Shown piece by piece: positions 1 through 36,652 of a DNA stretch of 36,652 bases (its first letter is position 1; each line of letters starts with the position of its first letter). The DNA is from an uncultured Eubacterium sp. (GTDB lineage: Bacteria; Bacillota; Clostridia; Lachnospirales; Lachnospiraceae). The stretch is taken from assembly GCA_947385775.1 (NCBI GenBank), contig CANDMI010000036.1, positions 1 to 36,652 of the forward strand, in the 5' to 3' direction. A model generated the notes under the pieces. The model worked only from the letters and a program-made list of their open reading frames with translations. It had not been told where the DNA came from and did no database searches. Position numbers and translations under genes: made by a program.

Positions 1-52
<52 letters not shown>

Positions 53-79
53 ACAAGGAATCATACAAAGGCATGACAA

Positions 80-150
80 AGCGGGTGATGGGAATCGAAC
101 CCACGTATCCAGCTTGGAAGGCTGGTGTTCTACCATTGAACTACACCCGC
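80..150 (-). tRNA. tRNA-Gly (anticodon TCC)
   Basis: Complete cloverleaf on the minus strand: acceptor GCGGGTG pairs with CACCCGC, anticodon stem CCAGC/GCTGG with loop CTTCCAA gives anticodon TCC (Gly, GGA), and the T loop is TTCGATT. The discriminator is T and CCA is not encoded. Confidence 0.96.
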
Positions 151-161
151 ATATCTTACAG

Positions 162-236
162 TCGGGGTGACAGGATTCGAACCTGCGGCCTCCTGGTCCC
201 AAACCAGGCGCTCTAGCCAAACTGAGCCACACCCCG
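162..236 (-). tRNA. tRNA-Pro (anticodon TGG)
   Basis: Complete cloverleaf on the minus strand: acceptor CGGGGTG/CACCCCG, anticodon stem CCTGG/CCAGG with loop TTTGGGA (anticodon TGG, Pro), T loop TTCGAAT, discriminator A. CCA is not encoded. It is the first gene after the promoter at 279-307. Confidence 0.96.
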
Positions 237-278
237 AGTGCATTTTTTATATTATGGAATTTCCCAAACGCAAGATTT

Positions 279-307
279 AGTATACAGTAAGGAATCCCAT
301 CTGTCAA
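279..307 (-). promoter_or_regulatory. Promoter of the Pro-Gly-Arg tRNA operon
   Basis: On the minus strand a perfect -35 TTGACA (302-307) is separated by exactly 17 bp from -10 TATACT (279-284). Transcription would begin near 272, about 35 bp before tRNA-Pro. It sits right after the end of the metallophosphoesterase gene, so the tRNAs form their own unit. Confidence 0.85.
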
Positions 308-314
308 TACTTTT

Positions 315-794
315 TTACAAAAATTTCAACAAAAATTTTAATTCCCCATCCGGCTGCTGCTCCATTACCATATAAGAGGGCTTATGCCCCTCCTGGCGGG
401 GATAGGAAAGGCTGCCCGGATTCAATACGACAAGCCCGCCTTTCTTACGCAGCAACGGGCGATGGGTATGCCCAAACATCACCAGGTCTACATTTCTGCC
501 CATCCCTTCTTTTATCAGCTTTTCCACGCCCGCCGCCACATAATAATAATGCCCATGGGTGATCAGCGCCTGTCTGCCCGCCACTTCAATGATCTTTTCA
601 TCCGGCAGGTCGGAAAAATAATCGTTATTGCCGCGCACCGCTTCCACCGGACAGCCCGCAGCCGCTTCTAAATAATCCTCCGCGCCCTCTAAATCCCCCA
701 AATGTATCACAAGGTCATACGGACGCTCCGATTCAAGTACCTTATCCAAATTTTGACATAGCCCATGCGTATCGCTTATGATCAGCGCTTTCAT
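315..794 (-). CDS. YfcE/MJ0936-type metallophosphoesterase
   Basis: 159 residues, the usual length for the small YfcE/MJ0936 phosphodiesterases. All metal-binding motifs of the calcineurin-like fold are present in order: DTHG (residues 8-11), GD (33-34), GNND (55-58), HGH (80-82) and GHTH (108-111). A two-metal centre acting on phosphodiesters is expected from the family, but the physiological substrate is not known. There is no signal peptide or membrane segment, so it should be cytosolic. The ATG at 794 follows a purine-rich stretch with GGGGGCGGGAG. It lies 32 bp downstream of the rdgB-like gene on the same strand, an arrangement common in Firmicutes, and is probably co-transcribed with it. 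Confidence 0.93.
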   Translation of the reverse strand: MKALIISDTHGLCQNLDKVLESERPYDLVIHLGDLEGAEDYLEAAAGCPVEAVRGNNDYFSDLPDEKIIEVAGRQALITHGHYYYVAAGVEKLIKEGMGRNVDLVMFGHTHRPLLRKKGGLVVLNPGSLSYPRQEGHKPSYMVMEQQPDGELKFLLKFL

Positions 795-826
795 GCTCCC
801 GCCCCCTTGCTCTTGCCTCTTGCCTG

Positions 827-1450
827 TTACCGCGCATACGTTGCTTTAAATATGCCTTTCTTTGCCAGAAGCTCTTTCATGGCGCGAAGCGCATTTCCCC
901 TGTGGCTGAACGCGTTTTTTTGCTCCATTGTCAATTCCGCCGTGGAGCAGCCATATTCATCCACATAAAATATCGGGTCATACCCAAAACCATTCGTCCC
1001 GGCTGGCTCCCATCCAATATAACCTTCCACAGCGCCCCGGACGACAAATACGCCCTCATTTGGAACCGCCGCCGCGATCGCGGACACGAACCGGGCCGTC
1101 CTTCGTTCCTTTTCCACGCCTGTCAGCCGCTCTAACAAAGCCCGGTTTTTTATGTCATAAGAAGTATCCTCTCCTAAGTAACGCGCTGAATAGATCCCCG
1201 GCTCCTTGTTTAGATAATCGATCTCAAGGCCGGAATCATCCGCCATCACGATATCCTCTGGAAGCAGCCCCGCCGCGCAGACGGCTTTTATCCTTGCGTT
1301 TTCTTCAAAAGAATCCCCATTTTCATCCGCATCGATACAAATGCCGGCTTCTTTCATGGAAATGATCTCAAAGCCGCTGTCTGACATGATCTGCCTTATC
1401 TCGTCCATTTTTCCTTCGTTGGTCGTTGCAAAAACAATCCTTTGCTTCAT
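827..1450 (-). CDS. rdgB: RdgB/HAM1 non-canonical purine NTP pyrophosphatase
   Basis: 207 residues. Members hydrolyse dITP, XTP and ITP to the monophosphate plus pyrophosphate, which keeps deaminated purines out of DNA and RNA. Visible family motifs are the N-terminal ATTNEGK nucleotide-binding loop, DDSGLEI near residue 70, the YSARY segment, GTNGFGYDPIF in the second half and SHRGNALRAM near the C-terminus. The start ATG at 1450 gives a standard N-terminus (MKQRIVFATTNEGK). It is cytosolic. The neighbouring metallophosphoesterase and amidase genes lie within about 35 bp on either side, suggesting one operon. Confidence 0.96.
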   Translation of the reverse strand: MKQRIVFATTNEGKMDEIRQIMSDSGFEIISMKEAGICIDADENGDSFEENARIKAVCAAGLLPEDIVMADDSGLEIDYLNKEPGIYSARYLGEDTSYDIKNRALLERLTGVEKERRTARFVSAIAAAVPNEGVFVVRGAVEGYIGWEPAGTNGFGYDPIFYVDEYGCSTAELTMEQKNAFSHRGNALRAMKELLAKKGIFKATYAR

Positions 1451-1486
1451 GTTCTTCCCCTTGTATTTATTTTACGATTTTATTTT

Positions 1487-2692
1487 CTATTTCTTTTTTT
1501 TCTCCAATTTATCAATCTGCCGCAGCGATTTTTTTATCGCGGTGTAAATGCCCTGGGCCGCCTTTTGCTGATACGCTCCATCCACCAGCCTGGCAAGCTC
1601 CGACGGATTATTGATAAATCCTACTTCAATTAACGCGGACGGCATCTGCGCGCTCCGGATAATGTATATTTTATGCCCGTTAATCAGACTCCTTTTTGTC
1701 GCGCCCGTCGCAAGCTGAGTCTCATCCAGGCAGATCTGGGCAAAATCTTTGGAATCAAATTCCGTATCCGGCGCCAATTCATCGTACATCACCTCGATGC
1801 CCTGCACATCCGTCCTGCCTTTAATGGAATTGATATGCACGCTGACAAATAGATCCGCCCCCATCTGGTTCGCCAGATTCACCCGGTCCGTTAAAGAAAC
1901 GTCCTTATCCTCCAGCCTTGTGCAATATATGCCGATATCCTTGTCCTTTTCACCTTCAAAAGCCGCCTTTACTTTCTGTACGATCGCAAGCGTAATGTCC
2001 TTTTCATAGACATTTCCCGCGACCGCCCCCGGCTCTCCGCCATGCCCGGCATCCACGACGACGATCCGCTTATGCTCCTCACTCGGTATTAGAAAATCCA
2101 GATATAAATAATCCTTATCAAAGCTGCTATCCGCATCGACGATCGTATTCATCGAAAGCAGGATCGTGCCAGCGCCACCCTCGCTTATATAATCTAAATT
2201 TGCAATTTCATCCGCCTTCCCGATGATCTGGTAATCATATAAATAATTTTCATCCGCGCCTGGAATTTTTATCGCTATTTGCCTGCCGATATAATCCGGC
2301 ACGATCAATACATCTTTTCCGTCTGTATTTTTCGGAAGCTCGATCCTCATTTTTTTATCCTGCGTATAGGTAATCTCCTCTTCTTTTACCTCTTCCTTTC
2401 CCTCTTCCACCTTTTCTTGCACCTGCTGCGTATTATAGTCCATAATCTCCAGACCGGACATTTCTTTTAGCATGGCGTAGCGTTCTTCCCTTTCATGCCG
2501 TTTTTGGAGCAGCCCCGCCCCAAATGCCTGCACGCCGCGCTCAATGCCCGGCAAAAACCACACCGCAATGCAGGAAAACAGGGAACATGCACAGATAAAC
2601 GCGGTCGTAAAGCGGACTAATTTTCGTTCCATCCTATTTTCCTTAGCGTCCTGGCTGTTTTTGCCAGCATGCTTCTTTTGCGAACCACTCAT
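1487..2692 (-). CDS. N-acetylmuramoyl-L-alanine amidase (Amidase_3), membrane-anchored
   Basis: 401 residues. A basic cytosolic N-terminus is followed by one hydrophobic segment (about residues 28-48), then a long charged stretch rich in E and K. A middle domain of unknown function precedes the C-terminal Amidase_3 catalytic domain from about residue 210. Zinc ligands and catalytic residues are visible: DAGHGG (His), the Glu of YEKD, SVHINS (His) and ALIEVGFINN (Glu). The enzyme would cut the amide bond between muramic acid and the stem peptide outside the membrane. Related proteins act in cell separation, sporulation or germination. Which of these applies cannot be told from the sequence. 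Confidence 0.93.
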   Translation of the reverse strand: MSGSQKKHAGKNSQDAKENRMERKLVRFTTAFICACSLFSCIAVWFLPGIERGVQAFGAGLLQKRHEREERYAMLKEMSGLEIMDYNTQQVQEKVEEGKEEVKEEEITYTQDKKMRIELPKNTDGKDVLIVPDYIGRQIAIKIPGADENYLYDYQIIGKADEIANLDYISEGGAGTILLSMNTIVDADSSFDKDYLYLDFLIPSEEHKRIVVVDAGHGGEPGAVAGNVYEKDITLAIVQKVKAAFEGEKDKDIGIYCTRLEDKDVSLTDRVNLANQMGADLFVSVHINSIKGRTDVQGIEVMYDELAPDTEFDSKDFAQICLDETQLATGATKRSLINGHKIYIIRSAQMPSALIEVGFINNPSELARLVDGAYQQKAAQGIYTAIKKSLRQIDKLEKKKK

Positions 2693-2730
2693 ATCGATAT
2701 CTTCTGTCTCCCTTTGCCTCTTATGCCTTA

Positions 2731-3891
2731 TCAGCTATGTATCTTTTGCCCCCGTTTCGGCGGCTTTGGCCCCATAAACTGGTAAAAATAAGTTTTCAGC
2801 ATCCCATTATATATTTTACGGTTTTTATCCGCTTTTAACCCAATATCCCGCTGCGCTTCTTCATAACTTGTGATCAGATACATCGACCAGGAATCCAGTC
2901 TGTTGTAAGCTTCCCCGATCTGACGGTAAAGCCGCGGCAGGTTTTCCTTTTCTTCCATACGCTCTCCATACGGCGGGTTCATGATCAAAAACCCGTATTT
3001 TTTCGGATGATGGAGATCTTCAATGCTCCGCTGCTGGAAATGTATCATATGGTCGACTCCCGCGCGTTTCGCATTTTCCCTTGCGACTTTTAACACTGCC
3101 GCGTCAATGTCATATCCTTGTATGTCCGTCTGCACTGACATATCCGCCAGATCCCGCGCTTCATCGGCCGCCTGGTTCCAAAGCTTAGATGAAACTACAT
3201 TCTCCCAATCTTTTGCCGTAAACCCACGGTTTAAGCCAGGCGCAAGCCTTGCCGCCATCATAGCCGCTTCGATCGGAAAAGTTCCGCTGCCGCACAGCGG
3301 GTCTACCAGCACACGGTCGCTATTCCATGGCGTTAGCTTAAGCAAAGCCGCCGCAAGCGTCTCTGACAGCGGCGCAAGCCCGGACATCGTGCGATATCCC
3401 CGTTTATGCAAGGATTCGCCGCTTGTGTCCAACGTGACAAGCGCCTGGTCTTTCATAATAAAAACGCGGATCGGGTAAGCCGCGCCCGTCTCTTTAAACC
3501 ACTCGATATCGTAATATTCTTTCATTTTTTCCACAACGGCTTTTTTTACGATACGCTGGATATCCGACGGGCTAAACAGCTTGCTTTTGACAGAAGAAGC
3601 CTTCGCCACCCAAAATTTTGCGTCCTTTGGCAGATAAACCTCCCAGGGCAGCGCACGCACGCCTTCAAATAATTCATCAAAGGTTTCGGCATGAAACTCG
3701 CCCACTTTTAACAAAACCCGCTCCACCGTACGCAAAAACAGATTTGCGCGACAGATCGCGCCGCTGTCCCCAAAAAATGTGACCCTTCCGTCTTCCACCT
3801 TTGAAATCTCATATCCAAGTTCAAGAATTTCCTTTTTTAATACCGCTTCCAATCCAAAATGGCATGGCGCGGCAAACTCATATTTGTGCAT
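2731..3891 (-). CDS. THUMP-domain class I rRNA methyltransferase (RlmL N-terminal/YpsC type)
   Basis: 386 residues. The N-terminal part (about 1-160) fits a ferredoxin-like plus THUMP RNA-binding region. The C-terminal part is a Rossmann SAM methyltransferase with the SAM loop DPLCGSGTFPIEAA near residue 197 and the catalytic NPPYGER near 300, typical of m2G or N6-methylating enzymes. Length and architecture match YpsC and the N-terminal half of E. coli RlmL, which makes m2G2445 in 23S rRNA. The exact target is inferred. The ATG at 3891 is preceded by AGGAGA with good spacing. It lies 38 bp upstream of the amidase gene on the same strand. Confidence 0.92.
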   Translation of the reverse strand: MHKYEFAAPCHFGLEAVLKKEILELGYEISKVEDGRVTFFGDSGAICRANLFLRTVERVLLKVGEFHAETFDELFEGVRALPWEVYLPKDAKFWVAKASSVKSKLFSPSDIQRIVKKAVVEKMKEYYDIEWFKETGAAYPIRVFIMKDQALVTLDTSGESLHKRGYRTMSGLAPLSETLAAALLKLTPWNSDRVLVDPLCGSGTFPIEAAMMAARLAPGLNRGFTAKDWENVVSSKLWNQAADEARDLADMSVQTDIQGYDIDAAVLKVARENAKRAGVDHMIHFQQRSIEDLHHPKKYGFLIMNPPYGERMEEKENLPRLYRQIGEAYNRLDSWSMYLITSYEEAQRDIGLKADKNRKIYNGMLKTYFYQFMGPKPPKRGQKIHS

Positions 3892-3999
3892 ACGCTCTCC
3901 TGTCTTATCCTATTTGTACTTCTTGTATTTCATCTTCCTTTTAACATCTTATCTTGTATAAAAACCTCTGTCAATCATTTTTCGATGTAAAATTTTACA

Positions 4000-4326
4000 T
4001 TAAAAAGCTCCTCGCTCCATTTTACCATCGTTTTGCACCGTGCGAAAGCACTCCACACCGCCGATCAACGCCGCTACGCGGTATCCCCGTTTACTTAACC
4101 GCTTCGCCGCCATCAGGCTTAAATTTCCATGCTCGCAATATAAGACAATCTTTCGTCCATACGGCAGGCGGTTTTCCCACTCTGACAGCCTGTCATAAGG
4201 ATAATTATATGCTCCAGGCAGATGATACTCCCCATACTGCATAGGCGCCCGCAAATCCACAAAAAAAGTGTCCCGACGTTTTAAATATTCCGGCGCATCC
4301 TTACATTTGATCAATTCAAAATCCAT
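4000..4326 (-). CDS. Single-domain rhodanese-like protein
   Basis: About 108 residues, one rhodanese domain. The core FVDLRAP and the active loop YCEHGNLS are visible. The loop cysteine followed by small and polar residues fits a sulfurtransferase or persulfide carrier, here as a stand-alone cytosolic unit like GlpE/PspE. I place the start at the ATG at 4326 because it has AAGGAGG seven bases upstream. An upstream in-frame TTG at 4347 lies before that ribosome binding site and is unlikely. The sulfur acceptor is unknown, and the neighbours give no pathway hint. Confidence 0.88.
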   Translation of the reverse strand: MDFELIKCKDAPEYLKRRDTFFVDLRAPMQYGEYHLPGAYNYPYDRLSEWENRLPYGRKIVLYCEHGNLSLMAAKRLSKRGYRVAALIGGVECFRTVQNDGKMERGAF

Positions 4327-4385
4327 AACCCCTCCTTCGAACGCCAATACCCGCCCCGCATTTTACGCGGCGCGTATCGAAAAGA

Positions 4386-4417
4386 AAAACAGCTCTGGGC
4401 AAAAGGAACCGCTGTTT
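4386..4417 (-). terminator. Terminator after the Asn/Ala/Ser-repeat gene
   Basis: On the minus strand AAACAGC and GCTGTTT pair across a loop of about 17 nt, followed by a T-rich run (TTTTTCTTTTC). It lies 60 bp beyond the stop codon of the repeat protein at 4478. Confidence 0.6.
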
Positions 4418-4477
4418 CTTTTGTTCAAAGCTGTTTTCTTAATTATAGTCTATTCAGTTGAGGGGCGATTGCCATTG

Positions 4478-4681
4478 TTATTTTGTATGGCAGTCAGAAG
4501 TCTTGTTTGAAGCCTGGTTTTTGGAATTCTGCGCGTTGCTCGTGCTGTTTATGCTGTTTGAGCTGTTCGTGCTGTTTGAGCTGTTACGCGCGTTGCTTGC
4601 GTTGCTTGCATTAGAAGCATTGCTTGCATTGGATGCATTAGATGCTGAGTTTGACGCATTCGAAGTCTTGTTCTTTGCCAT
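4478..4681 (-). CDS. Asn/Ala/Ser tripeptide-repeat small protein, candidate spore protein
   Basis: 67 residues of very low complexity. After MAKNKTS the chain is built from Asn-Ala-Ser triplets (about residues 8-31), then degenerate N-S/T triplets, ending in DCHTK. There is no signal peptide or membrane helix. The nucleotide sequence is likewise a repeat of AAT-GCA-AGC-like codons. A clear AGGAGG lies 8 bases before the ATG, so it should be translated. The promoter 60 bp upstream resembles forespore sigma-G/F promoters (separate entry). Small Asn-rich proteins of this kind occur in sporulating Firmicutes (gamma-type SASPs are one example), but there is no sequence motif that proves the link. 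Spore function is inference. A repeat of this kind can change length by slippage. Confidence 0.7.
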   Translation of the reverse strand: MAKNKTSNASNSASNASNASNASNASNASNARNSSNSTNSSNSINSTSNAQNSKNQASNKTSDCHTK

Positions 4682-4741
4682 TTTCGTAGCCTCCTAATAA
4701 TAAAATCTTTGTTTGCAATGTCATGATCAACATTGTAATCA

Positions 4742-4770
4742 TAGTATTGGCAGGCTGGCTTTTTTTATAC
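4742..4770 (-). promoter_or_regulatory. Forespore sigma-G/F-like promoter
   Basis: On the minus strand GTATA (4766-4770) and AATACTA (4742-4748) are 17 bp apart. The Bacillus sigma-G pattern is roughly GYATA, 17-18 bp, CATnnTA, so all positions but the first C of the -10 fit. It faces the Asn/Ala/Ser-repeat gene 60 bp downstream. Confidence 0.45.
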
Positions 4771-4789
4771 TGGAAAAAAATACATAAAT

Positions 4790-5182
4790 TCAACTATTGC
4801 ATCCTTTTAACTTCTCATAAGACGACTGATAATTCACAAGCTGCCGGCATAATAGCGCCATATTCAATTTTTCTTTCCAAGATTTCCCTTTTTTTGAATA
4901 ATATAATTCAAATTTAATATTTCTGTTTACAAGATATTGTATAAATCCAGCATAAAAATTAAAATACCAATTTGTGATATGGCTGTCCTCCACCTGCGTC
5001 ACCTGCTTTGTCTGGAGCATTTTAGAAATTTTCGTCAACACAGACATCAGGTTCATCCCATTTAAAGCCGGCATAAACCGAAAGCAAAGAAGCCCCAGAT
5101 TGATCGTCTCAAGCCCATTCATCCGAAAACGCTCATACAAGCTGTCTACAGACTCCACATTAAATTGTGCTGTTCTCTCCAT
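4790..5182 (-). CDS. Hypothetical protein, 130 residues, not recognised
   Basis: I do not recognise a family. The protein is mixed hydrophobic and basic, with aromatic clusters in the middle (NWYFNFYAGF) and a Lys-rich stretch (YYSKKGKSWKEK). No signal peptide or clear transmembrane helix is visible. The start is uncertain: a good AAGGAG lies 17 bases before the ATG at 5182, too far for normal initiation. An ATG just after that AAGGAG is followed two codons later by a stop. The gene may be a remnant or may start unusually. It is flanked upstream by repeated TAATAAGGTATA boxes and stands alone between two well-behaved operons. Confidence 0.5.
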   Translation of the reverse strand: MERTAQFNVESVDSLYERFRMNGLETINLGLLCFRFMPALNGMNLMSVLTKISKMLQTKQVTQVEDSHITNWYFNFYAGFIQYLVNRNIKFELYYSKKGKSWKEKLNMALLCRQLVNYQSSYEKLKGCNS

Positions 5183-5206
5183 ATTATTTACCGCATGTAC
5201 TCCTTA

Positions 5207-5356
5207 GTATACCTTATGTCAGATACTTGGAACCATTTCCATCCATTTTCCTTTCCTTATAAATTTGCCTGCACGCTTCGCGCCACCCACGTTAATAAGG
5301 TATACCCGATGGGCATCCCCTATTGAATGCGCTTCGCGCCACACTAATAAGGTATA
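5207..5356. repeat. Three copies of a TAATAAGGTATA box, two with a GCTTCGCGCCAC arm
   Basis: TAATAAGGTATA occurs at 5293-5304 and 5345-5356. Each copy is preceded by GCTTCGCGCCAC (about 5275 and 5331), with a 6-bp length difference between arm and box. An inverted copy (AGTATACCTTAT) sits at 5207-5218, at the front of the 130-residue gene. The unit looks like a small dispersed intergenic repeat or a decayed element end. I see no transposase. Confidence 0.6.
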
Positions 5357-5372
5357 GCCACATTTTCAACTT

Positions 5373-6221
5373 CTATACTTCCAATATCTTATTTTCGTAA
5401 AATGCGCGCATCATTTCCCTGGTCAGGCTGAAACCGTCGTCCATGTCTTTTAATTTTTCCCGGTCGACCCACTCGGCGCAGGACAGCTCGTTGTTATCCA
5501 TGGAAATGCGCCCGTCTCCGTCCAGCTGCGCAAAATAACCGATCAAAAGATTTCCCGCGATCCCCCATGGCTGCGTCTTATAGTAACGAATATTTTTGAC
5601 CCGCAGCCCGACTTCCTCCATAACCTCGCGCCTTACCGTCTGCTCCGCCGTCTCCCCAATCTCCGTAAAGCCCGCGATCAGCGCGTATTCCTTGTATTCC
5701 CTGCCCGCATACTTCGTCAGTAAGATCCGCTCCCCATCTGTAACCGCCACGATCACCGCCGGGGCGATCTTTGGATATGCCATATTCCCACACGCAGGGC
5801 AGTACCGCATACGCTCCTTTTCACTGTGCGCCGTCTTGCTCCCGCACCGCCCACAATACTGGTTATCCCGATACCACTGAAATAAATGATAAGCCGTATA
5901 TAATATAAAGCACAATTCCCGCCTGGCTTTTGCACGAACCGTATGCATTTTTATAAAATCAGCATTTAAAATCTTATATTCATCCGCCGTCTTATTTGGA
6001 CGATAATCCATCAGCAGATAATATTCTTCCTCGTCCACGCAAAATGCGTACTGGCATTCCTGCCCGCTTAAAACCTCTTTCTTTTGTGGAAGCGACCATT
6101 CCCCTTCCTTACCCTTTAGGAGCGCCCCATTCGCCGAAAAGACGATCACCCTGCTTTCCTGCGTTGGAGCCTTGTCCTGATATTCATTATGTAAGAATTT
6201 CGGCGCAATGTCTTGAACCAT
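5373..6221 (-). CDS. nudC: NudC-type NAD(H) pyrophosphatase (Nudix hydrolase)
   Basis: 282 residues, the usual NudC length. An N-terminal domain is followed by a four-cysteine zinc ribbon (YCGRCG and YCPACGN, about residues 121-143). The Nudix domain follows, with the box GFTEIGETAEQ...REVMEEVGL. Just after it comes YYKTQPWG, matching the SQPWPFP region that marks NADH pyrophosphatases, although here PFP is replaced by GIA. The family cleaves NAD(H) to NMN(H) plus AMP and, in E. coli, removes NAD caps from RNA. It lies 21 bp downstream of tmk, probably in the same transcript. Confidence 0.92.
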   Translation of the reverse strand: MVQDIAPKFLHNEYQDKAPTQESRVIVFSANGALLKGKEGEWSLPQKKEVLSGQECQYAFCVDEEEYYLLMDYRPNKTADEYKILNADFIKMHTVRAKARRELCFILYTAYHLFQWYRDNQYCGRCGSKTAHSEKERMRYCPACGNMAYPKIAPAVIVAVTDGERILLTKYAGREYKEYALIAGFTEIGETAEQTVRREVMEEVGLRVKNIRYYKTQPWGIAGNLLIGYFAQLDGDGRISMDNNELSCAEWVDREKLKDMDDGFSLTREMMRAFYENKILEV

Positions 6222-6242
6222 GGTCTTTCTCCTTATCTTGAT

Positions 6243-6893
6243 TTATGATTTAAGATCGCGATCCAAAAGCGCGCTCACGATCCCCCATACATCCTTTGCT
6301 ATTTCATCCTTTTCCCGGCTTCCATCCACCATTTCAACCCGCTCTGCGTCTTTTAATTTTTCGAAAGCTTCCATATACCGCTCCCGCACCTGTATCAGAC
6401 GCTCCTTTTCCTCAAACAGCTCCGTCCTTCCCCGGTTTTTCGTAATCCGTTCTAACGCATCCTCTGCGTCCACATCCAAAAAAATATTGACCGCCGGCCG
6501 AAGGGTCTGGGCGCTAAGCGCGTTCGCCTGTATGACCCAATCCATCGGCGCATCCACGCTTTGATAAGCATAGGACGAAAAATAATATCTATCCATAAGA
6601 ACGAGCATGCCCTCTTCCACCATACGGGCGATCCCGTTTACCTCATTCAGCAAATGGTCCAGCCGGTCTGCCGTAAACAGCGCGGCGATCACTTTTGGGT
6701 CCGCATGCGCCTTTCCGGTTAAAATTTGGCGTATCATGGAGCCAATCGGCCGTTCGCTTGGCTCCATCGTTACATAAAATGGAATTTTTCGCTCCTTGAG
6801 CGTTTGGCACAAAAGTTCGATCTGAGTCGATTTCCCGCTTCCGTCTATCCCCTCAAAAACGATCAGCTTTCCCGCTGTTTTTTTATTTTCCAT
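6243..6893 (-). CDS. tmk: Thymidylate kinase
   Basis: 216 residues. P-loop FEGIDGSGKST (about residues 13-23), the DRYYFSSYAYQ segment (DRY-type motif) binding dTMP, and the LID-like region RTELFEEKERL are all present. The enzyme phosphorylates dTMP to dTDP in DNA precursor synthesis. Its start overlaps the end of the upstream O-antigen-ligase-like gene by 11 bp, implying translational coupling. nudC follows 21 bp downstream. Confidence 0.96.
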   Translation of the reverse strand: MENKKTAGKLIVFEGIDGSGKSTQIELLCQTLKERKIPFYVTMEPSERPIGSMIRQILTGKAHADPKVIAALFTADRLDHLLNEVNGIARMVEEGMLVLMDRYYFSSYAYQSVDAPMDWVIQANALSAQTLRPAVNIFLDVDAEDALERITKNRGRTELFEEKERLIQVRERYMEAFEKLKDAERVEMVDGSREKDEIAKDVWGIVSALLDRDLKS

Positions 6894-8814
6894 TCTTTTT
6901 CTTTCCTTTTTTCCCTTTCCTGCCCTTATTGGACTGCGTCTGCGTCTTTAACTGCGATGCCTGCCCTTCTGTTTTTAACTGTGGACTGACTGTATTTTCG
7001 GTTCCGTCATTTTTCGCCTGCTCCTGTGCTTCCAGCAAAAGCCGCTTTTGGTTTTTCTTTACAATTTCATTCACAGCCAGCCCCAATCCCATCATGATCC
7101 AAAAGATCGGCGCCACAGCTACCGTAGAATCATTTAAAAACGCAACGACCATATAAGTAAACGTAGCAAGCAAAAGCCCCGCGCCAATAATCTCCGCCTC
7201 ATCCTGAAACGCGGCCTTTCGATATAGCCGAAAGCTTCCTATAAAATACCAGATATACAATGTCAAAAACGCGATCAAGGCTAATACGCCGCTTTGCGTC
7301 GCTATCTGCAAATATAAATTATGGGGCTTTAAATCCACCGCCGTGCTCATGCCGTCGTATATTTTTTCCACATAGTCGTCCTGCGGGAACGTAACCCCGT
7401 AAGTGTCTGCGCCAGTTCCAAAAATAATACTTTCTTTTAACATCGGAATCGTCTTTGACCAAATGGTTCCACGATATTCAAATTTCTGCTCTAAAAAGTC
7501 CAGCGCGACATGCGGCGCATTGTTGATCTTTACCCAGTTTCCAAATACGTTATAATAATAATACGTTCCGTCGTCCATCTTCCTGAAATACCAGTCCTTG
7601 TAATCCGCCCTGACTAACACGGCTATCTGGTCCTCCACCTTCACCACCTGGGCAAGGAAATCTGGAAAACGCCCGTCCGCCACCGTATAAGTAAAGCTCG
7701 CCTGGTCCACCGTATTTGGGATATCCTGCCCGTTTCCGTCCTTAAGCAGCACCGCGATATTGCCTTCTTCATTGATATCATACGCCATATGGAACTCCTG
7801 CCCCATATAGGTGATCGCGACATCCTGATCCCCGGTTACGATCTTCGAGATTGGATTCGGCATAGGCTGCACAGCATTGAATAAATTGGTAAACTTTGCA
7901 ACAATTAAATTGTTCTTTGACAAAAACGACATCACGATCACGATCGATACCGCAGCTATGGGAATGACAAGCTTCCATGCCCTGATCAAATGCTTATAAA
8001 GCAGTATCACTGTAAGCACGACCGTCACCGCAAACCCTACCACGCCGCTTCGGTTTCCGGAAGCAAGCAGACACACAAGGGAAGCCGCCAGCATCACAAG
8101 GTAAATAAGCCGGTAGATCAGTTTCTTATTTTTAACAAGCAGCGCGATCTCCACCGGTATCATCAGGGCAAAATAGGAGGCGACATAGTTTGGATTATAC
8201 AATGTCAAAAATACGCGCCCTTTTTCAAAAATAATGCTTGTGCCGTCCAGCACATTTTGATCCGTAGAGCCAGTAATCAGCATTTTTCCAAGCCGCGTTC
8301 CAAAAAAATCATATCCCGCCGCCTGGAACACGCCAAGCACAAGCATCACGCCAAGCCCGATCGTAAGCCACAGCATAATGCGGTCCATATCCTCTATCGT
8401 ATTGATAAACTGGTAGGCGTAAAATAAAATCACGCAATAGCCCAGCAATACCCATAAGGATTCAAACACCTCGGAAGAGCCATGAAAGGAAAAATATTTA
8501 TATTGTGAAAACAGCGTTGACAACAGAGTAAAGCCGGCGTATACCGCAACCGGGATCAGTTCATAACACAGCTTAAACTCCTTCTTTTTTATAAAATAGC
8601 GGTAGAAAAGCGCCGCGCACATGATCGCCGCTACGATGATAATGGCCACCGCCTTATAATATAAGAAAAACTCCTGCTGCCTGTCGTCCTGTGGATACCA
8701 GCCAAACTGCGCGAAATTCGTGGAATACACATGTACGCGCACAATTAACGGCACAACCGTCAAAAGCAATACGAGCGGCGCCAGATAAACTTTTAGTTCA
8801 TTCTTTTTTTTCAT
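6883..8814 (-). CDS. O-antigen ligase/polymerase-like (Wzy_C) polytopic membrane protein
   Basis: About 643 residues with roughly ten or more hydrophobic helices. A large soluble extracellular loop lies near residues 320-465. A Wzy_C-type segment follows it, with FGTGADTYG and PHNLYLQIATQSG, the His-containing signature of lipid-linked glycan ligases and polymerases. The C-terminal tail is very basic (KGRKGKKGKKK). I start at the ATG at 8814 because GAGGA lies 7 bases upstream. Two in-frame ATGs further up (8820, 8835) lack a ribosome binding site. The likely role is transfer or polymerisation of a surface glycan. No other glycan genes are adjacent, so the substrate is unknown. The soluble insertion is larger than in simple WaaL proteins. 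Confidence 0.82.
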   Translation of the reverse strand: MKKKNELKVYLAPLVLLLTVVPLIVRVHVYSTNFAQFGWYPQDDRQQEFFLYYKAVAIIIVAAIMCAALFYRYFIKKKEFKLCYELIPVAVYAGFTLLSTLFSQYKYFSFHGSSEVFESLWVLLGYCVILFYAYQFINTIEDMDRIMLWLTIGLGVMLVLGVFQAAGYDFFGTRLGKMLITGSTDQNVLDGTSIIFEKGRVFLTLYNPNYVASYFALMIPVEIALLVKNKKLIYRLIYLVMLAASLVCLLASGNRSGVVGFAVTVVLTVILLYKHLIRAWKLVIPIAAVSIVIVMSFLSKNNLIVAKFTNLFNAVQPMPNPISKIVTGDQDVAITYMGQEFHMAYDINEEGNIAVLLKDGNGQDIPNTVDQASFTYTVADGRFPDFLAQVVKVEDQIAVLVRADYKDWYFRKMDDGTYYYYNVFGNWVKINNAPHVALDFLEQKFEYRGTIWSKTIPMLKESIIFGTGADTYGVTFPQDDYVEKIYDGMSTAVDLKPHNLYLQIATQSGVLALIAFLTLYIWYFIGSFRLYRKAAFQDEAEIIGAGLLLATFTYMVVAFLNDSTVAVAPIFWIMMGLGLAVNEIVKKNQKRLLLEAQEQAKNDGTENTVSPQLKTEGQASQLKTQTQSNKGRKGKKGKKKNGK

Positions 8815-8849
8815 CCTCATTTCCTCTTTTTTCATCGTTTATAATATAG

Positions 8850-8880
8850 AAAAAACCTCAATGAATACTCACTGAGGTTT
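8850..8880 (-). terminator. Terminator after tRNA-Gln
   Basis: On the minus strand AACCTCA and TGAGGTT form a 7-bp stem with a 12-nt loop, followed by TTTTTTC. It starts 4 bp after the tRNA-Gln 3' end and ends before the O-antigen-ligase-like gene. Confidence 0.85.
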
Positions 8881-8883
8881 GCG

Positions 8884-8955
8884 CTGGCCCACAAGGATTC
8901 GAACCTTGAAATGACGGAGTCAGAGTCCGTTGCCTTACCATTTGGCGATGGGCCA
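8884..8955 (-). tRNA. tRNA-Gln (anticodon CTG)
   Basis: Complete cloverleaf on the minus strand: acceptor TGGCCCA/TGGGCCA, anticodon stem ACGGA/TCCGT with loop CTCTGAC giving anticodon CTG (Gln, CAG), T loop TTCGAAT, discriminator G. CCA is not encoded. It lies 66 bp after the yigZ-like gene and is closed by its own terminator. Confidence 0.95.
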
Positions 8956-9021
8956 TTATTTTGTCGCCAGTCAGTTCCTTGCCCGCCGACAAAAATATTA
9001 TATAACGCCTTTCCAAAAAAA

Positions 9022-9687
9022 TCAAGTGTTTTTTTCAAATATTTCTACTTTTTTTTCAATCACGGCAAATTCCACATTATCGCCCATCACAAGCCTTGCC
9101 GTACCATTTGTCCCCTCAGTGACCGCCTTTATGATCTCTTCTTTTTGGACGGTCGGCACAACCGCCTGTATCTGCACCTTTTGTGTATACAACGTATCCT
9201 GCACCGCAATTTCATGCTGGGCTAAAATATACTGGATCTTCCCAAGCCCGTTGTAATCCGTATGGATATCCATCAAAAGTCCCTGCCGCTTTTCGATGAC
9301 CACAGACTGGCGCAGCCCCTCCTGCGCCGCCTGCTGGTAAGCGCGCACCAGTCCTCCTGTGCCAAGCAGCACGCCGCCAAAATACCTGGTCACTACCACA
9401 ACCGCATTATGGATATCCTCCCGCAGCAAAATATCCAAGATCGGCCTGCCCGCCGTGCCGGACGGCTCCCCGTCGTCCGAGCAGCGGGTCAGCTCATGAT
9501 TACGCCCTATGCTAAAGGCGTAACAATTGTGCCTTGCGTCCCAATATTCTTTCTTTTTCGCGCTGATAAACGCCGCCGCCTCTTCCTCGCTGCATATCGG
9601 CGCGGTATTTGCGATAAAGCGGGATTTTTTTTCTGTAATTTCCCCTGCGCCGCCTTCATAAACGACCTTTATTCCTTGCTCTGACAT
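9022..9687 (-). CDS. YigZ/IMPACT family protein
   Basis: 221 residues. The N-terminal UPF0029 domain shows KKSRFIA, DARHNCYAF, DDGEPSGTAGRPIL and VVVVTRYFGGVLLGTGGLVRAY, the classic signature. The C-terminal DUF1949 ferredoxin-like domain follows. The eukaryotic homologue IMPACT influences translational control through GCN1. The bacterial role is not established. It is cytosolic and lies 5 bp after the PBP1A gene, so the two are probably co-transcribed. Confidence 0.93.
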   Translation of the reverse strand: MSEQGIKVVYEGGAGEITEKKSRFIANTAPICSEEEAAAFISAKKKEYWDARHNCYAFSIGRNHELTRCSDDGEPSGTAGRPILDILLREDIHNAVVVVTRYFGGVLLGTGGLVRAYQQAAQEGLRQSVVIEKRQGLLMDIHTDYNGLGKIQYILAQHEIAVQDTLYTQKVQIQAVVPTVQKEEIIKAVTEGTNGTARLVMGDNVEFAVIEKKVEIFEKNT

Positions 9688-9692
9688 TTCAC

Positions 9693-12476
9693 CTAATCCT
9701 CCGCCTCTTGCTGGCTGTCTGGACTGTTCTCACCGTTTGCATCCTGTCTGCTGTCCGGGCTGTCCCCGCCGCTTGCGTCCTCTTCGCCCTGCGGACTGTT
9801 TTCGCTACCCGCTCCTTCACGGTTTCCCTGCGCATTTCCTTCGCCGTCATCCACGCCCGTATCGTCCGCATTGGTATTATCCGCATTCGTATCATCCGAA
9901 ACGGTATCATCCGTTTGCGTATCGTCTATTACGCTATCGTCTGTTTGCGTATTGCTGTCCGGCACATTTGTCGGCTGTAAATGTATCAGGCAGGTATCCG
10001 CAAGATCTCCTGTATACATATACGCGCTCTCCATAGAGCCAGGCTCGCCGCCCACTAAGCGAACGCTGCTGGACGCCACCGGACAGTACATGCCCGCCAG
10101 CTTTCCGGAAACGGCGCAGATTTTTATGAGCGCATGATGGTCGCACTCCTCCTTTGGCACGTAATCCTCGTCAAAATATTCCGTCACCGCCATTCCCCCG
10201 CGGGGATCGTTTGTGCAGACCCCTTCTTTCATAAGCAGGCCGGATTCCTTGCACACCTCGGCTTTTACAATGCCATGGGGCTTTTTAAATTTCTTTTTCG
10301 CAAGGCCCTCATGACCCCGGCTCATCACCGCTTTCCAGATCAGCTTTGGATAAGCCACCTGGGCGCCGTCCTGCTCGGTCGCGTCGTCAAAGCCGCCCCA
10401 CACAACGCAGGTATAATAAGGAGAAAAGCCCGCAAACAGCGCGTCTTTATTTTTCGTAGTCGTGCCGGACTTGCCAGCCAAAGACATCCCTTCAAAATTC
10501 GCGACCTGCCCGGTTCCTCTCGTCATTACGTCCTGCATCGCGTTTGTCAAAAGCCACGCGGTTTTTTCAGACACCGCCTCGCTCCATTGCGGTTCATTGT
10601 CTAACAGCACGTTTCCTTCATGGTCTAAAATTTTCGTATACAGCCGCGGCTTCGTATACTGCCCGCCTCCCGCGATCGCGGCATAGGCGGCTGTAAGCTC
10701 CAGGTTGGTCACGCCCTTTGTGATCCCGCCAAGCGCCAGCGCTTCGTTATAATCCTCCTGCGTCAATGTGGTAAATCCAAACCGGCGCGTCAGATAATAA
10801 TACCCGGTGTCGATGCCAATGTCCGCAAGCGTCTTTACCGTCACGACGTTAATGGAATGCGTGATCGCCTCCCGAATCGAGGTATACCCTCTGTAAATCT
10901 TATCGTAATTTTTTAATTCCACGCCATTCTTATACGTATATGGCGCATCGTCCTCTGTAAAAGCAAGCGACATTTTCCCGGTGTCCAGCGCAGGCGCAAA
11001 CGCCGCTAAAATCTTAAACGTAGAGCCTGGCTGCCTTACCGAGCTGGTGGCGCGGTTTAGCGTCAGATTCCCGGTCTTTTCCCCGCGTCCCCCGACGATC
11101 GCCTTAACTTCCCCGCTGCTTTGGTCTATGACGGTAACCGCCGCCTGAGGCTGTATCGTATAGTTTATCACCTCGCCGTTTTCCGGAACGCTGTCTCCTT
11201 TTTCTAAAATATCCCGCTTATACTTTTCAACCGCCGCTAACGCCTCCTGCTCGGTGGAAAAATTAATGGTAAAATTTTCATCCGCCGATCGGTAATAGGA
11301 CAGCATCGTCTGTTCATCATAATATTGAAACGAGCCGTCTTTTTTTTGCACCGTCAGCATATAAGAAAAAGAAGTCTTTGGCTCGGTCGGATAGTTTTGG
11401 ATATTATTGATCTCCTGCTCGCAGATCGCCTGCATATCCGGGTCCTGGGTGGAATAGATCGTCAGCCCGCTATTATAAAGCGCCTTATACGCTTCCGTCT
11501 GGGTATAGCCAAGCCGCTCCATCAGATCGTCGATCACCTGCTCTATCACCGCGTCGTCAAAATAAGAATGGATGCTGGATTTTTCCTCCTGTCTGGCATG
11601 AACCGCCTTTATCCGGCTGTATACATCATCCGCAAGCGCCTTTTTATACTGCTTTTTTGTGATCATGCCCTGTTCTTTCATATCGTCTAACACCTGCTTG
11701 CGGCGCTCGGCGTTTTTCTTTGGATGGCTGATCGGGTTATAGCCGCTTGGATTTTTCGTAATCCCCGCAATGACCGTGCATTCCGACAAATTGAGCTTGG
11801 ACACGTCTTTTCCGAAATACCTTCTGGCGGCGGACTGCACCCCGAGGGAGTTTGCGCCAAGGTTTACCGTATTGAGGTAATTTTCCAAAATCCATTCCTT
11901 GGACTGCACCTTTTCTAACTGCAACGCCAGATATTGTTCTTGTATTTTGCGCTTAAACCGGTCAAGCTGTGAATTTTCGCTTGTCCAGTTTGTGAAAACA
12001 TTATTTTTCAATAACTGCTGCGTGATCGTGCTCGCCCCTTCGGAAAAATGAAACCCGGAAGCGATGCCTTTTACCCCAGCCCGGATAATGCCCTTGATGT
12101 CGATCCCATTGTGCTCCCGAAACCTTGCGTCCTCGACCGCGATAAACGCGTTTTGCAGATTCACCGGTATCTCGTCCAGCGTCACATAAATACGGTTGGA
12201 GCCGGAAGCCACCAGCGTAGCCGTTGTGTTCCCTTTCGCGTCCACGATTGTCGACAAAAATCCCGTCGGCGTCGCGTCAATATCCTGGATATCCGGCGAC
12301 GCCGCAAGCACGCCGTTATATAACCCATAGCCCGCGCTCCCGACGCATACCGCAAGCGCCAGCAAAGACAGCATGACGCAGGTAAAAAAAAGCGCGGCGC
12401 ATTTATTCGCGATCTTCGCCTTTTTCGATAAAACCGCTTTCCGTTTTTTACGGATGCTCTCTTTTCCAAAATCCAT
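9693..12476 (-). CDS. Class A penicillin-binding protein 1A
   Basis: 927 residues. A basic cytosolic N-terminus is followed by one membrane anchor (about 29-52). The GT51 transglycosylase domain has the catalytic Glu in VEDARFREHNGID near residue 113 and EGASTITQQLLKN. The transpeptidase domain has STFK near 485, SIN in THSINVV, and KSGTT near 667. The protein polymerises lipid II and cross-links peptidoglycan on the outer membrane face. The last 75 or so residues are an acidic, repetitive tail of D/T/N units (DDTQTDDTVSDD and similar) and then G/E/S-rich sequence, an extracytoplasmic low-complexity extension. The ATG at 12476 has GGAGG in the 12 bases upstream. dcd lies 74 bp upstream and yigZ 5 bp downstream. 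Confidence 0.95.
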   Translation of the reverse strand: MDFGKESIRKKRKAVLSKKAKIANKCAALFFTCVMLSLLALAVCVGSAGYGLYNGVLAASPDIQDIDATPTGFLSTIVDAKGNTTATLVASGSNRIYVTLDEIPVNLQNAFIAVEDARFREHNGIDIKGIIRAGVKGIASGFHFSEGASTITQQLLKNNVFTNWTSENSQLDRFKRKIQEQYLALQLEKVQSKEWILENYLNTVNLGANSLGVQSAARRYFGKDVSKLNLSECTVIAGITKNPSGYNPISHPKKNAERRKQVLDDMKEQGMITKKQYKKALADDVYSRIKAVHARQEEKSSIHSYFDDAVIEQVIDDLMERLGYTQTEAYKALYNSGLTIYSTQDPDMQAICEQEINNIQNYPTEPKTSFSYMLTVQKKDGSFQYYDEQTMLSYYRSADENFTINFSTEQEALAAVEKYKRDILEKGDSVPENGEVINYTIQPQAAVTVIDQSSGEVKAIVGGRGEKTGNLTLNRATSSVRQPGSTFKILAAFAPALDTGKMSLAFTEDDAPYTYKNGVELKNYDKIYRGYTSIREAITHSINVVTVKTLADIGIDTGYYYLTRRFGFTTLTQEDYNEALALGGITKGVTNLELTAAYAAIAGGGQYTKPRLYTKILDHEGNVLLDNEPQWSEAVSEKTAWLLTNAMQDVMTRGTGQVANFEGMSLAGKSGTTTKNKDALFAGFSPYYTCVVWGGFDDATEQDGAQVAYPKLIWKAVMSRGHEGLAKKKFKKPHGIVKAEVCKESGLLMKEGVCTNDPRGGMAVTEYFDEDYVPKEECDHHALIKICAVSGKLAGMYCPVASSSVRLVGGEPGSMESAYMYTGDLADTCLIHLQPTNVPDSNTQTDDSVIDDTQTDDTVSDDTNADNTNADDTGVDDGEGNAQGNREGAGSENSPQGEEDASGGDSPDSRQDANGENSPDSQQEAED

Positions 12477-12550
12477 GGAAACGCCTCCTTTCGCCCAAAG
12501 CGCTTTTGAGATTTGATTTAAAAACGCTTAAGCAATTTTCTACGAATCCC

Positions 12551-13078
12551 TTACGGATTGCCTAAAAGCTCCTGGTATAATAAGCTTGGCTGTACATCCT
12601 CGTTGTTTTGGTACTTGCCGCTTGCGTATTCTTCATAATCTCCCAGTATCGTATGGTAATAAATCTGGCAGATCTCCACGCCCGGATAAATGACGATCGG
12701 AGTGATACAGTGCATCTCCAGCGTCCAGTACCCGGCAAACCCAACGTCGCCAAACCCTGCCGTCACATGCACAAACAGCCCCAGCCTGCCAATCGATGAA
12801 CGTCCCTCCAGCATCGGGACATAGCCCCGCGTCCTTGTGTACTCCACCGTCCTGCCCAGATACAGCCGATTCGGCTCCAGACGCAGCCCTTCCTTTGGAA
12901 TCATAAGCTTCTTTGTCGTGCCGGGAGTTTTCATATCAAGAAATTCATCTTCATAAACCAACAGCTCGTTATGCAAACGCAGGTTATAGCTGTTTGGATT
13001 TAACTGCTTTTGGTGAAATGGCTCTATCACAATCTCATCGCCGATCTTTCGTTCAATCTCTTTTCCAGATAATAACAT
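12551..13078 (-). CDS. dcd: dCTP deaminase
   Basis: 175 residues of the dUTPase/Dcd fold. Motifs visible are LNPNSYNLRL near the N-terminus, MLEGRSSIGRLGL with the catalytic Glu, and GFGDVGFAGYWTLEM. The family deaminates dCTP to dUTP to supply dTMP. Some members also hydrolyse dUTP to dUMP, and the sequence alone does not settle which applies. The last residues (SLLYQELLGNP) form the usual C-terminal tail over the active site. It lies upstream of the PBP1A gene and divergent from the aldose epimerase gene. Confidence 0.92.
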   Translation of the reverse strand: MLLSGKEIERKIGDEIVIEPFHQKQLNPNSYNLRLHNELLVYEDEFLDMKTPGTTKKLMIPKEGLRLEPNRLYLGRTVEYTRTRGYVPMLEGRSSIGRLGLFVHVTAGFGDVGFAGYWTLEMHCITPIVIYPGVEICQIYYHTILGDYEEYASGKYQNNEDVQPSLLYQELLGNP

Positions 13079-13196
13079 GTATTTTGCTCCTTTACCGCTA
13101 ATCTTTTATAGTATACCATATATTTTTCACTTAGAAAAGCATTTGAAAAAATTCCTCAATCCTGCTAAACTATAAAAAACAAGAGAGGAGCGAATT

Positions 13197-14075
13197 ATGC
13201 GATATACATTAGAAAATTCAATTTTAAAGGTCGAGCTGGATTCTTTCGGCGCGGAGATCAAGTCTGTTTTTTCAAAGACCACAGACCGGGAGTATTTATG
13301 GAATGGGGACAAGAAATACTGGGGGCGCACCTCGCCTGTGCTCTTCCCATTTGTCGGCGGCCTGCAAAACAAAGAATACCATTATAATGGAAAAACTTAC
13401 CCAATGGGCCAGCACGGGTTTGCCCGCGACATGGAGCATAGCTTATTAAATCAGGATAATACTTCTATTTGGTTTGAGCTATTATCCAACGAAGAAACGC
13501 TTGCAAAATATCCATTTCCTTTTTCCCTGCAAATTGGCTATGAGCTGAACGAAAATTCGGTAAACGTCTTATGGAAAGTGAAAAACACAGGCGGCTCGCC
13601 AATGTATTTTTCCATAGGCGCCCATCCCGCTTTCCTTTGCCCAATCCATGGGGAAGCGGATAAAAGCGGCTACCGCCTTTATTTTCGCGGGCTAAAGGAA
13701 GTGCGCCACCATGGAAACGACGGGGATTTGGGCCTTGCCCTAGACGAGGACTTGATCCTGCCTCTCGAGGACTGCCGCGCCGTGATCACGCCGGAATTTT
13801 TCGACCGCTGCACTTATATGATAGAAGGAAACCAGACAAACGAGGTCGGTATCGAAGACCCGAACGGAAATCGGTATGTGACAGTCTATTTTGACACGCC
13901 CCTGTTCGCCATCTGGTCGCCGGAAGGAAAAAACGCGCCGTTTCTTTGCATTGAGCCGTGGTATGGGCGATGCGACCGCATAGATTTTCATGGGCAGTTG
14001 CAGGAGCGGGAATATGAAAACCGCCTGGAAGCGGGCGAAACCTTCGAACGCTCTTACCGAATGGAATTTCATTGA
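13197..14075 (+). CDS. Aldose 1-epimerase family protein (LacX-like)
   Basis: 292 residues with the galactose-mutarotase fold. Characteristic segments are GQHGFARDMEH, SIGAHPAFLCP and IEPWYGRCD, carrying the conserved His pair and acidic residue of the LacX/YeaD-like branch. The family interconverts alpha and beta anomers of sugars or sugar phosphates. The actual sugar is unknown and no sugar operon is adjacent. The ATG at 13197 has GAGAGGAG eight bases upstream. It is the only plus-strand gene before 20 kb apart from the candidate RNA, divergent from dcd and ending at a hairpin-rich region. Confidence 0.92.
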   Translation: MRYTLENSILKVELDSFGAEIKSVFSKTTDREYLWNGDKKYWGRTSPVLFPFVGGLQNKEYHYNGKTYPMGQHGFARDMEHSLLNQDNTSIWFELLSNEETLAKYPFPFSLQIGYELNENSVNVLWKVKNTGGSPMYFSIGAHPAFLCPIHGEADKSGYRLYFRGLKEVRHHGNDGDLGLALDEDLILPLEDCRAVITPEFFDRCTYMIEGNQTNEVGIEDPNGNRYVTVYFDTPLFAIWSPEGKNAPFLCIEPWYGRCDRIDFHGQLQEREYENRLEAGETFERSYRMEFH

Positions 14076-14086
14076 TTTAAAGTAAT

Positions 14087-14116
14087 CGAGTAGGGAAGAT
14101 CCATCTTCCCTACTCG
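14087..14116 (+). repeat. Perfect 14-bp hairpin after the epimerase gene
   Basis: CGAGTAGGGAAGAT is followed by CC and then its exact reverse complement, 11 bp after the epimerase stop codon. There is no T tract, so it is not an intrinsic terminator by itself. It may protect the mRNA 3' end or bind a protein. A second stem, GGCCCGCAT with ATGCGGGCC (14123-14131 and 14156-14164), follows directly. Confidence 0.75.
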
Positions 14117-14171
14117 CCGCGCGGCCCGCATGCTGCGTCAGCAACAAACTTCCATATGCGGGCCTGTGCAT

Positions 14172-14220
14172 AAAAAAAGAACCGGACCTGCCAGCATAGC
14201 CGCCCAGATCCGGTTTTTTT
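14172..14220. terminator. Bidirectional terminator between epimerase and symporter genes
   Basis: ACCGGA and TCCGGT pair around a loop that can fold further. The stem is flanked by an A run on the left and TTTTTTT on the right, so it works in both directions. The convergent genes end on each side. Confidence 0.8.
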
Positions 14221-14251
14221 ATGAGAAAACATTTAATAAATAATATCCTGA

Positions 14252-15661
14252 TTATATAACTGTTAAAATCCCAAGAGATTTCAGCAGCAAGATCACAAGC
14301 AGAACTGGAGCGACATACTGGATCATAACCAGATAAAGCCCTTTCCTGCCAAACTTGCACCCGCTCTTTTCAGCTTCGTCAATGACTACTTTCGGCTTTG
14401 CCACCCATCCGATCAAAATACAGGTCGCGATCGCGACAATCGGCATCAGGCAGTTATTGCTGATATAATCCATAATATCCAAAATCTGCGCGTGGGCGCC
14501 ATTTGGAAGCACAATGTCAAAATACAGATGGTTATATCCGAGGCAGACCAATAACCCTGCGGCTAACGCGATCACAGTTTCTATCGCCGCCGCTACAACG
14601 CGCGTAACATGGAACTGGTCCATAATGCTGGACACGACGGCCTCCATTACGGATACCGCGCTGGTCAGCGCCGCAAAAAGCACCATCGCAAAAAACAAAA
14701 TGCCGATAATCCTGCCGATGCCTCCCATCGCGTCAAATACCTTCGGCAGGGAAATAAACATAAGGCTAGGCCCGGAAGCTTCCATCCCTTCTCTGCCCAT
14801 AAACGTAAATACCGCCGGGATAATCATAACGCCAGCCAAAAACGCGACAACGGTATCGCAGATCTCAATCTGGTTAATGGAACGCACCATATTCGCGTCA
14901 TCCCGCACATAGGAGCCATACGCGATCATAATGCCCATCGCAATGCTCAAGCTGAAAAAAAGCTGCCCCATCGCGTCTACCAGCACGGAAAAGAATCCCT
15001 TGACCGTTAATCCCTTCAAATCCGGGATGACGTAGATCAAAAACCCTTGCCACCCAGTCCTTGCCGTCCCCGCGTCGTCCGTATGGTGGATCGTAAGGGA
15101 AAATACAGCGATGCCCACAACGAGCAAAAGCAGCACCGGCATAATGATCTTGGATGAGGATTCAATCCCTTTATTTACGCCTCGAAATACAATAAACGCC
15201 ACAATAAACAAAAAAACCATCATTAAAATGATCGGTTCCAGATCAGACGTAATAAAGTCTGTAAAATATCCATCCTGGGCCGCCGCCTTGCCATCCCCTG
15301 TTATAAACGTGATCAGATATTTTATAACCCATCCTCCGATGGCGCAGTAATACGGCATAATGATCACCGGCACCAGGCAGGACAACACGCCTAAAAATTT
15401 CCATTTCCCATGTATCTTTTCATACGCGGTCAGCGGGCTTTGCTTTGTCTTTCTGCCGATCGCCACCTCTGTCGTAAGCAGCGTAAATCCAAATGTCAGC
15501 GCCAAGATCAAATACAACACTAAAAACAATCCGCCGCCGTCTTTTGCGGCCAGATATGGGAAACGCCAGATATTGCCAAGACCTACCGCGCTTCCGGCTG
15601 CCGCGAGCACAAACCCCAGCGAGCCGGAAAACGAGTTTCTACTTTTTTCCTGTTTCATCAC
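14252..15661 (-). CDS. Sodium-dependent transporter, NSS (SNF) family
   Basis: 469 residues with about 11-12 transmembrane helices. The N-terminal signature GSAVGLGNIWRFPY in helix 1, with the unwound region that binds Na+ and substrate, is diagnostic of the neurotransmitter:sodium symporter family (LeuT, MhsT, TnaT). Bacterial members usually import amino acids, often hydrophobic or aromatic ones. The substrate cannot be read from the sequence. The start at 15661 lies 2 bp after the stop codon of the 97-residue gene. Its ribosome binding site (GAAGG) overlaps the end of that gene, implying coupled translation. Confidence 0.93.
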   Translation of the reverse strand: MMKQEKSRNSFSGSLGFVLAAAGSAVGLGNIWRFPYLAAKDGGGLFLVLYLILALTFGFTLLTTEVAIGRKTKQSPLTAYEKIHGKWKFLGVLSCLVPVIIMPYYCAIGGWVIKYLITFITGDGKAAAQDGYFTDFITSDLEPIILMMVFLFIVAFIVFRGVNKGIESSSKIIMPVLLLLVVGIAVFSLTIHHTDDAGTARTGWQGFLIYVIPDLKGLTVKGFFSVLVDAMGQLFFSLSIAMGIMIAYGSYVRDDANMVRSINQIEICDTVVAFLAGVMIIPAVFTFMGREGMEASGPSLMFISLPKVFDAMGGIGRIIGILFFAMVLFAALTSAVSVMEAVVSSIMDQFHVTRVVAAAIETVIALAAGLLVCLGYNHLYFDIVLPNGAHAQILDIMDYISNNCLMPIVAIATCILIGWVAKPKVVIDEAEKSGCKFGRKGLYLVMIQYVAPVLLVILLLKSLGILTVI

Positions 15662-15663
15662 TT

Positions 15664-15957
15664 TTAACCTTCTACCTTCTGATACCTTTGAAATACTTTA
15701 TCCGCTCCGCAAACATGCTTCGAGCCGTCATCCTCGATCACGATGTAATCACCCTCACTGATAAACGTCCGTCCTCTGCGGTGTTTGATATATGGACATA
15801 CAATGTCGCCATTTTCCAATTTCACCTTTACCAGTGTGTCTGTTACGATCCAACCTTTTGTGACCACATCCGCCCACAGTTCAAATCCATCTTCCAGTTT
15901 TTTTCCTGTCTCATATTTGACGATTTCAGCGGTCAACGCTGTCCTTGCATATTTCAT
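15664..15957 (-). CDS. Small hypothetical protein, co-transcribed with the symporter
   Basis: 97 residues, family not recognised. It is soluble, with a C-terminal SEGDYIVIEDDGSKHVCG segment reminiscent of the PGDY-type ends of small phage-like proteins, though I cannot assign a family. GGAGGAG stands 4 bases before the ATG at 15957. A consensus promoter and a 110-nt leader lie upstream, and its stop codon lies 2 bp from the symporter start. It may modulate or accompany the transporter, but that is inferred from arrangement only. Confidence 0.75.
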   Translation of the reverse strand: MKYARTALTAEIVKYETGKKLEDGFELWADVVTKGWIVTDTLVKVKLENGDIVCPYIKHRRGRTFISEGDYIVIEDDGSKHVCGADKVFQRYQKVEG

Positions 15958-16074
15958 ATTGCTCCTCCTGCACTTCCTGCATTTTATTCATGCATGTATG
16001 GGCATAAATTCCATTTACCGCCCATGTAATTTATCCAAATGTCAACGAGCGCTTACAAAGCTGCCTCAGTTTCT

Positions 16075-16103
16075 ATTATAATCGTACGAATGCAGAAAAT
16101 CAA
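16075..16103 (-). promoter_or_regulatory. Promoter of the 97-residue gene and symporter operon, with structured leader
   Basis: On the minus strand -35 TTGATT (16098-16103), a 17-bp spacer and -10 TATAAT (16075-16080). The leader of about 110 nt can form a hairpin with stem ATGGGC/GCCCAT and inner AAAT/ATTT pairing before the ribosome binding site, so post-initiation control is possible. It lies just after the probable terminator of the transglutaminase gene. Confidence 0.75.
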
Positions 16104-16110
16104 CTAAGTC

Positions 16111-16138
16111 TTGAAAAAAAATCGCCTCCGCAGAGCAT
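16111..16138 (-). terminator. Weak terminator after the transglutaminase gene
   Basis: On the minus strand GCTCTGCGGAGGC can form a short G/C-rich stem followed by eight T residues. The stem is short, so the call rests mainly on the T run and its place 10 bp after the stop codon. Confidence 0.5.
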
Positions 16139-16147
16139 TTCCATAGA

Positions 16148-17002
16148 TCATCCCATAATATATTTACAATATTTCACATGCGTAGACGTGTATTTTCCAG
16201 GGTCCCAGACATGGTTTTGTATGATCAGATCTCCCGGGATCGCAAAATAATCATGTCGGATCGCTTTTCCCTTTTGCAACGTCTTATCCCATGTACAGTC
16301 GATATGCAGATATTTCCCGCCCAGTTTGACGTAATTCCAGGTATGGCTGCCGCTGCTGACGCTGCCGCAGACCGCGATGGAATAAACCCCCGCTTTTTGC
16401 GCAAGCAGGCTGAATGCGGCGGTATAACCCTGACAGACCCCTTTTTTCTTTACAAGCACGCCATATGCGGTCAGCCCGTCCTCATACCCGTCTATTTCCG
16501 TCAGCTTATAATCATAGCTGCACGTTTTCATCAGATAATCGTGGAGCTTCCGTAGCTTTTGCTGATCCGTCATGCCCTTTTTGAGCTTTTTTTTCACAAT
16601 CGCCTCCGCCTTTTTATCCGCTGCGCGCCATTTCGCGTCCAACTCCTGATCCGTCAATTCGCTGCTGTAATAATAACCATAATAGCCATTTTTGTCCTTC
16701 CAGACAACGGTATCATAATTATACTCTGGGTGCTGCTTTAACATAAGCCGGAAAATAGAATAATAAGACTTGTCGCTATAGAACTTCGTCGTGTAATCAT
16801 AATTTTTCAACGCTTTTAACGCGGCTTTTACCGCCGCCTTCTCGCCGCTTATGTACTTTATCGGAGCAGCCGGCTGTTCCTGCTGTCTGACAACGCCGGT
16901 ATCCGATGCGCCTGTAAAAGCCGCATAAGCCATAACATTGCCACAGGCAGTTAAAAACATGAAAAAAAACAAACCTGCGCAAAACAAACGAACCCTTCTC
17001 AT
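16148..17002 (-). CDS. Transglutaminase-like domain lipoprotein
   Basis: About 284 residues. I start at the ATG at 17002, which follows AAGGTGG and gives a signal peptide MRRVRLFCAGLFFFMFLTAC. LTAC fits a lipobox, so the mature protein is probably anchored to the outer face of the membrane. A further upstream TTG frame lacks these features. The catalytic triad of the transglutaminase-like (papain-fold) family is visible: KKGVCQGYT (Cys), SHTWNYV (His) and HIDCTWD (Asp). In bacteria such domains are often peptidases or cross-linkers at the cell surface. The substrate is unknown. It follows secA on the same strand after a probable terminator. Confidence 0.88.
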   Translation of the reverse strand: MRRVRLFCAGLFFFMFLTACGNVMAYAAFTGASDTGVVRQQEQPAAPIKYISGEKAAVKAALKALKNYDYTTKFYSDKSYYSIFRLMLKQHPEYNYDTVVWKDKNGYYGYYYSSELTDQELDAKWRAADKKAEAIVKKKLKKGMTDQQKLRKLHDYLMKTCSYDYKLTEIDGYEDGLTAYGVLVKKKGVCQGYTAAFSLLAQKAGVYSIAVCGSVSSGSHTWNYVKLGGKYLHIDCTWDKTLQKGKAIRHDYFAIPGDLIIQNHVWDPGKYTSTHVKYCKYIMG

Positions 17003-17059
17003 GTCCCACCTTACCTTTTTTGAATCAGAATCAACTTCACGTCTGCTTTTCTTTTCAAA

Positions 17060-17089
17060 CCAGCCGGGACGCAAATACGCCCCGACTGG
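17060..17089 (-). terminator. Hairpin after secA, probable terminator
   Basis: On the minus strand CCAGTCGGGGCG pairs with CGTCCCGGCTGG (12 positions including G-T pairs) around a 6-nt loop, 50 bp after the secA stop codon. The T tract is short (TTT), so efficiency is uncertain. Confidence 0.6.
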
Positions 17090-17140
17090 ATGCTAGATGC
17101 AAGAAGCCTGATGTAATTTACCGCATAAGGCAAATTCAGC

Positions 17141-19714
17141 TTACACAACCTTATTCATGCAGCAATGCTTATATTTTTTCCCGCTCCCGCATGGACAAAG
17201 GTCATTTGGATAAACCTTTTTAACGTCGCGGGTTTTTGGCTTTTTCTCAGCGGAATCGTCTTTATTCGTTCCAGTCACCTTCGCAACCTCTTCCCGCTCT
17301 ACCTTTTCCTCTACCCGGACATGATACAGCAATCGCAGCGTATCCTCACGCATATTCTGCGTCATGCTGTCAAACATCTCAAAGCCCATCAGCTTATATT
17401 CCACAAGCGGATCTCTCTGCCCATATGCCTGCAAGCCGATTCCCTGGCGAAGCTGGTCCATATCGTCCAGATGCGCCATCCATTTGCGGTCTATGACCTT
17501 TAATAAAATGACGCGCTCTAACTCGCGTATCGCCTCCGGCTCCGGAAATTCCGCTTCCTTTTCCCCATACAGCTTGACCGCCTGCTCCTTTAGCTTATGC
17601 TGGACTTCTTTTACATTTTTGCAGTCCGCCACATTTTCTTCCGTCAAAGGCTCTAACGGGATGACCGGCAATAGCAGCTGGTTTAACTCGCTTAAATCCC
17701 ATTCCTCCCTGGCCACATCGTCTGACAGGCAGGACGCCACCGTGCCTTCTACAAAATCATCGATCATTTTATAAATCGACTCGCGCATGCTTTCTCCGTT
17801 CAACACCTTCATGCGCTCCTCGTATACGATCTCCCTTTGGTCATTCATAACCTGGTCATATTCCAGCAGGTTTTTACGGATGCCAAAGTTATTTCCCTCG
17901 ATCTTTTTCTGCGCCTTTTCAATCGCGTTCGTAAGCATTTTATGCTGTATCTCTTCGCCTTCCGGAACGCCCATGGCATTAAACACGTCCATCAGCTTTT
18001 CTGACCCAAACAGACGCATCAGGTCATCTTCCAGCGAAATGTAAAATTTCGATTCCCCAGGGTCGCCCTGACGCCCGGAACGCCCGCGCAGCTGGTTATC
18101 GATACGCCTGGACTCATGGCGCTCTGTGCCGATGATCTTAAGGCCGCCTGCCGCCCTCGCCTGCTCATCCAGCTTGATATCCGTACCACGGCCCGCCATG
18201 TTCGTGGCGATCGTGACCATCCCATGCTCCCCTGCGTGGCTTACAATCTCCGCCTCCAGCTCATGGAACTTTGCGTTTAACACCTGATGCTTAATGCCTC
18301 TGCGGTTTAGCATCTGGTCTAAAAGCTCTGATATCTCGATCGTAACCGTGCCAACGAGGACTGGCTGCCCTTTTTCATGGCTTTTTTCCACTTCATCGCA
18401 AACCGCCCGGAACTTCTCTTTCTTCGTTTTATATACGGCGTCCTGATGGTCAATACGGATCACCGGCTCATTGGTAGGGATCTCAATTACGTCCATCGCG
18501 TAAATGTCACGAAATTCCTGCTCTTCCGTCAAAGCCGTACCCGTCATGCCGGCTTTCTTTTCAAATTTATTAAAAAAGTTCTGGAACGTAATCGTCGCAA
18601 GCGTACGGCTCTCACGTTTTACTTTCACGTGCTCCTTTGCCTCGATCGCCTGGTGCAGCCCGTCGGAATAACGCCGCCCCGGCATAATGCGCCCGGTAAA
18701 TTCGTCTACGATCAGCACCTCGTCATCCTTAACGACGTAATCTTTATCCCGGAACATCAGGTTATGCGCCCGCAGCGCCAGAATAATGTTGTGCTGGATC
18801 TCCAAGTTTTCCGCGTCCGCCAGGTTTTCGATCTGGAAAAACTTTTCCACCTTCTTTACGCCGTCCGCGGTCAAGTTCACGACCTTGTCCTTTTCATTTA
18901 CGATAAAGTCGCCGTCCTCTTCCACTTCCACGCCCATAATCGCGTCCATCTTGCTAAATTCCCCTGTGCCGCTGCCACGCACCATCTGCTTTGCCAGAAT
19001 ATCGCACGCCTCATACAGTTTTGTGGATTTCCCGCTCTGCCCGGAAATGATAAGCGGCGTCCTTGCCTCGTCGATCAAAATCGAATCCACCTCATCGACG
19101 ATCGCAAAATGAAGCCCTCTTTGCACAAGCTGCTCTTTATAGATCACCATGTTATCTCTTAGATAATCGAATCCAAGCTCATTATTCGTAACGTAAGTGA
19201 TGTCACACGCATAAGCCTCACGGCGTTCATCGCTTTCCATGGAGTTTAAAATGCAGCCGACCTTCAGCCCCAAAAACTCATGGATCTGCCCCATCTCCGA
19301 AGCGTCACGCTGCGCCAGGTAATCATTGACCGTTACAATATGAACGCCTTTTCCTTCCAGCGCATTCAAATAAGAAGGCATAGTCGCGACCAGCGTCTTG
19401 CCCTCGCCGGTTTTCATCTCGGCGATGCGCCCCTGGTGCAGGATAATGCCGCCGATCAGCTGCACACGGTAAGGCTCCATGCCCAATACGCGCCTGGACG
19501 CTTCCCTTACTACCGCAAAAGCCTCAGGCAGGATATCGTCCATTTTCTCACCGTTTTCCAAACGCTTTTTAAACTCCTCCGTCTTAGCCTGCAACTGCTC
19601 ATCCGGCAATTCCATCATCGCAGGGCGCAGCGACTCGATCTTATCTACGGTCGGCTTGATCCTTTTTAACTCGCGTTCACTATGCGTTCCAAATATTTTT
19701 TCAAATGCTCCCAT
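17141..19714 (-). CDS. secA: Preprotein translocase ATPase SecA
   Basis: 857 residues, standard for SecA. Visible are the Walker A motif [11 protein letters not shown] near residue 100, the DEAD-type box [15 protein letters not shown], the helicase motif [25 protein letters not shown], and the C-terminal zinc-binding tail [15 protein letters not shown] that contacts SecB or lipids and ribosomes. SecA drives Sec-dependent export with SecYEG at the inner membrane. The ATG at 19714 has AGGAG six bases upstream. The gene has its own promoter and a structured leader. Confidence 0.98.
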
Positions 19715-19740
19715 ACAAATCTCCTATCATTCTGGTGTGT

Positions 19741-19784
19741 TATACCCGCCTAAACTTCATTATGCCATGGCAGCGGCGGGTATA
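19741..19784 (-). promoter_or_regulatory. Hairpin in the secA 5' leader
   Basis: TATACCCGCC (19741-19750) pairs perfectly with GGCGGGTATA (19775-19784), and the interior contains a palindrome TGCCATGGCA. It lies between the secA promoter and its ribosome binding site, ending about 26 bp before the ATG, so it could influence initiation or mRNA stability. Confidence 0.6.
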
Positions 19785-19848
19785 TACCTCACAGCTTTAC
19801 TGCAAATCATTCCGTTGTGCGGTATACATACAAAAAAACATTGCTTTC

Positions 19849-19877
19849 ATTATAACACGGTTTGTCCAATGACACAA
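19849..19877 (-). promoter_or_regulatory. secA promoter
   Basis: On the minus strand -35 TTGTGT (19872-19877), 17-bp spacer and -10 TATAAT (19849-19854). The transcript would have a leader of about 128 nt containing the hairpin at 19741-19784. Confidence 0.72.
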
Positions 19878-19994
19878 TCAATAATATCATGAATGTTTTG
19901 TGAATAAACGATAAACAAATAATCTGATTTTATTCTCTAATTTATCCAAAGTTCAGATAGCAAAAATTTTTTTTATTTTTTTTCTAAAAAGTTG

Positions 19995-20023
19995 TTGACA
20001 AATCTATCTTTGTTTGATATTAT
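19995..20023 (+). promoter_or_regulatory. Strong promoter of the candidate large RNA
   Basis: Perfect -35 TTGACA (19995-20000), exactly 17 bp, and an extended -10 TGATATTAT (hexamer 20018-20023). Long A/T tracts just upstream (19965-19990) look like an UP element. The start would be near 20030. No protein gene follows within 800 bp on this strand. Confidence 0.85.
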
Positions 20024-20029
20024 AATTTC

Positions 20030-20774
20030 AACAAATAACAAACGAGCAAAAAACAAAAAATAACCAAAAAACTAGAAAGTGGGGTGATTCCACCAGGAAC
20101 GATACGAAATACCCTATAATCTAAGAAAAGAGGTACAGTCCAATGTACAGTTTAATTTATCATCCGGTTATTTAAAAAAATCTAGGAAATGGAGAATGGT
20201 CCAATGAACACTTAAATGAAAACTCAGGAAAAATGAAAATCTGATGAAAGTGGGTACAGACCAATGGATGGAGAAATGAATGCGTAATATCATTTTTAAA
20301 ATCTAATGAAAGTCGAGGACACTCCGATGGGAAAGTAAAATAGACCCGAGGGCGCACCGAAAAAAGTGACCCGCACTGGGCAGGAAAAATCCAGTATTCA
20401 TATTGGTTAAAAATTTAAGAAAGCGGGGTAAATACCAATGCATGATTCATTCACGAAAACCGTTTTCAGATTAGTTAGACGCTAGACAAAAGACACCGTG
20501 AAAAATAATACAATATGAAGTGGTCAGAGATTCAGTCGAGTACATTCATATATGGGTTCAGATCAAACGTTTTCAAGGAAAACAGAAATGGATACCGAAT
20601 GACTAAGCTGGAGACGAAAAAAGTTTGTATCAGACAATGGTCGTGAGAATGATTTTATTTCCTTCAAAGATTAAGAAAACAGTTATTGAATAAAAAAGAA
20701 AGGCATGGTGTAAACCCATGGACATAGCAGTCTAAAAGGCGTCAGCAATTTGTTCAAATTGTTGGCGCCTTTTT
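20030..20774 (+). ncRNA. Candidate large modular non-coding RNA with about 60-nt repeat units
   Basis: The stretch has a strong promoter and a strong terminator on the plus strand but no plausible protein gene. It is built of degenerate units with the approximate form CTAAGAAAGNGGGNACANNCCAATGNA. The clear units begin near 20072, 20121, 20182, 20241, 20303, 20415, 20579 and 20692. Fainter units are seen near 20356, 20482 and 20631. In most units GG(U/A) and (A/U)CC can form a tiny hairpin of 2-4 bp with a 4-6 nt loop, placed between GAAAG and AAUG. The unit spacing is 49-62 nt, or about two or three times that where a unit has decayed. I cannot match it to RNase P, tmRNA, 6S, SRP RNA or a known riboswitch. 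Large Rfam classes such as ROOL, GOLLD or OLE cannot be excluded by eye. An alternative is a series of micro-ORFs, since an ATG closes nearly every unit. Confidence 0.65.
20734..20774. terminator. Strong bidirectional terminator of the candidate RNA and the PilZ gene
   Basis: A 14-bp stem, GGCGTCAGCAATTT (20738-20751) with AAATTGTTGGCGCC (20756-20769), includes two G-T pairs and closes a 4-nt GTTC loop. TTTTT follows on the plus strand and AAAA precedes. It can end both the plus-strand RNA and the minus-strand PilZ/HD-GYP transcript. Confidence 0.9.
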
Positions 20775-20802
20775 CGTATGCGCGGCTTAGCGTTTTTCCC
20801 TG

Positions 20803-21462
20803 TTATTTTTGATTCTTTTCACGCCGGATCTTTTCCGCTACATAATAGCCTAAATTTTCTTCCATATGCGTCAGACGGCATCCATAAAAAAACCCGCCGT
20901 TTTTTAATTCCCTTTTCCAAACGACCCTTGCTTCCACTTTAATTTCCGTCTCTTCATCCTCGTCGATCGTTTCATCCGTAAACTCTATCTGCAAATGCCG
21001 GTGCTCCTGTTCCTCGACTTTTACAGGGCTTTCAAAGCCAATGCCGTTGACGCACAGATCATGGACGTTAATGTCAATGCCCATGGGCTTGCTCGTAACC
21101 TTAAGCGTGCCAGGCAGGTTTAACACCACCCGCGGCACCTTACGGCGGTTGACCCTGACGCTTGGCTTTGGCGCCGCAAGCGCGTGATACTCCTTCCCGT
21201 CCACAGTCCTTCGCTGGATTTTGCAGTTTGTCCACGCCTTTGGCATATCCAGCCCGTCTTCATAAATGGTGATCAAATGCACATTTGGGCTGGAAAAATC
21301 GACAATCTGGTTTTCATGCCGGATCAGGTTCAGCAATACAACTTCCCCGCGGATATCCGCAACCACCGCCTTCATATCTACCAGCATGTCTCTAAATTTG
21401 CACCGGATCGTAAGATCCTGCCCTTTTTTCAACTCGGATAATTTCAAATCTGCCACCTCCAA
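20803..21462 (-). CDS. PilZ-domain c-di-GMP receptor (YcgR/DgrA-like)
   Basis: 219 residues. An N-terminal YcgR-N-like beta domain is followed by a PilZ domain from about residue 100. RVNRRKVPRV near residue 104 carries the RxxxR motif that binds c-di-GMP. The second motif (D/N)xSxxG reads DLCVNGIGF, with Cys in place of Ser. Such proteins act as flagellar brakes or regulators of surface behaviour in the cytosol. It lies 6 bp after the HD-GYP gene, so the receptor and the enzyme degrading c-di-GMP share a transcript. Confidence 0.88.
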   Translation of the reverse strand: MEVADLKLSELKKGQDLTIRCKFRDMLVDMKAVVADIRGEVVLLNLIRHENQIVDFSSPNVHLITIYEDGLDMPKAWTNCKIQRRTVDGKEYHALAAPKPSVRVNRRKVPRVVLNLPGTLKVTSKPMGIDINVHDLCVNGIGFESPVKVEEQEHRHLQIEFTDETIDEDEETEIKVEARVVWKRELKNGGFFYGCRLTHMEENLGYYVAEKIRREKNQK

Positions 21463-21468
21463 ACCATC

Positions 21469-22566
21469 TTACAATATAATAATATTTGCGCAGGACAAAT
21501 CCTCTCCCAGATTATATATTTTCCCGCTCTCAATGCCAACAACCGTCGGGCGCAGGATATAATACGGGTTATTTCTCACAACTTTGGCTTTCTCCCCGTT
21601 GCTCAATTCCACGATCGTGTCCACCGGATATAAGATCATGCTCTCCAAAAAGCTTTTCATCGCCTTCATATCCAGCTCCTCTGTCATTGACATGATCATT
21701 TCCACCGCGTCTCTTTGGGAAAACGCTTTTTTATACGGGCGCTCCGTTACTAGCGCGTCGTAGATATCGGCGACCGACAAAATCTTTGCATATTTGGATA
21801 TCTGGCTTTCGTTGCAGCCCAGCGGATAGCCCTTCGCGTTGATCTTTTCATGATGCTGGAGCACGCCTAAACAGACCTGCTCGGAAAATTCGCCCCTAGC
21901 TTTGACCATATGGTAGCCAAACACCGGATGCTGCTTCATCGTCGCAAATTCCTGGTCGTCCAATCTTCCCGGCTTGTTTAAAATCTCTAACGGGATCTTC
22001 GTCTTTCCAACGTCATGCAACAGCCCGGAAACGCCGATTTCATAAATTTCCTGCTTCAAAAGCCCCTGCTGCTTCGCAAGGATCATCGCTATGGTCGCCA
22101 CGTCCACGCTGTGTTTAAACGTATATTCATCACTCGTCTTTAATGCGTTGATGTCAATTGCGACCGCGTCGTTGTTTTCGATCGCGTCCATTAAATCATT
22201 GGCGATGCTGTTGGTCGCGTCCGCAAGCCCCTCTGATTCTGTATTATTATATATGTATTGGATGCCTTCCGCAACGCGTTCCCTGACGCTGGCTGACAAG
22301 GTTACCTTTGTCGGATCTTCGGTATGCAGCCTTTCTATGTTTCGTTTCGCGATCGGCGTAATCTTTTTTTCATCATCTAAGGGATCGTATTCCCCTTCCT
22401 GTATATAAATGCTCATGATGCCAAGCTGCATCATGGAATGGATCACATATTCATCCAACACCGCGCCCCGGGCGATCAGCGTGCGCCCCAAACGGTCAAT
22501 AATCGACTGGTCTACCTTCATGCCAGGCTCCAGCGTCCTGGTCGGCATTAATTTTCTTCTAATCAC
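21469..22566 (-). CDS. HD-GYP domain c-di-GMP phosphodiesterase
   Basis: 365 residues. The C-terminal half is an HD-GYP domain with LLHDVGKTKIP near residue 184, KQHPVFGYHM, and HHEKINAKGYPLG near 238, the complete set for a metal-dependent c-di-GMP hydrolase giving pGpG or GMP. The N-terminal part (about 1-90) resembles the DUF3391-like head common in such proteins, without membrane segments. The start is probably the GTG at 22566. An in-frame ATG at 22548 is the alternative. It is followed by the PilZ gene. Confidence 0.9.
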   Translation of the reverse strand: MIRRKLMPTRTLEPGMKVDQSIIDRLGRTLIARGAVLDEYVIHSMMQLGIMSIYIQEGEYDPLDDEKKITPIAKRNIERLHTEDPTKVTLSASVRERVAEGIQYIYNNTESEGLADATNSIANDLMDAIENNDAVAIDINALKTSDEYTFKHSVDVATIAMILAKQQGLLKQEIYEIGVSGLLHDVGKTKIPLEILNKPGRLDDQEFATMKQHPVFGYHMVKARGEFSEQVCLGVLQHHEKINAKGYPLGCNESQISKYAKILSVADIYDALVTERPYKKAFSQRDAVEMIMSMTEELDMKAMKSFLESMILYPVDTIVELSNGEKAKVVRNNPYYILRPTVVGIESGKIYNLGEDLSCANIIIL

Positions 22567-22610
22567 GTTTTCTTTATCCTGCTTTCCTCATTCTTTTCCT
22601 ACATAATCCT

Positions 22611-22640
22611 ATTATAAGAGTCGACTCGCCACAAAGTCAA
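22611..22640 (-). promoter_or_regulatory. Promoter of the HD-GYP/PilZ operon
   Basis: On the minus strand -35 TTGACT (22635-22640), 18-bp spacer and -10 TATAAT (22611-22616). The spacer contains the palindrome GAGTCGACTC, a possible operator. Confidence 0.7.
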
Positions 22641-22657
22641 GCAACTTATACAACTTT

Positions 22658-22685
22658 CACCAAACGATGTAAACATCATACTATA
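22658..22685 (+). promoter_or_regulatory. Mother-cell (sigma-K/E-like) promoter of the LysM-GH18 gene
   Basis: CACC (22658-22661), 15 bp, then CATACTATA (22677-22685). The Bacillus sigma-K pattern is mACm, about 16 bp, CATAnnnTA, and both boxes match, with the spacer one base short. It lies 26 bp upstream of the start codon. Confidence 0.45.
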
Positions 22686-22710
22686 TAAAAAAGAAAGGAT
22701 CGGCAATTTT

Positions 22711-23853
22711 ATGGAAATTTATGTAGTAAAGGAAAACGACACAATAGATACCATAGCCGCCGAGCAGGGCGTTCCCGTTGACACAATCATTTACAACAAC
22801 CAGCTGACATACCCTTATCCCCTTGCCATCGGCCAGGCTCTTTTATTGACCAAAAACGAAGGCCCTCAGGTTCGAAAAGCAGTGGAAACAGGCGGTTACG
22901 CGTATCCTTACATTTCAGAGAGCACATTAAGCCAGACGCTTCCTTATTTGTCAAAGCTTTATGTGTTTTCTTATGGATTTACAACAGAGGGCGACATCAT
23001 CTATCCGGCAACGGATGATTCCGTAATGATACAAATGGCAATCCAAAGCCGCACCGCGCCCATATTAACGGTAACGCCTTTTGGCGCCGACGGTAAGTTC
23101 AATAATTACCTTATCAGCCAGATCGTCAACAATATGGATGCCCAGGCGCGCTTTATCGAGCAGCTTACCCAAACCGTCATGCAAAAAGGCTTCCGCGGGG
23201 TGGATATTGACTTTGAGTACATCCTTGCGAAAGATCGGGAACCATTCGCAAGGTTTGTCGCAAACGTAAGGGAAGCCATCAACGCCATCGGCTACCCGGT
23301 TTCCGTCGCGCTCGCTCCAAAAACCTCGGATAACCAGCGTGGCACGCTTTATGAAGGAAAGGATTACCGCCTTTTAGGGGAAGCCGCCGACAGCGTGCTG
23401 CTTATGACCTATGAGTGGGGATACACCTACGGCCCTCCTATGGCGGTCGCTCCGATCAAAAATGTGCGCCAGGTGGTAGACTACGCCATTACCCGCATCC
23501 CGCCGGATAAAATCAGCCTTGGCATACCAAATTACGGCTATGACTGGACGCTTCCGTTTGAACAGGGCGTATCCCGCGCCCGTTCCATCGGAAATATCCA
23601 GGCGGTGCGCATCGCCATTGAAAACGACGCGCAGATCCAGTTTGACGAAAACGCAATGTCTCCTTATTTCCACTACACAAAGGACGGCAAAGAACACGAG
23701 GTCTGGTTTGAGGATGTGCGCAGTATGCAGGCAAAATTCAACCTGGTGGAAGAATATAACCTGCGCGGCATGGGATACTGGCAAGTCATGCGGCTGTTTC
23801 GCGCAAACTGGCTGCTGCTTGCCGACCAGTTTTGGATCCGGCACAATTATTAA
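22711..23853 (+). CDS. LysM plus glycoside hydrolase 18, spore cortex lytic type (SleL/YaaH-like)
   Basis: 380 residues. One LysM domain (about 1-46, YVVKENDTIDTIAAEQGV) binds glycan. A linker follows, then a GH18 catalytic barrel with GVDIDFEYI near residue 165, where the final Glu is the acid/base of the DxDxE motif, and later MTYEWGY and GMGYWQV. There is no signal peptide, as in YaaH/SleL proteins that reach the spore from the mother cell. These N-acetylglucosaminidases degrade cortex fragments during germination. The mother-cell-like promoter supports the reading. AAAGGA precedes the ATG. Confidence 0.9.
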   Translation: MEIYVVKENDTIDTIAAEQGVPVDTIIYNNQLTYPYPLAIGQALLLTKNEGPQVRKAVETGGYAYPYISESTLSQTLPYLSKLYVFSYGFTTEGDIIYPATDDSVMIQMAIQSRTAPILTVTPFGADGKFNNYLISQIVNNMDAQARFIEQLTQTVMQKGFRGVDIDFEYILAKDREPFARFVANVREAINAIGYPVSVALAPKTSDNQRGTLYEGKDYRLLGEAADSVLLMTYEWGYTYGPPMAVAPIKNVRQVVDYAITRIPPDKISLGIPNYGYDWTLPFEQGVSRARSIGNIQAVRIAIENDAQIQFDENAMSPYFHYTKDGKEHEVWFEDVRSMQAKFNLVEEYNLRGMGYWQVMRLFRANWLLLADQFWIRHNY

Positions 23854-23869
23854 CTTCCATTTCGCTTTG

Positions 23870-23895
23870 GGCGCGTCTGATAAAACTTACGCGCC
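23870..23895. terminator. GGCGCGT hairpin between convergent genes
   Basis: GGCGCGT pairs with ACGCGCC across a 12-nt loop, between the GH18 and ArsC-like genes. No T tract follows on either strand, so it may be only a weak terminator or an mRNA end stabiliser. Confidence 0.4.
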
Positions 23896-24242
23896 TAAAG
23901 CCTCTCTTCCCACTCCGCTTCCTTAAACCCGACAAGCACGCGGTCTCCATCTATGACAAGCGGGCGTTTCACAAGCATCCCGTCCGACGCAAGAAGTTTT
24001 AACTGCTCGTCCTCGCTCATGTCCGCAAGCTTGTCCTTTAGCTGCATGCTTTTATACAGCATCCCACTTGTATTAAAAAACCGCTTAAGCGGCAGGCCGC
24101 TTTTTTCATGCCACTCCTTTAATTCCTCATAAGTCGGGTTGTCCTCTACGATATGGCGGTCTGTGTATTGAACCTGGCGCTCGTCCAGCCATTTTTTCGC
24201 TTTTCTGCAAGTCGTGCATTTTGGATATTGAATAAATAACAT
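23895..24242 (-). CDS. ArsC/Spx/YffB family thioredoxin-fold protein
   Basis: 115 residues, ArsC-like. The N-terminal CTTC (Cys9, Cys12) gives the redox or catalytic cysteines, and DGMLVKRPLVIDGDRVLVGF is the family's conserved C-terminal block. The CXXC arrangement is closer to Spx and the reductase-like YffB group than to the single-Cys glutaredoxin-dependent arsenate reductases. No ars genes are nearby, so arsenate reduction is not supported by context. It is cytosolic, and convergent with the GH18 gene. Confidence 0.88.
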   Translation of the reverse strand: MLFIQYPKCTTCRKAKKWLDERQVQYTDRHIVEDNPTYEELKEWHEKSGLPLKRFFNTSGMLYKSMQLKDKLADMSEDEQLKLLASDGMLVKRPLVIDGDRVLVGFKEAEWEERL

Positions 24243-24305
24243 CGAAAAACTCCTCTCTTTTTTCCTTTTGTAAACTCTAAATCGTTCTCATCCGAAGCTG
24301 AATCG

Positions 24306-27068
24306 TCAAAAAACCGCATGTCTGGTATATTGCATAGAAAGTAAAGACCGCTTGATCGCGCCGTAAAGCTCCTCATGTCCGATGGCGCGCAAAACCGCCC
24401 GGTCAAATTGTTCTCTGTCCTTATCTTTAAGCTCGGCTTCCGTGTCCATAACCGGACGGCTTTTGATTTTATTAAACAGCTTTATGATATGGGCTGCATC
24501 GCCATCGGATATAGTCTTTGGATCGATCATATACATTTTTTTCAGCTTTGTGCTGCTTGCGTCCAACACGCCGAGCCCTCTTCCAAAGCCAATCGCTTCC
24601 ATCGCAAACATGCCGTATAAGGAATTTAACAGCGCATGCAGTAATTCCACGGATATTCCCTCTTCTATGACCTTATCCTTAACAAGCATCCTCGTAAAAC
24701 GCTGGTCTACAAATGTGCTTTCCCGAAACCTGGCGACAAATAACCGCCTGTCCGGATTTAACGCCGTCACAAAATCCGCTTTTGTAGCGTCATCCATTTC
24801 GTACCAATAACATCCGGCCCGCTTTAGAGCCTCCGGCAGGGGCTTTCCCGATCCATTCTGAATGCGCTCAAACTTTTCGATCCAACGCAGCGCCCCGGTA
24901 TGTGAAAGGCCGCGCAATTCCTCCTTTGACCTGTGGCAGCAAAACGCGATGATGTCGGTCTTAGCCATATACGATTTTAAAAATGCCGGATTTTTCAGCA
25001 CGGGCTTTAAATATTCCGGCTCGATGCCGCAGTTTTTTGGCGGATAAAACAGCTCATTCCAGCCCCTGCGCTCACCCCTTTTTACCGTAAACGCCTCCGC
25101 AGCCGGAATGCAGCATCCATAAAGCGCGCTTACCCAGGACACGTCGTGAAATAATGCGTTTAAAGCGATCCCTTTTTCCGTGATCTTTTGAATTTCATGG
25201 ACGGTATATTGTTTTACGCTGGCTAACGCGCCGTCGATTTCCTCGCCCAGCACAATGCCGCTTATGATCGTATCCATTTCTCCAATGTCAAGCTGCCCGA
25301 TGTCCTTATTGAGCATCCAAAAGCATATTTTTTCGTTTAAATCCGGCGGCGAAATCTCTTTTTTTTCTAATACAAGCATTGCGGCTACAACCTGCGCGTT
25401 TTGAAACCAACGACCGCAATTGCTGATCGCAACCGAGGAAATCTTATAATAATACTGCAACGCGTCAAAAAACTTTTTCCCTATATCCGTGCCAAGCCAG
25501 GAATTTGAAATAATGATCCCAAGCCTGCCGCCAGCCTTTAACAGTTCATGCAATTTAAACGGCAGATAGTTATACAGATCCGTCTTTCCCAAAGTAAACT
25601 CAATGCCGGTATTTTCTTTGATCTGCTGCCTGTACGCATGGATATAGCCGATTTCATCCGCCGCGATCTTATTATACTCCACAAACGGCAGGTTTGATAC
25701 GATCGCGCCAAATTCCGGTATTTCTTTTTCGATCACGCTGCCGTCCGCCGGGCTTTTTATCTGTATTTTATCGCCGCTTTTTACCGCAAATACATCGGAT
25801 TGGAAAATATTTAGCGGGATGTTTAGGGCTTCCATATTCGTTACCGCAATATTGGCAATCGAAAGCGCATATGCGTATTTATCCGAAAGCCATGTGGTCT
25901 GAAACGCCATGCCCGGATTTTGTAGCCTTTTCATTTTATTTTGGATGACTGCCCGGGCGATCGTGCCTGTGCCCGCGCATAAATCCGCGCATTCTTCCCT
26001 CCAATCAGAAACCGTGATCTGGCAAAACAGATCCGCCAGGCAATAAGGCGTGGCATACTGCCCCCTGATCTCCCTTTTTGACGTGTTCACTGTTTTTTCC
26101 AGAATTTCTTGTAAAACCGCCTGGTCGATCTCTTCGATTTTGTTTTCCACCAGAAATTGATTGTAATCTACAATGTCAATCCAGGTATCCTCCGGCAGGG
26201 ACTCGTTGTATTCTAGTTTCTGAAATACGTTATAAAAATCCCCCTGCTCCACAATCTTTTCAAAAATCCGATTTCCGTCCAAAGGCGTGGACGTATTGTC
26301 AATCTCCTTTATCTGATAGGCGCAGTTATGGTACTTTTTTATCGCGTTCGCAAACATGATCCGAATCGTCCAATTTAGCAAGATCGATTTTGCATAGGCT
26401 AGATACATGTCCTTTTCGTCATCCTCATATTCCGCCTGAAACGCTTTCCACCATACCTTAAGCCGGCTTTCCATTCTCATATTGCCGCTTGATTGCTGAT
26501 GGAGCTTTTCTGCGACCAACTGCTTATTCCTTTGGATGATTTCCGTCATCAGCCCATCCGTAATCGTGGCTTTTATCGACGAGGCGGATATCGTCCCATT
26601 TAAAAGGTATTCATTTACCGTAAATATGATATCCCTTATAATTGATAACCATTCCGCCTTGTATTTATTCACATCCTCGCGGCTTTTTATATGGCTCGCG
26701 CCGCTCCAGGCTTTTGCTTCCTCAAAATCGCCCTCGCTGCTTTTCACAAACAGCTTTCCATAAGTAAAGTTCCATATCACAAAGCTGTTTAAGCCTAACG
26801 CATCCGCTTTTCTCGCCGCGTCCGCCCGCAGCGCCCCATCCGTGATCAACACATCGGGCATTTTCAGCTCCCAGCCCTGCAAGATCTTACTTTGCGCTTC
26901 ATCCTCATACAACAAAACATCCGGGAACATGCTTTTTTTATTGACTGAAAGGGTGCTTTCTCCGCCCGCGCTTTTTATCTTTAAATTTAACCCGCCAAGC
27001 ATTGCTTTTATCTCTGAAATGATCACGATCGCCCAGCTTCGTTCGTTGCGTCTGACAATTGTCCCCAT
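24306..27068 (-). CDS. Type IIG-like restriction-modification protein: N-terminal nuclease motif plus N6-adenine methyltransferase
   Basis: 920 residues. Near the N-terminus FPD (48-50) and WELK (66-69) fit a PD-(D/E)XK nuclease core. A long helical part follows. The methyltransferase core has motif I LCAGTGTIA near residue 365 and motif IV SNLPF near 460, an NPPF variant with Leu in place of the first Pro. The C-terminal part (about 650-900) probably holds the target recognition region. A protein that both cuts and methylates is typical of type IIG enzymes. DISARM- or BREX-type methylases are alternatives, but their partner genes are absent. It lies 6 bp after the beta-class methyltransferase gene and is the last gene of the operon. 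Confidence 0.8.
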   Translation of the reverse strand: MGTIVRRNERSWAIVIISEIKAMLGGLNLKIKSAGGESTLSVNKKSMFPDVLLYEDEAQSKILQGWELKMPDVLITDGALRADAARKADALGLNSFVIWNFTYGKLFVKSSEGDFEEAKAWSGASHIKSREDVNKYKAEWLSIIRDIIFTVNEYLLNGTISASSIKATITDGLMTEIIQRNKQLVAEKLHQQSSGNMRMESRLKVWWKAFQAEYEDDEKDMYLAYAKSILLNWTIRIMFANAIKKYHNCAYQIKEIDNTSTPLDGNRIFEKIVEQGDFYNVFQKLEYNESLPEDTWIDIVDYNQFLVENKIEEIDQAVLQEILEKTVNTSKREIRGQYATPYCLADLFCQITVSDWREECADLCAGTGTIARAVIQNKMKRLQNPGMAFQTTWLSDKYAYALSIANIAVTNMEALNIPLNIFQSDVFAVKSGDKIQIKSPADGSVIEKEIPEFGAIVSNLPFVEYNKIAADEIGYIHAYRQQIKENTGIEFTLGKTDLYNYLPFKLHELLKAGGRLGIIISNSWLGTDIGKKFFDALQYYYKISSVAISNCGRWFQNAQVVAAMLVLEKKEISPPDLNEKICFWMLNKDIGQLDIGEMDTIISGIVLGEEIDGALASVKQYTVHEIQKITEKGIALNALFHDVSWVSALYGCCIPAAEAFTVKRGERRGWNELFYPPKNCGIEPEYLKPVLKNPAFLKSYMAKTDIIAFCCHRSKEELRGLSHTGALRWIEKFERIQNGSGKPLPEALKRAGCYWYEMDDATKADFVTALNPDRRLFVARFRESTFVDQRFTRMLVKDKVIEEGISVELLHALLNSLYGMFAMEAIGFGRGLGVLDASSTKLKKMYMIDPKTISDGDAAHIIKLFNKIKSRPVMDTEAELKDKDREQFDRAVLRAIGHEELYGAIKRSLLSMQYTRHAVF

Positions 27069-27074
27069 CGGCGT

Positions 27075-27935
27075 TTACCTTTCTTCAAATTCAGAAATAA
27101 GATTTTTTTCCCTGATATATTTACGGGTCTTTTTATCTAACTGCTCCCACGCCAGAAAAAGCCTCCTTTTGGCCACATCTATGTAATCGATTTCTTCTCT
27201 TTTAAACAGCGCGACGTTTTCATTCTTTTCGATGCCGATAAAATTTCTTCCTTCCATTAAAGCGGCAACCAAAAAAGAACCGCTGCCAAAGGTATTGTCT
27301 AACACCACATCCCCCGGATTCGTATAGGTGCGCACCATATACCGTCCAAGCTCTATCGGCTTTTGCGTCGGATGCAGCACCGCGCCTTCGCATTCCGCCG
27401 TCTTTACATAAATAATGTCCGTCGGATAACGCTCCCCCTCGCTTGCCACATGCACAGGGTCAAACTCGCCGTAATTCCCGCACAGCTGGTTTTTCCTTGT
27501 GCCTTTGTCATATGGCAGCCCTTTTGTCATCTGCGGGTGGTAGGTCGGCTGCTTTTTATAAAACACGCAAACATCCTCGTGCTTTCGAAGGGGCTGTTTT
27601 TTCGCGTTTAAAAAATTGGTCGGCTTTGACTTTTCCCAAACCCATTTATATTTAAATATATTTGGCTGGCTTAAAATTAATCTCGCCGTAAAAATCCCAT
27701 TGGAAGTCAGCACGATCGCCCCATTTGGCTTGACCACCCGGTTATACTGCTTCCACAGCTCCTCTAAAGATATATAACAATCCCATTCATTCTGCGTCAT
27801 TCCATACGGCAGGTCGCAAAGCACCATATCCACGCTCCCATCCGGGATCTGGTTCATATATTCCAGACAGTCGCCTTCAAAAAGCCGATTGATGACCCCA
27901 TCCATATTGATCACTGGCACGTCCACTTTTTTCAT
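27075..27935 (-). CDS. Beta-class site-specific DNA methyltransferase
   Basis: 286 residues. The motif order is beta-type: catalytic motif IV as CDLPYGMTQNEWD near residue 40, then the recognition region, and the SAM motif I as DNTFGSGSFLVA late in the protein, following HPTQKP. The DPPY motif has the DLPY variant, which is common in phage- and element-borne orphan methylases. It would methylate adenine N6 or cytosine N4. The choice and site are unknown. AAGGAG stands 8 bases before the ATG. It lies 30 bp after the R-M fusion gene and 6 bp before the 920-residue gene. Confidence 0.9.
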   Translation of the reverse strand: MKKVDVPVINMDGVINRLFEGDCLEYMNQIPDGSVDMVLCDLPYGMTQNEWDCYISLEELWKQYNRVVKPNGAIVLTSNGIFTARLILSQPNIFKYKWVWEKSKPTNFLNAKKQPLRKHEDVCVFYKKQPTYHPQMTKGLPYDKGTRKNQLCGNYGEFDPVHVASEGERYPTDIIYVKTAECEGAVLHPTQKPIELGRYMVRTYTNPGDVVLDNTFGSGSFLVAALMEGRNFIGIEKNENVALFKREEIDYIDVAKRRLFLAWEQLDKKTRKYIREKNLISEFEER

Positions 27936-27965
27936 AAAATTGCTCCTTAATGATATATATCCAGC

Positions 27966-30380
27966 CTACTGGCAATTTCGTGGCCCCAAAAATTTATCTC
28001 CATTTAAGTGTATCATATGCTCTGGCATTTGCGCAATCCAGACTTCCGTTTCCCATGCCAGGCATTCTGAAAACTTTTTATACGTTGAAAAGTCAAGAAA
28101 TGCGGTTACAAAAATCTTTCCAGCTGTTACATTTCTTGTTAGATCATTTATTTCCAATATCCTTTTTGCATCCATCGGGCCAACTGATGTAACCGATTCC
28201 ACAAAGTAGATCCAATTCTTATCCTCTCGATACAAAACCACATCCGGCATCTTATCATGTAACGTTATCTCAAATCCCAACTCTTTTAATTTTCGGACGT
28301 TTTTCACTAAATCCTTTTCGATTGTATCGCCTACATACAAGCACTCTGCGCCAGGGGCAAATCGCGGCGCAAATTCCTCGATGATCGCTTTTTGCAGCGC
28401 ATTGTGCTTCCCTGCTGAAAATTGAAATTCATTCCCATTGATACATACAGGCATCATTGTCATTTTCTTTTTAGAAGCATAAATATCCATCAATCGATCA
28501 TGCGCTTCTAAAAATTGATTTAAGGCTTCCTGCCAATTTGATGACCGAAACGCTTTTAGCATCTGCAAGGCTTCTTCTGTAAGTCTGTATTTATACTTGG
28601 GACTATTGGTCGCCTCTCCGTTATCCTCTATAAGCGCGGCATTTCGAAAATGATGCAACGCCTTCTTACGAAACGTCTCCCTGCTGTTTTCCGCATACGT
28701 TGAATAAGAAGTATTGACAAACTGAATCATATCATGAATCCGCATCCATTCATTTTTTGCCGCCGCCCATTCCATATGCTGTTTTATTCCTGCCAAAGCC
28801 AACAACACATAACCACAAGTATCCGACTGCTGCGCCTTGGGCATCCCAAGCATTTTTAGAATTTCCTTTGCTTCCTCCACTTTATCCGCCGTATATTCCA
28901 ATATCCTATTACAGTTATCCTCTGACATATCCTTACTTTCCATCAGCATTCTTCCCATTTCCTTTATATGTTCTAATTCAGGCACAGGCATCGCATTGAT
29001 CTCTGTTGAATTAACCTGTGTTGAACCATTCAAAATCCGATAATAATCATCATAAAGAGTCGAATTGAAGATCACATACAATCCATATACTATACATTCT
29101 GACAGCTTCATGGTCAGTCCATCTACAAAATTGATTTTATTTTGCGTGCTTATTTTCTGATACTGCGGATATTCTTTTGAAAGATAAATCCCGCACTGAA
29201 GCCTGCGGCGTTCTTCTTTTGCCGTAAAACGCTTTACAAATAAATAATTCCGATTATCCTGCATTAATCCTTTTTGATCGGTCACGATATACTCATGCTC
29301 TTTTTGAATCGGGAATCGTACCTGCCCATGTTTAATATGCTGCGAATAAAAAAGCGGAACCGCGCCTTCCTCCGCCTTATCGCGAAGACATTCACGGTTG
29401 CGAAAATCAACCGTTAACCCCGTTTTCATTTTAAGCCCTATATCCGGCAATGTTTTTTCATACTTATTTAATCGTTCCAATACAGAAATTCCCGTTTTAT
29501 CCGTTACCAAATAAACATAAGCATCTTTTCCTGACACTACAAGACTATATGGCGCTGCCAGTGAAGTTAAATCGGCAAAATCATCATTTGATTGGGAAGA
29601 CGTAATTATAATTTCCTTAGGCGCATCTTTTGTCTTTTTTACTTTTATGATCATCGTTTCCTGCAATACATCTTCTTTATCAAATACCTTGCTCCTGCTT
29701 ACAAACAAATGAATATGCTCTAATTTTCCCTTTGTCAGAAAATACTGTCTGAAACGTTTAAAATACGCTCCTGACGTCCACGATCTTGGGATAATATAAA
29801 CCAGTTCCCCATCATCTTTCAGATTAAACAGCCCCATTGCCGCAAAAAGAAAATATAAATTAGGCGCGCCGTAACAAATCTCCGGCATAGCCGCCGCCTC
29901 CGGCGCATCTTTCGCTATTTTCATATATGGTGGATTTCCGATCACAAAATCATATTTTTGCGGATCAAGGCTTCCTTCCAACATCTGATTAAAATCTAAA
30001 TACTGGCTTGTAATATAATTATCCGTAATAATTTTTATCTGAACATCTTTTTGATAACTCAAAGCGAACATATTCATATTCTCTTTTAACAGCTTTAAAA
30101 TGTCAGCATTATTTTCATAACAGGTTAATTCTACCGTTTGAACCCAATCCAACTGCGCCAGCCGCTCTAAAAACGCGCATGATAATATCCCGGAACCTGC
30201 GCCAGCATCCAAAATACAGACCTTGGACATTGTTTCAGGAATCACAAATAGTTCCGCCATAAACCGCGCTGTTTCTTTGCTCGTAAAAAATTGACCGTAT
30301 TTTTTTCGTTCTTTTTTTGGCATACTGGCTATGTATTGATTGGTTGATTCAATAATTTTCTCTAACATACCTTCACTCAT
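27966..30380 (-). CDS. Fused R-M protein: gamma-class N6-adenine methyltransferase plus BsuBI/PstI-type endonuclease
   Basis: 804 residues. The N-terminal half is a methyltransferase: KYGQFFTSKETARFMAEL, motif I DAGAGSGILS near residue 57 and motif IV IGNPPYMKI near 148, gamma order. A recognition region follows to about 490. The C-terminal part matches the BsuBI/PstI endonuclease family. A helical domain contains ENSRETFRKKALHHFRNAAL and TNSPKYKYRL, and the catalytic core has PDVVLY near 712 and ESVTSVGP near 727, a PD...E arrangement. In BsuBI and PstI (recognising CTGCAG) the two activities are separate proteins, whereas here they are in one chain. Recognition of CTGCAG is only suggested by family. 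The start at 30380 lacks a strong ribosome binding site, and a second ATG four codons later is possible. Confidence 0.85.
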   Translation of the reverse strand: MSEGMLEKIIESTNQYIASMPKKERKKYGQFFTSKETARFMAELFVIPETMSKVCILDAGAGSGILSCAFLERLAQLDWVQTVELTCYENNADILKLLKENMNMFALSYQKDVQIKIITDNYITSQYLDFNQMLEGSLDPQKYDFVIGNPPYMKIAKDAPEAAAMPEICYGAPNLYFLFAAMGLFNLKDDGELVYIIPRSWTSGAYFKRFRQYFLTKGKLEHIHLFVSRSKVFDKEDVLQETMIIKVKKTKDAPKEIIITSSQSNDDFADLTSLAAPYSLVVSGKDAYVYLVTDKTGISVLERLNKYEKTLPDIGLKMKTGLTVDFRNRECLRDKAEEGAVPLFYSQHIKHGQVRFPIQKEHEYIVTDQKGLMQDNRNYLFVKRFTAKEERRRLQCGIYLSKEYPQYQKISTQNKINFVDGLTMKLSECIVYGLYVIFNSTLYDDYYRILNGSTQVNSTEINAMPVPELEHIKEMGRMLMESKDMSEDNCNRILEYTADKVEEAKEILKMLGMPKAQQSDTCGYVLLALAGIKQHMEWAAAKNEWMRIHDMIQFVNTSYSTYAENSRETFRKKALHHFRNAALIEDNGEATNSPKYKYRLTEEALQMLKAFRSSNWQEALNQFLEAHDRLMDIYASKKKMTMMPVCINGNEFQFSAGKHNALQKAIIEEFAPRFAPGAECLYVGDTIEKDLVKNVRKLKELGFEITLHDKMPDVVLYREDKNWIYFVESVTSVGPMDAKRILEINDLTRNVTAGKIFVTAFLDFSTYKKFSECLAWETEVWIAQMPEHMIHLNGDKFLGPRNCQ

Positions 30381-30469
30381 ATAAAATCAAATCTTATCCT
30401 GATCCTTATTTCTAATCCCGGCTCAAATCATCACTTATCAATATAATAATCTTTTCCTGTCTTTTCAAA

Positions 30470-31024
30470 TCAAAAATGCAATTCATACCGATATTCAAGC
30501 CGCTCCTCGCAAGAAGATTTATTCTTTCTCCCTCCCCATTCGCCCGTCCTTTTCATGCCTAGCTTTTCCATAACTTTATACGAAGCGATATTCTCCGAAT
30601 CGCAATGCGCAAAAAAACAATTTCCCTTTCCCTCTGTTTTCGTATATTTCACCAGCGCCTTTTCCGCTTTCGTATATTCCACCAGCGCCTTTGCCGCTTC
30701 ATACGCAAATCCTTTTCCCCAATAGTTCTTTTGGATGATCCAGCCAAGCTCGGCTCCATCTTTTTCAGAATACACATTGACCGCTCCGATGTGCATGTTA
30801 CGATAAATGACCGCAAACTCTAAAAACCGGGGATTTTCTTTTTCCCATTCTTTCTCCGCTTTCATCAAAAATTGTCTCGTTTCCTCAACCGTTCTATCCG
30901 GCAAGTCGCGCATATATTTTGTATTTTCGTAATCCATCGAATATAAGATCGCTGACTTTAAATACTTTAAGCCCAGCGGCTTTAGCGTAAGACGTTCTGT
31001 GTTGATCACAATAGAATCCATCAC
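30470..31024 (-). CDS. GNAT acetyltransferase (RimJ/RimL type) with a tandem duplication
   Basis: 184 residues. Standard RimJ/RimL pattern: TERLTLKPL at the start, GAVNVYSEKDGAELGWIIQKNYWGKGFAYEAAKAL for acetyl-CoA binding, and SENIASYKVMEKLGM near the end. It transfers acetyl to an amine, with target unknown (protein N-terminus, small molecule or drug). The chain contains ALVEYTK twice in a row (AAKALVEYTK, AEKALVKYTK) from a 30-bp duplication. This inserts ten residues into the helix after the acetyl-CoA loop and may alter activity. It is divergent from the MerR gene. Confidence 0.88.
   Translation of the reverse strand: MMDSIVINTERLTLKPLGLKYLKSAILYSMDYENTKYMRDLPDRTVEETRQFLMKAEKEWEKENPRFLEFAVIYRNMHIGAVNVYSEKDGAELGWIIQKNYWGKGFAYEAAKALVEYTKAEKALVKYTKTEGKGNCFFAHCDSENIASYKVMEKLGMKRTGEWGGRKNKSSCEERLEYRYELHF
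30638..30697. repeat. 30-bp tandem duplication inside the GNAT gene
   Basis: Bases 30638-30667 and 30668-30697 differ at only 2 of 30 positions. The unit is a multiple of three, so the reading frame is kept. The high identity implies a recent event. Confidence 0.9.
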
Positions 31025-31072
31025 CTGTAAACTCCTATCCTCAAAACTTCAACAATTCCATTTAGCCATTCA

Positions 31073-31101
31073 ATTATAGCGCTTCCATTCCTCATTTGCC
31101 A
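31073..31101 (-). promoter_or_regulatory. Promoter region of the GNAT gene, shared box with the 34.7-kb gene
   Basis: On the minus strand -10 TATAAT (31073-31078), 17 bp, -35 TGGCAA (31096-31101), a weak -35. The surrounding 35 bp are nearly repeated at 34719-34756 in front of the YhfC-like gene. Confidence 0.5.
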
Positions 31102-31197
31102 CCAAAATATCTGTTTCATTAGCGAGAAAGCTCCGCAGGCTCCTTTACGAATGGTGCGGGCTGAACTGTAACATCCAAAAATTTTTTAAATTCTGTA

Positions 31198-31228
31198 TTG
31201 ACTCTCCCGTAACGTAACGGTTTACAAT
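31198..31228 (+). promoter_or_regulatory. MerR-type promoter with 19-bp spacer and operator
   Basis: -35 TTGACT (31198-31203), 19-bp spacer CTCCCGTAACGTAACGGTT, and -10 TACAAT (31223-31228). The elongated spacer with a CCGT...ACGG dyad is typical of MerR/TipA promoters, which the regulator activates by DNA distortion. It implies autoregulation and shows that the ATG at 31227 lies inside the -10 box and cannot be the start. Confidence 0.85.
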
Positions 31229-31247
31229 GAAACCGAAAGGAGGAGAA

Positions 31248-32087
31248 ATGAAAACCGTAAAAGAAGTGTCAAAGATAACCGGAGTAAGCATCCGCACGTT
31301 AAGATATTACGACGAAATCGGCCTGCTAAAGCCGACCGGATTAACAGAAGCTGGTTATCGGCTTTATGACAACAAAGCGATTGAGAAATTGCAGGAAATT
31401 ATGTTCTTTAAAGAATTGGAAATCCCATTGACGGACATTAAAAAAATCATGGAGCATCCTGATTATAATAAAGAACAGGCTTTATTCGCTCAAAAATCTT
31501 TATTGGAACAAAAACGGAATCGATTAAATGGGATCATCGAGTTAATAACGGATGTAATGAAAGGAGTCAATACGATGAGTTTTGAAGCATTTAACAACAA
31601 AGAAGTTCAACAAATAGTAAATCATTCTTTAGAATGTATGACAAAAGAAAGCCTTGACGAACAGGCGCAAAAATACGGAAGTCTGGAAAAATACAAGGAG
31701 CATTTGTCATCCGGCTTTGCCAATGAACAGTCTACCGCAGATTTACTAAAATGGTACGGCGGCAAAGAAAAAGCGATCGAAGCAGTCATGCGCGCAACCG
31801 GCAATATCGAAGAAAAAAAGCGGGAACAAGAAGAAAACGCCAAAATCTATAAACAGTTTATGGCTGCAAAAGAAGCTGACGATTTAGATCTAGCGCATTC
31901 TGCCGTTGAACTGCTTGCAAAAAATTACAAGACCATGTTTGCGCTTGATAACGCGAGACAGATCCTGCTGGATTTAGCAAAGGAGTATTTGCAAAAGGAT
32001 GCGCTTGCGAAAGCAACCGACGACCAGTTTGGAAAAGACTGTTCGGAATACGTTGCGCACGCGATCAATCATTATTATGGAGTGTGA
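31248..32087 (+). CDS. MerR family regulator with TipAS effector domain
   Basis: 279 residues. The N-terminal winged helix (MKTVKEVSKITGVSIRTLRYYDEIGLL) recognises the operator, then a dimerisation coiled coil (about 78-115), then a C-terminal TipAS-like domain with FKELEIPLTDIKKIMEHPD at the boundary. TipAS domains bind and sequester small, often peptide antibiotics. Here the ligand is unknown. The start at 31248 is fixed by AAAGGAGG just upstream and by the promoter position. It probably controls itself and perhaps a nearby target, the divergent GNAT gene being the nearest candidate. Confidence 0.92.
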   Translation: MKTVKEVSKITGVSIRTLRYYDEIGLLKPTGLTEAGYRLYDNKAIEKLQEIMFFKELEIPLTDIKKIMEHPDYNKEQALFAQKSLLEQKRNRLNGIIELITDVMKGVNTMSFEAFNNKEVQQIVNHSLECMTKESLDEQAQKYGSLEKYKEHLSSGFANEQSTADLLKWYGGKEKAIEAVMRATGNIEEKKREQEENAKIYKQFMAAKEADDLDLAHSAVELLAKNYKTMFALDNARQILLDLAKEYLQKDALAKATDDQFGKDCSEYVAHAINHYYGV

Positions 32088-32148
32088 TATGCGCATGGCG
32101 ATTTGAAACTGCCTAGATTATTTATTTTGTAATTTTCTATCATTTATA

Positions 32149-32195
32149 GGAATCCGGTTCATTGGAAATTTGCCTTTGGCAAAGAACCGGATTCC
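32149..32195. repeat. 12-bp perfect inverted repeat with inner stem
   Basis: GGAATCCGGTTC (32149-32160) and GAACCGGATTCC (32184-32195) enclose an inner stem TTTGCC/GGCAAA (32169-32174 and 32178-32183). It lies between the convergent MerR and anti-sigma genes. T runs are absent directly after it, so it is not a classical terminator, but it may end both transcripts. Confidence 0.6.
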
Positions 32196-32287
32196 CACAA
32201 TGTTTTTGTAATTCAGATAGAAAGATGATAAGATGCGTCAACTTTTACATTTCGCAGTCGCCGTTACTTTTCAATCTTTGCCAAAAC

Positions 32288-33175
32288 TTATTTATAGGTG
32301 CGCAAAATACTTCCATCCACAGCGTCAATGATATATCCGCAAGTATAACGCGTGTCAGGGTTTCCAAAACCTATGTCATAAACCACATTTGCCTTGCTAT
32401 CGATCTGCTCATATCCTTCCTGTGCAGTATCGCATAAAGTCGCGCCATTGCCGGAACTGTCTGTCATTAATTCCAGTTCGTCTGCCGCATCTCCAAAGTC
32501 AGCCTGTAGCTGCTTCCTTGCGATTTCTACCGCTTCTTCCCCGCTTAGCCCATTTGCGTCCTGCACAATCTTTTCAATCCGCGCTGTTTTCGCCTGTTCC
32601 TTTGCTCTTACTTCCTGCGCGGCCGATCCCTGCGAAACAGCATAGCTCATCTTGTTCTGGAAATCGATAATCTCCAACATTTCCTCGTCGGTCATCTCGC
32701 AAGCCGGCAGATTAAAAACGCCTGTAGCCTTGATATAGCAAAGCGTCCCTTCCTGCGCCTCCTTTGCGCTGTTTACCTGTGCAATGGCCTTTTTAGGGAA
32801 CGTCCCGTTCTTATATGCTTCCCAGAGCGCTTTATTGCGCTCCTTTTCATTGTCAGAATATGCTCTTGAGAAACCGTCCGCCTGTATATCATTTTGCGAC
32901 TGCGCCATATCATTAAGGTCCTTCACTTCCTCTTTCGGAACGCTTTTCATCCTCTCTTGTACGACGTTTGTCACAAACGCTCTCACAGGGAGGCTCACTC
33001 CGCCAGCCGCCAGCGCAAATACAGCCGCAGCCGTCGCCATCTTTCTCCAGTTCCATACGTTTGTATTCTTAGTTCCATGTTCCATACGCTTTTGAATATT
33101 CATAGTTATCTCCTCCTGCATTTTCGGTGAAATGTGCACCTGATCCATAACTTTTTTTACTTCATATCCATCCAT
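32288..33175 (-). CDS. Membrane-anchored anti-sigma factor partner of the ECF sigma factor
   Basis: 295 residues. Cytosolic N-terminus of about 45 residues, one transmembrane helix (about 46-63, Ala/Val-rich), and a large extracytoplasmic domain rich in charged residues with a C-terminal PepSY-like look (SGEEAVEIARKQL... IDAVDGSILRTYK). This is the usual layout of single-pass anti-sigma factors in Firmicutes. Its start overlaps the sigma factor stop by one base (TAATG), which implies translational coupling. The role, binding and inhibiting the sigma factor until a surface signal arrives, is inferred from arrangement. The signal is unknown. Confidence 0.8.
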   Translation of the reverse strand: MDGYEVKKVMDQVHISPKMQEEITMNIQKRMEHGTKNTNVWNWRKMATAAAVFALAAGGVSLPVRAFVTNVVQERMKSVPKEEVKDLNDMAQSQNDIQADGFSRAYSDNEKERNKALWEAYKNGTFPKKAIAQVNSAKEAQEGTLCYIKATGVFNLPACEMTDEEMLEIIDFQNKMSYAVSQGSAAQEVRAKEQAKTARIEKIVQDANGLSGEEAVEIARKQLQADFGDAADELELMTDSSGNGATLCDTAQEGYEQIDSKANVVYDIGFGNPDTRYTCGYIIDAVDGSILRTYK

Positions 33176-33651
33176 TATATAACTCCTTCCACTCCGACCA
33201 TATCCCGCATCTGTTTCCTTCCCCGCAGCAGCCTTACCTTTACCGCACTTTCTGTAATCCCAAGAATATTCGCTATTTCCTTTATCTGGTATCCTTCTAC
33301 ATAGTGCAGATAAATGACTGTTTTTTGCCTGACTGGAAGTTCGAGAAGTTCTTTTAATATTTCTTTTTCCTCCGGCGCCGCAAGAGTGTTTTCTACTTCG
33401 TCGATGGAAACCTTTGGGTGCCGGATTCGGAAGCGTATCATGTCACGGCAGATATTGGTAGCCACCCGGATCAGCCAAGCCTTTTCATGCTCCTCATCAC
33501 GAAATTCCGGCTTCTTTTCCAGATAACGGCAAAAGGTTTCCTGTATGGCATCCTGTACGTCATGCTCATTACAGAGTATAACAATACAGATCTTGTAAAG
33601 GGTATCGCTGTATTTTATGACCGCTTCTCTTATATCCTTCTCGCTATCCAT
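33175..33651 (-). CDS. ECF-type RNA polymerase sigma factor
   Basis: 158 residues with region 2 (QDAIQETFCRYLEKKPEF and WLIRVATNICRD) and region 4 (LPVRQKTVIYLHYVEGY, EIANILGITESAVKVRL) of group IV sigma-70 factors. I start at the ATG at 33651, where AAAGGAGGTG lies six bases upstream. The longer frame to 33693 crosses the promoter. The anti-sigma gene follows with a one-base overlap. An ECF-like promoter precedes it, consistent with autoactivation. Confidence 0.92.
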   Translation of the reverse strand: MDSEKDIREAVIKYSDTLYKICIVILCNEHDVQDAIQETFCRYLEKKPEFRDEEHEKAWLIRVATNICRDMIRFRIRHPKVSIDEVENTLAAPEEKEILKELLELPVRQKTVIYLHYVEGYQIKEIANILGITESAVKVRLLRGRKQMRDMVGVEGVI

Positions 33652-33673
33652 GTGTTTCACCTCCTTTGCTTTA

Positions 33674-33701
33674 AACACGAATAAGGAAAGCAAAAGGTTA
33701 C
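33674..33701 (-). promoter_or_regulatory. Probable ECF-type autoregulated promoter
   Basis: On the minus strand GTAACC (33696-33701), 16 bp, then CGTGT (33675-33679). GTAAC in the -35 and CGT in the -10 are typical for ECF factors. The leader would be about 15 nt and begins with the ribosome binding site. Confidence 0.6.
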
Positions 33702-33903
33702 ATTTTATTTTTATTTAAAAGGCAGGTGGTATTGCGGAAAAATATTACTGCTGACATTTAATGAACATGAGAAGTAAGCAAAGCAAGATTTAGCAGATTT
33801 TTTAGATAAATCTCTAAAAACGTAGACAAATTTAGATTTTCATGCTTGTATAAGAATACAAGAAAGATGTTCACGAGTAGAACGTCAATATAGTATTTCA
33901 AAC

Positions 33904-33936
33904 AAGGGAACTACGAACGAGTTCCCTTTATTTTTC
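33904..33936 (+). terminator. Plus-strand terminator without an obvious gene
   Basis: AAGGGAACT and AGTTCCCTT form a 9-bp stem with a 7-nt loop, followed by TTATTTTTC. No upstream plus-strand gene is visible for over 1.5 kb. Confidence 0.7.
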
Positions 33937-33999
33937 TATACATAATTTCTTTCCTTCAACATAAAATACTATTACAATTCTTCTTTGGACGTGTGCCAA

Positions 34000-34052
34000 A
34001 TTAACAAGGAAAATATCAATTCGTTGTCCTCTACCACTCTAATCAACAAACT
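34000..34052. repeat. 53-bp direct repeat, copy 1
   Basis: 50 of 53 bases match 36386-36438 in the same orientation. It lies 34 bp beyond the stop of the YhfC-like gene. Confidence 0.9.
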
Positions 34053-34086
34053 GGAATTCATCGCTTGCTTTGCATACAAGGATCTG

Positions 34087-34683
34087 TTATACTTCTTCAC
34101 TTAAAGAGTTTTTACATATTAACACTGAAATTATTATTACCACACATGAAAAGCTAATCATGAACATAGAATCAAAATTATTATTTACATTCAAAAGCTC
34201 CATTTCATTAGCATAGAGCGCTCCATTCATAATTGAATGAAGCGCTACACTTAAAGCTAAATATACCATTCGTTTTTTTGTAACTGACTTATAGTCTATT
34301 AAAGTTAATCCCATCAACGCTCCGAAACTCAAAATTCTTCCAACAATAGCAATTAAACAACCCAAAATACTCATACGAGTAGCAAAAATTGTTCCAACAT
34401 CAAATATCGTATGTAAGCTACTGCGCCCTAATCCAAATACAATCGGTGTTTCCTTAGATTTTTCTTTTTTAAGCATAGTTGTAAATATAAAGTAGTATCC
34501 GCCTTCTTCAAACAATCCCTGAGTTATCCCAACTGCAACACATAGTAATATTAAATGTCGTGAAAAAAAATCTTTGATAGGTGATTCAACTAACACCATT
34601 AATGCTTGAATTGGCTGTGGCAGCAATAGTCCAAAAATCAACAAACTTAATACTCCAATCAAGAATATTTTATATTTTTTCAT
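34087..34683 (-). CDS. YhfC/CPBP-like intramembrane protease family protein
   Basis: 198 residues with about six hydrophobic helices. Motifs: FEEGGYYFIF (paired Glu), GLGRSSLHTIFD and VALHSIMNG (His). Their placement matches YhfC and related CPBP/Abi-type integral membrane peptidases, in which Glu and His residues coordinate metal within the membrane. Such proteins occur in bacteriocin immunity and signalling, but no bacteriocin gene is visible here. AGGAG precedes the ATG. The family call is moderate, since only the motifs support it. Confidence 0.65.
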   Translation of the reverse strand: MKKYKIFLIGVLSLLIFGLLLPQPIQALMVLVESPIKDFFSRHLILLCVAVGITQGLFEEGGYYFIFTTMLKKEKSKETPIVFGLGRSSLHTIFDVGTIFATRMSILGCLIAIVGRILSFGALMGLTLIDYKSVTKKRMVYLALSVALHSIMNGALYANEMELLNVNNNFDSMFMISFSCVVIIISVLICKNSLSEEV

Positions 34684-34719
34684 CTTTTATCTCCTATAAA
34701 TTCCCGATATGTTCATTTA

Positions 34720-34748
34720 ATTATATCACTTCCGTTCCTCATTTACCA
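34720..34748 (-). promoter_or_regulatory. Promoter of the YhfC-like gene, shared box with the GNAT promoter
   Basis: On the minus strand -10 TATAAT (34720-34725), 17 bp, -35 TGGTAA (34743-34748). The region is about 85-90% identical over 35 bp to the GNAT promoter region at 31073-31107. Confidence 0.5.
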
Positions 34749-34837
34749 CAAAAATACAGGGCATAGCAACCGCCACGCCCCACATTTTTTATAGTTCTAA
34801 CGGTAAAAATAAAAAAGTATATATTTAACATACCCTT

Positions 34838-35212
34838 TCATTCTTCCATATATTCTTTTTTTGCAACTTCTGCTAAATGAAATCTCTGACTCTTACTTAA
34901 TAGAATAACATCATCGCTGCCATGCACTTCCGAATGGTAGTTATTATCTTTAGATGGCAAATACTTCACTACTGCATCCACATCTCGGCAATCGCGAGCG
35001 CTTAAAGAAACTATACACCCTGAAAATATCTTTTTCATTTTCTCAACTATTTCTTCAGATTTTCGATAGTAACCTCTTTCAACTGATAATCCTTTGGGAT
35101 CTGCAAAAGCTGATGGAGAAATTCTTCCATCTTTTTTCCAAAACAATCCTGGATGAGATGGTGGATATACAGCACGATACAATTTTTCCGCATCATCAAA
35201 TGTATTATCCAT
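34838..35212 (-). CDS. Unknown-function cassette gene 3 (YRAVYPP family)
   Basis: About 124 residues, soluble, from the ATG at 35212. A GTG at 35221 is the alternative. Motifs visible: LYRAVYPP near the N-terminus, GRISPSAFADPKGLSVER, and YHSEVHGSDDVILLSKSQ. I recall similar small proteins in Firmicutes without a named function. An RNA-modifying or ADP-ribosylating toxin-like role cannot be claimed, though the YRAV start resembles RES-type toxins loosely. It overlaps the previous gene by 8 bp, so it is the last gene of an overlapping trio. Confidence 0.7.
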   Translation of the reverse strand: MDNTFDDAEKLYRAVYPPSHPGLFWKKDGRISPSAFADPKGLSVERGYYRKSEEIVEKMKKIFSGCIVSLSARDCRDVDAVVKYLPSKDNNYHSEVHGSDDVILLSKSQRFHLAEVAKKEYMEE

Positions 35213-35813
35213 AAAAATCACTCACCACCTTATTTATTTCTTCAATACTGGCCTGGATGGTTCCAATGCTTTCACATCCCATACTATCAACTACAAAAAT
35301 CTGTGCATTATCACTTTCTGTTAATTCAATTTCCATATGTGAGCCATCTTGTTTGTCATATTCTAACTGTAAAGACTCACACGCTGTCGGAAACACCTCT
35401 GGTTGAATTTCCAAAAATACAAGTATATTTCGTACTTTCGAAATTAAATTAACTGAAAATGCCTTTGCCCCATTTGCATTCCAATTATCTTGCAGCATGG
35501 CAATTGTTTCTAATTTCTTTATATTTTGTAATTTTTCTTCATTTACTGTCACTTGATCAACACCTGAAATAACATTTTTATTATTACTATATCCAGGTAT
35601 ATTAAAAGATATACAAGGCTTAAAATCAAATGATGTATATATATTTGTTTTCTCATTAAAATGACTGACTATTTGCCCTAAGCAATCAGAGTTCTGACCT
35701 AAAGTTACTGCTCCATTTCCCATAATAATTATGGATGTTGTTAAAACACCACCCACAAATGTGCTATATACTCTATTTATGCTTGTATTAGATATTTGAT
35801 TCACTGCCATCAT
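35205..35813 (-). CDS. Unknown-function cassette gene 2 (DNWNANGA motif protein)
   Basis: 202 residues. The N-terminal part contains a Gly/Ser-rich hydrophobic stretch (about 18-36) that could be a membrane-associated segment. The C-terminal domain (about 95-200) has LETIAMLQDNWNANGAKAF, PTACESLQLEYD and HMEIELTESD, a pattern I recall from a small widespread family of unknown function. Its start overlaps the end of gene 1 by four bases (ATGA), and its end overlaps gene 3. The tight overlap suggests the three products act together. The function is unknown. Confidence 0.7.
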   Translation of the reverse strand: MMAVNQISNTSINRVYSTFVGGVLTTSIIIMGNGAVTLGQNSDCLGQIVSHFNEKTNIYTSFDFKPCISFNIPGYSNNKNVISGVDQVTVNEEKLQNIKKLETIAMLQDNWNANGAKAFSVNLISKVRNILVFLEIQPEVFPTACESLQLEYDKQDGSHMEIELTESDNAQIFVVDSMGCESIGTIQASIEEINKVVSDFYG

Positions 35814-36223
35814 TCCCTATCACCTACTATCACTTGTATCTTGTACTCACCTATTTGCTCACCATTTACAAATACTTTAGTCGAATATAAACCTGCCTCA
35901 TGTAATATCAAATTTCTCATATCTAAATTAAACTGCATAACACTTGGTTTATCTAATTTGATTTGATCAATTGGTATTTGAAACTTAATATCACCTGTAT
36001 CATTTAGTATTTGATTACTAGATGACACAAACTGTATTCGTACACTATTTTCTTTCTCAACATCAAATCCTGCAACATTGCAAGCAATCGCAAAAGAATA
36101 GTTCCCCGGTATTGCAATTGGCGCTAAAACTTGCAAAGGGTTTATAATCTGATTTCTTGAACCTTGTGGTGTCATTTCCATTTGAATACTATCACAATAT
36201 ATAAATGAAGAAATATATGCCAT
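35810..36223 (-). CDS. Unknown-function cassette gene 1 (DUF6941-like)
   Basis: 137 residues, soluble, probably a beta-sandwich. The N-terminus MAYISSFIYCD, the GNYSFAIACNV segment and the C-terminal EAGLYSTKVFVNGEQIGEYKI resemble DUF6941-type proteins of unknown function as I recall them. AAGGAG lies 7 bases before the ATG. A good promoter (36256-36284) and a 14-bp palindrome (36317-36330) lie upstream. This is the first gene of the overlapping trio. Confidence 0.72.
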   Translation of the reverse strand: MAYISSFIYCDSIQMEMTPQGSRNQIINPLQVLAPIAIPGNYSFAIACNVAGFDVEKENSVRIQFVSSSNQILNDTGDIKFQIPIDQIKLDKPSVMQFNLDMRNLILHEAGLYSTKVFVNGEQIGEYKIQVIVGDRE

Positions 36224-36255
36224 ATCTTTTCTCCTTCCTATGTCTATCCAAATTA

Positions 36256-36284
36256 ATTATATCCAGTTTTTCTCAATTCCGCAA
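36256..36284 (-). promoter_or_regulatory. Promoter of the three-gene cassette
   Basis: On the minus strand -35 TTGCGG (36279-36284), 17-bp spacer and -10 TATAAT (36256-36261). It lies 33 bp before the first gene. Confidence 0.7.
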
Positions 36285-36316
36285 GCTATGTGATAAATCT
36301 AATTCAACCTTTTTTG

Positions 36317-36330
36317 TTTTGGCGCCAAAA
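36317..36330. promoter_or_regulatory. 14-bp perfect palindrome, candidate operator
   Basis: TTTTGGCGCCAAAA is fully self-complementary, 33 bp upstream of the cassette -35 box. It could bind a dimeric regulator. I know no family box that fits exactly. Confidence 0.5.
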
Positions 36331-36385
36331 TGATTTTCTCCTTATCCACCCTTATTACATGGCACTAATACCATGTATAAATAAC

Positions 36386-36438
36386 ATTAACAAAGAAAAT
36401 ATCAATTCGCTGTCCTTTACCACTCTAATCAACAAACT
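36386..36438. repeat. 53-bp direct repeat, copy 2
   Basis: Matches 34000-34052 at 50 of 53 bases. It ends 5 bp before the stop codon of the partial CPBP gene, again on its 3' side. Confidence 0.9.
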
Positions 36439-36443
36439 AAAAG

Positions 36444-36652
36444 TTATAGTAAATAACCTAAAGCGATGAAAAGATAGCTATACAAGCATTTCCTATTTAA
36501 TCTTAAATACATTATCCCACTAAGAACAGAAAATATCATAGTAGAAATTCCGTTCCATATTTCTAGTCCTACTCCTCTTGACACAAAATGAAACGCCCCC
36601 CATGTCATAGCCAATATAATACCGCCAAAAGGAATTGGGCTTTCTTTTTTCA
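36444..36652 (-). CDS. C-terminal part of a CPBP/Abi-family intramembrane protease (5' cut by window end)
   Basis: Frame open on the minus strand from the window edge to TAA at 36444, 68 residues. The visible part reads PFGGIILAMTWGAFHF, then SRGVGLEIWNGISTMIFSVLSGIMYLRL. The His in the WGAFHF segment and the following helix fit the last conserved motifs of CPBP (CAAX-like) membrane proteases. The catalytic Glu pair would lie in the missing N-terminal part. Functions of this family include prenyl protease-like processing and bacteriocin self-immunity. Confidence 0.75.
   Translation of the reverse strand, partial: KKESPIPFGGIILAMTWGAFHFVSRGVGLEIWNGISTMIFSVLSGIMYLRLNRKCLYSYLFIALGYLL

Follow-up and report, generated by a model that had tools for sequence, protein, structure and literature searches.

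Repeated Shine–Dalgarno–AUG–micro-ORF modules characterize an RNA family of Lachnospiraceae, other Clostridia and viral contigs

Between secA and a PilZ gene, the DNA analysed here (a 36,652-nt stretch from a gut bacterium, an uncultured Eubacterium sp., contig CANDMI010000036.1; hereafter the window) holds an RNA of ~745 nt that contains no ordinary gene and is built from repeated units of a Shine–Dalgarno (SD) site, an AUG and a short open reading frame. At the level of sequence, comparison with homologues establishes the RNA family, the anatomy of its modules, an excess of early in-frame stops, a covarying 3′ domain and a match between SD and anti-SD sequences. The module anatomy is well supported, and from it we infer translation and function: we give even chances to an explanation in which the members are RNAs of ribosome-loaded SD–AUG–micro-ORF modules that would be translated, would keep ribosomes resident and would serve protection or capture. 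Because no match was found in Rfam 15 and no description in the open literature covered, we regard the RNA family as new.

The preliminary description of this DNA had proposed a large RNA, modular and structured, between a promoter and a terminator of its own, and homologues and covarying base pairs now bear this out. The near-consensus promoter and the strong terminator that it reported are both present (see the features below), the latter as an inverted repeat (20734–20752/20755–20773) with 19-nt arms that are 89% complementary. Its claim of ~745 nt without a plausible protein gene also holds: the sense strand inside the RNA has no ORF of at least 60 aa, and an antisense 61-aa GTG ORF lies at 20172–20357. 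The RNA strand folds 4.1 sd below shuffles (20 shuffles only). A regular-expression search of 13 intergenic regions finds the promoter in 12 of the 13 members of the genus; the contig of the 13th (G006) stops within the RNA. The segment 20000–20050 of the window, with the promoter and start region, is unusually conserved across the genus and contains imperfect palindromes (ACAAA..TTTGT and TTTGTTTGA..TTCAACAAA) that might be an operator. The features, all on the forward strand and with each micro-ORF ending in a stop codon, are as follows.

19995–20023, forward: promoter, TTGACA-17-TATTAT with TG before the −10 box, 11 of 12 consensus matches
20030–20074, forward: A-rich 5′ leader (AACAAA..AACAAACG..), its putative start site deduced from the promoter
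20075–20094, forward: 5′ module GAAAGTGGGGTGATTCCACC, an extended complement of the 16S 3′ end without AUG; −20.4 kcal/mol with GGAUCACCUCCUUUCU
20143–20175, forward: micro-ORF 1, MYSLIYHPVI, SD GAGG 9 nt upstream
20204–20215, forward: micro-ORF 2, MNT, SD GGAG 9 nt upstream
20264–20287, forward: micro-ORF 3, MDGEMNA, weak SD only (GTGGGT)
20327–20338, forward: micro-ORF 4, MGK, SD GAGG 8 nt upstream
20438–20485, forward: micro-ORF 5, MHDSFTKTVFRLVRR, SD GGGG 9 nt upstream; overlaps the 5′ strand of the 3′ domain
20461–20612, forward: structured 3′ domain of nested helices whose apical sequence is conserved (model R1)
20588–20602, forward: possible micro-ORF 6, MDTE, behind AAGG; a weaker case, of very variable length among species
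20718–20735, forward: terminal micro-ORF, MDIAV, SD-like AAAGG 14 nt upstream, a larger distance than other modules have
20734–20773, forward: intrinsic terminator, its stem overlapping the stop codon of the last micro-ORF

The module motif has the consensus GAAAGnGRGGnACAgnCCAAUG, that is, an SD site ~9 nt ahead of an AUG. All eight clear copies claimed in the preliminary description lie where it placed them, with four consecutive copies spaced 59–62 nt apart; at the faint copies that it added (20356, 20482 and 20631) no module is seen, and 20482 falls in the 3′ domain. The first copy (20072) is atypical, with an extended SD and no AUG, and the remaining seven each have an AUG with in-frame ORFs of 10, 3, 7, 3, 15, 4 and 5 codons, four of which stop within 5 further codons. 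The pattern GAAAGNGGGGNACANNCCAATG with up to 3 mismatches matches twice in the window, both times in the RNA (0.04 expected), and a looser pattern matches 7 times versus 4.5 expected, a number reached by 19/100 shuffles and not significant window-wide; 4 of these 7 matches are inside the RNA. The repeats are real, but the view of each as a mini-hairpin unit of a non-coding RNA gives way to a better reading as a ribosome-binding site plus start codon, and the label 'non-coding' is probably wrong for this RNA. Relative to the perfect anti-SD complement AAAGGAGGU, many copies with the consensus GAAAG-N-GAGGU (e.g. window 20308–20318 and 20419–20428) carry a single additional, variable base after AAAG and before GAGG, which may weaken or fine-tune the SD.

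A DNA search of 41 genomes finds the RNA in 13/13 genomes of the genus (the Eubacterium plexicaudatum group, including E. plexicaudatum ASF492 of the Altered Schaedler Flora), a result repeated with the 3′ half as query, and in 0/12 genomes (12 genera) from the rest of the family. The 16 order genomes in this search give two weak matches: that in G026 is a chance match to a coding sequence that reads as cysS-like, and that in G038 has an E-value of 7.6e-4 over 30 nt. The PilZ gene lies after the RNA, and convergent to it, in 13/13 genus members, and secA is on the other side in 11/13 (the window and 10/12 relatives), the remaining two contigs ending too early; the SecA and PilZ domains are confirmed for the window genes. 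The family extends beyond the secA–PilZ locus, where the preliminary description had suggested collecting homologues. RNA length in the genus ranges from ~0.6 kb (G011) to ~1.7 kb (G009); the start and the 3′ part are conserved, and most of the difference is due to how many motif units lie between them.

Absent from the preliminary description was what lies inside the modules that it took to be non-coding, namely an AUG with a short in-frame ORF. We analysed 17 homologous RNAs (13 from the genus, one from G393, two from G170 and L058), with AUGs chosen by upstream sequence only and a permissive list of SD-like tetramers, which gives 115 sites. A stop within five further sense codons occurs at 92/115 sites in frame versus 27 in the +1 and 25 in the +2 frame (shuffle control: mean 44, maximum 62 of 2000), although these sites are related by descent and not independent, so that the frame statistics overstate the number of events. 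The early stop is also found (i) at 75/96 sites in frame versus 21 and 25 when a strict SD tetramer is required; (ii) at 89/112 versus 27 and 25 with duplicates removed; and (iii) without the five-codon and long MHD-type ORFs, as a stop within three codons, at 26/40 versus 6 and 5. At 114/115 sites an in-frame stop follows within 14 further codons, 61/115 micro-ORFs have exactly five codons, and stop usage over the 115 sites is TAA 80, TGA 18 and TAG 17. The nearest strict SD lies 7–10 nt from the AUG in 95/115 modules (71 at exactly 9), 13–14 nt away in 12 and 4 nt away in one, while 7 modules have none. A single RNA holds as many as 12 motif-defined AUGs. The combination typical of minigenes (SD, AUG, few codons and stop) is thus present at the same 92/115 sites, or 75/96 with a strict SD. 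Some modules have lost the early stop (e.g. G012 at 700 with 31 codons and G002 at 461 with 12 codons), and codon-position entropies over 53 unique five-codon ORFs are mixed, with no uniform third-position excess. The frame comparison indicates that the micro-ORFs behind the motif are under selection for an early in-frame stop; we read this as selection of early in-frame stopping more than of the peptide.

Complementarity to the 16S rRNA was evaluated with the 3′ tail taken from the 16S gene of a genus member (G005); a first tail pattern found nothing in 8 genomes, and a shorter one found one 16S end among 7 genomes. The strongest complement to this tail in the window is the 5′ module, whose energy of −20.4 kcal/mol beats the best of 60 shuffles and which, ~45 nt from the deduced start, places a strong SD near the 5′ end as in 5′ SD stabilizers. 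In 10 of the 17 RNAs, with 60 shuffles each, sites at −10 kcal/mol or better exceed the shuffle mean in 9/10 and the largest shuffle in 6; the counts lie within the shuffle range in the window (6, largest shuffle 7), L058, G170a and G170b. Judged by their single best site, 4/10 RNAs, the window included, outdo every shuffle; in the other 6/10 a shuffle reaches that energy. The 5′ module has no AUG throughout the genus, and internal SD modules in G393 (L051) and L115 have CCACC in place of CCAAUG; such AUG-less SD modules are perhaps pure 30S docking sites.

Just ahead of the terminator, the final ORF encodes MDIAV, MDISV, MDSIV and similar. In 24 unique equal-length forms, bacterial and viral, codon 2 varies at position 3 only, with Asp in all but one; residues change freely at codons 3 and 4, and codon 4 has A as its third base in 23/24. 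G001 and G006, in which this ORF is one codon longer, were left out of the count. All three stop codons occur with the frame maintained; the four unique MDSIV forms, distinguished by synonymous changes only, use TAA, TAG and TGA. The terminal ORF has no clean three-base rhythm. With stems drawn generously (up to two mismatches), the terminator stem reaches into or spans the last stop codon in 23/24 bacterial members and begins right after it in the 24th (G008); in the two viral loci measured it begins 13–16 nt after the stop. Because the stop codon is at or beside the terminator stem, a ribosome initiating on the five-codon terminal ORF would stand directly against the hairpin. The ORF ahead of the 3′ domain (micro-ORF 5 in the window) ends in VFxLV in 13/13 members of the genus: the exchanges GUU/GUC, AGA/AGG and UUA/UUG are synonymous, the residues at x and beyond V change, and each of the three stop codons is used.

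The 3′ domain was modelled on the 13 genus sequences (R1, 152 positions). R1 matches 5 of 397 family genomes, i.e. three of the genus, G393 (50.8 bits) and G170, the last with two copies (48.2 and 46.0 bits), and among 295 order genomes it matches its own genome only. A pattern scan of genome contigs gave 19 stretches, 15 of which R1 supports, including a compact new member (L058); L063, L064, L065 and L068 have no R1 support and were rejected. The 3′-domain pattern has no matches in viral contigs. In the alignment of 17 sequences, 97.2% of cells pair and double-sided changes occur in 20/37 pairs versus 5.8 when shuffled and at most 7 when slid, an alignment that is fitted to the model and so leans towards R1; the genus alone has a double change in just 1/37 pairs. 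Covariation is clear in the helix CCNUGA/UCANGG and in UGGUC/GAUCA, which appears as GAAC/GUUC and GAAAC/GUUU in G170. By these predicted pairings, the 152-nt domain recurs with covariation in other Lachnospiraceae. The two compact RNA copies of G170 are 16 kb apart and outside the secA locus (L052 4495–4630 and L053 4829–4963, minus strand).

Further relatives were found by motif patterns. A family scan (397 genomes) matched 10, one of them in the genus; the other nine comprise four clear members (L112–L115), one plausible member (L110) and four stretches of ordinary coding sequence, which were rejected (L107, L108, L111 and L116). Two of them, L113 (43.2 bits) and L114 (27.2 bits), have a core that R1 recognizes; in L110, L112 and L115 R1 has no core match. 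Three carriers belonging to two other families (L100–102) came from a class-wide scan of 391 genomes, which gave no match to a reversed control pattern among the matches listed; both scans give lower bounds, since their strict patterns miss the window's own genome and the family scan also misses G393 and G170. The 16 genomes of the order of G885 hold no carriers beyond the two already known. The RNAs of the three carriers (~390 nt) start with MKS, MRK or MRI, end with MLDIKIEQK or MMLDTKSEQR and have a different core without an R1 match. MLDIKIEQK differs between L101 and L102 at three sites, all synonymous, and the early-stop frame test does not discriminate for the terminal ORFs of L100–102 at the limit used. 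At the other loci, the neighbours differ from secA and PilZ.

In viral contigs, a first motif scan gave 8 stretches, 7 of which have the exact sequence GAAAGAGAGGTACAGTCCAATGG followed by a second module and a terminator; the eighth (L079) is ordinary coding sequence and was rejected. With two further scans the total is 20 copies of a ~190-nt two-module RNA in 19 contigs, several of them near-identical. All 18 stretches of one pattern and 13/20 of the other are members, and the second pattern's L081–083, L085–087 and L093 were rejected as unrelated sequence. The viral ORFs read MG, MV (stops TAA and TGA), MGN or MYR, then MDNVA, MDRIA and similar. Among unique sequences the early stop does not discriminate between frames, either in module A (12/12 in frame but 9/12 in +1) or in module B (12/12 in both). 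DNA polymerase III alpha is the next gene in the two viral loci checked with Pfam (L077 and L098). One contig (L092, IMGVR_UViG_3300028048_000121) has two diverged two-module copies ~1.4 kb apart on the minus strand, encoding MG/MDNVA and MYR/MDNVN. A two-end viral pattern gave no matches, and BLAST searches of phages (INPHARED) and plasmids gave weak short matches or none.

The explanation to which we give even chances can be outlined as follows. A unit consists of an SD site, an AUG usually 7–10 nt on, a micro-ORF mostly of 2–15 codons and a stop; bacterial forms combine an SD module at the 5′ end with as many as about a dozen internal ones and a terminal one, its stop codon at the base of the terminator stem, and many have a structured core besides. 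30S subunits and ribosomes would dock at the modules, make a few bonds at most and then leave or pause; mostly they would not run on, so the core would not be unfolded, and the RNA would stay coated by initiating or terminating ribosomes and capped at both ends. Such a coat would protect the RNA, as Bacillus 5′ SD stabilizers do, and/or hold ribosomes. We also suggest, more tentatively and at less than even confidence, that these may be ribosome-parking RNAs, a new kind shared by bacteria and phages and made of interchangeable SD–AUG–micro-ORF–stop modules, in which starting and stopping translation would be the activity and ribosomes would be bound partners, not makers of a product, with two (viral) to about a dozen modules that would evolve by gain and loss of units and could frame unrelated structured cores. 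The RNA family makes the boundary between coding and non-coding RNA less sharp: ORFs this short are dropped by gene finders, and to RNA finders the repeats would pass for structural elements. Should ribosomes indeed sit on the RNA, it would offer a natural system for initiation–termination cycling and ribosome protection of RNA, and possibly a ribosome-directed RNA of large phages.

The first alternative to consider, although an unlikely one, is a micropeptide operon, in which very short peptides (MDSIV, MHD..VFRLVT, MDISV and others) would be products acting on the ribosome, the cell or its neighbours. The synonymous-only changes in four MDSIV forms and two MLDIKIEQK forms and the VFxLV ending kept in 13/13 genus members would fit this, but many ORFs encode 2–3 residues (MI, MG, MV and MIT), internal peptides diverge and vary in number, residues at codons 3 and 4 of the terminal ORF change freely, and inspection by eye finds no constant export or processing gene beside the loci with listed ORFs. 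A translation sink comes next and is also unlikely: its modules would act like minigenes that sequester initiating ribosomes, initiator tRNA or peptidyl-tRNAs, and the RNA would serve bacteria as a brake and phages as a means of host control. Phage lambda bar minigenes are a precedent, and ORFs of two to five codons behind SDs, expansion in copy number, consensus-like promoters and the DNA polymerase III alpha gene after the viral copies in the two loci checked all argue for it, as does the frequent drop-off of short peptidyl-tRNAs in early elongation in E. coli, as given in the accessible text of PMC10192219. A sink, however, would not require a covarying structured core.

It is improbable, in our view, that the RNA is truly non-coding, its repeats binding a protein and its AUGs being part of the recognition sequence, e.g. 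as a CsrB-like decoy of CsrA. Variable repeat number, near-identity of the motif over large distances and viral early stops that are not confined to one frame point that way, but a protein site leaves the in-frame stop excess unexplained. CsrB and CsrC decoy RNAs likewise have a variable number of repeats in one RNA; there the repeats are sites of GGA, the core of the CsrA site, and here GGA is hardly enriched (324 versus 299 expected), and 59/115 modules have none in the 22 nt ahead of the AUG (56/115 do). CsrA (PF02599) is over the cut-off in 17/20 Lachnospiraceae carriers, the genome of L110 included, versus 3/9 non-carriers, but in 0/3 carriers outside the family, whose genomes are 74–89% complete. 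With GGA not enriched and CsrA common but not universal in carriers, a CsrA decoy is not supported. Several genus members (G002, G003, G005, G007 and G010) have 3–6 CsrA-like matches; in addition to the short one usually present, there are some that lie in longer ORFs. Least probable is an attenuator in which translation of the last micro-ORF would decide formation of the overlapping terminator: the stop codon does overlap or abut the terminator stem in 24/24 bacterial members, but the gene downstream is not constant, PilZ being convergent in the genus and the neighbours differing at other loci, and the stem begins 13–16 nt after the stop in the two viral loci measured.

The ribosome-loaded modules proposed here have partial likenesses among known systems. 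ROOL and GOLLD have a defined multi-stem fold and assemble into nanocages. Our RNA resembles ROOL, GOLLD and OLE in being large, ornate and probably a transcript of its own, but it varies in length with module number, and SD–AUG modules are its most widespread part. According to the accessible text of PMC12286853, ROOL is encoded in phages and prophages, and binding of ribosomes by GOLLD in pull-downs has been reported. In B. subtilis, RNA is stabilized by a strong SD close to its 5′ end, even one that lacks a start codon (PMC3997798, accessible part), and the 5′ module here shares such an SD with STAB-SD and other Bacillus 5′ SD stabilizers as described there. Those stabilizers sit in mRNA leaders, whereas here the modules recur throughout an RNA that has no ordinary gene, its two ends included. 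The lambda bar minigene inhibits translation through peptidyl-tRNA drop-off; it and the axe-txe mini-ORF share with our modules an SD followed by a two- to few-codon ORF, but both are single elements in other transcripts, and here there are up to 12 AUGs per RNA. A likeness of our five-codon ORFs to macrolide-resistance pentapeptide minigenes was considered and rejected, as nothing close was found in the open literature covered and the residues do not fit throughout. The two-codon axe-txe mini-ORF acts in cis, possibly protecting its mRNA (PMC8708949, accessible part). Downstream-peptide RNA/yfr6, as presented in the accessible text of PMC2864571, was a predicted ncRNA with a conserved short ORF recognized by synonymous changes; it differs in having one ORF of 17–100 aa behind a riboswitch candidate in cyanobacteria.

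No description of the RNA was found in the open literature, including the accessible text of PMC2864571, PMC11109978 and PMC12286853; subscription papers fell outside this scope. An Rfam search (cmscan, E up to 5) of window positions 19700–20900 gave five weak matches, all to other families; L051–053 and L100–102 (E up to 1) matched other families only, and the seven viral loci (E up to 0.5) had no match. The suggestion in the preliminary description that the RNA might be ROOL, GOLLD or OLE, whose models we take to belong to the Rfam library searched, fails with the lack of any match to these models at E up to 5, and a known large RNA class, as modelled in Rfam, is rejected for the window and its relatives. 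Rfam 15 thus has no above-chance match to the RNA or its relatives, and the other families are matched elsewhere in those loci. A cobalamin riboswitch (59.3 bits; L053 1042–1234, minus strand) lies a few kb from one RNA copy. In L100 (G1037), a Gut-1 RNA (RF01706, 72.6 bits; 2098–2172, plus strand) lies downstream of the RNA and a tRNA, and a weaker inverted Gut-1 copy (38.9 bits, below the gathering score; 2191–2276, minus strand) adjoins it.
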